A stretch of DNA of 64,000 nt from Streptococcus sp. S784/96/1 (GTDB taxonomy: Bacteria > Bacillota > Bacilli > Lactobacillales > Streptococcaceae), in assembly GCF_902729355.1 (NCBI RefSeq), contig NZ_CACVCC010000007.1, positions 1 to 64,000 of the forward strand, written 5' to 3'. Under the pieces are notes generated by a model. The model ran no database searches and was not told the origin of the DNA. It worked only from the letters and a program-made list of their open reading frames with translations. Positions 1 through 64,000 of the stretch are shown in pieces. Each line of letters begins with the position of its first letter. Within the stretch, counting starts at the first letter, position 1. The translations under genes and the position numbers were made by a program.

Positions 1-21
1 TCAAGACAAAGAGGTAATACC

Positions 22-1223
22 ATGCGAGTTGTATTTGGGATTGAGGTGAATAAAGCAAGTTCGGAAGTGGCTATGTTAGTCAATGGTGATAAGGTTCATG
101 GCTACACTATGCCTAATGATTCTATCGTATTCAATCGGCTACTTGGTGACTTGAAAACCGTCCAAAATCCTGAGATTGTCTTCGAAGCAACAGGCGTCTA
201 TTCTCATCGCCTTCAAGCCTTTCTTGAGGACAATGGCTAGGCTTATGCACGGTTAAATCCTCTCGAAGCTAAAAAGCAACTAGACAGCTTACGTGTCCGT
301 AAAACAGACAAAATTGACGCTGAAAAATTGGCTCAGTCTCAGTTTGTGCTGAATCATAAACCAACTTACGTCCAAGAGGAAGTCTATCAAGAGTTACGTG
401 ATTTAAGCCGATTCTATCAGAACCTGACAGAAGATATCGTTCGAACTAAGAACCGTCTCCACAAGGTCTTGCAAGTCACTTTCCCAGAGTTGGAAAGCCT
501 CTTGTCAACACCAACTGGTGAACAATACTGGAACTTAGTCACAGCTTTTCCTTGTAAGGAAATGGTGCTTGAGTTGAGTAGTGATGAGTTATCACATGTC
601 ATTTGAAACTCGACATCAAAACGTATCTCTGACAAGCGTGTGACTTATTTGGCTGAGAAGCTTACTGAACTCGCTAAACAGTCCTACTGTGCTGTCAAGA
701 AAACCTCTCCTGTATTGAAGAGGTTCGTTATTATGCGCAAGAACTGCTTCGACTTTCTGGACGCAGACAAGTGGTTTTAGACATTATGGTATCCCTAGCT
801 CAGCCTTTACCTGAATACGATATCTTACTGTCTCTCCCTGGTATCGCAGAAACAACAGCGACTTCTATCATTGGCGAATTGGGAGATATTCGTCGGTTTC
901 AGTCTGCCAATCAAATCAATGCTTTTATCGGGATTGATCTCAGACACTATGAATCTGGGAACTTTCTTGCCAAGGAACACATCACCAAACGAGGGAATCC
1001 TTATGCCAGAAAGATTCTCTTCAAGTGTATTCACACCATCGCTTCAGCTAGCCACACTAATCCTTGTCACATCGCAGACTTCTATGAGAAACGAAAAAGA
1101 CAATCGCAAATAGCTTCAACTAAGCCACATACGATTGCCTCTATACATCGCCTCATAAGGACAATGTATTACCTCATAACGCATAACAAACTTTACGATT
1201 ACACTTTGACCCAAAATCAATAA
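22..1223 (+). pseudogene. IS110-family transposase, inactivated
   Basis: Three reading-frame pieces together spell one IS110-type (DEDD) transposase of about 400 residues. The N-terminal RuvC-like part starts at the ATG at 22 and reads FGIEVNKASSEVAMLV, where family members usually have Asp in place of the Glu. An in-frame TAG lies at 238-240 and an in-frame TGA at 604-606. A frameshift near 705-715 moves the reading frame to the C-terminal transposase_20 part, which contains LPGIAETTATSIIGELGDI and a helix-hairpin-helix-like stretch and ends at 1223. Two stops, a frameshift and the altered first acidic residue make it dead. It lies downstream of rplQ on the opposite strand. IS110 elements lack long terminal inverted repeats, and I could not set the element's ends. 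Confidence 0.9.
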
Positions 1224-1693
1224 AGTTGTTTATGCCATACTATTCTAATACCTTATTTTAAAAAAAGCTAGATAAGGTGTTCCTTTTGTGTACACTTTTA
1301 TCGCTGCTTAGCACAGAAAAAGAGGACAATAACTGATTGTTAGTTGCTGCTCTCAAATTATTTTTGCTTTAAACCCTTGGTAGGCTTGACAAATGGTAGA
1401 AGAAGAGAAGAGAAGAGAAGAGAAGAGAAGACGAATCTCGTCTTTAACTATAAGTCACTCACTACAGTTGACAAAGAGCTCAAAGAGTCACAAAGAGCTA
1501 AATTACAGAACTCAAAAAACGCCTGCTTACGAAGTGGTTCTAAAACTAGAAACACTTCGTAAACAAGCGTTGACTTGCTATTTTTTTCATCATATGATGA
1601 GTGTTCCCGCTAGGAAAATTCCTAGCGGTAGACCAGAGCTAGACTAAGAAAGTTTCCTTTCCATCATCATAACACTCAACAAAATTGATGATT
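1224..1693. other. Gene-free stretch between IS110 remnant and rplQ
   Basis: No credible gene. The stretch holds six perfect tandem copies of AGAAG (1401-1430), a hairpin with 10-bp arms TTACGAAGTG/CACTTCGTAA (1527-1562) followed by a T-run at 1581-1587, the 12-bp palindrome CATCATATGATG (1588-1599), and a near-perfect palindrome with arms CCGCTAGGAA/TTCCTAGCGG (1607-1628). The hairpins probably end transcription coming out of rplQ or from the insertion element, but no canonical rplQ terminator with a U-run was found. Confidence 0.6.
1401..1430. repeat. Pentanucleotide tandem repeat (AGAAG)x6
   Basis: Six uninterrupted AGAAG units. Short open frames run through it on the plus strand, but none has a ribosome binding site or recognisable product. 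It is treated as non-coding microsatellite sequence beside the decayed insertion element. Confidence 0.8.
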
Positions 1694-2080
1694 TTATACT
1701 AATTCGATGATAGCCATTGGGGCTGCATCACCACGACGTGGTTCAGTTTTAAGGATACGTGTGTATCCACCGTTACGTTCTGCATAACGAGGTGCGATTT
1801 CTGAGAAAAGTTTTTGAAGAGCAGTTGTTGATGTGTATTTATCAGTTGCTTCATCATAGTTTTCTGATGCAATTTCGTTACGAACAAATGCTGCTGCTTG
1901 TCGACGCGCGTGTAAATCACCACGTTTACCAAGAGTAATCATTTTTTCAACGGTTTTACGAATTTCTTTCGCACGAGCTTCAGTAGTCACGATTGATTCA
2001 TTGATCAAAAGGTCTGTTGTCAAATCGCGCAACATTGCTTTACGTTGTGAGCTAGTGCGTCCAAGTTTACGGTAAGCCAT
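1694..2080 (-). CDS. rplQ: 50S ribosomal protein L17
   Basis: Large-subunit protein L17, 128 residues, the usual bacterial length. The N-terminal [20 protein letters not shown] is diagnostic for the family. In the ribosome it binds 23S rRNA near the peptide exit side. It is the last gene of the alpha operon, 14 nt after rpoA, with an AGGAGG-type site ahead of the ATG. The decayed IS110 transposase lies downstream on the other strand. Confidence 0.97.
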
Positions 2081-2094
2081 GTGTTCCTCCTCTA

Positions 2095-3033
2095 TTATTT
2101 ATCGTTTTTTAATCCAAGACCAAGGTCATGTAATTTCACCTTGACTTCTTCAAGGCTCTTACGTCCAAGGTTGCGGACCTTCATCATTTCAGGCTCTGTT
2201 TTCTCTGTCAAATCAAGTACAGTATTGATACCTGCACGTTTCAAACAGTTATAAGAGCGCACTGACAAATCAAGTTCTTCGATTGTTCGGTCAAGCACTT
2301 TGTCATCTGAAACCTTTTCTACTTCTTTCATTACATCTGTAGCTTTAGCCACTTCTGTCAAATCAGTAAAGAGATTTAGGTGTTCAATCAAGACACGAGC
2401 TGAAAGACCTAGGGCATCTTCAGGTATGATTGTGCCATTTGTCATGATTTCAATGGTTAATTTATCAAAGCCATCATTGCTACCAACACGAGCTGGTTCA
2501 ACCTGGTAATTAACCTTTTTAACTGGTGTGTAGATTGAATCTACTGCCAGAGTCCCAACAGGTAAATCTTCACGTTTGTTTTGCTCAGCAGGAACATAAC
2601 CACGTTTTTTTGCAACTGTCATAGTTGCTTTCATGGTTGCGCCTTCAGCAATGGTGAAAAGATAGTGGTCAGGATTCACAATTTCAATATCACTGTCCGT
2701 TAATATGTCACCTGCTGTTACTTCAGCTGGACCTACAACATCAAGTTCAATAGTTTTTTCGTCTTCGACGTGTGATTTTACAGCAAGCCCTTTAATATTA
2801 AGGATGATTTGCATAACATCTTCACGGACACCTTTAATTGTATCAAATTCGTGGAGAACACCATCAATCTTGATGGATGTTACTGCTGCACCTGGAAGAG
2901 ATGACAAGAGTACACGACGTAAAGAGTTACCAAGAGTTGTACCGTAGCCACGCTCTAGTGGTTCGATAACAAACTTGCCATAATCTTTTGTTTCATCAAT
3001 TTTTGTTATTATTGGTTTTTCAAACTCAATCAT
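2095..3033 (-). CDS. rpoA: DNA-directed RNA polymerase subunit alpha
   Basis: Alpha subunit of RNA polymerase, 312 residues, full length. Residues about 1-230 form the dimerising N-terminal domain ([20 protein letters not shown]). A flexible linker follows, then a C-terminal DNA- and activator-binding domain from about 245 ([17 protein letters not shown], then the helix-hairpin-helix [12 protein letters not shown]). It assembles beta and beta-prime and contacts UP elements. It lies in the alpha operon between rpsK (46 nt upstream) and rplQ (14 nt downstream), as in other streptococci. Confidence 0.98.
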
Positions 3034-3079
3034 TTAGTTACTCCCTCGAAACGAATCTTGTGTAGTTTAGTTATTATGA

Positions 3080-3463
3080 TTACACACGACGACGTTTTGG
3101 AGGACGAGCACCATTGTGTGGCACAGGAGTCACATCGCGGATTGCAGTTACTTCAAGACCAGCAGCAGCAAGTGCACGAATAGCAGACTCACGACCTGAA
3201 CCTGGACCTTTTACAGTAACTTCAACTGTTTTAAGACCGTGTTCTTGTGCAGATTTAGCAGCAGCTTCAGCAGCCATTTGAGCAGCGAATGGTGTAGATT
3301 TACGAGAACCTTTGAAACCAAGAGCACCAGCTGATGACCAAGCAAGAGCGTTACCATGCACATCTGTAATCATAACAATAGTGTTATTAAATGTAGCGTG
3401 AATGTGAGCAACACCAGATTCGATGTTCTTTTTCACACGACGTTTACGTGTTGGTTTAGCCAA
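3080..3463 (-). CDS. rpsK: 30S ribosomal protein S11
   Basis: Platform protein of the small subunit, 127 residues. The glycine-rich [20 protein letters not shown] and the basic tail [11 protein letters not shown] form the S11 signature. It contacts 16S rRNA near the mRNA exit region and pairs with S18 and S21. Second-last ribosomal gene before rpoA, 27 nt after rpsM, with an AGGAGG ribosome binding site. Confidence 0.97.
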
Positions 3464-3490
3464 GATTTTTACCTCCTATTTTATTTTTGA

Positions 3491-3856
3491 TTATTTTTTC
3501 TTACCAGCAATCGCAACAGCTTTACCTTTACGAGTGCGAGCATTGTTTTTAGTGTTTTGTCCACGAACTGGCAAACCACGACGGTGACGGATACCACGGT
3601 ATGAACCGATTTCCATCAAACGTTTGATGTTAAGGTTGACTTCACGACGAAGGTCACCTTCAACTTTGATTGAATCCACTTCACGACGGATAGCATCCTC
3701 TTGATCAGATGTCAAATCTTTAACGCGGATATCTTCAGAAATTCCAGCAGCTGCTAAGATTTTCTTAGATGTCGCAAGACCGATACCATAGACATAAGTC
3801 AATGAGATTACTACACGTTTGTCATTTGGAATATCAACTCCAGCAATACGAGCCAT
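3491..3856 (-). CDS. rpsM: 30S ribosomal protein S13
   Basis: Small-subunit head protein, 121 residues, typical length. It starts [16 protein letters not shown] and carries the signature [14 protein letters not shown] plus a lysine/arginine-rich tail that reaches the P-site tRNA. It forms part of the intersubunit bridge to L5. It follows rpmJ by 17 nt in the alpha operon. Confidence 0.97.
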
Positions 3857-3873
3857 GTTTTCTCCTTTCTATC

Positions 3874-3990
3874 TTATCCTTGACGTTGTTTGTGTTTTGG
3901 ATTTGTTGGACAAATAACCATAACACGACCGTTACGACGAATAACTTTGCAGTATTCGCAAATTGGTTTAACCGATGGTCTTACCTTCAT
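3874..3990 (-). CDS. rpmJ: 50S ribosomal protein L36 (zinc-ribbon form)
   Basis: A 38-codon gene found by reading the infA-rpsM gap. It starts [15 protein letters not shown] and keeps the zinc ligands Cys11, Cys14, Cys27 and His33, so this is the C+ form of L36 that depends on zinc. The small protein stabilises 23S rRNA domain VI. Its place between infA (26 nt upstream) and rpsM (17 nt downstream) is the standard Firmicute order. The ribosome binding site is GGAGGG, before the ATG at 3990. Confidence 0.96.
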
Positions 3991-4016
3991 GTTCTAATCC
4001 CTCCAATTATTTCGAA

Positions 4017-4235
4017 TTATTTAAAGCGGTATGTGATGCGTCCACGTGTTAAATCATATGGACTGAGCTCAACTGTAACACGGTCACCGACCAAAATTCG
4101 AATGTAATTTTTGCGAATTTTACCTGATACAGTAGCAAGAACTTGATGTCCATTCTCGAGTTCAACCGTAAACATTGCATTAGGCATGGTTTCAACCACC
4201 TTACCTTCAATTTCAATCACGTCTTCTTTTGCCAC
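4017..4235 (-). CDS. infA: Translation initiation factor IF-1
   Basis: IF-1 of 72 residues, a single OB fold that blocks the A site during 30S initiation complex assembly. The protein begins (f)[12 protein letters not shown] and ends RGRITYRFK, as in other streptococci. I chose the GTG at 4235 because it matches the family N-terminus and has an AGGGGG site 9 nt upstream. An ATG further upstream would add a non-conserved tail that includes the leader hairpin. It has its own promoter after adk. Confidence 0.95.
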
Positions 4236-4267
4236 GCAAAAGCACCCCCTAAATTTCGATTTGATGT

Positions 4268-4283
4268 CCTCTGAGCACAGAGG
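4268..4283 (-). promoter_or_regulatory. infA leader hairpin
   Basis: Perfect 6-bp inverted repeat CCTCTG/CAGAGG with a four-base loop in the predicted infA 5' untranslated region, about 33 nt ahead of the GTG start. It may stabilise the leader or modulate initiation; the role is inferred. Confidence 0.5.
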
Positions 4284-4308
4284 TAACAATTATAAGTCAG
4301 ACTAAGCT

Positions 4309-4337
4309 ATTATATCATGAGTTTAATCAGTATGCAA
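4309..4337 (-). promoter_or_regulatory. Promoter for infA-rpmJ-rpsM-rpsK-rpoA-rplQ
   Basis: Sigma-A type promoter read on the minus strand: -35 TTGCAT (4332-4337), 17-bp spacer, -10 TATAAT (4309-4314). It lies between adk and infA and gives a leader of about 65-70 nt, so the alpha operon can be expressed apart from secY-adk. Confidence 0.75.
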
Positions 4338-4350
4338 GTGACATTATCCA

Positions 4351-4992
4351 TTATTTTAGAGATGAAATCACTTTCTCTACATCGGCAAAAACAGAATCAA
4401 TTGCTTGATTACCTTGAATATCATGAACAAGTTTTTTCGCACGATAGTGAGCAAGAATTGGTTCTCCTTGAGCAATGTTAACATCTAGACGACGTTTTAC
4501 TGTTTCAGGCTTATCATCTTCACGTTGATAATAGTCTTCTTCGTTGTAATCACCAGCTGGTGGATTGAAAACTTTATGGAAAGTTTCACCTGTGACTTTA
4601 TGGATAATACGCCCGCTAAGACGTTCCAAGAGACTGTCCGGATCAACTTCAATATTAATAACACCGTCAAGTGTGATGTCAAGATCTGCTAACGCTTTGT
4701 CCAAAGCATATGCTTGTTCAATAGTACGTGGATAGCCATCAAGTAAGAAGCCCTTTTCTGCGATATCGTCTTGTGCAAGACGTTCCTTAACAATGCCATT
4801 AGTCACTTCATCTGGAACCAACTCACCTTTGTCAATATATGACTTGGCAAGTTTGCCCATTTCAGTTTGGTTGGCCATTGCTGCACGGAACATATCTCCA
4901 GTAGAAATATGCGCCACACCAAAGCGCTCAACAATTTTAGCTGCCTGAGTACCTTTACCGGCACCTGGTAAGCCCATAATCAAAAGATTCAT
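4351..4992 (-). CDS. adk: Adenylate kinase
   Basis: Converts AMP and ATP to two ADP and sets the cell's adenylate pool. Full length, 213 residues. The P-loop [10 protein letters not shown] is at residues 7-16, the AMP-binding segment STGDMFRAA follows near 30, and the LID region lies around 120-165. The LID carries no four-cysteine zinc site, as in other streptococcal and Gram-negative-type short LIDs. It follows secY after a 227-bp gap containing a terminator-like hairpin and a PerR-like box, so it is probably transcribed from its own promoter too. Confidence 0.97.
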
Positions 4993-5064
4993 GAGTTTCT
5001 CCTTTTATTTATATGATATAAAGTTTCTTAAAGATGTTGTCCTCATTGTTATTAAACTCAACTC

Positions 5065-5079
5065 TTAGAATGATTCTCA
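5065..5079. promoter_or_regulatory. PerR/Fur-type operator candidate upstream of adk
   Basis: TTAGAATGATTCTCA is a 7-1-7 inverted repeat differing at one base from the streptococcal PerR-box pattern TTAGAATnATTCTAA. It lies about 75 bp upstream of the adk ATG, in the secY-adk gap. Function is inferred from the motif only. Confidence 0.4.
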
Positions 5080-5166
5080 TTAATAAATTTAGTTTTTATA
5101 TGTTAAATTTGGACAACTTTATTTTGTTTTCACATAAATTTGCCAGGTTTGACAAACTTATCTAAA

Positions 5167-5209
5167 AACAAAATAGAAGAATAGGGAAATCCCTATCCTC
5201 AATTTTGTT
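5167..5209 (-). terminator. Hairpin terminator after secY
   Basis: A long stem with outer arms AACAAAAT/ATTTTGTT and inner arms around GGATAGGG/CCCTATTC lies immediately after the secY stop, followed on the minus strand by TTTTGTTTTT. It should end or attenuate the S10-spc transcript before adk. Confidence 0.65.
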
Positions 5210-5219
5210 TGCAAAGCGT

Positions 5220-6527
5220 TTAATCTTCAATGTTCATAAAACCAGAATACTTTCTCTTAAGTAAGTAACCCTCTAGCTGTTTCATTCCTTCGATAGCTGT
5301 TGAAATTAGGATAAGAAGACTTGTTCCTCCTAGAGCCACACCCGCTGATAAGCCATACAATTGTTGGGCCAAGATTGGACTCAAGGCAACAAAGGCTAAG
5401 AAGATAGCTCCTAAAGTTGCCAATTTTTTAAGCAAGCGAGTGAGGTATTGCTCAGTCTCTCGACCTGGGCGAACTTTTGGAATATAAGAAGCATTCTTTT
5501 GTAGATTTTCAGCTGTTTTTTCTGGATTAACCTGAACAAAAGTATAAAAGAATGAGAACACAACAATCAAAATTGCATAAACTACCATCCCAACAGATGT
5601 TCGATAGTCAAATGCTGACTGTACAGATGATAACCAAGGCAAATTCCACCCTTGACTTTGGACAAAAGGAATTATAGTACTTGGAAGTGCTGTAATCGAA
5701 CTTGCAAAGATAACAGGAATAACTCCTGCAGGGTTAATTTTTAACGGTAGGTATGAGCTCGTTGAAGCTCCTTTTGTAAGTTTAGTATACTGGATTGGAA
5801 TCTTGTACTCCGCTTGTTGAACAAAGGTCGTGAAGAAGATAATGATGAGCGCTGCAACAATAAAGCCTACAATAAAGAGGTATGAACTTTGTAAATCGCT
5901 CGAACGAACGTTGACAAAGTAATCTTCATAAATACTTGAAAATGTATTTGGTAAAGCAGAGACGATACCGGAAAAGATAATCATTGAAACGCCATTACCA
6001 AAACCTTTATCTGTGATTTGCTCCCCAAGCCATGTTACAACTACACTACCAGTTGTTAAGATTGCACCAATTAGGATGTAGGTTTGTGGATTTGGTGTCG
6101 GAACAAGCGCTACGCTTGATAGGGCATTAAATCCATAGGTGATACCAATTGATTGGAAAAAGGCTAAGAAGAGCGAGATATAGCGCGTCGCTTGATTTAA
6201 CTTACGACGTCCAACCTCACCTTGTTTACCCCATTCTACAAACTTTGGCAAAATATCCATTTGTAGCAATTGAACAACGATTGATGCCGTGATGTACGGG
6301 CTAACACCCAGAGAGAATACTGAAAAATTATTCATCGCATTCCCTGAAACAAGGTTCAACATGTTCAAGAATGGCAGATCACCTAATTGCTCCAGACTCT
6401 TTACATTTACACCAGGGACTGTAATATGAGTCCCTAGACGAAATACGAAAATAATAAAAATCGTAAATAAGATTTTTCTTCTAACGTGTTTCACCTTCAG
6501 CGCATCTTTTAATAATTTAAAGAACAT
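5220..6527 (-). CDS. secY: Protein translocase subunit SecY
   Basis: Channel subunit of the general secretion pathway, 435 residues with ten predicted membrane helices. SecY landmarks include the N-terminal HVRRKILFTIFIIFVFRLGTHI, the plug region near GNAMNNFSVFSLGVSPYITA, and the cytoplasmic loop with VRPGRETEQYL. It works with SecE, SecG and SecA to export proteins, here including the lipoprotein, sialidase and LPXTG precursors encoded in this window. Placed 14 nt after rplO in the spc operon. Confidence 0.97.
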   Translation of the reverse strand: MFFKLLKDALKVKHVRRKILFTIFIIFVFRLGTHITVPGVNVKSLEQLGDLPFLNMLNLVSGNAMNNFSVFSLGVSPYITASIVVQLLQMDILPKFVEWGKQGEVGRRKLNQATRYISLFLAFFQSIGITYGFNALSSVALVPTPNPQTYILIGAILTTGSVVVTWLGEQITDKGFGNGVSMIIFSGIVSALPNTFSSIYEDYFVNVRSSDLQSSYLFIVGFIVAALIIIFFTTFVQQAEYKIPIQYTKLTKGASTSSYLPLKINPAGVIPVIFASSITALPSTIIPFVQSQGWNLPWLSSVQSAFDYRTSVGMVVYAILIVVFSFFYTFVQVNPEKTAENLQKNASYIPKVRPGRETEQYLTRLLKKLATLGAIFLAFVALSPILAQQLYGLSAGVALGGTSLLILISTAIEGMKQLEGYLLKRKYSGFMNIED

Positions 6528-6541
6528 CTGAGTTACCTCGC

Positions 6542-6982
6542 TTAGATGACTTCGACTGAACCACCTTTTGCAGTGATTGCTGCTTCAGCAGATTTTGAGA
6601 ATTTAGCTGCTTTAACAGTCAATTTTTTAGTCAATTCGCCATTACCAAGGATTTTAACACCTGATTTTTCAGCGCGAACAATACCAGCTTCTTTAAGAAC
6701 AACTGGAGTTACTTCTGCACCATCTTCAAAGATGTTCAATTGGTCAAGGTTAACCAATGCGTATTCTTTAGCGTTGATGTTAGTGAAACCACGTTTTGGA
6801 AGACGACGGAACAATGGTGTTTGTCCACCTTCAAATCCAAGACGTACACCGCCACCTGAACGAGCTTTTTGACCTTTTTGACCACGGCCTGAAGTTTTAC
6901 CATTACCAGATGATGTACCACGACCAACACGGTTGCGAACTTTACGTGAACCTTCTGCAGGTTTTAATTCATGAAGTTTCAT
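6542..6982 (-). CDS. rplO: 50S ribosomal protein L15
   Basis: Large-subunit protein of 146 residues. The glycine-rich basic N-terminal region ([20 protein letters not shown]) threads into 23S rRNA, followed by the globular domain with [18 protein letters not shown]. Late assembly protein. Gap of 127 nt from rpmD, holding an imperfect hairpin near 7079-7100, and 14 nt to secY. Confidence 0.97.
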
Positions 6983-7109
6983 TTATTTTTCTCCTTTTTA
7001 TGGGCATAATGCTAACGCTCCACCAGAGTGAAAAAGGACGCTCTAATGAAACTCGCCTATGCATATATTCAAGTTAAAGTCGCAGAAAATTCTACGACTT
7101 CAAAAGTTT

Positions 7110-7289
7110 TTAAACTTCTTCTACAGTTACCAAGTGAGAAATCGCGTTAACCATTCCACGAATAGCTGCGTTGTCTTCTTTAATAACTGAAGAATTTAAT
7201 TTACCAAGTCCAAGGGCAACAACTGTTTTACGTTGTGCAGGAATGCGTCCGATTGGAGACTTAGTCAAAGTAATTTTAATTTGAGCCAT
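7110..7289 (-). CDS. rpmD: 50S ribosomal protein L30
   Basis: A 59-codon gene read directly in the rpsE-rplO interval. It begins [20 protein letters not shown] and contains VVALGLGKL, the standard L30 pattern, and ends with the acidic VTVEEV. A small alpha/beta protein on the surface of the large subunit. It follows rpsE by 14 nt with an AAGGAG site. Confidence 0.95.
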
Positions 7290-7303
7290 GTTAATCTCCT
7301 TTC

Positions 7304-7798
7304 TTATGCCAAGTCAGAAACTGATACGCCACGAAGAGCTGCAACATCTTCAGCACGTTTCAATTGTTTCAAACCTTCAACAGTTGCGCGAACGATATTG
7401 ATTGGTGTGTTTGAACCAAGTGATTTAGACGTGATATCAGAGATACCAGCCAATTCAACAACGGCACGAACTGCACCACCAGCGGCAACCCCAGCACCTT
7501 CTACAGCAGGTTTCAACAATACTTTAGCTCCACCAAATTCTGAACGAACTTCGTGAGGAATTGTTGTACCAACCATCGGTACTTCGATAAGGTTTTTCTT
7601 AGCGTCCTCAACAGCTTTACGGATTGCTTCTGGAACTTCTTGAGCTTTACCAGTACCAAATCCAACACGGCCGTTACGGTCACCAACAACTACAAGAGCA
7701 GCGAAACGAAGACGACGTCCACCTTTTACAGTTTTCGATACGCGGTTGATACCAACCAAACGCTCTTCAAGTTCTACTGCATTATCTTTAAATGCCAT
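7304..7798 (-). CDS. rpsE: 30S ribosomal protein S5
   Basis: 164-residue S5. The double-stranded-RNA-binding-like N-terminal domain reads [21 protein letters not shown] and the C-terminal domain carries [19 protein letters not shown]. It lines the mRNA entry tunnel with S3 and S4 and affects decoding accuracy. Position between rplR (18 nt upstream) and rpmD is conserved. Confidence 0.97.
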
Positions 7799-7816
7799 TA
7801 TTAAGTGTCCTCCCTA

Positions 7817-8182
7817 TTAGAATTTCAATCCGTTTTCACGAGCTGAGTCAGCCAAAGCTTTCACACGTCCGTGATAGAGATAGCCACCGCGGTCGAACAC
7901 GACTTCAGTGATGCCTTTAGCAGCAGCACGTTCAGCAACGAGTTTACCGACAACAACGGCTTGTTCAGTTTTAGTTCCCTTAGAAACTTCTTTGTCAAGA
8001 GTTGATGCACTTGCGAGCGTTACACCCGCTACGTCATCAATTACTTGAGCGTAGATGCCTGTATTAGAACGGAAAATGTTCAAACGTGGGCGTTCTGCAG
8101 TTCCAGAGAGTTTTCCGCGTACTCGACGGTGACGTTTTTGGCGGAGTTTGTTTTTATCTGGTTTCGAAATCACAATTTTCAC
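7817..8182 (-). CDS. rplR: 50S ribosomal protein L18
   Basis: 5S rRNA-binding protein, 121 residues. The basic N-terminus [19 protein letters not shown] and the globular part with [23 protein letters not shown]-like ending are typical, with NGLKF here. It recruits 5S rRNA with L5 to the central protuberance. It follows rplF after a 95-nt gap. Confidence 0.97.
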
Positions 8183-8277
8183 CTCTTAAAATTTTCTTTG
8201 TCTATTAAGACACTAGTAAAATTTTAGAGTATGACTGCCAACAAGAGAGAACTTCTTGCTGCGCTTGCCATAATCTA

Positions 8278-8814
8278 TTATTTACCAGTTTTACCTTCTT
8301 TACGGCGTACAAATTCACCAACGTAGCGGATACCTTTACCTTTATATGGTTCTGGTGCACGAAGACTACGGATGTAAGCAGCAGTTTGTCCAACAACTTC
8401 TTTGTTGATACCTTCAACAGTGATTGAGGTTGGATTTGCTAGTGTGAAAGTAATTCCTTCTGGAGCTTCCACTTCATCTTGGTGAGATTTACCAACAGAA
8501 AGTACAAGTTTTGTACCTTGAAGTTGAGCACGGTAACCAACCCCGCGCATTTCAAGTTCTTTTTTGAACCCTTCAGAAACACCAACAACCATGTTGTTCA
8601 AGTTTGCACGTGAAGTACCGTGGATTGTTTTCATTTCTTTTGAGTCATTTGGACGGTGAAGAGTTACTTCTGTTCCTTCAACACGGATCTCAATGTTTGT
8701 GTTGAATTCACGAGTTAATTCACCTTTAGGTCCTTTTACAGTTACCAAACCGTTGTCATTTTTGATTTCAACACCAGCTGGCAAGTTGATAACTTTATTA
8801 CCAATACGTGACAT
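8278..8814 (-). CDS. rplF: 50S ribosomal protein L6
   Basis: 178-residue L6 with two similar alpha/beta domains. The start [17 protein letters not shown] and the C-terminal signature [25 protein letters not shown] are clear. It sits near the factor-binding site of the large subunit. The 228-nt gap upstream, after rpsH, contains a copy of a hairpin-forming intergenic repeat. Confidence 0.97.
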
Positions 8815-8930
8815 GTTTTTATTTTCTCCTGTTAAATTATCAAGCCGACTAGCGACTAGTTTTCACGGGGCGACTAACAAGTAGTCTTTAAAATTTGGTA
8901 GCTAGATACTCAACTTAACATTTATGCTAA

Positions 8931-9036
8931 ATTGAACACGAGCTATGGTCTCTGTGAAAAAGATAAATCCTCCTAGAACATAAATGTTCTTCGTCAGATT
9001 TCCTATTTTCACTTTGCCCATAACGCTCTTTGTATC
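8931..9036 (-). repeat. Intergenic palindromic repeat, copy 1 (rpsH-rplF)
   Basis: On the minus strand the element begins GATACAAAGAGCGTTATGG and contains GTGAAAATAGGAAATC, then an inner AGAACAT/ATGTTCT hairpin, then GATTTATCTTTTTCAC and CCATAGCTCGTGTTCAA. Outer and inner arms are self-complementary, so the transcript folds into one long stem. It is closely similar to 9538-9667 and related to 9673-9780. Confidence 0.75.
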
Positions 9037-9042
9037 TTGATT

Positions 9043-9441
9043 TTACCAAACGTAAGCAATAACTTCTCCACCAACGTTCTTTTGACGAGCTTCTTTATCT
9101 GTCAAAAGACCTTCTGATGTTGAGATGATTGCAATTCCAAGTCCATTAAGAACTTTTGGAAGATCCTCACGTTTAGTATAAACACGAAGACCTGGTTTTG
9201 AAACACGTTTCAAGTTAGTGATAACACGTTCACCGTTTTGTCCATATTTCAAGAATACACGAATAATCCCTTGTTTATCATCTTCGATGATTTCAACGTT
9301 TTTTACAAAACCTTCACGTTTAAGGATTTCAGCGATACCTTTTTTGATGTTTGACGCAGGTACTTCAAGTACTTCGTGACGTGCTTGGTTAGCATTACGA
9401 ATACGTGTCAAAAAGTCTGCAATAGGGTCAGTCATAACCAT
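9043..9441 (-). CDS. rpsH: 30S ribosomal protein S8
   Basis: 132-residue S8. It starts [20 protein letters not shown] and ends with the family signature [31 protein letters not shown] (shown here only to locate it near residues 101-132). It binds helix 21 of 16S rRNA and in many bacteria its own spc mRNA. Repeat elements flank it on both sides: 343 nt to rpsN and 228 nt to rplF. Confidence 0.96.
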
Positions 9442-9537
9442 TTTAAATTTCTCCTCTTACTGGCAGTATGATTACTTCACTTACCAGTTAATGATGCCCG
9501 AAGGCGTGTATGCGTATGTATACATTCGCATTATTTG

Positions 9538-9667
9538 ATTTAAACTCGGGCTACGGCCTGTGTAAAAAAGAGGTTCTACCCTTTTAACGGGTGTAAATCT
9601 TCTTAGAGCACAAATGTTCTTCGTCAGATTTCCTATTTTCACTTAGTCCGTTACGCCCTTAGTATCA
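9538..9667 (-). repeat. Intergenic palindromic repeat, copy 2 (rpsN-rpsH)
   Basis: Closest relative of copy 1. The minus strand reads GATACTAAGGGCGTAACGG, GTGAAAATAGGAAATCTG, GAAGAACATTTGTGCTCT, then a short insert with the CCCGTTAAAAGGG hairpin, then GGCCGTAGCCCGAGTTTAAA. Outer arms pair across the element. Confidence 0.75.
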
Positions 9668-9672
9668 TATTA

Positions 9673-9780
9673 TTTGAGCACGGCTAAAATCCTAGTGAAA
9701 TAGATAGACTTTCTTGAAGTCAAAAGACTTCTACGTCTGTCTTCTATTTTAACTGTGAACTTTTAACGCACTCGTATCAT
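9673..9780 (-). repeat. Intergenic palindromic repeat, copy 3, diverged (rpsN-rpsH)
   Basis: Abuts copy 2 in the same orientation. Ends are conserved (ATGATACGAGTGCGTTAA and TAGCCGTGCTCAAATA) while the middle hairpin has changed to GAAGTCTTTTGACTTC. Covariation of the stem with loss of primary sequence suggests that structure matters. Confidence 0.65.
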
Positions 9781-9784
9781 GTTT

Positions 9785-9970
9785 TTACCAAGATGCTTTA
9801 GTAACACCTGGGATTTGACCTTTGTATGCTAATTCACGGAAGCAAACACGGCAAAGTTTAAATTTGCGGTAAACTGAGTGTGGACGTCCGCATTTTTCGC
9901 AACGTGTGTAAGCTTGCGTAGAGAACTTCGCTGGACGTTTGTTTTTAGCAATCATAGATTTTTTAGCCAT
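9785..9970 (-). CDS. rpsN: 30S ribosomal protein S14, zinc-binding short form
   Basis: 61-residue type Z S14 (also written rpsZ). Two CxxC pairs, CEKC and CRVC, make the zinc ribbon, in contrast with the longer zinc-free form used under zinc starvation. It binds the 3' major domain of 16S rRNA. It lies 17 nt after rplE and before the repeat-rich gap. Confidence 0.96.
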
Positions 9971-9987
9971 TAGATTTACCTCCTATA

Positions 9988-10530
9988 TTATTTTGCAAAA
10001 GGCATTCCAAGGCCTTTAAGAAGTGCGCGTCCTTCTTCGTCTGTGTTAGCAGTTGTAACGATAACGATATCAAGACCACGTACTTTATCAACATCATCAA
10101 AGTTGATTTCAGGGAAAATCAATTGCTCTTTAACACCAAGTGTGTAGTTCCCGCGTCCGTCAAATGATTTTGTTGGAACACCGTGGAAGTCACGCACACG
10201 TGGAAGTGAAACAGTAACTAATTTATCCAAGAATTCGTACATACGTTCACCACGAAGGGTAACTTTTGCACCGATCGCAACACCCTCACGAAGACGGAAG
10301 CCGGCGATTGATTTCTTAGCTTTAGTGATAAGTGGTTTTTGACCTGAGATAAGTGCCAATTCAGCAGCTGCTTTTTCCAAAGTCTTAGCGTTTGATACAG
10401 CTTCACCAACACCCATGTTAAGAACGATTTTCTCAACTTTTGGCACAGCCATAACTGATGTGTAGTTGAATTGTTCTGTCAACGCAGGAACAACTTCTTT
10501 AAGATATTTTTCTTTTAAGCGATTTGCCAT
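9988..10530 (-). CDS. rplE: 50S ribosomal protein L5
   Basis: 180-residue L5, which binds 5S rRNA and contacts S13 and P-site tRNA. Starts [23 protein letters not shown] and contains the signature [14 protein letters not shown] and [13 protein letters not shown]. Lies between rplX (23 nt upstream) and rpsN. Confidence 0.97.
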
Positions 10531-10553
10531 TATACTTCTCCTTTCCTTCGTGA

Positions 10554-10859
10554 TTAATCAAGCACTTCGCCTGATTTTTTGTTGTAACGAACTTTTTTGC
10601 CGTCAACAAATTTGTAACCAACACGACCAGATACACCATTTTTGTCAAGAACTTGTACGTTTGACACGTGGATAGCTGCTTCTTTTTCAACGATAGCACC
10701 CTGAGGGTTTTCGCTGTTTGGTTTTTGGTGTTTCTTAACGATAGCAACACCTTCTACGATAACTTTGTTAACTTTTGGAAGTGCCTTAAGAACAACAGCT
10801 TCAGTGCCTTTGTCCTTACCAGCAATAACGCGAACTTTGTCGCCTTTTTTTACAAACAT
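10554..10859 (-). CDS. rplX: 50S ribosomal protein L24
   Basis: 101-residue L24 with an N-terminal KOW motif ([20 protein letters not shown]). One of the two initiators of large-subunit assembly, near the exit tunnel. The 78-nt gap from rplN contains a 7-bp hairpin (10900-10918). Confidence 0.97.
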
Positions 10860-10899
10860 TGAGAGTTTCTCCTATATATTTCTTACGCCCCTTAGGGCA

Positions 10900-10918
10900 C
10901 CCTGCAAATGATGCAGGG
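10900..10918 (-). repeat. Hairpin in rplN-rplX spacer
   Basis: Perfect inverted repeat CCCTGCA/TGCAGGG with a five-base loop, next to a shorter GCCC/GGGC stem. No U-run follows, so it looks like an mRNA processing or stability element rather than a terminator. Confidence 0.5.
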
Positions 10919-10937
10919 GACTAATTGTTTGAGTTAA

Positions 10938-11306
10938 TTAAAGAACTTCTGGTGCAAGTGATACAATCTTCATGAAACCACCGTCACGCAATTCACGTGC
11001 AACAGGGCCAAAGATACGAGTTCCGCGAGGGTTTTTATCTTCACGGATGATTACAGCAGCGTTGTCGTCAAATTTGATGTATGAGCCATCTGGACGGCGA
11101 GCACCTGTTTTTGTACGAACGATAACTGCTTTAACCACGTCACCTTTTTTAACTGCTCCCCCAGGAGTAGCTTGTTTTACAGAAGCAACGATGATGTCAC
11201 CGATGTTAGCGAATTTACGTCCTGAACCACCAAGTACTTTGATAGTAAGGATTTCACGGGCACCGCTATTATCAGCAACTTTCAAGCGAGTTTCTTGTTG
11301 AATCAT
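10938..11306 (-). CDS. rplN: 50S ribosomal protein L14
   Basis: 122-residue L14, standard length, starting [19 protein letters not shown]. The GKIIVASVK-like core appears as [20 protein letters not shown]. It forms intersubunit bridge B8 with 16S rRNA helix 14 and is the binding site of ribosome silencing factor RsfS. It begins the classical spc block, 24 nt after rpsQ. Confidence 0.97.
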
Positions 11307-11330
11307 TCCAATATTCTCCTTTTAGTGTGA

Positions 11331-11591
11331 TTAGATAATAACAGCTTCTTCTACAACTTCTACAAGACGGAAACGTTTTGTAGCTGAAAGTGGACGAGTT
11401 TCCATGATACGAACGATATCGCCTTCTTTAGCAACGTTGTTTTCATCATGAGCTTTATATTTTTTAGAATAGTTGATACGTTTACCATAGACTGGGTGGT
11501 TACGTTTTGTCTCAACTACAACAGTGATTGTTTTTTCCATCTTGTCAGATACTACGCGTCCAACAAGAGTTTTACGTTGATTACGTTCCAT
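11331..11591 (-). CDS. rpsQ: 30S ribosomal protein S17
   Basis: 86-residue S17, an OB-fold primary 16S rRNA binder. Starts [21 protein letters not shown] and contains the signature [20 protein letters not shown]. Last gene of the S10 block, 26 nt after rpmC. Confidence 0.97.
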
Positions 11592-11617
11592 ATTTGAATT
11601 TCTCCTTTCCCAATCTA

Positions 11618-11824
11618 TTATTTGATTTCAGATTGCACAGTTTTAACACGTGCAATTTGTTTTTTCACTTCATTCAAACGAGCTGTTTGATCAAGTTGAC
11701 CTGCAGCTGCTTGGAAACGAAGTTCAAAGAGTTCTTTTTTAAGTTCGTTTTCTTTTTTCGCAAGCTCTTCTTGAGACAAGCCACGAAGCTCTTCAACAAA
11801 CTTTTTGATTTCTTCAAGTTTCAT
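11618..11824 (-). CDS. rpmC: 50S ribosomal protein L29
   Basis: 68-residue two-helix protein at the tunnel exit, part of the docking site for trigger factor and [24 protein letters not shown] and [18 protein letters not shown] are typical. Position 9 nt after rplP. Confidence 0.96.
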
Positions 11825-11833
11825 GTCTTCTCC

Positions 11834-12247
11834 TTATTCTGCGTCGCGTTTTACGAATTTAACTTTAACTGGTAATTTGTGGCCAGCAAGACGGAAAGCT
11901 TCGCGTGCAATTTCTTCAGAAACGCCTGCAACTTCAAACATTACTTTACCACGTTTAACTGGTGCCACCCAGCCTTCAGGTGCCCCTTTACCAGAACCCA
12001 TACGTACCCCGATAGCTTTAGCGGTGTATGATTTGTGTGGGAAGATTTTGATCCAAACTTTACCACCACGTTTCATGTAACGCGTCATAGCGATACGGGC
12101 AGCTTCGATTTGGCGGTTAGTGATCCATGAGCTTGTAGTAGCTTGAAGACCGTATTCACCGAAGTCAACTTGTTTTCCACCTTTAGCTTCACCGCGCATT
12201 TTTCCACGGAATTCACGACGGTGTTTTACACGTTTAGGTACTAACAT
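11834..12247 (-). CDS. rplP: 50S ribosomal protein L16
   Basis: 137-residue L16 near the peptidyl transferase centre and A-site tRNA. Starts [20 protein letters not shown]. Contains the signature region [20 protein letters not shown]. Separated from rpsC by only 3 nt, so translation is probably coupled. Confidence 0.97.
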
Positions 12248-12250
12248 TTG

Positions 12251-12904
12251 TTATTTACCTCCTTTAGTGTTTTTACGAGCTGGAAGAACTTCACCACGGT
12301 AGATCCATACTTTAACTCCAAGTTTACCGTATGTAGTGTCTGCTTCTTCCCAAGCATAGTCGATATCTGCACGAAGTGTGTGAAGTGGAACAGTTCCTTC
12401 TGAGTAACCTTCAGCACGAGCAATATCAGCGCCGTTCAAACGACCAGATACTTGAGTTTTAATACCTTTAGCACCTGCACGCATTGTACGTTGGATAGCT
12501 TGTTTTTGAGCACGACGGAAAGCCACACGAGCTTCCAATTGTTTAGCAATTGACTCACCTACAAGGTGTGCATCAAGATCAGGTTGTTTGATTTCAATGA
12601 TGTTGATGTGTACTTGTTTACCAGTCAATTTATTGAGTTGTGCGCGAAGTGTGTCAACATTTGAACCACCTTTACCAATAACCATACCTGGTTTAGCAGT
12701 GTGAAGTGACACGATAACTTTGTTTACTGCACGTTCAATTTCAATTGTAGAAACTGAAGCATCAGCCAACTCTTTGTTAATAAATTTGCGGATTGCAAGA
12801 TCTTCATGAAGGTAATCCGCGTATTCTTTTTCAGCATACCATTTCGCATCCCAGTCACGGATGATTCCGACACGCATACCAATTGGATGTACTTTTTGAC
12901 CCAC
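12251..12904 (-). CDS. rpsC: 30S ribosomal protein S3
   Basis: 217-residue S3 with a KH domain ([20 protein letters not shown]) and a C-terminal alpha/beta domain. It lines the mRNA entry tunnel with helicase activity. It follows rplV by 12 nt and leads directly into rplP. Confidence 0.97.
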
Positions 12905-12916
12905 GATTTTACCTCC

Positions 12917-13261
12917 TTATTTTTCTGACACAACTACTGTGATGTGAGTTGTGCGTTTGTTGATTGGTGAAGCTGAACCTTTCGCACGTGGACGGAAACG
13001 TTTCATTGTTGGTCCTTCGTTTGCGAATGTCTCAGATACTACCAAGTTTGCTTTTTCCAAACCAAAGTTGTTTTCCGCATTAGCGATTGCTGAGTTAAGA
13101 ACTTTCTCAACTTCAGTAGCAGCTTTGTTTGGCATGAATTTCAAGATTGCGATTGCGTCAGCAACTTTCTTACCACGGATAAGATCAAGAACAAGACGTG
13201 TTTTACGAGGTGAAACACGCACTGTACGAGCCATTGCTTTAGCTGAAGTAATTTCTGCCAT
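12917..13261 (-). CDS. rplV: 50S ribosomal protein L22
   Basis: 114-residue L22, whose long beta hairpin lines the exit tunnel; changes there can give macrolide resistance. [20 protein letters not shown] and the C-terminal [20 protein letters not shown] are the family pattern. Two ATGs stand in tandem. I chose the second (13261) because it gives the conserved MAEIT start, 8 nt after AGGAGG. The other adds one Met. Confidence 0.95.
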
Positions 13262-13278
13262 CATGTGTTCCTCCTAGA

Positions 13279-13560
13279 TTATTTACGACGTGTTTTCTTG
13301 TCGTCTGCAGCGTGACCTTTGTAAGTACGAGTCGGTGCAAATTCACCAAGTTTGTGACCTACCATGTCTTCTTGAATATATACAGGCACGTGTTTACGTC
13401 CATCGTAAACAGCGATTGTATAACCGATGAAACTTGGGAAAATCGTTGAACGACGTGACCAAGTTTTGATTACTTTTTTCTTTTCGTCGTTTGCTTGAGC
13501 TTCAACTTTTTTCATCAAATGCTCATCGACGAAAGGTCCTTTTTTAAGACTACGTCCCAT
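13279..13560 (-). CDS. rpsS: 30S ribosomal protein S19
   Basis: 93-residue S19, partner of S13 in the 30S head. Starts [20 protein letters not shown]; the in-frame ATG at 13608 would add 16 non-family residues, so I used 13560, which has GGAG upstream. The 91-nt gap from rplB holds two hairpins (GCCAGC/GCTGGC at 13601-13616 and ATCAACT/AGTTGAT at 13635-13652). Confidence 0.96.
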
Positions 13561-13651
13561 TTTGTAGTTTTCTCCTTTAAAGTATGTACCACAACGGCCT
13601 GCCAGCAAAAGCTGGCTACCGAGCTGGCGGATGAATCAACTTGCTAGTTGA

Positions 13652-14485
13652 TTATTTTTGATTACGACGACGAACGATAAGTTTGTCAGATTTCGCTTTC
13701 TTGTTACGAGTTTTAAGACCAAGCGCAGGTTTACCCCAAGGAGTAGATGGCGCTTTACGTCCAACTGGTGCTTTACCTTCACCACCACCGTGTGGGTGAT
13801 CGTTAGGGTTCATTACAGAACCGCGGACTGTTGGGCGGATACCTTTCCAACGGCTACGTCCTGCTTTACCAATATTAACAAGTGATTGTTGTTCGTTACC
13901 AACTGTACCAACAGTAGCACGGCAAGTACCAAGAATCATACGAACTTCGCCTGATTGAAGACGAACAAGGACATATTTACCTTCCTGACCAAGTACTTGT
14001 GCAGAAGCACCAGCAGCACGAACAAGTTCACCACCACGTCCTGGTTTCAACTCAATGTTGTGCACCACTGTACCAACTGGGATGTTAGCAAGTGGAAGAG
14101 CGTTACCAACTTTGATATCAGCTTCTGGACCTGAAACGATACGTTGACCAACTTCAAGACCTTTTGGAGCGATGATGTATGCTTTAACACCGTCAGTGTA
14201 GTGTACAAGAGCGATGTTAGCTGTACGGTTTGGATCGTACTCAATAGTTTTAACAACTGCTTCAACGCCATCTTTGTTACGTTTGAAGTCGATCAAACGG
14301 TAGTGACGTTTGTGACCGCCACCATGGTGACGAACAGTGATGCGACCGTTGTTGTTACGACCAGCCTTTTTCTTCAAAGAAACAAGCAATGATTTCTCAG
14401 GTGTGCTTGTTGTAAGCTCTTCGAAATCCAAAGAAGTCATGTTACGACGGCCATTTGTCGTTGGTTTATAAACTTTAATACCCAC
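13652..14485 (-). CDS. rplB: 50S ribosomal protein L2
   Basis: 277-residue L2, among the most conserved ribosomal proteins, needed for subunit joining and peptidyl transfer. Starts [20 protein letters not shown]. The conserved C-terminal [20 protein letters not shown] contains the critical histidine. 17 nt after rplW. Confidence 0.98.
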
Positions 14486-14502
14486 GTTATTTCTCCTTTG
14501 TC

Positions 14503-14799
14503 TTATTCAGCTTCAGTTGCAAACAACTCGATTGCTTTAGAATCAGCTGTAAGAGTAATGATAGCTTTTTTAGTTTTTGAAGTGTAACCTACGTAACGAC
14601 CAACACGTTTTTGTTTTGGTTTTGATGTTACTGTGTTCACACTTGCAACTTTAACACCTTCAAACGCAGCTTCTACAGCTTGTTTGATAAGGAGTTTGTG
14701 CGCACGTGTGTCAACCTCAAAAGTATATTTACCTGCTTCAAGAGCAATCATTGTCTTCTCAGTAATTACAGGTTTTTTGATTACGTCGTACAAATTCAT
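14503..14799 (-). CDS. rplW: 50S ribosomal protein L23
   Basis: 98-residue L23, the tunnel-exit docking site for trigger factor and [20 protein letters not shown] is typical. Its start codon overlaps the rplD stop by one base, so the two are translationally coupled. Confidence 0.97.
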
Positions 14800-15422
14800 T
14801 ATGCAAGAACCTCCTCGATTGTAGAGATTGCTTCTTTAGTAACAAGAAGTTTGTCTGCGTTTACGATATCAAGAACACTTGCAGTTGTTGCAGTTGCAAC
14901 AGTTACGTTTGGAAGGTTACGTGCAGAAAGTGCTGCAAATTCGTTTCCTTCTTCAATAAGAACAAGTACTTTTGTATCGATGCTAAGAGCTGCAAGAACT
15001 TTTGCAAATTCAGCAGTTTTTGGTGCTGCAAATGAAAGAGCGTCAACAGCTACAAATTTATCTTCAGCAACTTTTGCTGAGTAAACTGATTTCAAAGCCA
15101 GGCGACGAACTTTTTGTGGAAGTTTGTAGCCGTATGAACGTGGAGTTGGTCCGAAGACAACACCACCACCACGCCATTGTGGTGAGCGGATAGAACCTTG
15201 ACGAGCACGTCCAGTTCCTTTTTGGCGCCATGGTTTGCGACCACCACCTGATACTGCTGAACGGTTTTTAACCGCGTGAGTACCTTGGCGAAGGCTAGCA
15301 CGTTGGCTGATGACTACATCAAAGACAACTGATTCGTTTGGTTCGATACCGAAGATAGCGTCGTTTAATTCAACTGAGCTAACTTCTTTACCAGTTTGGT
15401 CAAATAGTTTTACGTTTGCCAT
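14799..15422 (-). CDS. rplD: 50S ribosomal protein L4
   Basis: 207-residue L4. The extended loop that reaches the exit-tunnel constriction is visible as [20 protein letters not shown]. In E. coli L4 represses its own operon; nothing here shows whether that applies. 24 nt after rplC, 1-nt overlap with rplW. Confidence 0.97.
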
Positions 15423-15446
15423 GTTAACTGATTTCCCCTTTCCTTA

Positions 15447-16073
15447 TTATTTAGCAGCTTTAACTGCTGATTTGATAGTGATAAGAGATTTCTTAGCACC
15501 TGGTACGTTACCTTTGATAAGGATAACGTTTTTCTCTGGGATAACTTGAACAATTTCAAGGTTTTGAACTGTTACACGATTTCCACCCATACGTCCTGCA
15601 AGGTTTTTACCTTTGAATACACGGTTAGGTGCAACAGGTCCCATTGAACCTGGACGACGGTGGTAACGAGAACCGTGAGCCATAGGACCACGTGATTGAC
15701 CATGACGTTTGATAACACCTTGGAAACCTTTACCCTTTGAAGTTCCAGTTACATCAACAACATCACCAGCTTCAAATTGTTCAACAGTAAGTTCTGCTCC
15801 CACTTCTAAGCCTTCAATGTTTTTGAATTCACGGATGAAGCGCTTAGGAGCAGTGTTCGCTTTTGCGACATGGCCTTTGGCAGGTTTGTTACTCAATACT
15901 TCGCGTTTGTCATCAAAACCAACTTGAGTTGCAGTGTAACCATCTGTTTCAACAGTTTTCACTTGAAGAACAACGTTTGGAGTTGCTTCGATGACAGTAA
16001 CAGGGATAAATTCACCAGATTCAGTGAAGATTTGAGTCATTCCCACTTTTTTCCCTAAGATTCCTTTTGTCAT
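15447..16073 (-). CDS. rplC: 50S ribosomal protein L3
   Basis: 208-residue L3, an assembly initiator near the peptidyl transferase centre. I used the ATG at 16073 because the family N-terminus is [14 protein letters not shown]; upstream codons to 16109 are lysine-rich and not conserved. The central region [20 protein letters not shown] contains the conserved Gln/His segment. 106 nt downstream of rpsJ, across a duplicated hairpin. Confidence 0.96.
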
Positions 16074-16108
16074 GAGAAAATATTTCCTTTTCTTAATTTT
16101 GTTTTTCA

Positions 16109-16171
16109 AAAAGTTTTTAATGAGCGTTTTTTATGCTCAAAAAAGTTTTTTAGGAGCGTTTTTTATGCTCC
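16109..16171 (-). repeat. Tandem duplicated hairpin unit between rpsJ and rplC
   Basis: Two 30-bp units (16109-16138 and 16141-16170) match at 28 of 30 positions. Each contains a stem GAGC/GCTC around a T/A-rich loop and an A-run/T-run. In the second unit the stem extends to GGAGC/GCTCC. On the minus strand they lie in the rpsJ-rplC spacer, where they could act as attenuators or processing sites. Confidence 0.7.
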
Positions 16172-16179
16172 GAAATCAA

Positions 16180-16488
16180 TTAAAGTTTGATTTCTACGTT
16201 AACACCACTTGGCAAATCAAGTTTCATCAAAGCATCAACTGTTTTTTGAGTTGGGTTGATGATGTCGATAAGACGTTTGTGTGTACGCATTTCAAATTGT
16301 TCGCGAGAATCTTTGTACTTGTGTGTCGCACGAATGATTGTGTAAAGGCTACGTTCAGTTGGAAGTGGAACTGGTCCAGCAACTGTTGCACCTGTGCGAG
16401 TTGCAGATTCTACGATTTTTGCAGCTGCTGTGTCAAGTGTACGGTGTTCGTACGCTTTCAAGCGGATGCGGATTTTTTTGTTTGCCAT
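16180..16488 (-). CDS. rpsJ: 30S ribosomal protein S10
   Basis: 102-residue S10, also a partner of NusB in transcription antitermination. [20 protein letters not shown] is the family start, and the loop with [19 protein letters not shown] is conserved. First gene of the S10 operon, with an AAAAAGGAGAAAAAG site before the ATG. Confidence 0.98.
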
Positions 16489-16805
16489 CTTTTTCTCCTT
16501 TTTTCGTCTATTTAAGATAATAGGCTAGCTCTTCAAGAAAAACCGACTCGCGTTGCGTGGCAATGCAACCGTGCGTGTCGCAACCTCTTGCGTCAAAGCT
16601 ATAGCTGTTTATTTACAGCACCATAATAGTTTAACAAAAATCTCCTGCTGTTGCAAGAGATTTAATGCGATTTTTTATTTTTTTGGCTTATTTTTTAACC
16701 TTGCTCTCACTTCTCTTAAAAAGTCAGAATTATCTTCGAAAATTTTCGTGTGATTTGTTCAAATGTATTAAACTGAACTCATCGTTTTAATCAATTTTTC
16801 GAGTG
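16489..16805 (-). other. S10 operon leader and MATE-rpsJ spacer
   Basis: 317 bp without a gene. It carries the rpsJ promoter (16628-16656) and a leader of about 130 nt with GC-rich inverted segments, for example GTTGCG/CGCAAC between about 16553 and 16590. That composition stands out in this AT-rich gap and would suit leader-based control. The part next to the MATE gene is AT-rich, with the palindrome CGAAAATTTTCG near 16737-16748 but no clear terminator. Confidence 0.55.
16628..16656 (-). promoter_or_regulatory. Promoter of the S10 operon
   Basis: Minus-strand -35 TTGCAA (16651-16656), 17-bp spacer, -10 TAAACT (16628-16633). An alternative -10, TATTAT, lies a few bases downstream at less favourable spacing. 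The predicted start lies about 130 nt ahead of rpsJ. Confidence 0.6.
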
Positions 16806-18071
16806 TTAGTTTTGATATCCCTGTCTTCTATAGATATAACTTAATACTAGCCATCTAAAGAGATTGTCCAAAATCGTTGCTATCCATACACCCACAAATC
16901 CCATCTTTAAAACAGTAACACTTAGATAAGTACATAGAACTCTGACACACCACATTCCTATAGTTGTCGCGTGGAAAGGGAGTTTGGCATTTCCTACCCC
17001 CTGCCAGACCGCTGTATAAACTAAAGTCCCCGCAGTAGCTACTGTTCCTAAAAACGACGCCAACAATACTAGCTCGCTTGTTTCTGAAGCTCTGCTATTT
17101 TCCGTAAAAAATGAAATAAGAATTGGGCCAAAGGCCAAAACCAAACCACTTATAAGAAGCATAAAAATCAAGGATAGGGCATAGGCCGTCCTTATCAACC
17201 GTTTTCTATCTGCATCAGATAATATTCCTATTAGAATAACTACTGCTGTCGCAATCGAAACACCTGGTAGATAGTTAAACTGAGTAAGAGTTTCTCCAAT
17301 TGCATTTCCAGATACTACTGTCGTTCCTAAGGGGATAATCATCGAAAGAACGACAATATCTCCTGCCCTCATCATCAAGCGCTCCCCTGCCGCTGGTAAG
17401 CTCAGGCTCAATAATTCTCTATTGATTTCCCAAGACCAAGGCTGAGCAGACCAGAGAGTTGGAAGCTGTTTAGCAAGAATTATAATCCCTATAAAACGCG
17501 ATAAAACCGTCGCTACCGCAACACCAGTAATCCCAAAATCCCAAACAAATACCGATAAAGCTGATAAAAGAGCATTTAAAATATTCGTTGTCAAACTAAC
17601 ATACATCGGTATTCTGGGACTTCCTTGAGAACGTAGGATAGCTCCAAGACTAGTCAGCAAACCTAAACTAATTGCCCCACCCCCAACAATAGCAAAATAC
17701 CGATTCGCAGCTAAAAGAACCTCTCCCTTGACACCTAATAACGGCCAGATAAAATGACTTCCAAATATGGCTAAGATACTTAGAAAACTGCTAAGCAAAA
17801 CTGTCAATATAACTGCCTTCCTTTGATAGAAAAGTAGTTTTTTAGAATCTCTTCGATTACGGGCAATCTGACTTGAAATAGCTGTTCCTAAAGCAATAAA
17901 GAGAGCTTGGTAAACCGCTAAAACATTCGTTGCAACAGCTACTCCAGAAACAGCGATAAGACCTAACTGAGCAATCAAATAACTATCAACAACTCCCATA
18001 AGGGTTTGGAGAATATTTTCCGCCATCGCTGGTAGAGCAATGGAGAGGATTTTTTTGGAATACTTGAACAT
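16806..18071 (-). CDS. MATE family efflux transporter
   Basis: Multidrug and toxic compound extrusion family, 421 residues, about twelve membrane helices in two repeated halves. The N-terminal half starts MFKYSKKILSIALPAMAENI, with VDSYLIAQLGLIAVSGVAVA typical of MatE. It probably exports cationic compounds by Na+ or H+ antiport; substrate unknown. I chose the ATG at 18071 because the longer frame runs back through the terminator of the kinase gene. No Shine-Dalgarno site is present, and a -10 box ends 6 nt before the ATG, so the mRNA is likely leaderless. The order thrC-MATE-rpsJ is known from Streptococcus agalactiae; here a two-component locus lies between. Confidence 0.88.
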   Translation of the reverse strand: MFKYSKKILSIALPAMAENILQTLMGVVDSYLIAQLGLIAVSGVAVATNVLAVYQALFIALGTAISSQIARNRRDSKKLLFYQRKAVILTVLLSSFLSILAIFGSHFIWPLLGVKGEVLLAANRYFAIVGGGAISLGLLTSLGAILRSQGSPRIPMYVSLTTNILNALLSALSVFVWDFGITGVAVATVLSRFIGIIILAKQLPTLWSAQPWSWEINRELLSLSLPAAGERLMMRAGDIVVLSMIIPLGTTVVSGNAIGETLTQFNYLPGVSIATAVVILIGILSDADRKRLIRTAYALSLIFMLLISGLVLAFGPILISFFTENSRASETSELVLLASFLGTVATAGTLVYTAVWQGVGNAKLPFHATTIGMWCVRVLCTYLSVTVLKMGFVGVWIATILDNLFRWLVLSYIYRRQGYQN

Positions 18072-18077
18072 TCTTCT

Positions 18078-18107
18078 ATTATATAGAAAAAAACACTGAG
18101 AAAGCAA
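18078..18107 (-). promoter_or_regulatory. Promoter of MATE gene, nested in a terminator
   Basis: Minus-strand -10 TATAAT (18078-18083) with an 18-bp spacer to TTGCTT (18102-18107), which lies in the loop of the upstream kinase terminator. The predicted start base coincides with the ATG of the MATE gene. Confidence 0.6.
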
Positions 18108-18118
18108 CTCTCAGTGTT
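18085..18118 (-). terminator. Terminator of the sensor kinase operon
   Basis: Perfect 10-bp stem AACACTGAGA/TCTCAGTGTT (18092-18101 with 18109-18118), 7-nt loop, and a run of T on the minus strand after the stem. It overlaps the kinase stop codon. Confidence 0.85.
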
Positions 18119-19458
18119 TAGGAATTCACTTCCAAACGTTGTTTGAAACGGTAAGCGTCACTCTTTGTGTTCAATGATATTTGAGGATACCTATCCAAAA
18201 TGCCTCTTACTTTAAATAAACCTAGCCCTCGATTTTCTCCTTTGGTCGAATAACCTTTATCAAACACCTTAGTAATGGAAATTTTTTCCTCTGCTGTGCT
18301 ATTTTCAATAATGAGATGATAGGTACCGTTCTCCATAAAATAGGCCAGTATCAGCTCAGGAGAGTCACTCACCTTAGCAGCTTCAATCGCATTTTCTAGG
18401 AATACCGATAACAACGTGATGTAATCTAATAAATCCATCGGTGGTTCATCAACCACCTCTTCCACTTCTACCGTTACAGCAATGCCTTTATGCTGGGCTT
18501 CTCTTAATTTAGCAGAAATCACACTTTTAATAGCGGTATTAGCTATGCGTGAAAGGTTGCCAATTTCATATTTTTCTTGGTAGAAAGACTTCCCTGTATC
18601 TGCCAAGACACTGGTATAAATAGACTCAACCATTTCCATATCCTTATCCTCAATAGCACTGGCTAGGCTACTTAAAATCGTCACATAGTCATGTCTGAAG
18701 CTACGAATTTCTTGATACAACTGTTCAATATGCCGACTATAATCTGATAAGGAACGCAACTGGTGTTCATAACGGTCACGCGATTCTTTTTCTTGGTTGA
18801 TACGGATGCGATAACTCAGTGACAGCATCGCTGCGATATACATCACACAACAAATCACTGCTATCTGCTCTGCAATGTGAAAAGCCAATTGCTCTGAAAT
18901 CGTTACTGATAGTGTGAGGCCTGCTTCAACCATGCCTTGTATCATGCCTAGCACAAATAGGCTAATAACTGTCGAAGACCAGTAAAATACCGTCAATATA
19001 TTAATCGGTACTAATAGCTTGTCTAATAAGGCTTGCGAGGTGTAACGTCTAATCAAGGCATAATCAATATTCAACCATTTCGTTAATCCTTTGAATAACG
19101 CAAAGACCAATACGTAGCTCAATAGCGCAAACCAATCCTTATAGGAATTAACTATTGCTTCTCCGAAAAGCATTTTGAAATAAACCTCTAGGCTAATCTG
19201 AAAGAGACAAATCATCGTGTAAGGAGTGGCAGCATAGAAGAATCGCCGTGTCTTTGTTTCAAAAGGGAGCTTTTGGCGAACTAAGAGCCAGCAGTAACCA
19301 AAAACAAGTAACAGGGCAAAATCATCAAAAATATACCAGATAGGAACTAGAAAGATACTCTGTTGCCAGGTTATTGTAATCCCACTAATTGCTTTTAGCA
19401 GGTAGTTCAAACCAATAATCTGCATGACAATAAGTAAGAGGTGTAAAACAATGTCCAT
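18118..19458 (-). CDS. AgrC/ComD-type sensor histidine kinase (HPK10 family)
   Basis: 446 residues. The first 215 or so form six or seven membrane helices, as in peptide-sensing kinases such as AgrC, ComD, BlpH and FasB/C. A coiled linker (221-250) leads to the phosphoacceptor motif SFRHDY with His256, the N box FLENAIEAA near 353-361, and the G box NRGLGLFKVRGIL near 409-421, a GHKL ATPase. It probably senses an extracellular peptide or a membrane state and phosphorylates the LytTR regulator encoded at 20353-21105. It is the last gene of an operon behind three LytTR-box-like repeats. No double-glycine pheromone gene was found beside it. Ligand unknown. Confidence 0.85.
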   Translation of the reverse strand: MDIVLHLLLIVMQIIGLNYLLKAISGITITWQQSIFLVPIWYIFDDFALLLVFGYCWLLVRQKLPFETKTRRFFYAATPYTMICLFQISLEVYFKMLFGEAIVNSYKDWFALLSYVLVFALFKGLTKWLNIDYALIRRYTSQALLDKLLVPINILTVFYWSSTVISLFVLGMIQGMVEAGLTLSVTISEQLAFHIAEQIAVICCVMYIAAMLSLSYRIRINQEKESRDRYEHQLRSLSDYSRHIEQLYQEIRSFRHDYVTILSSLASAIEDKDMEMVESIYTSVLADTGKSFYQEKYEIGNLSRIANTAIKSVISAKLREAQHKGIAVTVEVEEVVDEPPMDLLDYITLLSVFLENAIEAAKVSDSPELILAYFMENGTYHLIIENSTAEEKISITKVFDKGYSTKGENRGLGLFKVRGILDRYPQISLNTKSDAYRFKQRLEVNS

Positions 19459-19489
19459 ATGTCTCCTTTGCTAATAGTCACCCACCACC

Positions 19490-19687
19490 CTATTTATGAA
19501 AATAGCGATAAAGTTCTCTGCCAAACTCATTGCCAACTTCATAAATTTTTGGCCACCATTCTGATATAAACCACATGATAGCTAAGAAAAACAAAATCCC
19601 AACAGTATAACGTAAAAACCAAGGTAGGCGATTAAAGCCAACTTCAATTTGTTTATCAATTCTTCTTACTAATTGTAACATATCCAT
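19490..19687 (-). CDS. 65-residue single-pass membrane protein of unknown function
   Basis: Short protein with an amphipathic basic N-terminus (LVRRIDKQIEVGFNRLP), one membrane segment at about residues 27-46 and a charged C-terminus containing EWWPKIYEVG. It has no cysteine, so it is not an AgrD-type cyclic peptide precursor, and no Gly-Gly leader. It lies 5 nt after the DUF3278-like gene and 31 nt before the kinase. Weak AGGA upstream allows a start at 19687 or at the ATG two codons in (19681). It could be an immunity-like protein, a kinase accessory or a signal precursor. I do not recognise the family. Confidence 0.65.
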   Translation of the reverse strand: MDMLQLVRRIDKQIEVGFNRLPWFLRYTVGILFFLAIMWFISEWWPKIYEVGNEFGRELYRYFHK

Positions 19688-19692
19688 TTTTC

Positions 19693-20217
19693 CTATTCTT
19701 TGATTACTTTAATTTTTCGACGATTACTGAAGAAGGCTATCATAAATATAATCGGTGTGTACAGCACCATAACTCCCGGCGCAGCGATTTTCCAATAAAC
19801 CTCAAAAGTGGTTCCAGCTTCTTGTGGGATTCCTGATTGCCAGAGCCAAACGGTTGTTAAAAGAAGAACAATAACATAAAACAGGGCCATTCTCAGTGTT
19901 TTACGAAACATTTTACGACGGGCCTCTTTCAGCTGAGAAGGAACTACTGTGAGTTTATCCCAACCAAATTTCTGGACTACGCTAGATTGATAGGCTAACG
20001 GATACACAACAGCTATCAGATAAGCCCAACTGGTTAAGTCAGTATAAAATAGCATAGATAATAAGAAACCTCCGATTAAGACTGTTATCATAAAAGGATA
20101 AACTTCTGATGACAATTTCTGAATCTCTAGCTCATGGTCAGTCGTAAAATCTCCTTCAATCCCGTAGAACCATTTCAAAAAACGATAATAGAACTTTGAT
20201 TGGTATTCTTTTTTCAT
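19693..20217 (-). CDS. DUF3278-like membrane protein
   Basis: 174 residues with four predicted membrane helices, arranged as two hairpins (about 42-75 and 110-165), and a soluble N-terminus reading KFYYRFLKWFYGIEGDF. It resembles streptococcal DUF3278 proteins, which have no assigned reaction and are often found near regulators. It is first in the operon DUF3278-65 aa-kinase, directly downstream of the LytTR boxes and a TATACT -10 box, so it should be the most strongly induced gene of the locus. The family call is from memory of the pattern, not a search. Confidence 0.65.
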   Translation of the reverse strand: MKKEYQSKFYYRFLKWFYGIEGDFTTDHELEIQKLSSEVYPFMITVLIGGFLLSMLFYTDLTSWAYLIAVVYPLAYQSSVVQKFGWDKLTVVPSQLKEARRKMFRKTLRMALFYVIVLLLTTVWLWQSGIPQEAGTTFEVYWKIAAPGVMVLYTPIIFMIAFFSNRRKIKVIKE

Positions 20218-20246
20218 ATTATTTACCTCTTAAACTTTATGGTTTA

Positions 20247-20314
20247 AGTATAGCAGAGGGAAGTTCTGAATCGGTTACACTTCCCTAAACGGTCATTTTT
20301 TCACCCTGAATGGT
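20247..20314 (-). promoter_or_regulatory. LytTR-type direct-repeat operator and promoter
   Basis: Minus strand: ACCATTCAGG (20305-20314), 11 bp, ACCGTTTAGG (20284-20293), then a third, looser copy ACCGATTCAG (20266-20275), and -10 TATACT (20247-20252). The 21-bp phasing of the first two (two helical turns) and the ACCnTTnAGG pattern match the sites used by BlpR/ComE-type regulators. The third copy covers the -35 position. The gene driven is the DUF3278-like one at 20217. Confidence 0.75.
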
Positions 20315-20331
20315 TGATTTAACAGATAACT

Positions 20332-20358
20332 AAAAGGCTGAGAGTATGCTTCTCAACC
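20332..20358 (-). terminator. Terminator after the LytTR response regulator
   Basis: Stem GGTTGAGA/TCTCAGCC with one G-U pair and a 7-nt loop, followed on the minus strand by TTTTAG. It overlaps the regulator's stop codon and separates it from the LytTR-box operon. Confidence 0.7.
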
Positions 20359-21105
20359 TTTCTTAGTATTGCTTTCTAAAATGCGCTGTTTCAGCCCCTT
20401 CATCTTGAGACGTGACACCAGACAGGTCTCCTCATCTGGAAAGACGGCTACATTGTCCTTATAGTTCAACGCCAGAATATTTTCTGGGTTGACCACATAG
20501 GAGCGATGGCTCTGATAAAGTCGTTTATCTAAGGCGATGATATCTGACAGTTTTCCATAAAATTCTAAACGCTCTGTCTTTGTCCGAAGATTGATTTTAT
20601 GGGATTTTTCCGAGGTCTCAAAATAAAAAATATCACGAAAGGGTACCTGAATATGAGCGTAAGCTGTTTTGAATAGAAAAATATCCTCCTGAGGAACCCC
20701 TGTTAACTGCTCAAGAACGTATGAAACAACCTCTTCCAAACATTCGGTCAGCTCTGCATCATTTTGCCCCTTATCAATAAAATCCAAGGCTGACACCTTA
20801 TAGCGATAGGTCAAGGTTAGAAATTCAGAATGAGTCGTCACAAATACGATATGTGCTAACGGATCCAAAGCTCTAATTTCTTTAGCCAAATCAAGTCCTT
20901 TGCGTAACTCATCCTTAATTTCAATATCTAGCAAAAAGAGTTGGTGACTACCCTTTTCAGAAATACTGTCTAATAGCTGACTAGGTTTTTCAAAAACATT
21001 CAGATGTCTTGCCTTGATACCTTTATTCACTAAAATTCCCGCTACAATTTTTTCCAAACGAAACTGTTGTTGTAGATTATCTTCAAGAATAAAGATATTT
21101 AACAT
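20353..21105 (-). CDS. LytTR-family response regulator (AgrA/ComE/BlpR type)
   Basis: 250 residues. The receiver domain spans residues 1-125, with acidic residues at EDN (8-10), the phosphorylation site Asp60 in LFLLDIEI and Lys near 112. A LytTR DNA-binding domain lies at about 145-245 (HIQVPFRDIFYFETSEKSHK, then SHRSYVVNPENILAL). Such regulators bind paired direct repeats upstream of target promoters, and fitting repeats lie just downstream at 20266-20314. It begins 3 nt after thrC ends, so it may be read from the thrC promoter as well as any of its own. Cognate kinase at 18118-19458, separated by the induced operon. Confidence 0.88.
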   Translation of the reverse strand: MLNIFILEDNLQQQFRLEKIVAGILVNKGIKARHLNVFEKPSQLLDSISEKGSHQLFLLDIEIKDELRKGLDLAKEIRALDPLAHIVFVTTHSEFLTLTYRYKVSALDFIDKGQNDAELTECLEEVVSYVLEQLTGVPQEDIFLFKTAYAHIQVPFRDIFYFETSEKSHKINLRTKTERLEFYGKLSDIIALDKRLYQSHRSYVVNPENILALNYKDNVAVFPDEETCLVSRLKMKGLKQRILESNTKKG

Positions 21106-21108
21106 GCT

Positions 21109-22596
21109 CTACACCAAGCCTAGATAGGTTTCCACAGCTTGTTGCATGTCTGCTGTCGCAACAACAGTTGTGTGACGAACTTCAGCTGTTTCCAGACCAT
21201 TTACTGCTGAAGGAATAGCAACTTTAGATAGGTCATGTAATTTTTGAACCGCTGTGAAGTCATCACCTGAATCTTCTCCTGTCACAGCCTCGATAGCCAC
21301 ACGTGGGAATTTATAAGGGCTGGCCGTTGAAGCAATGATTGTTGGCGTGAGGTCATTTGTTCTAGCAACATACCTCTGGTAAACCGCAGAGGCGACAGCT
21401 GTGTGAGGATCTTCAATGTACTTACTTTCTTCGTACACACGTTTAATCTCAAGAGCAGTTTCTTCCTCCGTTGCATACCCTGCTTCAAAAAGGTCAAGAA
21501 TAGACTGGTCAACATCAGACAAGGTATATTCTCCTGCAGTCGCTAAGTTTTCCATCAAAGCCTTGGTTTTCGCTGCGCTATTGCCCACCAAATGGAAAAT
21601 GAGACGCTCTAAGTTTGACGATACTAAGATGTCCATTGACGGACTCGTCGTCACTTTAAAGTCACGTTTTTTGTCGTAAGTCCCCGTTGTAAAGAAGTCT
21701 GTTAAGACCTTATTCTCATTTGACGCACAGATGAGTTTCCCTACCGGTACCCCAATTTCACGTGCATAATAAGCCGCCAAAATATTCCCAAAGTTACCAG
21801 TTGGCACCGTGATGTTAATCTTTTCACCGTTGGTGATGTGGCCCGCTTTAACCAGCTGAGCATAGGCATAAACATAGTAAACGACTTGCGGCACCAAGCG
21901 ACCAATGTTCATTGAGTTAGCTGATGAGAATTGAGCGTTATGCGCTAGCAATTTTTCACGCAAATCTGCATCATTAAACATGCGCTTCACATCTGTCTGA
22001 GCATCATCAAAGTTTCCATCAATAGCAACCACATGCGTATTGGCACCTGTCTGTGTGGTCATCTGCAATTCTTGGATTTTTGACACGCCGTCTTTTGGAT
22101 AAAAGACAATAATATCTGTTCCCGGAACATCAGAGAAACCTGCCATAGCAGCTTTACCAGTATCTCCTGAAGTCGCTGTTAAAATGACGATTTTGTTGTC
22201 AACACCTTGTTTTTTTGCTGATGTTGTTAGCAAGTAAGGTAAGATTGATAGGGCCATGTCTTTAAAGGCAATGGTTGACCCATGGAAAAGTTCCAGATTG
22301 TACTGATTACCCAACTTGACAACAGGGGCAATAACTACTGTGTCAAATTTTTCATCGTAGGCTGAGGCGATACAGTAGTCAAGCTCTTCTTCACTAAAAT
22401 CATCCAAGAAAGTCGAAAGAACTAGCTTTGCAACCTCTTGATAAGATGCATCTTTTAATTGTTCAAAATCAAGAGTGAGTTCTGGCAAAGCAACAGGTGT
22501 AAATAAACCACCATCTGTGGCTAAACCTTGCAAAATTGCTTGGCTAGCAGTTACTTTATTATTCTCATCGCGAGTTGATTGATAAACTAGGGTCAT
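21109..22596 (-). CDS. thrC: Threonine synthase
   Basis: PLP enzyme turning O-phosphohomoserine into threonine, 495 residues, the long streptococcal form. The N-terminal region reads STRDENNKVTASQAILQGLA. The PLP lysine is Lys112 in HGSTIAFKDMALSILPYLL, and the phosphate-binding loop lies in TATSGDTGKAAMAGF. It is separate from hom and thrB, as in Streptococcus agalactiae, where thrC also lies between adhP and the ribosomal operon. An extended -10 (TGG TAAAAT) lies about 35 nt upstream. Confidence 0.95.
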   Translation of the reverse strand: MTLVYQSTRDENNKVTASQAILQGLATDGGLFTPVALPELTLDFEQLKDASYQEVAKLVLSTFLDDFSEEELDYCIASAYDEKFDTVVIAPVVKLGNQYNLELFHGSTIAFKDMALSILPYLLTTSAKKQGVDNKIVILTATSGDTGKAAMAGFSDVPGTDIIVFYPKDGVSKIQELQMTTQTGANTHVVAIDGNFDDAQTDVKRMFNDADLREKLLAHNAQFSSANSMNIGRLVPQVVYYVYAYAQLVKAGHITNGEKINITVPTGNFGNILAAYYAREIGVPVGKLICASNENKVLTDFFTTGTYDKKRDFKVTTSPSMDILVSSNLERLIFHLVGNSAAKTKALMENLATAGEYTLSDVDQSILDLFEAGYATEEETALEIKRVYEESKYIEDPHTAVASAVYQRYVARTNDLTPTIIASTASPYKFPRVAIEAVTGEDSGDDFTAVQKLHDLSKVAIPSAVNGLETAEVRHTTVVATADMQQAVETYLGLV

Positions 22597-22683
22597 TGGA
22601 TATCCTCATTTGTTGATAATGTTTTGTCTATTTTACCATAATTACCAGAAAATTGAAGCAAATATCTTTTTCAATTGGGTTTT

Positions 22684-23159
22684 CTAACCCAAGAATGAGT
22701 CAACTCCCAATATTTTGTATTGATGCGTTTTGAGGCTGGTAATGAAGAACATAGCCACCAAACTAACCAGGTAAAGACTGGCCGGGAAAAGCGTCACTGT
22801 CGAAGGACCTGACACATCTACATCTAAGAGTATTCCAATAATCACCGAGGAAAAGCCTCCGATTGATCGACTGACATTTGAGATAATATTGTTGGCTGTT
22901 GAGCGAATGTGGTGCGGGTAAAGGCGAGTAATCATAGCACCGTAGCCTGCAAACATCCCATTTACAAAGAAGCCGATAACATTCCCAAATTAGTGACGGT
23001 AGCAATCCAACCTGCCTGAGTCCCTGAAATTGCCAAATCTGCAATGATACTAGACATCGAAAATGATAAGAACATAACATTTAAATCATCTGTTCCAGAC
23101 GCCACAATGGCAGAGGCAAGCGCACGTTGATTGTTTTTATCGAGTTTTAACCCCAACAT
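22684..23159 (-). pseudogene. MFS transporter remnant with internal deletion
   Basis: The N-terminal 60 residues (MLGLKLDKNNQRALASAIVA, then SGTQAGWIATVTNLGM) are joined directly to the last 100 or so residues of a 12-helix major facilitator (NVIGFFVNGMFAGYGAMITR, YPHHIRSTANNII). The two parts are in different frames and meet near 22978-22990. About 250 residues of the middle are missing, so the gene is dead. The ends resemble the sugar-acid/sialate class of MFS permeases, but the substrate cannot be named. It lies between thrC and a repeat-rich gap, which suggests a rearrangement there. Confidence 0.85.
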
Positions 23160-23225
23160 AGTATTCCTCCTTTAATGCTAGCTCTTTGTCTGCCTTTATT
23201 AAATTGGAACCTACTCTATAAGAAA

Positions 23226-23500
23226 AGAGGTTGGGATAAAATATCTCAACCTTCTTTTTTTGATATGCGACGTCTAGCGCCTAAAAAGAGTACGACTTAA
23301 CAAGACACCTCTACTTTAACATAATGAAAAAGTAGTGAGGACTTTCTCCCGTCGGAGATTTCCTCACTACTAATCTTAGTATGTTTGATAGCAATAACAG
23401 ATTAACGCAGTGTTGATAGGCGGTCTGTAGGTTGACACTTCTCTCCCTTTCAAGTGTCCACCTAAAATAGTCCACTGGACTATTTTAGTACCACACAATC
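23226..23500 (-). repeat. Intergenic repeat family, copy A
   Basis: On the minus strand it runs GTCCAGTGGACTATTTTAGG, then TGGACACTTGAAAG, ATCAACACTGCGTTAATCTG, and ends AGAAGGTTGAGATATTTTAT before CCCAACCTC. The same order of blocks is seen at 44708-44873 on the plus strand. Copy A has an extra internal segment with the 23331-23371 hairpin. Confidence 0.75.
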
Positions 23501-23599
23501 GTTAGCAGCCATCCTATACGAATGTGATGAATGTCGTTCATCTTATTTATTTCCAACCTCCAAAGGTCTCCCAGACCTTTAGAGCTGTGCGGATGTGGG

Positions 23600-23703
23600 A
23601 GTGAAACTGTCCAGTGGACAGTTTCAGCCTGAGCTTAGAGACCAGAGAGCGAGGGAAAGTCAAGACTTCGACATCATGACTTCTGTCCCACTCTCAGTGA
23701 AAG
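23600..23703. repeat. Intergenic repeat family, copy C1
   Basis: Contains ACTGTCCAGTGGACAGTTTC, then AGCCTGAGCTTAGAGA, CAGAGAGCGAGG, and ends CCCACTCTC. The same block order occurs at 34008-34130. The GTCCAGTGGAC palindrome and the GAGAGTGGG end link it to copies A and B. Confidence 0.7.
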
Positions 23704-24120
23704 TTTCATCAAAAACCATGACTTATTAACAAAACAAGACTTCTTTTTTAGATTAACTTCCATGTCTCACAGGACATCATTAGAGTTATTCGCAATTTTT
23801 GATAGTTAATGATCATTTAGATGTCTTGGCAATGGGTTTGCTGAAATTTTTGAGAAATGTTCGTCGGATATAGCTAAGAAGTCAGACATTAGCTCAGTTG
23901 CTTCGTGTAAGAGCAGGAGAAACCTCAAAGCGATGTTAAAGCATTCATTCCTATTCCTTTTATATCTTTTAAGGTAACAGATTTGCATCTACGCCCATTC
24001 TATGACTACTGTCAAATATACCGTGTACTGTTCTAAAAGGTTATAAGAGCTAGTTCTATACCTAAATTTTATCCCAAAAGGAAGAAATAAGAAGGAATAA
24101 GCCGTTTACAAAGAGCTCTT

Positions 24121-26616
24121 TTAATCTTTTTTCTTTTGATAGATAGCACCTAACAAGCCTAAAAGACTGCCTCCTAGCCAAGTTAATGCTGATGGCAAGT
24201 CACCTGTAGCCGGTAACTGCTTGACCTGTTGAGGTTGAGCCATAGTTGTTGCATTAGAAATAGCTGATGTCATTGGTACTTTCGGTTTCTGTAGATTTTC
24301 AGGATTCTGTGATAACTCTGAACTCTTTTGAGTTTCAGACTTACTTGGAACTTCTGGACTCTTTTGAGTTTCGGACTTACTTGGAGACTCTGGACTCTTT
24401 TGAGTTTCGGACTTACTTGGAGCCTCTAGACTCTTTTGAGTTTCGGACTTACTTGGAACCTCTGGACTCTTTTGAGTTTCGGACTTACTTGGAACCTCTG
24501 GACTCTTTTGCGATTCTGATTTTTGTGGCTCTTCCGATTTCTCTGGGGTTGCAGGATTCTGTGGTACCTCTGTTTCTGGGAAGAATGGTTTTTCCTCATG
24601 CAGTTCAGGCTCTATCTTCTCAACTTTTCGCGTAAAGGTCAAGGTGACGCGCTTGATATATGACTTCTTATCTTTATCCTCATCCTCTTGTTTGAACACG
24701 TCATAGCCTTCTGCACCATCTTCCAATTCTTTGACACGATCTTCCAGTTTTTTCTTATCGTAGAAAGGAGTCTCTACCTGTTGACGATTTCCTTCTTCAC
24801 CTGAAATAACTCTCAACAGATATTTTTCTTTGTAGAAATGAAGAAGTACACGCTTATCTGTTTGGAATCTTTCCACATAAGGGTAGTGTCCAGATTTATA
24901 AGCCTCTATCGTTTCCTTTAATTTTTCTTCCAATTCTTTTTGTGAACCATAGAAAGGATAACCAACCTGCTCTTTATCAGTACGTAGGAAAATAGTGTAA
25001 GCGCTGTCTAGAAAACCCATTATCAGTTCTTCTTCTGAAAGACCCTGTTTAGAGCTTCCCAAATCTAATCCTCTTGGCTTATGTGTAGACGAATCCGGAG
25101 TTGCTTTAGGCGCTTCTGCTTTCTTAGGTACCTCTGGCATCTTCGGAACTTCCGTTTCTGGGAAGAATGGTTTTTCCTCATGCAGTTCAGGCTCAATCTT
25201 CTTCTCAACCTTTCGTGTAAAGGTCAAGGTGACACGCTTGTTATATGACTTCTTATCTTTATCCTCGTCCTCTTGTTTGAGCACATCATAGCCTTCTGCG
25301 CCATTCTGCAATTCTTGGATGCGATCTTCCAGTTTTTCCTTATCGTAGAAAGGAGTCTCTACATGCTGGCGACTGCCTTCATCGCCAGAAATTACTCTCA
25401 ACAGGTATTTTTCTTTGTAAAATTGCAAAAGCACACGTTTGTCATTTTGAAATCTTTCCACGTAAGGATAGTGCCCAGATTTATAAGCTGTAATCGTCTC
25501 CTTTATCTTTTTTTCCAATTCTTCTGGTGTTCCATGGAAAGGATACTCAATTCTCTCTTTATCCGTGTACAAGAAAATAGTGTAAGCGCCTTCCAAAAAC
25601 CTCATCACCTGTTCCTCTTTTTCTGAAAGACCCTGTTTAGAGCTTCCCAAACCTAAACCTCTCGGCTTACGTGTAAGCGGCGCTGGCGCTTCTGGGGCCT
25701 TCTCAGCCGGGGCTTCTGGGGTCTTCTCAGCTGGTGCTTCTGGGGCCTTCTCAGCTGGCGCTTCTGGGGCCTTCTCAGCTGGCGCTGATGGGGTCTTCTC
25801 AGCTGGTGCTTCTGGGGTCTTCTCAGCCGGTGCTGGAGCAGACTCGGGCGCTGGGGTAGGTTCTACCCCAGGAATATCTATACTCCTCCTCTCTGATTGC
25901 TTCCCATCTTTATACACAGCAGTGGCGCCAAGTGGCTCCCCCTTCACAAGAGAGCCTAGGGGAATAGTCCATTGTCCTGTTTTTGGATCAAGTTTAATAC
26001 CATTAAACCCACCCATATCAGATAACTTCCATTCATCAGAAAATTTGGTAGCTTCAGGAAAAAGATACCCCCGACTATCTTCATTAAAGATGAAGATCCC
26101 ATCAAGTTTTACTGCCGCCACATCTTCATCCTCTGGAGGAGTCACAGTCACTGAATCTTCCTCTAGTCTCAACGTTGGAGGAGAAGGAGGGGTAGCTTCT
26201 TGACCTTTCGGTTGCTCAGCAGGTGCTACTTGCTTTTCTGGTTGCTCTTCCATCTCTGGATCTACTGGAACTCCTGGTCCAGGTAGAATATCCGGAAATT
26301 CTGGCAAGTGGCGCCCCTGATCTGTTAAATTTGGGAAATCTTCATCCTCGCCTCCAAGATAATCAAGTATCCCTCTTCCTTCTCTATCTAAGAGAAGAAC
26401 TCCTCTATTCTCGAATGGTACTGAGTACTCTGACTCATCCCAATCCTCATCTCCATCAATAAGTTGCCATTGACTTTCTGAACTTTCAAGTCCACTTAAC
26501 TCTTCTGCCATAACGACACTTGTTCCTGTCAAAAGAAGAGCCCCGACAAGGACAGAAGCTACGCCTCCCTTTAGTTTGCGAAGACTGTAGTAATCTTTTT
26601 TATTTTTTACTACCAC
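24121..26616 (-). CDS. LPXTG-anchored repeat surface protein (YSIRK-type signal)
   Basis: 831 residues. The signal peptide carries a YSIRK-like motif (YYSLRKLKGGVASVLVGALL) with cleavage likely after VMA. Next come an acidic region (about 40-110, including DEDWDESEYS), a proline-rich linker, and six 8-residue repeats of the type PAEKxPEA (about 260-310). Two copies of a domain of about 165 residues follow (about 316-485 and 515-690), each containing AYTIFL, YKSGHYPYVERFQ, KEKYLLRVISG and RVTLTFTRKVEK. After these come six 12-residue KSETQKSPEVPS-type repeats and a sorting signal LPATG, hydrophobic stretch and KKKD tail. Sortase A should link it to peptidoglycan, and a host-protein-binding role is likely. 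Start is GTG at 26616, 7 nt after GGAG. I do not recognise the named family. Confidence 0.85.
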   Translation of the reverse strand: MVVKNKKDYYSLRKLKGGVASVLVGALLLTGTSVVMAEELSGLESSESQWQLIDGDEDWDESEYSVPFENRGVLLLDREGRGILDYLGGEDEDFPNLTDQGRHLPEFPDILPGPGVPVDPEMEEQPEKQVAPAEQPKGQEATPPSPPTLRLEEDSVTVTPPEDEDVAAVKLDGIFIFNEDSRGYLFPEATKFSDEWKLSDMGGFNGIKLDPKTGQWTIPLGSLVKGEPLGATAVYKDGKQSERRSIDIPGVEPTPAPESAPAPAEKTPEAPAEKTPSAPAEKAPEAPAEKAPEAPAEKTPEAPAEKAPEAPAPLTRKPRGLGLGSSKQGLSEKEEQVMRFLEGAYTIFLYTDKERIEYPFHGTPEELEKKIKETITAYKSGHYPYVERFQNDKRVLLQFYKEKYLLRVISGDEGSRQHVETPFYDKEKLEDRIQELQNGAEGYDVLKQEDEDKDKKSYNKRVTLTFTRKVEKKIEPELHEEKPFFPETEVPKMPEVPKKAEAPKATPDSSTHKPRGLDLGSSKQGLSEEELIMGFLDSAYTIFLRTDKEQVGYPFYGSQKELEEKLKETIEAYKSGHYPYVERFQTDKRVLLHFYKEKYLLRVISGEEGNRQQVETPFYDKKKLEDRVKELEDGAEGYDVFKQEDEDKDKKSYIKRVTLTFTRKVEKIEPELHEEKPFFPETEVPQNPATPEKSEEPQKSESQKSPEVPSKSETQKSPEVPSKSETQKSLEAPSKSETQKSPESPSKSETQKSPEVPSKSETQKSSELSQNPENLQKPKVPMTSAISNATTMAQPQQVKQLPATGDLPSALTWLGGSLLGLLGAIYQKKKD
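24318..24522. repeat. 36-bp coding tandem repeats (SETQKSPEVPSK units)
   Basis: Six to seven in-frame units in the wall-spanning region of the LPXTG protein, with small changes (LEAPSK, ESPSK). Copy number probably varies between strains. Confidence 0.8.
25683..25836. repeat. 24-bp coding tandem repeats (PAEKxPEA units)
   Basis: About six in-frame units encoding alternating Thr/Ala versions of an 8-residue proline-rich motif, between the N-terminal acidic region and the duplicated domains. Confidence 0.8.
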
Positions 26617-26770
26617 GTGATTTCTCCTTTCTTCTGTGACACTATCCTTTTGGATAAAATAATCTTAACTACTAGTTAGTTTAAATCAAAAAAACAGATA
26701 TAGCTATCTCGTTCGAGTATTCTTTATCTGTTTTCTATCTATATTCCATTATTAAGAATTAGACAAAATA

Positions 26771-26818
26771 AAATGGTTTAGAATCAACGTTTTTTGACGA
26801 CGTTACTCTAAACCATTT
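26771..26818. terminator. Terminator after adhP
   Basis: Perfect 12-bp outer stem AAATGGTTTAGA/TCTAAACCATTT with an inner AACGT/ACGTT stem. T-rich flanks on both sides make it potentially bidirectional. It ends adhP transcription ahead of the surface protein promoter region. Confidence 0.75.
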
Positions 26819-26863
26819 ACTATTTTTTAGACTTTTTGCCCAAATTCTAGTTAGATTAATCTA

Positions 26864-27880
26864 TTATCTAGTAAAATCTAAAACTTTACGCCCTTGAATC
26901 TTACCTTCTTCCATTTCTTGGAAAACATCTGGAGCCGTTTCTACTGGCACCGTTTCTACAACAGGTACAACCAAACCTTGCGCACCAAATTCAAAAGCTT
27001 CTTCTAAATCTTTACGAGTACCTACAAGTGATCCAACAACACGAATACCATCAAGAACTGTCTTAACAATACTCAATTCCATGTATTCTGATGGAAGACC
27101 AACTGCTACAACAGTTCCACCTGCGCGAACACTATCAATAGCTTGGTTAAAGGCTACTTTAGAAACAGCTGTTACAACAACACCATGACAACCACCTGTT
27201 TTTTCTTGAATATAAGCAGCCACATCATCTACTTCTCTACCGTTAACAGTTAAGTCAGCTCCTACTTCTTTGGCAAGTTCAAGTTTATCAGCATTAATAT
27301 CAACTGCTACAACATGAGCATTGAACACCTTTTTAGCATACTGTACAGCAAGATTGCCTAGACCGCCTGCACCATAAATGGCAATCCACTGACCCGGAGC
27401 AGCTCCTGCTTCCTTAATCGCTTTGTAAGTTGTTACACCTGCACAGGTAATTGATGATGCTTGTGCTGGATCCAGACCTTCTGGCACTTTTACGGCATAG
27501 TCAGCTGTAACAACCGCATACTCACTCATACCTCCATCTACTGAGTAACCAGCATTTTTTACAGAACGGCAAAGTGTTTCACGTCCAGTAGTACAGTACT
27601 CACAATGACCACAACCTTCAAAGAACCAAGCAATTGAAACACGGTCTCCAACCTTAAGTGAAGTTACTCCTTCACCCAATTCTGTAACAATACCAATACC
27701 TTCATGTCCAAGAATACGTCCAGGTACTTGTCCAAAATCACCATGAGCAACATGAAGGTCTGTATGGCATACACCACAGTACTCCACTTTTACCAGAGCT
27801 TCTCCATGACCGACTCTTGGAAGTTCATGTTCTACAACTTCAACGCCTGTACTTGCTTGATTTACTACTACTGCTTTCAT
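26864..27880 (-). CDS. adhP: Zinc-dependent alcohol dehydrogenase
   Basis: NAD-linked ethanol dehydrogenase of the AdhP/AdhA type, 338 residues. Catalytic zinc ligands Cys38 (CGVCHTD) and His59 (GHEG) are present, as is the structural zinc site in [16 protein letters not shown] and the Rossmann motif [15 protein letters not shown]. It reduces acetaldehyde to ethanol or runs the reverse reaction. I chose the ATG at 27880, because the longer frame MEAF is the ribosome binding site GGAGG itself. The promoter carries a Rex-type site. It lies just downstream of adhE, forming a fermentative NADH-disposal pair. Confidence 0.93.
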
Positions 27881-27934
27881 AAATGCCTCCAAAAATATTT
27901 TTTATGTTCAATTAAAGAAATCGCTTACATATAA

Positions 27935-27963
27935 ATTGTAAACGAATTCACAAAAAAAGTCAA
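27935..27963 (-). promoter_or_regulatory. adhP promoter with Rex operator
   Basis: Minus-strand -35 TTGACT (27958-27963), 17-bp spacer, -10 TACAAT (27935-27940). The sequence TTGTAAACGAATTCACAA (27936-27953) fits the Rex consensus TTGTGAAnnnnTTCACAA with one mismatch. It covers the -10 and spacer, so Rex binding would block RNA polymerase when NADH/NAD is low. Confidence 0.75.
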
Positions 27964-28181
27964 GATGATTTTCAGTTTTTTTTCTGAAAATATAATTAAC
28001 TGGTTATGTATTTTATCAGAATAAGTTTTTAGACTATTTCCTAAATAGGAGAGATTGACTTAGTAGCATCGAAGCCAAATGATATCTCATTAGTTTTATT
28101 GTAATTATTATATTAATTTTTGAAATATAGACAGCCTTTGAGCATAACATCACCGAAGATTTAACATTATCGACCTGATGC

Positions 28182-28222
28182 AAAAAAGAAGAGAAAGCTC
28201 TTCAATGACAGCATTCTCTTCT
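28182..28222 (-). terminator. Terminator after adhE
   Basis: Stem AGAAGAGAA/TTCTCTTCT (28187-28195 with 28214-28222), followed on the minus strand by a T-run. It separates adhE from the adhP transcription unit. The remaining 28000-28180 segment shows no gene. Confidence 0.75.
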
Positions 28223-28239
28223 AAAGTTCTCTGATAATA

Positions 28240-30888
28240 CTATTTTAAACGACCTGGACGTTCTTCGTAACCATAGTAAGCATCTTCAATAATTTCTTGC
28301 ATATGATCCACCATTGGAAGGCGTGGGTTTGCTGGTGAACATTGATCTTCATAAGCAAGTAGAGCAAGTTCACGAGAATATTCCTTCAATTCTTTTTCAT
28401 CAATTCCTTGATCACGCAAGTTCATTTTAATACCAAGGCGACAACCAAGATCATATACCGCTTTTGCATAAGAAGCAACTGCTTCTTCTGGTGTAGACGC
28501 TGGCAAGCCTAACATTCTTGCAATATCTTGATATTTTTCATCAGCACGGTAGTAATTATATTTAGGCCATGTTGCAGTTTTGGCAGGACGTGTACCATTG
28601 TATCGAATAACATATGGTAACAAAATAGCATTTGTACGACCATGAACCGTGTGGAAACGAGCACCAATTTTATGTGCCATTGAGTGTGAAATACCTAAAA
28701 ATGCGTTAGCAAAAGCCATACCAGCCATAGTTGAAGCATTATGCATTTTCTCACGAGATTCAAAATCAGCATTCTTAACAGAGCTTTCTAGGTATTCAAA
28801 TACAATCTTAATTGCTTGAAGTGCCAAACCGTCTGTAAAGTCATTGGCCATTTGTGATACATAAGCTTCTGTCGCATGTGTCAAGACATCCATACCTGTA
28901 TCAGCAGCAACAAAATCAGGGACCGTCATAACAAGCGCTGGGTCAACAATCGCAATTGTTGGTGTCAATGAGTAATCAGCAATTGGGTATTTACGATTAT
29001 TGGCCTTATCCGAAATAACAGCAAATGGTGTTACTTCTGAACCAGTACCAGACGTTGTTGGGATGGCAATGAATTTTGTTTTCTTACCAAGTTCAGGGAA
29101 TTTGAAGGCACGTTTACGGATGTCCATGAATTTTTGAACTAAGTCATGGAAGTCAACTTCTGGTTGTTCATAGAAGAGCCACATTACTTTCGCTGCGTCC
29201 ATTGGCGAACCACCACCTAGGGCAATAACTGTATCTGGTTTAAATTGACGCATCAATTCAGTACCTTTCATAACAGTCGTAATATCTGGATCTGGCTCAA
29301 CCTCTGCAAAGATTTGATACGTTACATGATTGCGGCGCAGATGCAATTGTTCAAGGATACGGTCTAAGAATCCAAATTCAACCATTGATTTGTCTGTGAC
29401 AATCATCACACGTTCAACATCACGACATTTTTGAAGGTATTGGATAGAGTCACGTTCGAAGTATGTTTTTGAAGGAACTTTAAACCATTGCATATTATTT
29501 CTACGTCTTCCTACTTTTTTGATATTCAAGAGATTGACAGCACTAACGTTGTCACCAACTGAGTTGCGGCCGTATGATCCACAGCCTAATGTCAAGGATG
29601 GCAAGAAGGCATTGTAAACATCACCAATACCACCAAAAGTAGACGGAGAGTTCCAAATCACACGAATGGCACGAACACGTGTTCCGAATTCTTTAGCAAG
29701 AGCTTCATCATTTGTATGAATAGCAGCTGAGTGACCAAGACCGTGGAATTCAACCATTTGACGTGCTTTTTCAAGACCATCTTCTGTTGATTCAGCTTTC
29801 AATACTGCAATAACTGGTGACAATTTTTCACGAGTCAATGGCTCTTTTTCACCCACTTCAGCACATTCTGCTGCTAAAATATTTGTTCCTTCTGGAACGG
29901 TGAAACCTGCTTGTTCTGCAATCCAAGTTGCTGGCTTACCAACGATATCTGGATTTAATTTAGCTCCGGCACAGTTTTTACTTTTAGCTTTGACACCAAA
30001 GCAAAATTCTTCAAGAAGAGCCTTTTCTTTTTTATTGACAAAATAAGTGTGATAAGATTTGAACTCTGCTATAAACTCATCATAAACTTCTTTATCAATG
30101 ATAACTGCTTGTTCAGAAGCACAAACCATACCGTTATCAAATGATTTAGACATCACAATATCATGAGCCGCTTGACGGATGTTAGCTGATTTTTCAACAT
30201 AAGCAGGAACATTACCAGCTCCTACCCCAAGTGCAGGTTTACCACATGAATAAGCCGCCTTAACCATCGCATTACCACCGGTTGCAAGGATTGTTGCAAT
30301 GCCATCATGATTCATCAAAGCATTTGTTGCTTCAAGAGACGGTTTTTCAATCCATTGCACACAGTTTTCTGGAGCTCCTGCTGCAATTGCTGCGTCGCGT
30401 ACAATCTGTGCTGCATGAGCTGATGATTCTTGCGCTGATGGGTGGAAAGCAAAAACAATTGGATTACGAGTTTTCAATGCAATCAATGATTTAAAAATCG
30501 CAGTTGATGTTGGGTTAGTTGTTGGCGTGATACCACATACAACTCCTACAGGTTCTGCAATCAATGTTAAACCTGTCACGTCATCCTCTTCAATAATGCC
30601 AACTGTTTTTTGATGACGCATATTGTTTACAACATGTTCACATGCAAATAAGTTTTTCGTTGCTTTGTCTTCAAAAACACCACGCCCTGTTTCACGAACG
30701 GCATGTTCTGCGAGGATACCATGAGCATCCAAGGCTGCTACTGAAGCTTTGGCAACAATGTAGTCCACTTGTTCTTGATTCAGTTTACGGAACTCTTCAA
30801 GAGCTTCGAGACCTTTTTGAACAAGACCATCAACGTGTGCTTGAGCTGCTGCTAACTTTTCTTCTGGGGTTACTGTTTTTTCCGCCAT
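28240..30888 (-). CDS. adhE: Bifunctional acetaldehyde-CoA/alcohol dehydrogenase AdhE
   Basis: 882 residues, full-length fusion. The N-terminal aldehyde dehydrogenase domain (about 1-440) has the catalytic Cys in FDNGMVCASEQAVI and reduces acetyl-CoA to acetaldehyde. A linker (VGRRRNNMQWFKVPSKTYFE) leads to the iron-dependent alcohol dehydrogenase domain (about 455-882), with GGGSPMDAAK for NAD and the His-rich metal site GISHSMAHKIGARFHTVHGR. It forms filamentous spirosomes in relatives. It regenerates NAD+ in mixed-acid fermentation. Its own promoter carries a Rex site; adhP follows. Confidence 0.97.
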   Translation of the reverse strand: MAEKTVTPEEKLAAAQAHVDGLVQKGLEALEEFRKLNQEQVDYIVAKASVAALDAHGILAEHAVRETGRGVFEDKATKNLFACEHVVNNMRHQKTVGIIEEDDVTGLTLIAEPVGVVCGITPTTNPTSTAIFKSLIALKTRNPIVFAFHPSAQESSAHAAQIVRDAAIAAGAPENCVQWIEKPSLEATNALMNHDGIATILATGGNAMVKAAYSCGKPALGVGAGNVPAYVEKSANIRQAAHDIVMSKSFDNGMVCASEQAVIIDKEVYDEFIAEFKSYHTYFVNKKEKALLEEFCFGVKAKSKNCAGAKLNPDIVGKPATWIAEQAGFTVPEGTNILAAECAEVGEKEPLTREKLSPVIAVLKAESTEDGLEKARQMVEFHGLGHSAAIHTNDEALAKEFGTRVRAIRVIWNSPSTFGGIGDVYNAFLPSLTLGCGSYGRNSVGDNVSAVNLLNIKKVGRRRNNMQWFKVPSKTYFERDSIQYLQKCRDVERVMIVTDKSMVEFGFLDRILEQLHLRRNHVTYQIFAEVEPDPDITTVMKGTELMRQFKPDTVIALGGGSPMDAAKVMWLFYEQPEVDFHDLVQKFMDIRKRAFKFPELGKKTKFIAIPTTSGTGSEVTPFAVISDKANNRKYPIADYSLTPTIAIVDPALVMTVPDFVAADTGMDVLTHATEAYVSQMANDFTDGLALQAIKIVFEYLESSVKNADFESREKMHNASTMAGMAFANAFLGISHSMAHKIGARFHTVHGRTNAILLPYVIRYNGTRPAKTATWPKYNYYRADEKYQDIARMLGLPASTPEEAVASYAKAVYDLGCRLGIKMNLRDQGIDEKELKEYSRELALLAYEDQCSPANPRLPMVDHMQEIIEDAYYGYEERPGRLK

Positions 30889-30940
30889 GTTGTCTCCTTA
30901 AAAAACATTGTTATTTTTTTCACATTTATAGTGTAATTTC

Positions 30941-30979
30941 ATTATAGCATATATTTTAACTTTGTAAATAGTTTCACAA
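30941..30979 (-). promoter_or_regulatory. adhE promoter with Rex operator
   Basis: Extended -10 TGC TATAAT (TATAAT at 30941-30946), 16-bp spacer and -35 TTTACA (30963-30968). The Rex-type sequence TTGTAAATAGTTTCACAA (30962-30979) matches TTGTGAAnnnnTTCACAA with one mismatch and covers the -35 box. Confidence 0.75.
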
Positions 30980-31056
30980 GGTTTTTTGAAAAATTTTGAA
31001 ATTTGTGTTGATTTTTCGTTGAAAGCTTTTAAATTTTCTGATATTTAACATCATGA

Positions 31057-31071
31057 ATTCTGTATTACACA
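31057..31071. repeat. 15-bp direct repeat, left copy
   Basis: ATTCTGTATTACACA, identical to 31507-31521; the pair brackets the toxin relic at 450 bp spacing. Confidence 0.85.
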
Positions 31072-31242
31072 CTTTTGCAGTTTTTCCACACACAAACACA
31101 CACTACTGTGGCTAATGCCTTCTGGGGTGTGTTGTGTTAGAAAAGAGCATAAGGGAAACTGATATCACGTTCCGTGATATGCTGATAGAATCAACATTTC
31201 TCTTGCCGGTAATTTTCTCGGCTACGCCTACTTACACACACT

Positions 31243-31431
31243 TGGATAGAGAAGCATCTTCATGATGTGGACTTTCCAACAGTTTCTGGTAAGCAACTTT
31301 CAGGACGACTGGCAGGCTATGTTCGTTTCCGAGTTTCAAATTATCGTGTTATTGCAAAAATTGAAAATAATGATTTTGTAATAACTAATCTACATGTTGG
31401 ACATCGTTCTAGTATTTATCGCAGAATCTAA
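31243..31431 (+). pseudogene. RelE/ParE-family toxin fragment
   Basis: 62 codons in frame with no start codon (an in-frame stop lies at 31210-31212). They read WIEKHLHDVDFPTVSGKQLS, then GYVRFRVSNYRVIAK, then TNLHVGHRSSIYRRI and a stop. That is the C-terminal two thirds of a RelE-type mRNA interferase. About 25-30 N-terminal residues are missing and no antitoxin gene is next to it, so it is a relic. One of the few plus-strand coding traces in the window. Confidence 0.75.
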
Positions 31432-31496
31432 CAGAAAAATTAGTAACTAAAAAACAGCGATGTACTACCCAAAAAAGTTTAATAATTAATTGAGGC

Positions 31497-31535
31497 TAAG
31501 GACTGTATTCTGTATTACACAGGACGCAGTCTTTT
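31497..31535 (+). terminator. Terminator downstream of the toxin relic
   Basis: Plus-strand stem GGACTG...CAGTC with an inner CTGT/ACAG pair and a run of seven T. The right 15-bp direct repeat (31507-31521) lies inside its loop. Confidence 0.65.
31507..31521. repeat. 15-bp direct repeat, right copy
   Basis: ATTCTGTATTACACA, second copy, 450 bp from the first. Confidence 0.85.
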
Positions 31536-31619
31536 TTTATTTTATTTAACAAGAAGGGTGGTAAATTGATTTTTGTAATCTTTTGTCATTTAACAGTATT
31601 TATCGAAAAATCTGATAAT

Positions 31620-31647
31620 AAAACCGAGCTGTTCCCAGCTCGGTTTT
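31620..31647. terminator. Terminator of M-like protein gene
   Basis: Perfect 12-bp stem AAAACCGAGCTG/CAGCTCGGTTTT with a 4-nt loop and T-rich ends on both strands; it lies 14 nt after the stop codon. Confidence 0.88.
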
Positions 31648-31661
31648 ATTGTCTTTATCAC

Positions 31662-33776
31662 CTATTGTTCAAGGTTTGCGTTTTGCTTTTTTCTTTTTCT
31701 TGAATAAGCAAAGAGCCCTGTGAATCCAGTCAACAAACCAAGGTATTGCAGAAGGTCAGTTGAAGCAGTACCGGTGTTTGGTAACTGTTTCTTCTGCTCT
31801 TTTTCTGCTGTTTTAGCTGCTGGTGCTGCTTGAGCAACTGGCTTAGCCACGCGTTGCTTGTCGCTTGATTTGGTGGTAGGAGTAATCGTATTTGTGTTTT
31901 TCTTAGGTTTTGGCATGTCTTTATTAGGCTCAAAACGTGGTTTATCATCATTGATTAAAGGATCAACTTTATCAGTCTTTTTCTCGTCTGACTTAGGCTG
32001 TTTTTCAGGCTCGACAGGCAAGATTGGTTTAATTTGCTCTTCTTTTTCTTTTGGTTTTTCACCTTCAGATTTTGGTACTTGCGGTTGCTCAGCTTTAGGT
32101 TGCTCCATCATATCACTTGGTTTTTTCAACTCAGCAAGTTTTGCTTTCAACTCAGCAACTAGAGCTTCTGATTTTTCTAGTTCTTTAGTCAATCGGTCTT
32201 TTTCAGCTTGTAGCTCTTGCCCATTGGCTTGCGCCTCTGATAAGCTCTTCTTGAGGTCAAGATTTTTCTTGGTTAACTCAGACAGTTTTTCTTCTAATTG
32301 TTTTACAGCATCTTGGGAATCTTGAAGCGATTTCGCTAATTGATCACGCTCTGACTGTAAGTCCTTTAATTTGCCTTGGTTTTCAGACAAGCGACGTTCT
32401 AAATCTGCTTTTTGTGCAGCAAGTTCTGCCTCTTTAGATTGCAGTTGTTTTTCCAAATTAGACTTTTGCGTCATCAATTCTTTGTTTTGACCCTCTAAGT
32501 CTGTTAGTTGTTTCTGCAAGTCCTTAAATTTTTGCTGATCTTCTTTAGGCAGCTGCTCTTTTGGCTGGTTAGCCAACTGTTCTTCAAGTGACTTCACTGT
32601 GCCTTCTAACTTAGCTTTATCAGCCTCTAACTGAGCTTGCTTAGCTTCCAAGTCAGCTTTTTCAGCTGATAAGGCTTGCTCGCTTTGTCTCAAAGCTTCT
32701 ACTTCTGCTGATTTCTTGCCGATTTCTGTCTGACTATCGGTTAGTTTTTTATCCAGCTCTTCTTGTTTTGCTTTTTCTTTGGCAAGTTCTGCACTTAAGC
32801 GCTCTTGCTCTTCTTTAAGCTTCATGTTTTCAAGTTGAACATTCCCTTCAGGCTTAGTTTTTAGAGAATCTTCTAAAATCTTCTTCTGTGTTTCTAAAGT
32901 ATCTATTACTTTTGCTTGATTATTTTTTTGGAGTTCTAAGTCCTCTTTTTGCTCTTTCAAAGTTTCTAATTGTGTTAGAGCTTCTCTATGTTCTTCTTGA
33001 AGTGCTTGTTTTTCATCACCAATGGCTTGAACGCGTTTCTCGAGTTTGTCCTTATCAGACTCCAGTTTTTGCTTCTCATGACTGAGGTTAGTTTTCTCGT
33101 CTTGAAGACGTTTGACTTCGGTATTAGATTTTTCTTGGTCTTCTCGTTGTTTATTCACTTCATCATTTAATTGTCTTATCTCCTCCTCATTTTCTTGCAA
33201 CTTAGTCCTAAGCTCTCTCAGTTCCTCTTTCATCCTCTGATTCTCTTGACCAGTCTCTGTTCCTGAAAGTTTAGATTCCAAATCTCTTTTTTCATGTTGC
33301 AACTTTTCATTTTCTTGACTCAATCCATCAAGTTTTTGTAAAAAATCTTTTTGACTTTCTTTGAACTCCTCCAATTGATTTTCCAGAGCATTTGTCAACA
33401 TCTTATTTTTTTCTTGTTCTTCATTTAATTCCTTAAGAAGTAAATCTTCATCATTTCTTCTTCCTTCATGAAGGTCACGCCCTGCGATTTCTTTCAGAAG
33501 AAGACTAAATAATCGCGCTCTAGCAGCATCATCACTTTCTACAAAAAAATTAAGCCCGTTCGGCTCCTTAGCCGCGATTCTCAACTCCTCAAGAGTAAAC
33601 TCTTGAAGAACTTTTTTAACTTCTTCATCCTCAAACTTTTTACCTTTAATAAGGACTTTCCCCAATCTCTGAGCCGCTGCTTCTTTAGCCCAAACAGGGG
33701 TTGTTGATATGGTGCCTGCTAGCAGGGCTGCTGTCAAGGTCACTTGACACAGTTTTGTTAATTTGCGTGATCGCAT
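31662..33776 (-). CDS. M-protein-like coiled-coil LPXTG surface protein
   Basis: 704 residues. A signal peptide (MRSRKLTKLCQVTLTAALLA, cleavage near VWA-KE) lacks the YSIRK motif usual for M proteins. An N-terminal globular-looking part (about 32-125) precedes a long heptad coiled coil, about 126-545, rich in Glu, Lys, Gln and Leu. Then come a proline/lysine-rich wall region (about 550-665), the sorting signal LPNTG, a hydrophobic stretch and the basic tail SRKRKKQNANLEQ. Architecture is that of fibrillar M-like or SpaA/SzP-type proteins binding host plasma proteins; the ligand cannot be read from sequence. Promoter -10 TATAAT at 33811-33816, ribosome site AGAAGG. It lies between adhE and the V-ATPase operon. 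Confidence 0.85.
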   Translation of the reverse strand: MRSRKLTKLCQVTLTAALLAGTISTTPVWAKEAAAQRLGKVLIKGKKFEDEEVKKVLQEFTLEELRIAAKEPNGLNFFVESDDAARARLFSLLLKEIAGRDLHEGRRNDEDLLLKELNEEQEKNKMLTNALENQLEEFKESQKDFLQKLDGLSQENEKLQHEKRDLESKLSGTETGQENQRMKEELRELRTKLQENEEEIRQLNDEVNKQREDQEKSNTEVKRLQDEKTNLSHEKQKLESDKDKLEKRVQAIGDEKQALQEEHREALTQLETLKEQKEDLELQKNNQAKVIDTLETQKKILEDSLKTKPEGNVQLENMKLKEEQERLSAELAKEKAKQEELDKKLTDSQTEIGKKSAEVEALRQSEQALSAEKADLEAKQAQLEADKAKLEGTVKSLEEQLANQPKEQLPKEDQQKFKDLQKQLTDLEGQNKELMTQKSNLEKQLQSKEAELAAQKADLERRLSENQGKLKDLQSERDQLAKSLQDSQDAVKQLEEKLSELTKKNLDLKKSLSEAQANGQELQAEKDRLTKELEKSEALVAELKAKLAELKKPSDMMEQPKAEQPQVPKSEGEKPKEKEEQIKPILPVEPEKQPKSDEKKTDKVDPLINDDKPRFEPNKDMPKPKKNTNTITPTTKSSDKQRVAKPVAQAAPAAKTAEKEQKKQLPNTGTASTDLLQYLGLLTGFTGLFAYSRKRKKQNANLEQ

Positions 33777-34147
33777 AGAAAAAAACCTTCTTTCGCTGTT
33801 TAATAGCTAAATTATAGTTTATTATCCTATTAGCCACCTACCTAAAATCTGTTTTTCGTCTACTTTTTTTAGTAAAACGTACTAAGCAAGGAATGACTAA
33901 AGAAAAAGCGGCTTGGAAAAAAGCCTTCTGCCCTCTTGAATTATAAACTAAAGACAATATCATGCAGTGGTTAATTGAAGGCCTTGGAAATGGTCTCTTC
34001 TTCATTTTCAAGTGTTCGACCGAATCGTCTACTGGACAATTTCAGCCTGAGCATAAAAAAACAGAGAGCGAGGACAATCGACATCGTCATTTTTTGACGA
34101 TTTAACGAATGTTGCCCCACTCTCTTACGTTTGAGACTGATATTTCT
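33777..34147. other. V-ATPase end to M-like gene spacer
   Basis: 371 bp without a gene. Contains the M-like gene promoter (-10 at 33811-33816), AT-rich sequence with possible activator sites, and a copy of the intergenic repeat (34008-34130) that contains the hairpin ATCGTCA/TGACGAT (34083-34101), which may end ntpD transcription. Confidence 0.6.
34008..34130. repeat. Intergenic repeat family, copy C2
   Basis: Contains CTGGACAATTTCAGCCTGAG, CAGAGAGCGAGGA, and ends with CCCCACTCTC, in the same order as 23600-23703. Confidence 0.7.
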
Positions 34148-34768
34148 TTACTGGATGTCTTTGACTTTCATCATACGGATAATGTTACTCCGTTCATTTT
34201 CTTCCAGTTTCATCTGGATATAATCAATCGTCTCTTGTAGCTGAGGAATAATCATGTGTTCCAAGGCATTGACACGACGACGGGTTTTTTCAATTTCATC
34301 TGCCAAGAGCTGACAGGTTTTCTCAATCTCAGTCAATTCTAACAAATCCTGGCTGATGGTTTGGAAGGTATCAATGGCATCATCCATCTCACTATTGGAG
34401 TTTAAGAAACCGTATTGAAACTCACTTGTCTTCTCAGGTAACTGGACGTGAAGCTGAGGCACATCGACTGACATGATGTTTTTCTGATCAATCTGTAAAT
34501 TGACAGCCTGTGTTGGCAAGGCAAAGGATTCCTCAATGAAACTTTCTGACAGGATTGACTTGGCAAGGACGAAGGCCTGCATCGCACGCGTTAGCCGCTC
34601 TTCAACCGACTGACGTAAGAGGTTATTTTGCTTAATCAAGTCAATAAAGCGACGCATGAGTTCATCTTGCTTATCCTTGAGTAATTTGTGACCACGGGTA
34701 GAGGTTTTCAATCGTTTTTTAAGGACTGACAGCTCCATACGGGTCGGTTTTACATTAAGTCTTGCCAT
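34148..34768 (-). CDS. ntpD: V-type ATPase subunit D
   Basis: Central-stalk (rotor) subunit D, 206 residues, two long helices forming a coiled coil. Starts [20 protein letters not shown], with the signature [19 protein letters not shown] near the C-terminus. It transmits rotation from the A3B3 head to the membrane ring through subunits F and C. Last gene of the operon, 4 nt after ntpB. Confidence 0.95.
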
Positions 34769-34772
34769 AGGA

Positions 34773-36152
34773 CTAGCCCTCCGTTTTTGGAAGGTATTCG
34801 TCTAGCATGTCATCCTTAATCCGTTTCAACTCTGTTCGTGGCAAGATTGACAAGAGTTCCCATCCTAGGGTCAAACTGTCAATGATGCTACGATTGGTGT
34901 AGAAGCCTTGGTTAATGTATTCTTCCTCAAAACGGGTCGTGAATTTCACATACAATTTATCCGTTTCAGAGAGGGCTGACTCTCCAAGAACGACTGCCAA
35001 TTCTTTAACCTGCTTCCCTTGGGCATAAGCTGCAAAGAGTTGGTTCATGGTTGCTGCATGGTCAGCACGCGTCTTGCCTTCACCCGTTCCCTTATCTTTC
35101 AGACGAGAAAGAGACGGCAACACATTGATTGGTGGTTTGTAACCAGCATTATACAAGTCACGCGCCAAGATAATCTGACCTTCTGTAATATAACCAGTCA
35201 AGTCAGGAATTGGGTGGGTGATATCATCCTCTGGCATGGTCAGGATTGGAATCTGAGTCACAGACCCTTTTTTACCAACCAAACGTCCCGCACGCTCGTA
35301 AAGGGTTGACAAGTTCGTGTATAAGTAACCTGGGTAACCACGACGACCTGGTACCTCACGACGAGCTGCTGAGACCTCACGAAGGGCTTCACAGTAGTTG
35401 GTCATGTCTGTCATGATAACCAAAACGTGCATGTCTTTTTCATAAGCCAAATACTCGGCTGTCGTCAAGGCCATTTTTGGTGTGGCAATACGCTCAATCG
35501 CTGGGTCGTTAGCTAAGTTGATAAACATGACTGAACGCTCAATGGCACCTGTCTTACGGAAGTCTTCCATGAAATATTCCGCTTCTTCAAAGGTAATCCC
35601 CATTGCTGCAAAGACAACGGCAAATTTCTCATCTGAGTTAAGTACAGTCGCTTGACGGGCAATCTGAGCAGCTAATTCCTTATGAGGCAGACCTGAGCCA
35701 GAGAACACTGGCAATTTCTGACCACGCACGAGCGTGTTCAAATGGTCAATGGCTGAGATACCTGTTTGGATAAATTCATCTGGGTAGTCACGACGGATTG
35801 GGTTAATCGCTTGGCCATTGATATCAAGGCTTTGCTCTGCCAAAATCTCTGGACCACCATCCTTGACCTTACCCATTCCATCAAAGACACGTCCAAGCAT
35901 GTCTTCTGACACCGCAAGTTCTAGCGGTTTACCACGGAAACGAACTTTCGTATCACGCAAGTTAATTCCTGCGGCACTTTCAAAGAGCTGCACAACAGCC
36001 TTGTCTTCTTGAACTTCCAAGACTTGACCGCGACGGGTTGAGCCATCTTGGGTTTGAATATCAACTAGCTCATCAAACTTGATGCCTTCAACACCCTCAA
36101 CCATCATCAGAGGGCCGACAACTTCGCTGACCGTTTTGTATTCTTTAATCAT
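34773..36152 (-). CDS. ntpB: V-type ATPase non-catalytic subunit B
   Basis: 459 residues. It has the alpha/beta ATPase fold but no P-loop ([20 protein letters not shown] replaces it), the sign of the regulatory B subunit. The family signature is seen at [19 protein letters not shown]. Three copies alternate with NtpA in the head. Its start overlaps the ntpA stop by 8 nt. Confidence 0.96.
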
Positions 36153-37929
36153 TGGCAGTCATTCCTCCTTTCGCCACAATCGCTTTAAGCTCTTCTGGGA
36201 TTGACAATAGCAGAGCTTCTAATTGATCGAGGTCTTTTTCAGCAACATACTTGGCACGCGCAATACGGTCACGTAAAGCAACTGTCCCTGATAAAATTTC
36301 ATTGTAGTAGGCACCTAGCTCTAATGCTTTACGCGCTTCTTTTTCAAAGGTACTAATCAAGTCAAGCATGAGTGATTGTTTTGCATAAGACGTAAAGGTA
36401 TCCACTTCATCAAAGGCATTTTGTTGGAGATAGTCCTCACGGATCATACGGGCAATCAACATGGTAATCTTGTCCTTATCAGATAGGGAATCAAGACCAA
36501 CCAAACGCACGATTTCTTCCAATTCTGACTCTTCTTGAAGAGTTTTCATGGCATGCGTTACTTTCTCAGACCAGTTTGTTCCCAATTTTTCATTGAGGTA
36601 TTTACCAATTTCATCTGAATAAAGTGAATAAGATGACAACCAGTTCATTGATGGGAAGTGACGTTTTTGTGCCAAGAGAGCATCCAATCCCCAGAACACT
36701 TTAACGATACGAAGCGTATTTTGCGTAACAGGCTCAGAAATATCTCCTCCAGGAGGTGATACTGCACCAATAGCTGTAACAGACCCTTCACGCCCTGTGC
36801 TACCAAGTGAAATGACTTTACCCGCACGCTCATAGTATTCTGCAATACGGCTACCAAGATAAGCTGGATATCCTTCGTCACCAGGCATTTCTTCCAAACG
36901 CCCTGACATTTCACGGAGCGCCTCTGCCCAACGAGAGGTAGAGTCAGCCATGATCGCAACATTGTAACCCATGTCACGGAAGTATTCTGCAATGGTGATA
37001 CCTGTATAAATAGAGGCCTCACGTGCCGCTACGGGCATGTTAGACGTATTAGCAATCAAAATGGTGCGGTTCATCAATGACTGGCCAGTATTTGGGTCAA
37101 TCAATTCTGGGAACTCATTCAAAACGTCAGTCATTTCATTTCCACGTTCCCCACAACCAACGTAAACGACGATGTCCACGTCAGACCATTTCGCCACTTG
37201 GTGTTGCACAACAGTTTTACCAGCCCCAAATGGTCCAGGTACCGCAGCTCCACCACCCTTAGCAACTGGGAAGAAAGTGTCAATGACACGTTGACCAGTC
37301 AACATCGGTTCTCTTGGATTTAATTTTTGAGCAAATGGACGACCACGACGAACTGGCCATTTTTGCATCAAGGTAAAGCTTTCTTCGCCAGTCGCTGTTT
37401 CAAGAACATAAACCGTATCATCTAAGGTGTAGTCACCTTCTTTGATAGATTTAACAACCCCTTCTTTACCGAAAGGTACCATAATGCGGTGCTCAATAAC
37501 AGAGGTTTCTTGAACCGTTCCGACAATATCTCCAGCAACCACCTTGTCACCAACTGTAACTGTTGGGGCAAAATGCCATACTTTTTGTCGGCTTAGAGGC
37601 TTAACTTCTACACCACGTAAAAGGAAGTCACTGTTTGTTTCTTCATGGTAGGTATCTAAAGGACGTTGAATTCCATCAAACATCTGCGAGAGAATACCAG
37701 GTCCTAACTCTACTGAGAGAGCTTCACCAGTCGTCACAACTGGCTCACCAGGACCAATTCCTGATGTTTCTTCGTAAACCTGAATAGATGCGACATCTTT
37801 ACGCATCTCAATGATTTCACCAATAAGGCCAATAGTTCCGACCTTACAAATATCTTGAATATTAGCATCTTCCATGCCACTAGCCATGACCAGCGGACCA
37901 GATACTTTTATAATTGTTCCAGTTTTCAC
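36145..37929 (-). CDS. ntpA: V-type ATPase catalytic subunit A
   Basis: 594 residues from the GTG at 37929. The P-loop [11 protein letters not shown], the Walker B region and the V-type-specific non-homologous insert (about 115-200) are present. It hydrolyses ATP to drive ion transport. I preferred the GTG because GGAG sits 5 nt ahead and the protein then starts (f)[14 protein letters not shown], like relatives. The ATG five codons earlier (37944) lies in the ribosome binding site. Confidence 0.95.
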
Positions 37930-37967
37930 ACGAGCTCCTTTCATCAGATCTTTTCGTGTTTTATCTT

Positions 37968-38279
37968 CTAGAGAATATTCTGCCCAATGGCTTTTTCAAC
38001 ATTATCTTGAATATTTTGCATACCTAGCCCCAAACTCCCTTTATGATTAGGAATTAGGATAACTGCAGGCACTGCCTGACTGCGGTAGCACTCTAACGTT
38101 TCAGGGATTTCTTGAGCCAGACTTTCTGTCACATAAATAATCCCATAATTATCCTGAGCCAATTGGTCAATCGTTTGGCGAGCCACTCGGCTTGTTTTCG
38201 CATCAAAAATATCAAAGCCAATCATCTTGAAAGGGAGAATCGAGTCTTTATCACCGACAACAGCAATCTTATAAGTCAT
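37968..38279 (-). CDS. ntpG: V-type ATPase subunit F (central stalk)
   Basis: 103 residues, Rossmann-like fold. Starts [20 protein letters not shown] and has the family pattern [13 protein letters not shown]. It binds subunit D in the rotor and activates ATP hydrolysis. Named NtpG in Enterococcus hirae and ntpF or atpF in other annotations. It overlaps the end of ntpC by 11 nt. Confidence 0.9.
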
Positions 38280-39252
38280 AAATCGGTCTCATCCTTTCTC
38301 TCAGCATAGCTTGGTCAAAATGGTTTACCTTGCCTGTTAAGATGAGGCGAAGATTTTTGACTTCCATTTCCTTGTAATAGTGATAGGCTAATAATGGTAA
38401 ATAGCCAAAGGCTTCAAAGCGAGCCTCATCCAAATAGACATGTGATACACGATCACGTGCCAGTTCGAGCGATAAATTTAAGTTTCCATTTTGATCAATC
38501 ATACCTGCTAGAGCACCAGCATAGGCTGTTTCATTCAACAAGTTAAGAATCTCTTCGTACCGATTGGCTTGCGCTAGCCCAATGAGTTCTAGTTGATTAA
38601 GTTGACCTTCATTTGATAAAACAGTTATCAGAAAGGCTCGCGACAGCTTTTTATCCCGCAAGCGGAAAATACAATTCAAATTATAAAGATCAACCCAAGC
38701 CTGTACCATGTTAAGAATAACTGAGTCATCTAACTCGCGCGCAACTGCTACCAAGTGTTTGAAGTAACGACGGTCAAGAAGGATATCAACACTTTCTAGT
38801 CGTCCATACTCACGATAATCTTGACAGGTATCCTGCACCGCTTGTACCAAGAGTTCTGGTAAGGTTTCAGATTGTTCTGTCTTGACTAGATTTCTCAACT
38901 CATCAATAGGATACCCCCCCATAGGTAAGAGGAGATCTGTTAACTCCAAACCTGCTAAATGATTTTTCAAAAGTACTTTTAGATTATGATAAGTATAAAT
39001 CAGAGAAAAAATCTGAGCTACTGGGGCATCTTCAACTTGTTCTGTCACAAATTCAGATGTTTTAGCCAACTCTGCCATTAATAGCGGTTCAAAATCCTCA
39101 GTAAGATCATGGTATTGAGTTGATTTCAACAGTTGCTGAGCTTGAACGAAGTCTTTAGCCTTTAGCAGACTTTCAAAGGTATCTCGACTCAATAATTCCT
39201 TTTCACGAATACGGACAGCCGTATTGATACTTGCATAGTCAATATCTAGCAT
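38269..39252 (-). CDS. ntpC: V-type ATPase subunit C (socket, AC39/d type)
   Basis: 327 residues, all-helical funnel subunit connecting the D/F stalk to the c-ring. Contains the repeated three-domain pattern and INTAVRIREKELLSRDTFE near the start. I used the ATG at 39252 because AAGGAGG lies 5 nt upstream; the frame's earlier ATG (39273) is inside that ribosome site region. It lies between ntpE and the F-subunit gene. Confidence 0.92.
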   Translation of the reverse strand: MLDIDYASINTAVRIREKELLSRDTFESLLKAKDFVQAQQLLKSTQYHDLTEDFEPLLMAELAKTSEFVTEQVEDAPVAQIFSLIYTYHNLKVLLKNHLAGLELTDLLLPMGGYPIDELRNLVKTEQSETLPELLVQAVQDTCQDYREYGRLESVDILLDRRYFKHLVAVARELDDSVILNMVQAWVDLYNLNCIFRLRDKKLSRAFLITVLSNEGQLNQLELIGLAQANRYEEILNLLNETAYAGALAGMIDQNGNLNLSLELARDRVSHVYLDEARFEAFGYLPLLAYHYYKEMEVKNLRLILTGKVNHFDQAMLRERMRPIYDL

Positions 39253-39265
39253 AGCAACCTCCTTG

Positions 39266-39817
39266 CTATCCAAGTTGACGTGACAAACGTCCCATCATGT
39301 CTTGGGTCAAATCAGTTAAAAGGGCACGGAAAAGGTAATTGTAACGCACACCATCAGCTTCAAGAACAAAACCTGCTTCGTTTGGAATATTTTCTGCATT
39401 CAAACTCACATGAGATGGCAGGTTTAAGTCATGTTGACTCTGTTCACCTAGCTGTAAACTGTAGTGTTTACGTTTATCCAACTGTTCCAAGACGCCTTGT
39501 AAGAAGCTGTTAAAAGTTTGGCTGTCCCAATTTGCCATGGCTTGATAGGCCTTGTCAAATAAGCTACGCAACTGCTCTTGTCGATTTGAAAGAATGGCAT
39601 TACGACTTTTATTGTCAATACCTTGCAAGGCCGTTGCCGTTTCTAAGGCAAATTTACTATCTAGCTTTGCTTTTTCTGCTCTTTCTTTTTCAGAAATAGC
39701 CATCAAACCTGCTTCTAGTCTTGCCTTCTCATCAGCTGTTGCTTTTTCTAATAAAAGCGACAATTCTTCCTCTTTACGGGCTAAAATATTAGCCGTAAAT
39801 TCCTGTAATTCTGTCAT
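39266..39817 (-). CDS. ntpE: V-type ATPase subunit E (peripheral stalk)
   Basis: 183 residues: a long charged N-terminal helix (to about 100, ARKEEELSLLLEKATADEKA) followed by a globular C-terminal domain. With the 107-residue stalk subunit encoded first in the operon it forms the stator. 10 nt after ntpK. Confidence 0.92.
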   Translation of the reverse strand: MTELQEFTANILARKEEELSLLLEKATADEKARLEAGLMAISEKERAEKAKLDSKFALETATALQGIDNKSRNAILSNRQEQLRSLFDKAYQAMANWDSQTFNSFLQGVLEQLDKRKHYSLQLGEQSQHDLNLPSHVSLNAENIPNEAGFVLEADGVRYNYLFRALLTDLTQDMMGRLSRQLG

Positions 39818-39827
39818 AGGCTCACCC

Positions 39828-40301
39828 TTAGATAATCATCATGAGGGCAATAACAAGGCCTAGGATAGCGTACATTTCAACCATCCCTGCGTAGATAGCA
39901 CCTTTCATGAAGTGCTCTTCATTTTTAGCTAAGATTTGAATACCAGCTGTTGCAACGCGACCTTGAGCAATACCTGAAGTTAGACCAGTGAATCCCATTG
40001 TCAAACCAGCTGCCAATAATTTTGCCCCGGTTTGGAAATCAAGACCGCTGCCCATTTGACCAAAAATCATCAATGAAATGATCATACCGTAAAAACCTTG
40101 CGTACCTGGCAACAATTGAAGTACCAATGATTTACCAAATTTTTCAGGTTGTTCTTTTGCAAGTGCTGCTGCTGCTTCACCAGTCATACCAGTTCCTTTC
40201 GCAGAACCAGTACCAGCCATAATCATTGAGAATGCCATACCAGCTGCCGCCATCATTGTTCCGCCATTTGCAGAAGTTAAAAATTCTAAAAAGTCTTTCA
40301 T
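39828..40301 (-). CDS. ntpK: V-type ATPase membrane ring subunit K, Na+ type
   Basis: 157 residues, four membrane helices (a duplicated hairpin), forming the rotor ring. The essential acidic residue is Glu142 in GMVEMYAILG. All five Na+ ligands described for Enterococcus hirae NtpK (Leu61, Thr64, Gln65, Gln110, Glu139) have counterparts at Leu64, Thr67, Gln68 (LPGTQG), Gln113 (GIAQGR) and Glu142. This points to Na+ rather than H+ transport. Gap of 4 nt from ntpI. Confidence 0.95.
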   Translation of the reverse strand: MKDFLEFLTSANGGTMMAAAGMAFSMIMAGTGSAKGTGMTGEAAAALAKEQPEKFGKSLVLQLLPGTQGFYGMIISLMIFGQMGSGLDFQTGAKLLAAGLTMGFTGLTSGIAQGRVATAGIQILAKNEEHFMKGAIYAGMVEMYAILGLVIALMMII

Positions 40302-40305
40302 GAGT

Positions 40306-42237
40306 TTATTTCTCCATTTTTCTTGTTTTTAAATCGGTATATTTTTCGTAAGTTTTAAGAGGTTTAAAGGCATGACCACCACCTTCGTAGAATTTACCAA
40401 AGAATTCTACAAATTGTAAGCGGATAGCATGCACATATGCACCTAGGAAGGACATTCCCATATTGAGCATTTGTAAAGCAATAATCAGAGGAATGCCTGC
40501 TGTAAAGCGTGCTACAGGTGGCAATAGACCAACCACCATATTAAAGGAAGCCGCAATACTTGCTCCAGACACACTGAGGGCCATCAAACGAGTATAGCTA
40601 GCAATATCTCCGATATAAGAAGTTGCGCCGTATAATTTGTACAATCCTGAACCAATACCTAGTAGTTTATTCTTACTACCTACTGCTGTTCCAAGGATAA
40701 TCATAGCCACGTTAAGAATGATTAACCATTTAGCAATATCTCCCAGTACAGCTTGTCCTGTAAAGTTCTGTAGGACTAGTAAAATCACACCAACCAGTAA
40801 TCCAATCCAACCCAGACCATCTGAAATCGCAGAAGGGTAATCCTTAGCTTTGAGTTGTAACTGTGTATTGACTGCCAAACCAAACAGTAACTGCACCAAA
40901 CCAAAGACTACTGACAATACTAAAATTGAAATAACATCTGTCGTCGTTGATAGCACATGGAAAGGTAATTCTATTCCAAAGAAGGAACCAAAGAAAAGCC
41001 CCCATAAAATAGTTGGATAGGATAAAATGTGAAACAGTTTATAGTTCTTTCTCGCACTTTTAGACGCTTTTGTCTTATTCAACAAATACCAGGTTCCGAA
41101 CCATAATAATAAACCATATCCCACATCAGCAGCCATCATTCCAAAGAATACCGCATAAAACGGAGCCAAAAGAGGCGTTGGGTCAACCTCAGAATACTTA
41201 GGCAGACTATACATCTCAGTTAATGCTTCGAAAGGTTCAACAAGCGGATGATTGACTAATTGCGTTGGGATCTCTTGTTCAGAAACCTCAGTATCATCAA
41301 CCAAACTGATGTAAGTGCCTTCCGGCAAAGTCTCTGCTAACAGCTCTTTCAAGTGAGAGATATCATCTTCTCTGACCCATCCAGATAAACCAACCAATTC
41401 TTGACCAGATGCCAATAATTGCTCTGCACGAAGGCGTTCTTTTTGATTGTAAAGGTCTTCTTCTAAGAACATCAAATCTGCATAATCTTGACTGAGAGCC
41501 TTTAATCTAGCAGCACCTGCTTTTTGTTCAGCTAATAATTCAGAACGCTCAATCTTGAAATCTTCCAATTGCTCGGCAGGTAATTTTCCAAACGGAAAAT
41601 CAAACTGATCAAAGTGAAGAGTGTCCAAAAACTCCTTGAGCTCATGCTTAGCAGAACGATCCGCATAAACCACCAATCCTTGTTCTAAATCATTTTGAAA
41701 CAGACGCTCCACATAGAAATCGTCACGCGCCAAAAGTTGATTTAGCTTTTCTTGATTGGGATCCTCAGGCAAGGTCCCTATGATAGCATAAGTTGCCTTC
41801 AATGCTCTGCGATCTTTTTTCAAAAAGGAAAGTGTCTTCCACTTATTAGCAAGCTCGATATTTTCATCCAAATCCGCCAATTGCTTCTGTAGTAAATTTT
41901 CCTTTTGCTGAAGAGCCAGAACTTGTCCTAAAAGGTCACGTTCTCTTACCTCTGTCATTTTTTTGGCAAAAGCTTGTGCAGTTAAATGGAAACGGTCACT
42001 CCAAATTTTTTTAGGGGTGACAGCTTTCAAATAAGTCTGAGCCTGCGCTACTTGAGCTAATTCTGTCTCCAGGGACTGTATTTGAGTTGTTAACTCACTC
42101 AATGTATTGTCCCCATAACGCATATCCTCTACCGCAGCCGGCTCGAAAGCTTGAAATTCTTGGACGGATTTTAAAAGTTCACCTCTCGTCTGATAATCCG
42201 TCAGAATGAGAAGTTTTTGCATTTTAGATACCGCCAT
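40306..42237 (-). CDS. ntpI: V-type ATPase subunit I (a-subunit, ion half-channels)
   Basis: 643 residues. The N-terminal cytoplasmic half (to about 330) has coiled coils gripping the peripheral stalks. The C-terminal half has about seven membrane helices. The conserved Arg facing the ring is in SYTRLMALSVSGASIA. The start overlaps the previous gene by 14 nt. The GGAGG site lies 12 nt upstream, a little far; the ATG five codons further in (MQKLLILTD) is a possible alternative. Confidence 0.93.
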   Translation of the reverse strand: MAVSKMQKLLILTDYQTRGELLKSVQEFQAFEPAAVEDMRYGDNTLSELTTQIQSLETELAQVAQAQTYLKAVTPKKIWSDRFHLTAQAFAKKMTEVRERDLLGQVLALQQKENLLQKQLADLDENIELANKWKTLSFLKKDRRALKATYAIIGTLPEDPNQEKLNQLLARDDFYVERLFQNDLEQGLVVYADRSAKHELKEFLDTLHFDQFDFPFGKLPAEQLEDFKIERSELLAEQKAGAARLKALSQDYADLMFLEEDLYNQKERLRAEQLLASGQELVGLSGWVREDDISHLKELLAETLPEGTYISLVDDTEVSEQEIPTQLVNHPLVEPFEALTEMYSLPKYSEVDPTPLLAPFYAVFFGMMAADVGYGLLLWFGTWYLLNKTKASKSARKNYKLFHILSYPTILWGLFFGSFFGIELPFHVLSTTTDVISILVLSVVFGLVQLLFGLAVNTQLQLKAKDYPSAISDGLGWIGLLVGVILLVLQNFTGQAVLGDIAKWLIILNVAMIILGTAVGSKNKLLGIGSGLYKLYGATSYIGDIASYTRLMALSVSGASIAASFNMVVGLLPPVARFTAGIPLIIALQMLNMGMSFLGAYVHAIRLQFVEFFGKFYEGGGHAFKPLKTYEKYTDLKTRKMEK

Positions 42238-42547
42238 ACCGCGTCTTTACCTCCTCTAAAATGCTAGCAATAAGCTCAGCTTCTTTCTGAGCAACCTTAT
42301 CTGTTAATCTCGCAACTTCTTCTGAAATCTGTTGCTGAGATGCCGTTTCTTTTTGGGCAATTTCGCCAGTCAACTGAGACTCTTTAGCTTTTTGATATGC
42401 TAAAATCGCTTTGCCACTAGCTTCTGCCGCAGCTGCTAAATCTTGGTCTGTCTTGTGACTAAGGGCTGAAATTGCCTCCTCATGCTCTCTTAGACGATCT
42501 GAAATTTTTCCTTCGACCTCTAAAATAGCTTGTGATGCAAGACTCAT
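42224..42547 (-). CDS. ntpF: V-type ATPase peripheral stalk subunit (G/H type)
   Basis: 107 residues, one long Ala/Glu/Gln-rich helix (SALSHKTDQDLAAAAEASGK), matching the small stator subunit paired with NtpE (NtpF in Enterococcus hirae, subunit H or G elsewhere). First gene of the nine-gene operon ntpF-I-K-E-C-G-A-B-D. Transcribed divergently from the RpiR regulator gene. Confidence 0.85.
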   Translation of the reverse strand: MSLASQAILEVEGKISDRLREHEEAISALSHKTDQDLAAAAEASGKAILAYQKAKESQLTGEIAQKETASQQQISEEVARLTDKVAQKEAELIASILEEVKTRYGGI

Positions 42548-42740
42548 AGTCCACCTCCTTAGGAATTATCATAGCACTTTTTTCACAAAAGGTCACGTTT
42601 TTTCATCAGGGAAAATAACCAAAAAACCTTATAATAACAATATATTTACCGCTTTCTTCCTATATATAATAACCCTAAATTTGGGGGTTTTAAATTTTTT
42701 ATGTTATACTTAATTTATCCTATATTTGAAAAGGCTTTCT
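42548..42740. promoter_or_regulatory. Divergent promoter region between V-ATPase operon and rpiR gene
   Basis: For the regulator (plus strand) an extended -10 TGT TATACT lies at 42702-42710. The segment AACCCTAAATTTGGGGGTT (42671-42689) is an imperfect inverted repeat just upstream, a possible autoregulatory operator. For the ATPase operon (minus strand) a TATTATAAG -10-like run occurs near 42630. No operator for the ATPase was recognised. Confidence 0.5.
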
Positions 42741-43550
42741 ATGACAAGTTCTCTCACTACAAAGATTTCTGCCTACTTACCTAGTATGACAAGTTTGGAG
42801 CGTAGTATTGCAGATTATTTTATTTCTCAGCAACTTACGGAGTACGATTTAGCGACGACGCAAATTACTCAGACTTTACATATTTCTCAGGCAACTTTGA
42901 CACGTTTCGCTAAAAAATGTGGCTTTAAAGGCTATCGTGAATTTGTCTTTGAATACCTCAATAGTCAGAAATCAGATAAAAAAGATTTTGAGATTTTTCA
43001 TTGGGATTTAACCAAACGTGTCATGCTTGATTACCATGAACTTATCCAACAGTCCCATGATTTGGTTGATGAGGAGCAACTGCAAGCCATCGCTGAAATG
43101 TTGGAAAAAGCAGATCGGGTTTACTTTTATGGAAAGGGAAGCTCTGCCCTTGTTGCCCAAGAATTAAAGCTTCGACTCATGAGATTGGGACTCATTTGTG
43201 ATGCTATTAGTACCACTGAGAGCATGATTTGGAATACTAATAGTCTGACTAAAAACTGTCTCGTCATTGGATTTTCACTGTCGGGAAAAACACACTCTGT
43301 GTTATCCAGTCTTGAAAAAGCTCATGATAAAGGAGCACAGACAGTTCTCATCACGACAGCAAATTTTGAGCATAAACCAAGTTTTACAGATGTTGTTCGT
43401 GTCGCCTCTACGCACCATTTGGACTATGGTAATCGGATTTCACCACAATTTCCAATGCTGGTCATGGTTGATATTCTCTACGCCTACTTCTTAGAAATAA
43501 ACAAAGCAAAGAAAGAACAAATTTTCAAAGGAACAATTATTAAATCATAA
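42741..43550 (+). CDS. RpiR/SIS-family transcriptional regulator
   Basis: 269 residues. The N-terminal RpiR helix-turn-helix domain (1-77) includes DLATTQITQTLHISQATLTR. The C-terminal SIS sugar-phosphate-binding domain (about 105-250) includes YFYGKGSSALVAQELKLRLM. In pneumococcus an RpiR protein (NanR) controls the nan locus by sensing ManNAc-6-P, and the nearby sialate operon suggests the same job. However, namA separates them and its direct neighbour is the V-ATPase. I used the ATG at 42741 with AAAAGG upstream. One of very few plus-strand genes, convergent with namA. Confidence 0.85.
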   Translation: MTSSLTTKISAYLPSMTSLERSIADYFISQQLTEYDLATTQITQTLHISQATLTRFAKKCGFKGYREFVFEYLNSQKSDKKDFEIFHWDLTKRVMLDYHELIQQSHDLVDEEQLQAIAEMLEKADRVYFYGKGSSALVAQELKLRLMRLGLICDAISTTESMIWNTNSLTKNCLVIGFSLSGKTHSVLSSLEKAHDKGAQTVLITTANFEHKPSFTDVVRVASTHHLDYGNRISPQFPMLVMVDILYAYFLEINKAKKEQIFKGTIIKS

Positions 43551-43595
43551 AAAAATCCTAATACTTCTATTTCAAGGTAAGTATTAGGATTTTTT
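43549..43595. terminator. Bidirectional terminator between rpiR gene and namA
   Basis: Perfect stem of 16-17 bp around AATCCTAATACTT/AAGTATTAGGATT with A-run and T-run flanks, serving both convergent genes. Confidence 0.9.
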
Positions 43596-43597
43596 AA

Positions 43598-44629
43598 TTA
43601 TCTGACTTGTCCACGTTTGTATGAATTGTTATAAACTTTATAGTCATGATCATGAAGCACTTCTGCTGCATCAGCTAACCAATTTGTATTACGAATCAGA
43701 CCTCGTCCAACTTGAATCAAGTCTGCTTGGCCATTTTGTAAAATATACTCACAGAGTTCTGGGCTATTAAGAAGCCCAACCGCAGTAACTGGAATTGTGA
43801 CAACTTCTTTGATTTTTGCAGAAAATCCTGCTTGATAACCACCATAAATTGGGATATTAGGGCGGATTGGTAAGAGACCTCCTGTCGAAATATCCAGCGC
43901 TGCAACCCCTAACTTTTCTAACCACTTCGAAATGTGTTGGTAATCTTCAAGTGTATTTCCAGCTTCATCGTATGATGTCACAGATAGGCGGACCCAGATA
44001 GGTTTTGAAAAGACTTTTCTAATCTCTTCAACGATTTCTTTTAGGAGGCGGAAGCGATTTTCCAAAGAACCACCATAGGCATCCGTACGTTGGTTTGTCA
44101 TTGGTTCTAAAAATTGGTTAATGAGGTAACCATGAGCTCCATGAAGTTCAATCATGTCATAACCTGCTTGGTCGGCACGAATCGCTGACGCAACAAAGGC
44201 AGCTTTAATACGTTTGATATCAGCAAGGGTCATCTCTTGAGGAGCGTTGTAGCTATCGTCAAAAGGAATGGCACTTGGAGCATAGGGTGTTGGTGCATCC
44301 GCAGACTTACGGCCACCATGCCCCAACTGAACACCCACTTTAGCTCCAAAAGCATGCAGTTCAGCAACTAATGCTGATAGTGCGTCCTTTTGGTCATCAT
44401 TCCAAAGCCCTAAATCATGCTTCGTTAGACGTCCATCTGGTTCAATAGCTGTCGCTTCTTGAATGATAAGGCCAACCCCTCCTATAGCACGCGCACCGTA
44501 GTGAGCATGGTGAAAAGCAGTAGGAAGACCATCTTCTGCTTTAACCTCGTACATACACATTGGGGGCATGACCACACGATTTTTTAGCGATAGACCAGCT
44601 AGTTCAACTGGTGACAATAACATTGACAT
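43598..44629 (-). CDS. namA: NADH:flavin oxidoreductase, old yellow enzyme family (NamA/YqjM type)
   Basis: 343 residues, FMN-binding TIM barrel. The YqjM-subclass Cys sits in VVMPPMCMYE near residue 25. The substrate-binding histidines are in ELHGAHGYLINQFLEP, and VGRGLIRNTNW lies near the C-terminus. It reduces alpha,beta-unsaturated carbonyls with NAD(P)H and is linked to electrophile stress. The ribosome site is AGGAGG, 5 nt before the ATG. Transcribed alone, with an extended -10 (TGC TACAAT) near 44690. The GTAAG/CTTAC inverted repeat downstream of it (about 44648-44672) could bind a thiol-sensing repressor. Confidence 0.88.
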   Translation of the reverse strand: MSMLLSPVELAGLSLKNRVVMPPMCMYEVKAEDGLPTAFHHAHYGARAIGGVGLIIQEATAIEPDGRLTKHDLGLWNDDQKDALSALVAELHAFGAKVGVQLGHGGRKSADAPTPYAPSAIPFDDSYNAPQEMTLADIKRIKAAFVASAIRADQAGYDMIELHGAHGYLINQFLEPMTNQRTDAYGGSLENRFRLLKEIVEEIRKVFSKPIWVRLSVTSYDEAGNTLEDYQHISKWLEKLGVAALDISTGGLLPIRPNIPIYGGYQAGFSAKIKEVVTIPVTAVGLLNSPELCEYILQNGQADLIQVGRGLIRNTNWLADAAEVLHDHDYKVYNNSYKRGQVR

Positions 44630-44941
44630 AGCAACCTCCTTTTCACGTCAGTAAGCCCAACAGATACTTACCTTATTATTGCCGTTATTGTAGCAAAAAA
44701 TGCCAGTATTGTCATAAAAGAAAAATGAGAGTGGGACAAAAATCCAGTGGATGTTTTAGGTGGACACTTGAAAATGAAGAGGTGTCCAGTTGCAGACCTC
44801 CAATCAACCACTGCGTTGATCTGTTATTACTATACAAAAAGAGAAGGTTGAGATATTTTATCCCAACCTCATTATTTTGGCTCTATAATTTCTGTAGTGG
44901 AATGAGTAAATCCCACTACTGTTGACAATAAGTCATTATTT
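44630..44941. other. Spacer between sialate operon and namA
   Basis: 312 bp without a gene: namA promoter and GTAAG/CTTAC inverted repeat (about 44648-44700), intergenic repeat copy B (44708-44873), and a GTAGTGGGA/TTCCACTAC hairpin (44894-44921) that may end the sialate operon. Confidence 0.6.
44708..44873 (+). repeat. Intergenic repeat family, copy B
   Basis: Plus strand: GAGAGTGGGACAAAAATCCA, then GGTGGACACTTGAAA, ATCAACCACTGCGTTGATCT, and the end AGAAGGTTGAGATATTTTAT before CCCAACCTC. It matches copy A (23226-23500, opposite strand) block by block. Confidence 0.75.
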
Positions 44942-45910
44942 TTAACAAGTTAAAACACAACTTCCCGTCAGAAAATCATAGACCAAATCATTTACTTTGA
45001 CATGCATAGCATCATGTCCATAATCTGGTAAGATATAGTGTGATTTCTCTGTTGTCAATCGATTGTAAATGGCAAATTGAGTTGATGGTGGACAGACATC
45101 ATCTTCCAAGCCTGTTATAAAAAGAACAGGACACGTGATGCGATGAGCAAAATTTTTCACATCCATATAAGCTAGGGTACCTAACACCGCTTTTTCAGTG
45201 TCATGAAAAGGATCTGAATATTTAAAATATCTGAAGAATTCATCGTAAGGCTCCGTTGTCAACCCTAATTCTAAGATACGCTTAAAGTCAGATAAAAACG
45301 GATAGATACTAGCGGTTTTTGTGATTTTGGGTGACAAAGCTGACGCAATAAGGGCTAAAGCTCCTCCTTGAGAAGCTCCGTAACTGTATAATTGTTGTTC
45401 ATCTACCCATTCAAAATCAGCCACGATATCAATCAGTTTCACAATTGAGCGATAAACATCTACAAAGAATAACTCTTTAGGACCGTCTAACATCCCACGA
45501 ATCACTTGCCCTTTAACCGTAATTCCCGAGTAATCTCCCACATCACGTGACTGCCCTGCTTGTCCAGGAACATCCATAAAGACCGCTCCCATACCTTCTG
45601 CAGTATATTTGAGCCCTTCTGTCCAGTCGGGGCTTTTACCTTGATAACCGTGGAAATAAAAGACTACAGGACAAGAGGTGACACCTTTAGGGAAGAGGCA
45701 CTTCGCAAAAATAGTCGATCCTTTTGGCGAAGGGAATCTCAACTCATAACAATCAACTGATTTGAGACCAAAGTCTTTCTCTGTCAACTCATAGGTTGGC
45801 ACTGACGTTTCTAACAAAAGACTATTCCAAAACTCATCGAAATCTGCAGGAATCTCATCGCGACCTTTATAGGTTTTCATCTCCTGCAAAGTCATCGTAT
45901 CCTTCATCAT
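44942..45910 (-). CDS. CE7-family acetyl esterase (acetyl xylan esterase/cephalosporin deacetylase fold)
   Basis: 322 residues, alpha/beta hydrolase. The nucleophile serine is in YGASQGGALA, the Asp in TGLEDDVCPP and the His in DYGHDAMH. The family removes acetyl groups from sugars. As last gene of the sialate operon it probably deacetylates O-acetylated sialic acids or other acetylated sugars freed from mucins. The TIGR4 pneumococcal sialidase region has a similar gene. The ATG overlaps the kinase stop by 4 nt, so translation is coupled. Confidence 0.85.
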   Translation of the reverse strand: MMKDTMTLQEMKTYKGRDEIPADFDEFWNSLLLETSVPTYELTEKDFGLKSVDCYELRFPSPKGSTIFAKCLFPKGVTSCPVVFYFHGYQGKSPDWTEGLKYTAEGMGAVFMDVPGQAGQSRDVGDYSGITVKGQVIRGMLDGPKELFFVDVYRSIVKLIDIVADFEWVDEQQLYSYGASQGGALALIASALSPKITKTASIYPFLSDFKRILELGLTTEPYDEFFRYFKYSDPFHDTEKAVLGTLAYMDVKNFAHRITCPVLFITGLEDDVCPPSTQFAIYNRLTTEKSHYILPDYGHDAMHVKVNDLVYDFLTGSCVLTC

Positions 45911-46794
45911 TTTTCCCCCAATTTACTTATGAAATGATAATAAGCACCTAACATTCCTGCATCATTTTGATGCTGAGCAAAGGCTAATTGTGTCTTTTCA
46001 GCAATACTTGGAACCAAAACTTCCTTGAGCATTGCCTCTAATTCAGGCCGCAAGTAATCTTCTTGAGCCATGATGCCGCCACCTAAAATAACAATCTCAG
46101 GATTGACCACATAACAAATACTAGCAATTCCTAAAGCAAGATTTTTAACGAGTTGTGAAATAGCAGAGCGACAAATGTCATTGCCTGATCTAGCTTCTGT
46201 AAAAACACGACGTCCATTCCAATCACTAACATCATCACCTGTAGCTTCCGCAACTGTTTTAACTAGAGCAGTCGTTGAGGCAATATCTTGAAAAGCTCCA
46301 TTCGGAAGAGGGATATAGCCGACTTCACAGGCTGAATAAGATGACCCATGGAAAATCTGTCCACCCTGAATGAGACAGCCTCCGATACCTGTTCCAATGG
46401 TTAAGCAAAGTGATAATGAACTTCCCTTTCCAGCTCCAGAAATACTTTCTGCTAGACCAGCACAGTTTACATCATTTTCAATTTCACAAGGAAGATTAAA
46501 GCGCTCTTCAATAACTTTTTTAAACTGAGTTCCCGCATAATTTGGGATTTGAGGACCTGCGTAGAAAATTTCTCCTTTAACAGGGTCAACCATCCCCGCG
46601 GAAGAAATAGCAACTCCCTTTAGCTCTGCCTTTTCTTTAAAAGATACAACGAGTGAACAAACAAGTTCTAAGATGTGAGGTCCACCCAAATGAGCTTCAG
46701 TTGGTGTTTCATAGCGTTCCACAATAAGACCCTTATCATCAATCAAGCCATACTTCACAGCTGTTCCACCAATATCAATCGCTAAAGTAACCAT
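45907..46794 (-). CDS. nanK: ROK-family sugar kinase, probable N-acetylmannosamine kinase
   Basis: 295 residues. The ATP site LAIDIGGTAVKYGL is at the N-terminus and the sugar-site residues are in ENDVNCAGLAE and LCLTIGTGIGGCLI. The CxCGxxGCxE zinc cluster of most ROK kinases is absent, and the corresponding stretch reads YSACEVGYIPLPNG. It should phosphorylate ManNAc to ManNAc-6-P for NanE. 9 nt after nanA and 4-nt overlap with the esterase. Confidence 0.85.
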   Translation of the reverse strand: MVTLAIDIGGTAVKYGLIDDKGLIVERYETPTEAHLGGPHILELVCSLVVSFKEKAELKGVAISSAGMVDPVKGEIFYAGPQIPNYAGTQFKKVIEERFNLPCEIENDVNCAGLAESISGAGKGSSLSLCLTIGTGIGGCLIQGGQIFHGSSYSACEVGYIPLPNGAFQDIASTTALVKTVAEATGDDVSDWNGRRVFTEARSGNDICRSAISQLVKNLALGIASICYVVNPEIVILGGGIMAQEDYLRPELEAMLKEVLVPSIAEKTQLAFAQHQNDAGMLGAYYHFISKLGEK

Positions 46795-46803
46795 AGTTAC
46801 CTC

Positions 46804-47721
46804 CTAGCAAAAACGTTCCTTAGCGGCACGAATAAGACTAGCTGCCTCTTCTACCACCACTTGATCTTCTTCAGTTAACGGGCTAAGTGGCAAGCGAACA
46901 GAACCCAGATTTAGACCATCATTAATAGCCATAACACCTTTGATAACAGCATACATATGACCTTTACCAGAACAAAGTTTAGCGATAATAGCATTGATAG
47001 CGTATTGAAGATCTTTAGCAGTTTCTAAATCTTTCTCAGCAATTAACTCATTAAGTTTCAAGAAAAGTTCAGGCATAACACCATAAGTACCACCAATACC
47101 ACCAGCAGCCCCCATCAAACGACCACCTAAGAATTGTTCGTCTGGACCATTGAACACAAGATGGCCATCACCTGCAATAGCATTAAAAGTCTCAATATCT
47201 TGGACAGGCATTGATGAATTTTTAACACCAATAACACGTGGATTTTTCAACATTTCACGGTAAAGACTTGGAGTTAAGGCAATTCCTGCTAACTGTGGAA
47301 TATTGTAAATGACAAAATCAGTATTTGGAGCAGCACTTGAGATTGCATTCCAATAGTTTGCTACTGAGGCTTCTGGTAGGCGGAAATAGATTGGTGGAAT
47401 AGCTGCAATCGCATCAACTCCAAGACTTTCTGCATGAGCTGCTAGTTCCATACTATCTTTGGTATTATTGCAAGCAACATGGGCAATAATGGTTAATTTC
47501 CCTTCCGCCACTGCCATCACTTCTTCAAGAACTAATTTACGATCCGCAACACTTTGATAAATACATTCCCCGGAAGAACCATTCACATAAAGTCCCTTAA
47601 CACCTTTATCAATAAAATATTGTGTCAAAGCACGTACGCCTTCTGGACTGATTTCACCAGCTTCATCATAACAAGCGTAGAAAGCTGGAATGACGCCCTC
47701 ATATTTTTCGAGATTTTTCAT
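46804..47721 (-). CDS. nanA: N-acetylneuraminate lyase
   Basis: 305 residues, dihydrodipicolinate synthase superfamily TIM barrel. Substrate loop GSSGECIYQS, catalytic Tyr in YNIPQLAG and Schiff-base Lys in VIGVKNSSM. It cleaves Neu5Ac to ManNAc and pyruvate. The symbol follows lyase usage (some streptococci call the sialidase nanA and the lyase nanH). In the operon between the YesL-like gene and the kinase. Confidence 0.93.
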   Translation of the reverse strand: MKNLEKYEGVIPAFYACYDEAGEISPEGVRALTQYFIDKGVKGLYVNGSSGECIYQSVADRKLVLEEVMAVAEGKLTIIAHVACNNTKDSMELAAHAESLGVDAIAAIPPIYFRLPEASVANYWNAISSAAPNTDFVIYNIPQLAGIALTPSLYREMLKNPRVIGVKNSSMPVQDIETFNAIAGDGHLVFNGPDEQFLGGRLMGAAGGIGGTYGVMPELFLKLNELIAEKDLETAKDLQYAINAIIAKLCSGKGHMYAVIKGVMAINDGLNLGSVRLPLSPLTEEDQVVVEEAASLIRAAKERFC

Positions 47722-47799
47722 TATTTTAGTTTCTCCAATTTTCTAAGTCATAGGATATCTATTCAAGAACTGTTCAATCATATGATAAACACTTCGGCA

Positions 47800-48429
47800 T
47801 TATGTTATCCTTTTTTCAATTAAGTAAAGATGCCCATAAACTAAGCCAGCATATCCTCCTAGGCTCAAGAGTGACAAACCTATCAATAAGGTAAATCCTG
47901 AATAGAAAAGAATAAATAGGATACCCAATAAGACTGTCATCGTGATTAGAGTTACTGGTAAATGAATGCCAGCCAGTAAAAATGAGCGTTTAAGGGCTTC
48001 TTTGATTGGTAGTTCCATCCTTGTCTCCAAAGGATAGACCATAAGAAAGGTCATGGTCACAAGAAATAAAACACTAAAACTTAGCACTTTAATAAGCTGC
48101 GCAACCAACGTTTCCTGACCTAAGAGGAGGATGATATCAAGAAGACATACCATAATCAAAAGAAGTTCTAAAAGTCCTAAACCAAGCCCTTTCTTGCTGC
48201 TAAATTCCTTTAAGTAGATTCTGATAACGGATAGTTGCGCACTTTGTCGCCTCTTAACTAAGGTCTCATAGAGACTACGTTTGGCCATACCAATTGTAAA
48301 TACAGGTAAGCAAGTTAAGATGAAAATCACGTTAACCAAAAACAAATCATAGATAAGGGCACAGATACGCACAAAGGCATTGTCTAGCCCAAAAATCGTT
48401 TTGATGATGCTCGTTGATGTTTTTTTCAT
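47800..48429 (-). CDS. YesL-like (DUF624) membrane protein
   Basis: 209 residues with five or six membrane helices. The N-terminus DNAFVRICALIYDLFLVNVI and LTCLPVFTIGMAKRSLYETL fit the DUF624/YesL family, typically encoded beside carbohydrate ABC transporters. Biochemical role unknown; perhaps an accessory of sugar uptake. Located 21 nt after the YhcH gene and 78 nt before the lyase. Confidence 0.8.
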   Translation of the reverse strand: MKKTSTSIIKTIFGLDNAFVRICALIYDLFLVNVIFILTCLPVFTIGMAKRSLYETLVKRRQSAQLSVIRIYLKEFSSKKGLGLGLLELLLIMVCLLDIILLLGQETLVAQLIKVLSFSVLFLVTMTFLMVYPLETRMELPIKEALKRSFLLAGIHLPVTLITMTVLLGILFILFYSGFTLLIGLSLLSLGGYAGLVYGHLYLIEKRIT

Positions 48430-48450
48430 CTTTACCTCCTATATTTTCAA

Positions 48451-48903
48451 TTAATCAATTAAAACCTTAATTACGCACTTTTTAACGGCTCTTAAATGCT
48501 CTTTAAAAAGATTTGGTCGATGAGGTTCTTCAGGAAAGAACAAAGTGGCATAACCATCAACAAGGTCAAAATCATAGCTTCGTTTACAAGAAACAAAACC
48601 GATGTCTCTGTCCTTATCAAAGTCAACCAATTCTACCTTTTCTCCAGAACCATAACGAATGAGTTCTTCACCTTCAATAATAAGGTGACAATCTAGGTAC
48701 TTTTCGTGGTATTCAAAACGATTTTCTAAACTATCATCCAATATATTTTCTTGAATAAAGAAAAAAGCATTTTTATCATCAATATCATAGGTACCTACTG
48801 TCAATTTGCTGACGTCATTTTCCTCAAGGTAAGTTAACGCCTTATCCAAATTGGGATGAATACCTTTGTAGAGTCCAAGATTTTTGATGTGGTCGTAAAT
48901 CAT
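48451..48903 (-). CDS. YhcH/YjgK/YiaL-family protein, probable sialic acid anomerase
   Basis: 150 residues, DUF386 cupin-like beta-barrel. Starts MIYDHIKNLGLYKGIHPNLD, with metal-site-like His/Glu in EYHEKYLDCHLIIEGEE and FFPEEPHRPN. E. coli members of this family (NanQ) speed interconversion of sialic acid anomers, which fits a place between the sialidase products and the lyase. GAGGAGTT ribosome site upstream. Confidence 0.82.
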   Translation of the reverse strand: MIYDHIKNLGLYKGIHPNLDKALTYLEENDVSKLTVGTYDIDDKNAFFFIQENILDDSLENRFEYHEKYLDCHLIIEGEELIRYGSGEKVELVDFDKDRDIGFVSCKRSYDFDLVDGYATLFFPEEPHRPNLFKEHLRAVKKCVIKVLID

Positions 48904-48986
48904 TTTTAACTCCTCGTACTGTATATATCCTAATAATTTAGACAGTAGAAATATCTTCTATGAGATAGTCCTGCTGTCTAATTAAA

Positions 48987-50090
48987 CTATTTTACAATTT
49001 CTGAAAGTTTTACCTTTCTATCTTCATTAATTGATAAAGTACACGCATCTGCTGTCGCAATGGCTTCTAGAGCAGCCTCACCTGTTAACAATTTAATAAA
49101 TTCCTCTGACACCGTTTTTCCCTCCATAATACCATGTAGATACTGCATTTCTTTTGCAATAATAGAAGATAACCACATAGGAGTACGTTTTCCTGGCTTA
49201 CCGTAAGCAATTGCTCCATCCATTTCAGTACTATGATAAATTCTTGTACGATCATCATCCTCTTCTTGAGTTTCATGTACCAAGAAATAGGTTTCTTCAC
49301 CATTAACTTTTAGCGTGCCTCGGCAATTAAACATATCAATTTTAATAGCACCTTTAGTTCCTTGGATAAGTACATAATGTTCTCCCCAACGATATGCTGA
49401 TCCCCATTCTAAAAGTGCAAACCGTTTTCCTGAAAACTCCATGTTTACAAAAATCATATCATCTTCATCACCAAAATTCTCACCTTTATGTGCAACATTT
49501 CCACCAGTCATTGTAACTGTTTCTGGCATACCACCCATTAAAAATTGGACACAATCTAATTCATGAATATGGTGATAAAGATGTCCACCTGATTTTTCAC
49601 GAATTTTTTTCCAAGAAATCGTTTCTTGTTCTTCTTCCCAACCATTCCGAGCAGTATGGCAATAAAGAATATCACCAATGACGCCATCATTGATCAATTC
49701 TTTAGCGTGGTGAACACCGTTGAAGAAATTCATAATATGTCCAGCCATAAAGGTTACACCACACTTTTTACAAGTATCAACCATCTCACGACAATCTTGA
49801 TAGGATAAAGCAATAGGCTTTTCACAAAAGACGTGTTTCCCATTTTGTGCTGCTTTAATAACTGGTTCTTTATGTAAATTATTAGGAGTCGCGACAATAA
49901 TACAATCAACATCTGCACTAGATACCAATTCATCTAGCGAGCTTGCTACACGAGCACCTAATTCTTCACCAATAGCTATTGCATTTTCAGGGTCATAAAC
50001 AACTGTAATTTCTGCTCCCTCATTTGTTGTTAGTGCTCTTGCTAATTCTGCACCAAAATAACCTGTACCAACTACTCCATATTTAATCAT
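48987..50090 (-). CDS. Gfo/Idh/MocA oxidoreductase, probable 2,7-anhydro-Neu5Ac oxidoreductase (NanOx-like)
   Basis: 367 residues. The Rossmann motif VVGTGYFGAELARAL is at the N-terminus, the catalytic EKP motif is in FCEKPIALSYQDC, and a C-terminal alpha/beta substrate domain includes HIHELDCVQFLMGG. Immediately after a NanB-type trans-sialidase (13 nt), it matches the place of the enzyme that converts 2,7-anhydro-Neu5Ac into Neu5Ac by an NAD-dependent redox cycle in Ruminococcus gnavus, E. coli (YjhC) and pneumococcus. Family is certain; exact substrate is inferred from context. Confidence 0.85.
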   Translation of the reverse strand: MIKYGVVGTGYFGAELARALTTNEGAEITVVYDPENAIAIGEELGARVASSLDELVSSADVDCIIVATPNNLHKEPVIKAAQNGKHVFCEKPIALSYQDCREMVDTCKKCGVTFMAGHIMNFFNGVHHAKELINDGVIGDILYCHTARNGWEEEQETISWKKIREKSGGHLYHHIHELDCVQFLMGGMPETVTMTGGNVAHKGENFGDEDDMIFVNMEFSGKRFALLEWGSAYRWGEHYVLIQGTKGAIKIDMFNCRGTLKVNGEETYFLVHETQEEDDDRTRIYHSTEMDGAIAYGKPGKRTPMWLSSIIAKEMQYLHGIMEGKTVSEEFIKLLTGEAALEAIATADACTLSINEDRKVKLSEIVK

Positions 50091-50103
50091 AATTATCTTC
50101 TTT

Positions 50104-52206
50104 CTATCTAGTAATATCAGTTATATCTAAATCAATATACTGTACAACATTTGTTAAATGTAGCTCACTACGTGACCATGAATCGTATTTTTCGAATAAA
50201 ACACCTATCTTATGATTAGGTAGTTCTGTTAGAGAAGAATAAGCATATCCATATTTGGGTAAATCAACATTATAACTATATTTCCAATCAATTGAATAAT
50301 CTTCTGGGTTAACTAAACCAACATTTAGTTGACCTCCTTTACGCCCATCTGTAGCATTGGATGTACTCAAAATAATAGCCTCTTTACCATCAACTAACTG
50401 TGAATACTTAATAGCAGATACCTGTGTACCATAATTAGTCTGCGTAATATTATCAAGATAGAAAGTCTCAGACCAACTTTCTCCGGAATCATAGCTTGTC
50501 ATATAGGCAATTTTACCAGTAGTTGTTCTAAAGAATGTCCTAATAATCCCTTCACCAAGTTCTACCATTTGAGCTTCTGCTGTAGCATTTGTAAAGGGGA
50601 TTTTAGCTGAAACCTTCTTCCATGTTTGCCCTGCATCTTCTGTAATAAGATATGTCAATTCTCCGCTAGTATATGTTGCAAAAATAATACGGTTACTGTT
50701 ACTTAACGCCAAACCTTGCCCAGGACTTAGGTATGTCGCATTGTGATTAACTCCTAAAAACGGTGGTAACAACTTAAAGTCACTCCATGTTTGCCCACTA
50801 TTATCACTCGTAGATACCCCGATATAATTGGTTGGAGATACTTTGAACAAACTATCTTTATAAAAAATATTCATTGGTATCTGTACACCATTTTTCACTT
50901 CTTGTAAAGATTCACCTTCAAATCTTACAGAATACTGTTCTTGCATTAATGGAGAACCAGCTTCGCTAATTTCATACTTAGCGTTTAAACTATATTGCGT
51001 CGGATTTCCTGTTCTATCATCATAAATGACTCCATCTTCACGAACTGTATAATTATAACTACTTTCTCCTTCTTTTTTCAACTTTAAATAATAATTTCCA
51101 GAAATTTCTTTGTATCCTGAATCAGATTTATCAGCATTTCTATTTCCTATCCCAGCCGGCATCACATCTGCAAGTAAAATGACTTTACCTGTTGCTTTAT
51201 CTTCTGCTATTGCTGAATCAATGAATGATGCGCTTCCCGAAATTTGTAAATTTTTAGCATTTCCTGTACGTGGCCATTCAACCAATTGCTCTTCATAGTC
51301 ATGAAACTTCATTGCAAAAATAGGGTCTGACCACGTTTCACCATTATCAACACTATACGATGTCGCTATATTTATTTTACTCTTAGAGTCATGAGTTCCT
51401 CCATAACGAGCATCAATACTAGCTAACACAGTTCCATTACTCAAAGTATAGAGAGCCGGTATGCGGAAATAATTAGCTTGAGTTGTATCACCAGATTGAA
51501 AAATAAGTTTCGCAGGAGAATTATGTGATATTTCCTTAATTTCCTCATAACTAAGCGAACGATTATATAAGGATAAATCTGCTATTGTACCAACCATTCC
51601 AAAATGGTATTTTCCTTCTCTATTTACACCTCCCAAAGAAATATTATCCTGCCCCTCAATACTTGAAATCGGGATATAATTATCTACATATTCTGTAAAA
51701 ATTTTTGTTCCATTAACAAACATACTATAGCTTTTATTAGTGGCATCACTAACAAATACTACTGTATTTTCAACAGCTATTCCTTTGTGCTCTCCCCAAA
51801 TAGAAGCTGGGCGAGAAAATAAATAATTTATTCTTTTACCAGCATCACGGACTTCAATACCTATTTCACCATTATCTCGCATAAAAATTGAAAAATAATT
51901 ATTTTTATATCCACGACTACTATTTGAAATTCCTATAAGGCTTTGCAATGCATTAGGTTTATTAGATGCAAACTTTACAACTATGCTTTGACTATCAGAT
52001 TTGAATTTATCAAGAGTACCCGTAGTAATATCAATGCCTTGGCTATTTAACTCAACTTTTCCAGAGTGATATACTGAATCTTGAATTAATTGACTTGCAC
52101 CAAAATCAACTGCACTAACAGTTAGCGGAATACTTAATAGCAATGTTATCGCTATTAAAGCAATCCCAATAGAACTAATGAAGTTCTTTTTTTGCGTATT
52201 GACCAT
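50104..52206 (-). CDS. nanB: Secreted sialidase, NanB-type (intramolecular trans-sialidase)
   Basis: 700 residues. A signal peptide (cleaved near SA-VDF, residue 32) precedes a CBM40-like lectin domain (about 33-230) and a catalytic beta-propeller with the FRIP motif at 247-250 and Asp boxes SVDNGETW, SDNSGQTW, TEDAGQTW and SYDSGESW. There is no LPXTG, so it is released. Long identical stretches recalled from pneumococcal NanB (NYFSIFMR, LLADVMPAGIG, GYAYSSLTELPNH) and equal length indicate NanB, which releases 2,7-anhydro-Neu5Ac from alpha2,3-linked glycans. I set the start at 52206, 5 nt after GGAGG; the longer frame overlaps the permease gene. 10 nt after the permease. Confidence 0.92.
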   Translation of the reverse strand: MVNTQKKNFISSIGIALIAITLLLSIPLTVSAVDFGASQLIQDSVYHSGKVELNSQGIDITTGTLDKFKSDSQSIVVKFASNKPNALQSLIGISNSSRGYKNNYFSIFMRDNGEIGIEVRDAGKRINYLFSRPASIWGEHKGIAVENTVVFVSDATNKSYSMFVNGTKIFTEYVDNYIPISSIEGQDNISLGGVNREGKYHFGMVGTIADLSLYNRSLSYEEIKEISHNSPAKLIFQSGDTTQANYFRIPALYTLSNGTVLASIDARYGGTHDSKSKINIATSYSVDNGETWSDPIFAMKFHDYEEQLVEWPRTGNAKNLQISGSASFIDSAIAEDKATGKVILLADVMPAGIGNRNADKSDSGYKEISGNYYLKLKKEGESSYNYTVREDGVIYDDRTGNPTQYSLNAKYEISEAGSPLMQEQYSVRFEGESLQEVKNGVQIPMNIFYKDSLFKVSPTNYIGVSTSDNSGQTWSDFKLLPPFLGVNHNATYLSPGQGLALSNSNRIIFATYTSGELTYLITEDAGQTWKKVSAKIPFTNATAEAQMVELGEGIIRTFFRTTTGKIAYMTSYDSGESWSETFYLDNITQTNYGTQVSAIKYSQLVDGKEAIILSTSNATDGRKGGQLNVGLVNPEDYSIDWKYSYNVDLPKYGYAYSSLTELPNHKIGVLFEKYDSWSRSELHLTNVVQYIDLDITDITR

Positions 52207-52216
52207 ATTGACCTCC

Positions 52217-53050
52217 TTATTTAGTAGCCCCTTCTGATAGGCCACCAGCAATTTTATTTTGAATAATTGAAAAGAAAATAATTGATGGTAATACAACAAT
52301 TACTGATGCCGCCATCATATCTCCCCAGTCTAAAATTTCTGAACCATTTAACGATCTAAGCGCAACGGCAACAGTCATTTTACTTGTATCATTAATTAAA
52401 ATCAGTGCATACAAAAATTCATTCCATGCATTTATAAAGGTATAAATCGCTGTTGCAACTATACCAGGTGCAACAATTGGAAGAACTACTTGATAAAATG
52501 TAACAAATTTATTTGCTCCATCAATTCTAGCTGCCTCTTCAATTCCTATAGGCACCGTTTGGAAAAATCCTACTAAAAGCCATACTGCATAAGGAACACT
52601 AAAAGAAAGATAAATCATTGATAGTCCCCACAAACTGTTCGACAATCCCATCTTTGCAACTGCAATTGAATAGGGAATTGCTAAAAGAATAGGAGGAAAA
52701 ATATAAGTTGTTACAAGCAGTTTTGACATAATGGCACCTAACTTCGGAAAAAAACGTACTATTCCATAGGCTGCCATTGAAGAAACAATCGTTGCAACTA
52801 CTGTCGAACCTAAAGAAATTAATAAACTATTTTTTATATTGGCTAAAAAATTCAAATCATTGATAACATGTGTAAAATAATCTAAAGTAAATTCTTTTGG
52901 AAAAAATCTTGTTGGAAATTGTGTTAATTCTCCTTTACCCTTTATTGATGAAAGTATAATCCACAAAAGAGGAAATATTGCAATTACTGTAGCCGTAATC
53001 AATATAAGGTGAGAACCAATATCTAAAAATAAGCTATTTTTTTTGTGCAT
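52217..53050 (-). CDS. Sialic acid ABC transporter permease (MalG type)
   Basis: 277 residues, six membrane helices, with the EAA loop IEEAARIDGANKFVTFYQVV that docks the ATPase. Second permease of a carbohydrate uptake 1 family importer, equivalent to SatC/SatB next to pneumococcal nanB. It starts 1 nt after the first permease stop. No ATPase gene in the operon, so a shared MsmK-type ATPase encoded elsewhere is expected. Confidence 0.9.
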   Translation of the reverse strand: MHKKNSLFLDIGSHLILITATVIAIFPLLWIILSSIKGKGELTQFPTRFFPKEFTLDYFTHVINDLNFLANIKNSLLISLGSTVVATIVSSMAAYGIVRFFPKLGAIMSKLLVTTYIFPPILLAIPYSIAVAKMGLSNSLWGLSMIYLSFSVPYAVWLLVGFFQTVPIGIEEAARIDGANKFVTFYQVVLPIVAPGIVATAIYTFINAWNEFLYALILINDTSKMTVAVALRSLNGSEILDWGDMMAASVIVVLPSIIFFSIIQNKIAGGLSEGATK

Positions 53051-53051
53051 T

Positions 53052-53930
53052 CTATCTTCCCTCTCTCTCCCATTTGCTAATTACTTTAAAGTAAATAAAA
53101 CATATACTTAGTAAGAAAATAAATAGCAATACTGTAACAGCTGATGCTCGTCCTAAAAGTTTGGTTCCCCAACCTAGATTATAAGCAAAAATAGGTAAAG
53201 TCATTGTTGCATTAGAGGGTCCTCCGCCCGTAATAAGATAAATAATATCAAAATTATTAAAAATCCAAACGGTTCTCAATACTACTAATAGTCCAACTAC
53301 TACCTTAATATGTGGAAAGGTTATATAACGAAAGACTTGCCAAGAAGATGCCCCATCAATTCTAGCTGCTTCAAACTGTTCTTCTGGTACAGTTTGTAAT
53401 GCTGACAATACATTAACCATAATCATTGGAGCACCAAACCAAATATTGATAAATACCAAACAAATAAATGCCCATGTTCTATCTGTTAAAAATGAAGGAG
53501 CTACTTCCATAAAACCGAGTTTTACTAAAACATTTGGCAAATAACCGTATACTCCATTCAAAATCCATTGCCATGAGAAGGCAATGACTATTGTAGGAAA
53601 GGCCCACGGTACAATCAATAATGTACGATAGAACTTTTTTAAATGCTTCACTCTATGAAGTGATAAAGCTAAAATAAATCCAACTAGAACCTGTCCACTA
53701 AGTGAAAGTATCGTCCACTTTAGTGAGTTAAAGAATGCATTAAAGAAATTAGAATCTTGTAAAACTGCAACATAGTTATCAAAGCCAACAAACTTATAAT
53801 TAGGCATAATCAAGTTTTTATTTGTAAAACTATAAAAAATACTTGAAAAAAATGGATAAATAAATAATACACCTACAATAATCATAGCTGGCAAAACAAA
53901 GACCCAACGTGTCAAATTTCGTTTTTCCAA
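53052..53930 (-). CDS. Sialic acid ABC transporter permease (MalF type)
   Basis: 292 residues, six membrane helices, EAA loop PEEQFEAARIDGASSWQVFR. First permease of the importer, 63 nt after the binding-protein gene. It should import Neu5Ac or its 2,7-anhydro form. Confidence 0.9.
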   Translation of the reverse strand: MEKRNLTRWVFVLPAMIIVGVLFIYPFFSSIFYSFTNKNLIMPNYKFVGFDNYVAVLQDSNFFNAFFNSLKWTILSLSGQVLVGFILALSLHRVKHLKKFYRTLLIVPWAFPTIVIAFSWQWILNGVYGYLPNVLVKLGFMEVAPSFLTDRTWAFICLVFINIWFGAPMIMVNVLSALQTVPEEQFEAARIDGASSWQVFRYITFPHIKVVVGLLVVLRTVWIFNNFDIIYLITGGGPSNATMTLPIFAYNLGWGTKLLGRASAVTVLLFIFLLSICFIYFKVISKWEREGR

Positions 53931-53993
53931 GGCACTCTTTCTCCTTTCTCTATAAATAAGGTTAAGGAGCCATTCCTTAGCCCATCAAATTAA

Positions 53994-55346
53994 CTACTTA
54001 TCTATTTCAACAATCACTGTTTCAAATAAATCATTAAGTTGTTTTTCTGCTGCTTTCGCTGCTTTCATAGGATCTGTTCCATTTGTAATGATGTCTTGGA
54101 ACATTTGCTCAATGATATGTTGATTAGTTAGCATACCTGCTTGTACACTTGGTCCATTTTCATAACCAATTGCCGTTCCAGAGGCCACAGCCTTCAAAAT
54201 AACTTCCTCAGCATGTTGGAATTTTTTGCGTGTCTCATTTGATTTATACTCATCTGTATCTGATACTCCACTAAATGCTGGAAGCATGCCAACTGGTGTA
54301 GAATCAAGGAATTCGAGATAATTATCTTCTTCAAAAAGATATTCCATAAATGCTTTTGCTACTTCTGGATATTTTGAATTTTTCCAAACTACCATCGGAA
54401 TATTAGAAGTTTCAATACCATAATCCTTATCAGATTCTTTTACCTTAGGCATTGGATAGGCATCAATAGAATCTAATAATTGCGGACTATTTGCTTCCAC
54501 ACCTCCAATATGGAAACCTGAATTAAAATCAAAAGCTGTCTGACCTTGGTAGAACAAAGTTGCCTGTTGTAGGACATTAAAATTTAATGAATCCTGTGGA
54601 GAAATTTCTTTATACATTTTCACCCAATATTTAATGCCTTCTTGTGCCAAATCACTCGTTAAGTCTGCTTTAAGATCCTTGGTTAATAAACTTCCACCTG
54701 CACTACGTACATAAAAATTCAAAAATCGGGTTCCCATTAAATCATTAGTTCCAAAAGGTACTGATACACCATATACTCCTGATTCCTTTAGTTTCTTACT
54801 TGCTTCATACAAATCATCCCATGTTTTTGGCACTTCTAGACCATGCTTTTTTAACAAATCGGTACGAACCCACATAACTTGGGCATGTGAGTAAAGAGGT
54901 ACTGAATAATAGTTATCCCCAACCTTTGCTTCATTAAGCGCTGTCTCATTAAACTTACTTGCCCCTAACTTATCAATTGTATCATTGAGAGGAACTACTG
55001 CATCAGCATTTACCATTTCCATAACTTGATTAGGTAGGGCGGTGCTAATATCTGGGACATTCCCATTTGCTAAACCAGTAGTCCATTTAGTATAAAAGTC
55101 ACTCCATGAAAAAGTTTCAATCTTAATTTTTACTTTGGGATGTTCTTCCATAAATTCTTCTGCTGATTTTTGAATACTCTCAAGTCGTGGACCTTGTGTA
55201 AAAGAATGCCACATAACTATATCTCCAGATAGTTCTCCAGAACCAGTATCAGCTGCTTTTTCAGTTTTTCCTCCACCTCCACAAGCGGCCAGTGATAGGA
55301 CGGCTGCTCCTGTAAAGAGAGACATAAGCGTTTTCTTAAGTTTCAT
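53994..55346 (-). CDS. Sialic acid ABC transporter solute-binding lipoprotein
   Basis: 450 residues. The lipoprotein signal MKLKKTLMSLFTGAAVLSLA ends in the lipobox LAAC with Cys22. A family 1 extracellular binding fold follows (SGELSGDIVMWHSFTQGPRL). Next to nanB and two permeases, it is expected to bind Neu5Ac and/or 2,7-anhydro-Neu5Ac, as for pneumococcal SatA. It follows nanE by 59 nt. Confidence 0.9.
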   Translation of the reverse strand: MKLKKTLMSLFTGAAVLSLAACGGGGKTEKAADTGSGELSGDIVMWHSFTQGPRLESIQKSAEEFMEEHPKVKIKIETFSWSDFYTKWTTGLANGNVPDISTALPNQVMEMVNADAVVPLNDTIDKLGASKFNETALNEAKVGDNYYSVPLYSHAQVMWVRTDLLKKHGLEVPKTWDDLYEASKKLKESGVYGVSVPFGTNDLMGTRFLNFYVRSAGGSLLTKDLKADLTSDLAQEGIKYWVKMYKEISPQDSLNFNVLQQATLFYQGQTAFDFNSGFHIGGVEANSPQLLDSIDAYPMPKVKESDKDYGIETSNIPMVVWKNSKYPEVAKAFMEYLFEEDNYLEFLDSTPVGMLPAFSGVSDTDEYKSNETRKKFQHAEEVILKAVASGTAIGYENGPSVQAGMLTNQHIIEQMFQDIITNGTDPMKAAKAAEKQLNDLFETVIVEIDK

Positions 55347-55405
55347 ATCCTTAACTCCTTTTGTTAGTGATAATAGTTTATATGACGGTTATAATAACTG
55401 CCTCT

Positions 55406-56113
55406 TTAATCTTCAGCTAATGCCTTGATAAAGCGACTCGCGATTTCCTTAGGACGTGTAATAGCGCCACCAATAACAATCCCCGCTGGATTCTGTTTTT
55501 TGATTAGTTTCGCATCCTCAGGTGAATGAATCTTACCCTCAGCAATAACATCTAGACCCGCTGTTACCAAGCGATGTACTAAATCAACATCAGGCCCATC
55601 TGCTTGACGGCTATAAGATGTATATCCCGAAAGCGTTGTGCCTACAAAATCAACACCCGCTTCAGCCGCCAAAGCCCCTTCTTCAAATGTTGAAATATCT
55701 GCCATCAATAGTTGATCTGGATACTTTTCCTTAACTTGGCGAATAAATTCTACTACTGTTAGGCCATCATGACGTGGTCTTTGTGTACAATCTAGGGCAA
55801 TAACTGCAATATTTAACTTGGCTAACTCGTCCACCTCAGCCATTGTCGGTGTGATGAATGGCTCTTCTGGAGGATAGTCTTTTTTGATAATACCGATAAT
55901 CGGTAAATCTGTGATTTCTTGAATTTCTTTGATGTCACGGACTGAATTGGCTCTAATACCGACTGCACCTGCCTGTTCAGCAGCAAGGGCTAGCAAAGGG
56001 ATAACCCCTCCTTTTTCAGTATAAAGAGGCTCACCTGGTAACGCTTGGCAAGAAACAATAATCCCTGACCGTATCATCCCTAGAAATTCTTCTTTTGTGA
56101 TACGTTGTGACAT
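55406..56113 (-). CDS. nanE: N-acetylmannosamine-6-phosphate 2-epimerase
   Basis: 235 residues, TIM barrel. Starts [20 protein letters not shown], with catalytic residues expected in [19 protein letters not shown] and [11 protein letters not shown]. It converts ManNAc-6-P to GlcNAc-6-P, the last dedicated step before NagA/NagB. First gene of the operon, behind a promoter with a perfect cre site. Confidence 0.93.
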
Positions 56114-56140
56114 AGTTTCTCCTTTTTAGAAAATTTGTAT

Positions 56141-56187
56141 TGGTACCGCTTACATTTTTATTATAACCAATACACAATTTACTTCAA
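56141..56187 (-). promoter_or_regulatory. Promoter of the sialate operon with CcpA cre site
   Basis: Minus strand: -35 TTGAAG (56182-56187), 16-bp spacer, -10 TATAAT (56160-56165). Just downstream, TGTAAGCGGTACCA (56141-56154) fits the cre consensus TGWAANCGNTNNCA at every fixed position. It lies at about the transcription start, so CcpA would block initiation or clearance when glucose is present. Confidence 0.85.
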
Positions 56188-56258
56188 CCCTTTTCCCCTA
56201 TTTAGAATAAGCATTCAGAAGATAAAAGTAAAATAGAAAATCCATTCAGAAATGCAAA

Positions 56259-56317
56259 ACAAGCTAAGACATCAATCTTAACTTGTTCTGTATTTCTATA
56301 AAGAGACTCCGTCTCTT
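56259..56317 (-). terminator. Double terminator after ruvB
   Basis: Two hairpins: AAGAGAC/GTCTCTT (56301-56317), overlapping the ruvB stop, and ACAAGCTAAGA with its partner TCTTAACTTGT (56259-56286), followed by TTTTGC on the minus strand. Confidence 0.7.
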
Positions 56318-57314
56318 ATTTTTCCTGATAAGGATATCCCAAATGTTCATAGGCTTTAGCTGTGGCAACCCGTCCGGTCCGTGTCCGCATGATAAATCCT
56401 TTTTGAATGAGATAAGGCTCATACATATCTTCTACCGTATCTCTTTCTTCAGCGATATTGACAGAAAGAGTTCCTAGACCAACAGGACCTCCGCCGTATG
56501 TTTCAATCATGGTACGCAAAATTTTCTGGTCAACGTAATCCAAACCTTCATGGTCAACATCTAACATATTGAGAGCCTTATCGGTCATTTGGTCATCAAT
56601 TAAACCATCACCCATAATTTGAGCAAAGTCACGCACGCGTTTCAACAGACGATTAGCTATACGAGGCGTCCCTCGGCTACGTCTAGCCAACTCGATTGCG
56701 GCCTCATGTGTAATTTCCGCCTCAAAAATATCGGCCGTACGTTCTACTATTTCCGCCAAATCATCGAGCTCATAATACTCCATGTGACCACTAATCCCAA
56801 AGCGAGCACGCAAAGGGTTGGAAAGCATCCCTGCCCGAGTCGTCGCCCCAATTAGCGTGAACGGTGGCAAATCAAGGTGAACACTTCGGCTAGTCTCGCC
56901 AGAACCAATCATGATATCAATGTAAAAATCTTCCATAGCACTGTAAAGAACTTCTTCAACAGCCATCGGCATCCGGTGGATTTCATCGATAAAAAGGACA
57001 TCCCCAGGCTCAAGATCATTCAAAATCGCCACCAAATCCCCGGCTTTTTCAATAATAGGACCCGAAGTTTGCTTGAGATTAACGCCAAGTTCATTGGCAA
57101 TCACAAAAGCCATCGTCGTCTTACCAAGGCCAGGAGGCCCAAAAAGAAGAACATGGTCCAAGGCCTCGTCACGCAATTTAGCAGCCTCTATAAAGATCGA
57201 AAGCTGGTCTTTAACCTTATCTTGACCGATATATTCCCTAAAATATTGCGGGCGAAGCGTGCGCTCAACAGCCGCTTCATCTCCCATTGTTTCTGCATCT
57301 AAAAATCTTGTCAT
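56316..57314 (-). CDS. ruvB: Holliday junction branch migration helicase RuvB
   Basis: 332 residues, AAA+ motor. Walker [10 protein letters not shown], Walker B FIDEIHRM, sensor 1 [10 protein letters not shown] and a C-terminal winged helix ([20 protein letters not shown]). It drives branch migration with RuvA in recombination repair. The start at 57314 matches family length. There is no ribosome binding site, and a -10 box ends 6 nt upstream, so translation probably begins on a leaderless mRNA. It lies downstream of the comRS locus, the usual streptococcal position. Confidence 0.96.
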
Positions 57315-57320
57315 AACAGT

Positions 57321-57329
57321 ATTTTATCA
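57321..57329 (-). promoter_or_regulatory. Extended -10 promoter of ruvB
   Basis: TGA TAAAAT on the minus strand (TAAAAT at 57321-57326) places the start base at or within one base of the ruvB ATG. The -35 region (TTTATT, 17 bp upstream) is weak. Confidence 0.55.
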
Positions 57330-57488
57330 CTTCGGTAGTTAAAAATAAAGGCAGAGCATTGGCACGAAAAGGACTCTTATTTGATTGATATCGACATTTA
57401 GCGTTTATGGAGTCACTACTATAATTTTTCCAAACTATATTATCAAAATAGAAGTTCTTCTGAAAGGTCAACTCTATCATTTGATCAT

Positions 57489-57552
57489 AAAAGAACCACT
57501 TACAAGGAATCAGGTCAAATCAGTGTTCTAATTCCTTATAAATGGCTCTTTT
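57489..57552 (-). repeat. Long imperfect hairpin downstream of the 76-codon gene
   Basis: Arms of 22 nt (57489-57510 and 57531-57552) pair with only about three mismatches around a 20-nt loop. On the minus strand the right arm ends GGTTCTTTT. Probably terminates the comS transcript before ruvB. Confidence 0.6.
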
Positions 57553-57571
57553 CAAAAAATTTTAGACAAAT

Positions 57572-57802
57572 TTACCCAATCGTCTTAATGCTAAAATGTC
57601 TACGCATACGTTTCTTGTCAAGCTGTCCCAAACGATAGTCAACACTTCTATCCCAAACCGTTACATCACGTAAAGAAGAATTTCCTTTCACACATCTCGT
57701 TTCACGAGATTTTAACAGAATCACCTCTTCAGTGAGCGTATCAGGTGATGAAATCCAAATCAACTGTGGAATAAAGGTTTTGTTGGTAATCATAAGTTGC
57801 AT
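57572..57802 (-). CDS. 76-residue protein downstream of comS, unknown function
   Basis: I do not recognise it. It has a strong AAGGAGA site 6 nt before the ATG, unlike random frames nearby. The protein starts MQLMITNKTFIPQLIWISSP and has a single Cys near residue 36. The rest is charged (SRETRCVKGNSS, DRSVDYRLGQLDKKRMRRHF) and basic at the C-terminus, with no signal peptide or membrane helix. It begins 55 nt after the comS stop with no terminator between, so it is probably co-transcribed with comS from the ComR-dependent promoter and would be a competence-phase protein. Confidence 0.6.
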   Translation of the reverse strand: MQLMITNKTFIPQLIWISSPDTLTEEVILLKSRETRCVKGNSSLRDVTVWDRSVDYRLGQLDKKRMRRHFSIKTIG

Positions 57803-57857
57803 GTTTATTCTCCTTGTGAAATATTGATAATATTATTTCCTATCCTTCATTTGTTAA

Positions 57858-57959
57858 TTAGCAGCCTAATAACCACCAATCAATCTCTCCCATTTTTTGA
57901 CTTACTATTGCAAGTAGCGGTAAAATTACCAATAAGTAATATTTCAAACGTAAATTCAT
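57858..57959 (-). CDS. comS: ComS, precursor of the XIP competence pheromone
   Basis: A 33-codon gene found by looking for a WW motif beside comR. The ATG at 57959 has GGAG 7 nt upstream. The peptide has a basic N-terminus (MNLRLKYY), a hydrophobic core (LLVILPLLAIV) and the C-terminal part EIDWWLLGC. The double tryptophan after Asp is the hallmark of pyogenic and mutans-group XIP, and length and layout fit ComS. It would be exported, processed to about 8-9 C-terminal residues, reimported by the oligopeptide permease and bound by ComR. It lies between comR and ruvB, behind a ComR box. The C-terminal extension LLGC after WW differs from the short ends in S. pyogenes and S. mutans. Confidence 0.92.
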   Translation of the reverse strand: MNLRLKYYLLVILPLLAIVSQKMGEIDWWLLGC

Positions 57960-57994
57960 TTTCTGTCTCCAGTCATTTATTATTTACATAAGTT

Positions 57995-58000
57995 ATTATA
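57995..58000 (-). promoter_or_regulatory. -10 box of comS promoter
   Basis: TATAAT on the minus strand, 19 nt downstream of the ComR box and 35 nt ahead of comS. The gap holds the T-run TTATTTTTTTAG seen in ComR-type promoters, and no good -35 exists, consistent with activator dependence. Confidence 0.8.
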
Positions 58001-58019
58001 GTTTAACTAAAAAAATAAC

Positions 58020-58041
58020 AACATGACATAAATGTCATGCT
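58020..58041 (-). promoter_or_regulatory. ComR box (P1 type)
   Basis: The central 16 bp ATGACATTTATGTCAT form a perfect palindrome. Including flanks, the 22-bp site matches the ComR-box pattern AACAnGACAnnnnTGTCnTGTT with one mismatch (the second base). It is directly upstream of comS and downstream of comR. Confidence 0.9.
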
Positions 58042-58158
58042 GGCACTTCTTTAAGTGATGTTTGACATCAGCGATTTCTTACGAAATTCTATGACCAATC
58101 TTTGAAGCTTCTAAGGTCTACATTCTCGAGTTTGAACAAAAACTCCCAAATACAGTTC

Positions 58159-58204
58159 AAAAGGCATAAAAATCGTTATCAAAAACGATAATTCTATGCC
58201 TTTT
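58159..58204 (-). terminator. Terminator after comR
   Basis: Outer stem AAAAGGCATA/TATGCCTTTT with inner ATCGTT/AACGAT stem, between comR and the ComR box; it isolates comR transcription from comS. Confidence 0.8.
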
Positions 58205-58269
58205 TAGAGTATTCATTTTTCAAAATAAGAACTGAAATGTGATTTTTTATCTAGCCTAATTATAACTAA

Positions 58270-59181
58270 TTAATTGTCTTGCATATCCTTTTTCCACTCC
58301 TCTTCTATCTGTTTTTTTAAATAGCTATCCTGTATCATTTCAGAAAACATTATGGCTTGTTGATAATACTGGCAAGCTTCTTGTTTTTCACCCAAACATT
58401 GTAATATATATTTCCATTTATAAAGATAATAAATTGGCATTCGCTGAAAGTCTTGAATTTTTAACATCAGCTGATAGCAAATTTCCAAAATAAAGTCAAT
58501 TTCTTCAATTCGATCTAAACTGATTAAGGTAAAGCAGAGTATTATATAAACTTTATTGAGATAGAAAAAATCGTCAATAGGCAACAAATCTTTCTGATCT
58601 AATAATTTTTCTATAAACGTATTAAAAACAGAAACATCAAATACTTCTTCATCAAAATTTGAAGCAATCGAACACATAAAATACAAATCAATTAAGGCTA
58701 AATCATTGATATTATAGACTTTCTTTTTCTTAGCTTGTTCAAAATAATCCTGTAAAATATCTGTTCCAAAATCTATATTACCACTATTAAAAACTTCAAA
58801 TCGAGACTGAATAATATCAATTGTAACCTGTTCTGCTTCAGGCAATTCATCATAATATTCCTCAAAAATCTCATCAAACTGCTCTTCACGAATTTTTAAG
58901 CGTTCTTCATCTAGATAAGTGGGAGTTCTTAGTATCAGATACTTTAACTCTTTATATCTCTTAGGCAATTCTAAATTCTCTCCATCTGTGAGGCTTCCTA
59001 CGGTTACTCCCAATTGTTGAGCAATGTATTCTACTTTTGCTAGCGTTGGAATAGATTGCCCACTTTCAATACGCGCTAATTGTCTAATAGACAACTCTGT
59101 TTCATCACCACAAAACTCTTCCCGAGTAATATGCAAACCTTCACGTAAATCTCTTACTTTTTGACCAAAACCGCTTAACAT
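58270..59181 (-). CDS. comR: Competence regulator ComR (Rgg/RRNPP family)
   Basis: 303 residues. N-terminal XRE helix-turn-helix (about 5-65, ELSIRQLARIESGQSIPTL) and a C-terminal TPR-type helical domain binding the XIP peptide. The HTH sequence, length and place between purB and ruvB match ComR rather than other Rgg proteins. With XIP it activates comS and sigX. GGAG ribosome site 8 nt before the ATG; -10 TATAAT at 59202-59207. Downstream it is separated from comS by a terminator and a ComR box. Confidence 0.93.
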   Translation of the reverse strand: MLSGFGQKVRDLREGLHITREEFCGDETELSIRQLARIESGQSIPTLAKVEYIAQQLGVTVGSLTDGENLELPKRYKELKYLILRTPTYLDEERLKIREEQFDEIFEEYYDELPEAEQVTIDIIQSRFEVFNSGNIDFGTDILQDYFEQAKKKKVYNINDLALIDLYFMCSIASNFDEEVFDVSVFNTFIEKLLDQKDLLPIDDFFYLNKVYIILCFTLISLDRIEEIDFILEICYQLMLKIQDFQRMPIYYLYKWKYILQCLGEKQEACQYYQQAIMFSEMIQDSYLKKQIEEEWKKDMQDN

Positions 59182-59329
59182 CTCATTTTCTCCACATATT
59201 TATTATATACATTGTATCAAATTTCAGCATAATTTTTTCGATAATGAGCAGATTTTATGTAATCTTATGGTTGTCTTAAGATTATCTTAATATTTCTTGA
59301 GGAATATCATCACCTAAGAAAATTGAACG

Positions 59330-59354
59330 AAAAAAGAGCTGTGTTTGACAGCTC
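59330..59354 (-). terminator. Terminator after purB
   Basis: Perfect 7-bp stem GAGCTGT/ACAGCTC with 5-nt loop and TTTTTT on the minus strand, ending the purine operon. Confidence 0.88.
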
Positions 59355-59365
59355 CCTCATTACTA

Positions 59366-60661
59366 TTAATTTAACCCTAGTCTCTCAAAAATTTCATCGA
59401 CCCGCTTGATGTAGTAGGCTGGGTTAAAGAGTTCGTCAATCTCGTCTTGGGTGAGTTTTTCGGTGACTTTCTCGTCTGCTTCAAGAAGCGGTTTGAAGTC
59501 CACTTGGTTGTCCCATGAGTAGGCTGTTTTTGGCTGTACCAAGTCATAAGCCTCCTCACGCGTCATGCCTTTTTCGATGAGTTTCAACATGACACGCTGG
59601 CTGTAAATGAGACCAAAGGTCGAGTTCATGTTGCGGATCATGTTTTCAGGAAAGACCGTCAAATTCTTGACGATATTGCCAAAACGGTTGAGCATGTAGT
59701 TAATGAGGATCGTTGTATCAGGCGTGATGATACGCTCCGCTGATGAGTGTGAGATGTCCCGCTCGTGCCAGAGCGCCACGTTCTCATAAGCCGTCACCAT
59801 GTGCCCACGAATGACACGCGCAAGCCCTGTCATGTTTTCAGAACCAATGGGGTTGCGTTTATGAGGCATAGCAGAGCTGCCTTTTTGACCCTTGGCAAAG
59901 AACTCTTCGACTTCACGCTGCTCCGATTTTTGCAGACCACGGATCTCCGTCGCCATACGTTCGATAGAGGTTGCGATGATAGCCAGCGTCGAGAAATACT
60001 CTGCGTGGAGGTCACGTGGAAGAACTTGAGTTGAAATCTCCTGCGGACGGATGCCCAGCTTGTCGCAGACATACTCCTCCACAAATGGTGGAATGTTGGC
60101 AAAGTTGCCCACCGCACCAGAAATTTTACCAGCCTCAACGCCTGCCGCTGCACGCTCGAAACGCTCTTGGTTACGCTTCATTTCGCTGTACCAAGTAGCC
60201 AACTTAAGACCAAAAGTTGTTGGCTCCGCATGAACCCCGTGAGTACGACCCATCATAATGGTCATCTTGTGCTCACGCGCCTTTTCAGCCACGATATTAG
60301 TAAAGTTTTCAAGGTCTTTACGGATGATGTCGTTGGCTTGTTTGTAAAGGTAGCCGTAGGCAGTATCTACCACGTCGGTTGAGGTCAAACCATAGTGAAC
60401 CCACTTGCGCTCTTCGCCAAGTGTTTCAGACACGGCACGCGTGAATGCCACCACGTCATGGCGTGTTTCTTGCTCAATTTCCAAAATACGGTCGATGTCA
60501 AAATCCGCATTTTCACGAATTTTCGCCACATCTTCCTTAGGGATTTCCCCCAACTCAGCCCATGCCTCATCAGCGAGAATTTCCACCTCAAGCCAAGCAC
60601 GGTATTTATTTTCTTCACTCCAAATGTTCGCCATCTCAGGACGAGAATAACGTTCGATCAT
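59366..60661 (-). CDS. purB: Adenylosuccinate lyase
   Basis: 431 residues, fumarase/aspartase superfamily. The signature loop [11 protein letters not shown] carries the catalytic Ser; His residues lie in [14 protein letters not shown]. It acts twice in purine synthesis, on SAICAR and on adenylosuccinate. Its ribosome site AAGGAG overlaps the stop codon of the HEPN membrane gene 2 nt upstream, so its translation depends on that gene's transcript. Confidence 0.97.
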
Positions 60662-60663
60662 GT

Positions 60664-61344
60664 TTAACTCCTTTGTTCGATCTTTATAATAATTTTTTTT
60701 GTCTTTTTCAATACATCTTCGCTATCAATATAATTAGTTAAACTATTTTTCTCTGAGAAATGCACTAGATTATTACGTAAATCAAAAAATGTATTTAATA
60801 CATTGTAATCGTCGTCATTAATAATATCTTTTGCTCTGATTTCACGAAGCGAGGCACTAAGATTTCTTCTTTTATTTTCTTCAGGAAAGTATTTTTTTAC
60901 GGCTTTCTCAAGCCTCTTATAATATTCAAGTATAATTTCTACTTGATTACGTTCTTTAATAGATTGTTGCCTGTTCTTTTTAAGCTGCTGGAGCAACTGT
61001 AGGAGCATCACAATGAATACTAGGTATAACCCAAAAACTATCATTAGTACAGCCAATGTATTAATTGAACTATATTGATAATATTTAAACTCTCTTATAT
61101 ATATATACGCCAAAATAATTACACCTAACAGTACATACATCATAGCTACCATTTGAAAAATTTTATATTTTTCAGTCTTATTTGCTTGTCTCAGTACTTT
61201 TTTTGCCCTATCATCGATACTTAATAAATCATTTTCTGAGATATTCTCAATTGATTTTGATCTATCTAGTATAGTCTTATATAGTAACTCTTTGTATTCT
61301 TCAGATAAGCTATCCAAATAAAATTCTAATTTTTTTTGTTCCAT
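60664..61344 (-). CDS. Membrane protein with C-terminal HEPN-like motif, unknown function
   Basis: 226 residues. A charged N-terminal helical region (1-60) precedes two membrane helices (about 63-83 and 94-118), a coiled segment (115-150) and a C-terminal helical domain ending in [15 protein letters not shown]. The RNNLVH at 190-195 fits the Rx4-6H motif with polar residue of HEPN ribonucleases, often found in toxin-antitoxin and abortive-infection systems. It sits 15 nt after another two-helix membrane gene and 2 nt before purB, inside the purine operon. Function not known; a membrane-tethered RNase or sensor is a hypothesis. Confidence 0.7.
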
Positions 61345-61359
61345 TTGATAACCTCACCA

Positions 61360-61755
61360 CTATTTCACAGCTGTATAATAAAATTGTATCAACAAAGCTG
61401 ACATTAGAAGAGCTACCGATATAATAAACCAAATATACTTAAGTAAATCAGTATCAGGATTAGAGCCCCATAATGAACCCACAGATATTGAAGTTATAGC
61501 AATAACTATAGTTGTTATTCCCAAAATTATTTTATCTCTTTTCGATGGGAAATATTCTTTATTTAGCTTTGTACGAGCTTTAATAACATGACTACCGATT
61601 ACTTCCTTCTGTCCATCCGAAGTTCTTTCGCTCTTTTCAATTCTATCTACCTCTTTAATTAAAAACTCACAATATTCCTTAGTTGCCTCAGATACTCTAT
61701 CTTGTGCCTCTACTGAGTAACCGGAAAAATTACTGTCATCAACATTTACTTGCAT
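61360..61755 (-). CDS. Small two-helix membrane protein paired with the HEPN-like gene
   Basis: 131 residues: soluble helical N-terminus (1-72, including SEATKEYCEFLIKEVDRIEK and a KARTKLNKEYFPSKRDK segment) and two membrane helices (about 75-96 and 106-127) separated by a short acidic outer loop. No recognised family. It begins 21 nt after purK and ends 15 nt before the HEPN-like gene, so the two are probably a functional pair, such as sensor and effector. Codon use looks like the AT-rich end of the window, poorer in GC than the flanking pur genes, which suggests acquisition. Confidence 0.7.
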   Translation of the reverse strand: MQVNVDDSNFSGYSVEAQDRVSEATKEYCEFLIKEVDRIEKSERTSDGQKEVIGSHVIKARTKLNKEYFPSKRDKIILGITTIVIAITSISVGSLWGSNPDTDLLKYIWFIISVALLMSALLIQFYYTAVK

Positions 61756-61776
61756 TAGACTTTCCTTCTCTCATCA

Positions 61777-62856
61777 TCAAAAATCAAACTCCCCCACACT
61801 TTCCACATCTTCCCCCAACACCGTCACGTGTCCCATTTTGCGGTTGTGCTTTACTTCTATTTTACCATAGAGGTGGAGGTGGGCGCTAGGGTTTTCTGCG
61901 ATATAGGCTTGGGCTTGTTCCATGTGTTGACCGAGGACGTTGAGCATGACGGCTGGGGTATGGAGTTTGATGGCTGGTAATGGCTGTCCTAACACACCCA
62001 AGATATGGGTATCAAATTGTGAAAAATCACAGGCTTCGATAGAGTAATGTCCTGAGTTGTGGGGGCGTGGAGCGATTTCATTGACTAGAATCTCATCGCC
62101 TGCCACAAACATTTCCACACAGAGGGTGCCAGACAGGTTGAGCTGCTCTGCGATTTTCACCGCCATGGCCTGCGCTTTAGCGCTCAAGTCGTCTGAAATA
62201 CGGGCTGGGACGATGGTTTTTGACAGGATATTGTTACGGTGGATATTTTCCTGAACGGGAAAGGCGGTGACATCTCTGCCATTGCCAGATACGATGACCG
62301 AGATTTCCAAGTCAAAATTGACGAACTCCTCCAGGACGCACTCGGTAGCATTAGCCAGCTTGTTGGCTACTTCAAGGTCGGCGCGAGAACGAATGACGAC
62401 CTGACCGTGGCCATCATAGCCACCCGTGGCAGTTTTGAGGACATAGGTTTTTGAGAAGTCAAGATTTTCCAAATCAAGCCTAGAGGTCACCACACGATAA
62501 GGTGATACTGTCACGCCAGCCTTATTAGTTAAGAAATCTTTTTCAAAAATGCGATTTTGAGAAATACTCAGAAGGTCTGTCCCTTGCGGCAATTGACCGT
62601 CTGTTATCACGGCGTCTAACGCATCCGCATCAACATTTTCAAACTCATAAGTGAGCACATCACAGCGCTCTGCCAGTTGGCGAAGAGCCTCTACATCGCT
62701 GTAAGATGCCACAATCACCTCACTCACGCGCGAAGCTGGGCAATCCGCCGCTGGGTCTAGCGTAATGACCTTGTGTCCCATATAGATAGCGGAAATAGCC
62801 ATCATCTGACCCAGTTGACCGCCACCAATAATCCCGATTATTTTAGTTGAGTTCAT
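61777..62856 (-). CDS. purK: N5-carboxyaminoimidazole ribonucleotide synthase
   Basis: 359 residues, ATP-grasp enzyme making N5-CAIR from AIR, ATP and bicarbonate. Starts [20 protein letters not shown]; the ATP-grasp core includes [16 protein letters not shown] and [16 protein letters not shown]. Its start overlaps the purE stop by 14 nt. In other streptococci purB follows closely; here two membrane-protein genes intervene. Confidence 0.96.
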
Positions 62857-63331
62857 CGCTCATAGCCTCCGCGATTTTTCCTTGTTCAATAGCAAAGCTG
62901 TCTAGTTGGTCTGCGATACCGCTATCTTCGATAGAGAGGATGCGTAGGGCCGTCAAAGCCGCATTGGTTGCTCCCGCTTCTCCAATGGCCATGGTTGCCA
63001 CAGGCACACCTGCTGGCATCTGGACAATGGAATAGAGGGAATCGAGACCACTGAGGGCACGAGACTTAACAGGTACACCGATGACGGGTAGTGTCGTCTT
63101 AGCTGCAACCATACCAGGGAGGTGAGCTGCCCCGCCAGCACCTGCGATGATGACTTTGATACCACGACCGCGTGCTTCCTCTGCGTGCTTAAACATAAGG
63201 TCTGGGGTACGGTGGGCAGAAATGACTTTTTTCTCGTAGGGGACGCTGAATTGATCGAGGATTTCAGCAGTTTTTTGCATGGTTGCCCAGTCAGATTTTG
63301 AGCCCATGATAATGGAAATGATTGGTTTCAT
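62843..63331 (-). CDS. purE: N5-carboxyaminoimidazole ribonucleotide mutase
   Basis: 162 residues, class I PurE, moving the carboxyl group to give CAIR. Active-site segments [14 protein letters not shown] and [17 protein letters not shown] are clear. It overlaps purK by 14 nt and follows purD after a 209-nt gap. Confidence 0.97.
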
Positions 63332-63540
63332 TTTAATCTTCCTTTTTTCTTTTTGTCAGTTGTCTTAAGTGCTAGAGGACGCAAGCGACCGCCATCGGCG
63401 CGGCGTTCCATTGTTTATTTTCGAGCCCAAAGTCTCAAAAATCCCCTGTCACCAAGTCCAAACTGACTTGGTGACTTTCAGCACGGCGACAACTGACGGG
63501 GTTATCTCGCTTACGCTCGTTTTTCTGATTACATTATATT
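63332..63540. other. purD-purE spacer with nested inverted repeats
   Basis: 209 bp without a gene inside the pur operon. Perfect 10-bp inverted repeats GTCAGTTGTC (63355-63364) and GACAACTGAC (63488-63497) enclose GC-rich sequence that also contains the hairpin CACCAAGTC/GACTTGGTG (about 63450-63473). The GC content is clearly above the surroundings. It looks like a small inserted element or a structured mRNA region. Confidence 0.55.
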
Positions 63541-64000
63541 TTATTTCACTGCTTTACTTCCGATGTCTGTTCGATAAAAGAGCCCCTCAGTGTTTTGATT
63601 TGCCAGCTCAGCATAGATTTTTTCCTGCGCTGCTGGGACGGTGTCAGCTGTGGTGACTAGCATATAGACACGACCTCCGTTTGAGAGCAGGGCTCTGCTA
63701 TTGTCATCAAACTTAGCCCCTGCATAGTAGGTGATAATGTCGTCAGTAGTCTTTTCTGGAAGGACTACGCCCTTATTGTAATCGAGCGGGTAACCATCTG
63801 AAGCGACGACAACGCCAAGGGTTACGCCATCCTCACGCCAAGTGATGGTTGGCTCTTTCTTGTCCAAGATATCGCTGATGTTTTGCGCAAAATCAGAGGT
63901 CAGACGAGGGAGGATAATCTGGGTTTCCGGGTCGCCGAAACGAGCGTTAAACTCGATAACCTTAGGACCATTAGCTGTCAGAATGAGACCTGCATAGAGA
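63541..64000 (-). CDS. purD: Phosphoribosylamine-glycine ligase, C-terminal part
   Basis: Truncated by the window edge: only about 152 C-terminal residues are present. They include the ATP-grasp end GPKVIEFNARFGDPETQIIL and the C domain with REDGVTLGVVVASDGYPLDY. PurD ligates glycine to phosphoribosylamine. It precedes purE in the same direction. Confidence 0.96.
   Translation of the reverse strand, partial: LYAGLILTANGPKVIEFNARFGDPETQIILPRLTSDFAQNISDILDKKEPTITWREDGVTLGVVVASDGYPLDYNKGVVLPEKTTDDIITYYAGAKFDDNSRALLSNGGRVYMLVTTADTVPAAQEKIYAELANQNTEGLFYRTDIGSKAVK

Follow-up and report, generated by a model that had tools for sequence, protein, structure and literature searches.

Does the 33-codon frame lying behind comR in Streptococcus sp. 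S784/96/1 encode the pheromone of a ComRS switch and, if so, what is the significance of a peptide that runs on for four residues after its paired tryptophans and ends in a cysteine? The frame occupies positions 57858-57959 on the minus strand of the window, i.e. the whole stretch of 64,000 nucleotides that was analysed, and specifies 33 amino acids (MNLRLKYYLLVILPLLAIVSQKMGEIDWWLLGC). It exists exactly as the initial annotation had described it, complete with a ribosome-binding site, GGAG (57967-57970, minus strand), 7 nt 5' of its ATG. The C-terminus, EIDWWLLGC, carries adjacent tryptophans near the end, which is a type-II ComS trait; the type-III (suis) trait, with tryptophans split by two residues, is not found in this ComS. 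Scored against NF038244, the NCBIfam model named 'quorum-sensing system DWW-type pheromone', the protein reaches 33 bits and passes the cut-off of 29. With this score, a neighbour bearing the ComR_TPR domain and a ComR box, the earlier reading of the frame as comS with a WW-motif pheromone holds: the gene is a true comS belonging to a type-II (WW) ComRS locus, and of a known kind. The further suggestion of a 'new pheromone type' is not supported, because the protein passes the curated model of the family. The putative mature XIP would consist of the last eight residues, IDWWLLGC (57861-57884, minus strand), if its length follows that of other XIPs.

How readily could such a frame arise by chance? 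Matches to NF038244 exceed the cut-off in 15 of the 197 genomes of the genus, S784/96/1 included, and in none of 14 control genomes. Since weaker matches are common (below the cut-off in six of the 14 controls, and with E values up to 1 in 157 of 197 genus genomes), the model is informative only above its threshold, and at all 15 loci above it a comR match is accompanied by a downstream WW frame. The model is also narrow, as a number of relatives that possess both comR and a WW frame score below it (e.g. L017-L019, L021 and L030). Among the 589 ATG frames of 12-60 amino acids in the 64-kb window, two have WW within the last seven residues, and comS alone combines a late WW with a motif resembling a ribosome-binding site. 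An alternative reading of LLGC as a lipobox, and hence of the product as a lipoprotein, was rejected because the hydrophobic core (residues 9-19) lies far from the cysteine and no residue follows it. The strings DWWLLGC, WWLLGC, NWWEGL, NWWEYL and DRWWGC were not found in the open-licence papers searched.

The gene upstream on the same strand, comR (58270-59181, minus strand; 303 amino acids), encodes the presumptive receptor. It scores 237.4 bits against PF18710 (ComR_TPR; cut-off 26.5), its DNA-binding part passes HTH_3 (23.2 bits, cut-off 23) and stays below the cut-off of HTH_19 (29.5 bits, cut-off 30.2), and ComR chains are among its nearest relatives of solved structure in the PDB. Eighteen positions described as functional in S. 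thermophilus ComR in parts of two papers (PMC8605241, PMC5131891) were looked up, and seven are identical in S784/96/1 (R35, R39, T90, Y91, E117, D147 and D200). Three others, K100, K87 and R51, are exchanged for the other basic residue; K100, described in the parts of these sources drawn upon as holding the peptide carboxylate, becomes arginine. All remaining positions differ: R92 and F171, given there as important, are replaced (L90 and M169 here), and E118, E146 and N208 are among those likewise not kept in the alignment. R92, E118, F171 and N208 differ in the ComR of Streptococcus hillyeri too.

Read along the minus strand, the locus runs from purB through comR, a hairpin, the ComR box, TATAAT, comS and a second small gene termed orf76 to ruvB (56316-57314, minus strand). 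In relatives, too, comR has a WW frame downstream, and ruvB lies behind it. The initial annotation had set comS between comR and ruvB; comR is indeed its upstream neighbour, but orf76 intervenes on the other side. The hairpin (58159-58204, minus strand), between comR and the ComR box, is possibly the terminator of comR, and the surrounding 66 nt have a folding energy of -21.8 kcal/mol (z -6.9). The ComR box (58022-58039, minus strand) is an inverted repeat, CATGACATTTATGTCATG, with a T-rich tract behind it, in an arrangement similar to that in relatives and in front of S. hillyeri sigX, and the -10 element TATAAT lies at 57995-58000 (minus strand). Only one place in the 2.45-Mb assembly has a ComR-box core with TATAAT 15-32 nt behind it, against zero for the reversed control pattern, and the core in front of comS is the one common to type-I and type-II forms. 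When two mismatches are allowed, the ComR-box pattern by itself is only slightly commoner than its control in this genome (46 versus 37). Of the look-alikes elsewhere, three were read and discarded: one inside a helicase-like gene (L052, contig C42), one inside a repeat gene (L063), and one 5' of a peptide-binding-lipoprotein-like gene but lacking the order of the comS promoter (L062, contig C45). The last of these (L062, 279-333) has one mismatch, sits just 5' of its gene and is perhaps there by chance; the helicase-like gene (L052, 1039-2926) lies in two frames beside a transposase-like gene and is either broken or affected by a sequencing fault. A search for RNA families at the comS locus returned five matches with E values up to 1, each far below its gathering score. 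As a separate observation, S. hillyeri lacks most of the stretch of approximately 200 bases, strong hairpin included, that separates comR from the ComR box (58043-58270).

S. hillyeri is the nearest species found, with a ruvB identical at 94.4% of DNA and 99.7% of protein positions, and it is the comparison with this species that sets signal and receptor apart from their surroundings. Over a shared contig of 54 kb, 22 other genes show 85.2-99.8% protein identity (frames taken as genes, with a match covering 70% or more of their length, after five antisense or wrong-frame rows of 58.5, 70.9, 75.2, 79.4 and 89.4% had been dropped), orf76 stands at 94.7%, and the background DNA identity in four long matched stretches is 85-89%. 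In steps of 120 bases, DNA identity is 87-95% at the start of comR and 80-83% in the next two steps, falls to about 60% over 58680-58321 and to 61-66% across comS with its promoter, and returns to 88-98% over orf76 and ruvB up to the last step of ruvB. The receptor follows the same course, being 97.0% identical in residues 1-66, 84.8% in residues 72-150 and 46.7% in residues 151-303, the variable part encoded by 58273-58731 (minus strand). The frame and its WW are kept in relatives, as the initial annotation had proposed to check, but the aspartate before WW is not kept in S. hillyeri, whose peptide ends in SNWWEGL, unlike the DWWLLGC of S784/96/1. Two further observations come from this comparison: two frames on the minus strand between purB and purK (60664-61755) do not align with S. 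hillyeri there and have only weak family hits, and three stretches of the window (approximately 23380-23660, 26750-26850 and 33930-34130) match many separate places in S. hillyeri and are probably interspersed intergenic repeats.

Has this block been exchanged, or has it simply evolved fast? In trees of 18 of the 86 ComR rows, the DNA-binding part joins S784/96/1 with S. hillyeri (97/90), and a grouping of S. hillyeri with Streptococcus plurextorum is rejected (AU p 0.0296); the TPR part instead places S. hillyeri beside S. plurextorum (98/95), as does the TPR tree of all 86 rows (100/94), and here S784/96/1 with S. hillyeri is rejected (AU p 0.0305). These p values near 0.03 are modest, because the groups were chosen once the trees were known. 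Since the DNA-binding and TPR trees disagree, and with evidence of moderate weight, the pherotype block may have been exchanged, as has been published for S. suis. That comR and comS have simply evolved fast in both lineages, in the ordinary way and with no exchange at all, is a possibility that we take seriously, albeit as the less probable account: on the way from the HTH to the TPR part, identity to S. hillyeri declines gradually from about residue 120, without one sharp breakpoint, and S. hillyeri, S784/96/1 and S. plurextorum all fall within one TPR clade (100/99), yet identity is back at 88-98% directly behind comS, and the conflict between the trees also speaks against it. Our preferred reading, which is very probably correct, is that comS encodes the precursor in a type-II ComRS switch and that the segment that starts near codon 120 of comR and extends to the end of comS has either been exchanged with, or sharply diverged from, its counterpart in S. 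hillyeri. Because the block differs in one of these two ways, S784/96/1 and S. hillyeri are probably unresponsive to each other's signal. As raised at the outset, the S784/96/1 pheromone may plausibly have its own specificity, given that the peptide and the half of ComR that binds it have diverged in step.

Directly behind the block, orf76 (57572-57802, minus strand; 76 amino acids) begins 55 nt after comS, has AGGAG before its ATG (57810-57814, minus strand) and is possibly read together with comS. Homologues, codon-position bias and a predicted fold mark it as a conserved small gene. Relatives of it stand behind comS in S. hillyeri (95% identity), S. porci (75%), S. plurextorum (57-58%), S. 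henryi (37%) and the genome G020 (36-38%), so that the comS-orf76 pair is present in six species, S784/96/1 included, and a seventh, G190, has a remote relative between comS and ruvB. The stop of comS and the start of orf76 are 47-55 nt apart in five species and 13 nt apart in G020. Changes concentrate on the third codon position, with counts at the first, second and third positions of 3, 2 and 9 against S. hillyeri, and 16, 6 and 41 against S. porci. The predicted fold is small and mostly beta (pLDDT 83). No family was met at E 0.1 in Pfam, NCBIfam, PADLOC or PHROGs (one of five members has a weak Pfam hit, E 0.025), and the phage collection gave no match; by sequence, the best solved structure stands at E 0.45, and a fold search of the PDB gave 229 matches up to E 10, none of them at E 0.001 or better. 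Co-induction with comS is likely by analogy, because the S. mutans comS transcript is described, in the part of PMC5069739 drawn upon, as reading through into ruvB. The recurrence of the pair across species points to a small early-competence protein that has been overlooked. It is conceivable, though rather unlikely, that these features together make up a private pherotype, in which a Cys-ended XIP would be sensitive to oxidation outside the cell, the ligand half of ComR would have been acquired as a block, and orf76, sharing a transcript with comS that starts at the ComR box, would encode an unrecognised early-competence protein that modulates the switch, for instance for shut-off or self-protection.

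How unusual, then, is the tail? A ComR match at E 1e-30 is found in 201 of 284 genomes, and the survey of ComS endings took 100 rows downstream of a comR match (loci L001-L197, among them 60 stretches fetched for this purpose; identical downstream stretches were counted once). It thus concerns the ComRs most like that of S784/96/1, and the better part among the matches listed, rather than the whole genus. When WW or W-x(1-2)-W near the end of a frame behind a ComR box was sought, 81 rows yielded such a frame, 13 did not and six were too short; the 81 frames correspond to 76 distinct ComS. Four residues follow WW in S784/96/1 alone, three in 19, two in 49 and one in a single ComS, while the tryptophans are split in the remaining six; the earlier impression that LLGC is unlike known endings is thereby borne out. 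The terminal cysteine, also singled out as unusual, is rare but not unique, as one other of the 76, that of S. porci, ends in WWGC. ComS of S784/96/1 is matched in five of the 284 genomes, its own included, and the tail is absent from the other four matches. The last codons are GGC TGC TAA, nine of the 76 surveyed ComS use a TGA stop, from which TGC is one base away, and Cys-less endings of the form DWW-x-x-G are common in relatives (e.g. DWWLFG and DWWNLG); loss of a TGA stop may, for these reasons, have given rise to the cysteine. Parts of two papers bear on what the tail might do: the C-terminus of the peptide is described as buried in a deep hydrophobic pocket of ComR, S. thermophilus XIP, LPYFAGCL, likewise has a cysteine near its end (both PMC5131891), compatibility of the last residue appears to be critical, and every peptide that activates S. 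agalactiae ComR carries three residues behind WW (both PMC5131902). Because of the buried C-terminus, the critical terminal residue and the three-residue rule for S. agalactiae ComR, the four-residue tail ending in cysteine likely matters for specificity.

The same tail could be taken as a sign of decay, with the stop of comS lost, the cysteine gained and the switch out of tune with its receptor. To this would fit the four residues after WW, where the other 69 ComS with adjacent tryptophans have at most three, the last sense codon one base from the TGA that some relatives use, and the position of comS 313 nt behind comR, a distance exceeded at only two (L134 and L186) of 81 places. We nevertheless consider decay quite improbable: the comR frame, the ComR box, the T-rich tract, TATAAT and the ribosome-binding site are all intact, ComR has diverged together with the peptide, and the ComS of S. 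porci also ends in cysteine. The receptor could also be a ComR paralogue, like ScuR of S. salivarius, and drive bacteriocins rather than sigX; ComR paralogues do occur in the genus, because several relatives carry neighbouring comR-like pairs (G243:C11, G140:C1, G219:C7 and G069:C8, with a W-W comS behind at most one gene of each pair). That the S784/96/1 receptor should be such a paralogue is nonetheless highly improbable, given that its own genome holds a single match to it at E 0.001, that comR is flanked by purB and ruvB, just as it is in S. hillyeri, and that no bacteriocin gene was recognised among the neighbouring frames listed.

Under the preferred reading of a type-II switch, and by analogy with known systems, ComS would be exported and then trimmed to a short C-terminal peptide, probably of 7-9 residues ending in DWWLLGC, which would be re-imported by an oligopeptide permease and bind the TPR domain of ComR. 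ComR with bound peptide would dimerise and bind the ComR box upstream of comS, providing positive feedback, and would also bind a ComR box upstream of sigX, starting competence. Is sigX there to be started? A search with a sigX-like protein of another streptococcus (L073) matched three of three relatives and gave no match in the S784/96/1 genome at E 0.01, because the assembly holds only sigX 3' ends, of 46 and 48 codons, at the very start of two contigs (C1:2-142, L086; C34:2-148, L089). The initial annotation had seen in comS the completion of a ComRS switch; the two truncated sigX copies are present, but their 5' parts and promoters were not found in the assembly. The S. hillyeri sigX lies behind a 5S-rRNA-like stretch (by reading) and a tRNA-Asn and has a ComR box of its own, GACATTTGTGTCATGTT; its promoter region is 80% identical to the comS promoter of S784/96/1 over 46 nt. 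The ComRS switch of S784/96/1 is probably complete. Another candidate, the second PF04542 hit (L055), was set aside as an ECF-like sigma factor (by reading) without a ComR-box core at up to one mismatch in 3,153 bases. The sigX end on contig C34 is followed by transposase-like frames.

Among known systems, the type-II ComRS loci of the pyogenic, mutans and bovis groups, as described in part of PMC5131902, share with S784/96/1 a ComR, a small comS behind a ComR box and WW near the C-terminus, and the S. mutans peptide is given as MGLDWWSL in the part of PMC5131891 drawn upon. The S784/96/1 locus differs in the four residues after WW, the terminal cysteine, the 313-nt spacer with its hairpin that separates comR from comS, and orf76 behind comS, and its comS widens the range of type-II XIP tails. 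S. porci (L035/L115) shares the Gly-Cys end behind WW and the orf76 homologue behind comS, but has two residues after WW, arginine rather than aspartate before it, and a ComR whose TPR part falls in another clade. The type-III pherotypes of S. suis, as described in part of PMC4072589, have the same arrangement of an identical or nearly identical DNA-binding part of ComR and a C-terminal half varying with comS; those, however, distinguish strains of one species and use a split-tryptophan peptide, GNWGTWVEE, whereas here two sister species with adjacent WW are concerned. S. hillyeri (L032/L057) has the nearest flanks found (ruvB 99.7% at the protein level) and 97% identity in ComR residues 1-66, but a XIP ending in SNWWEGL and 47% identity in ComR residues 151-303, so that signal and receptor half stand out as different along the locus of this pair. 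The two sister species thus offer a natural experiment on pherotype change, and pherotypes of this sort may limit gene exchange between species.
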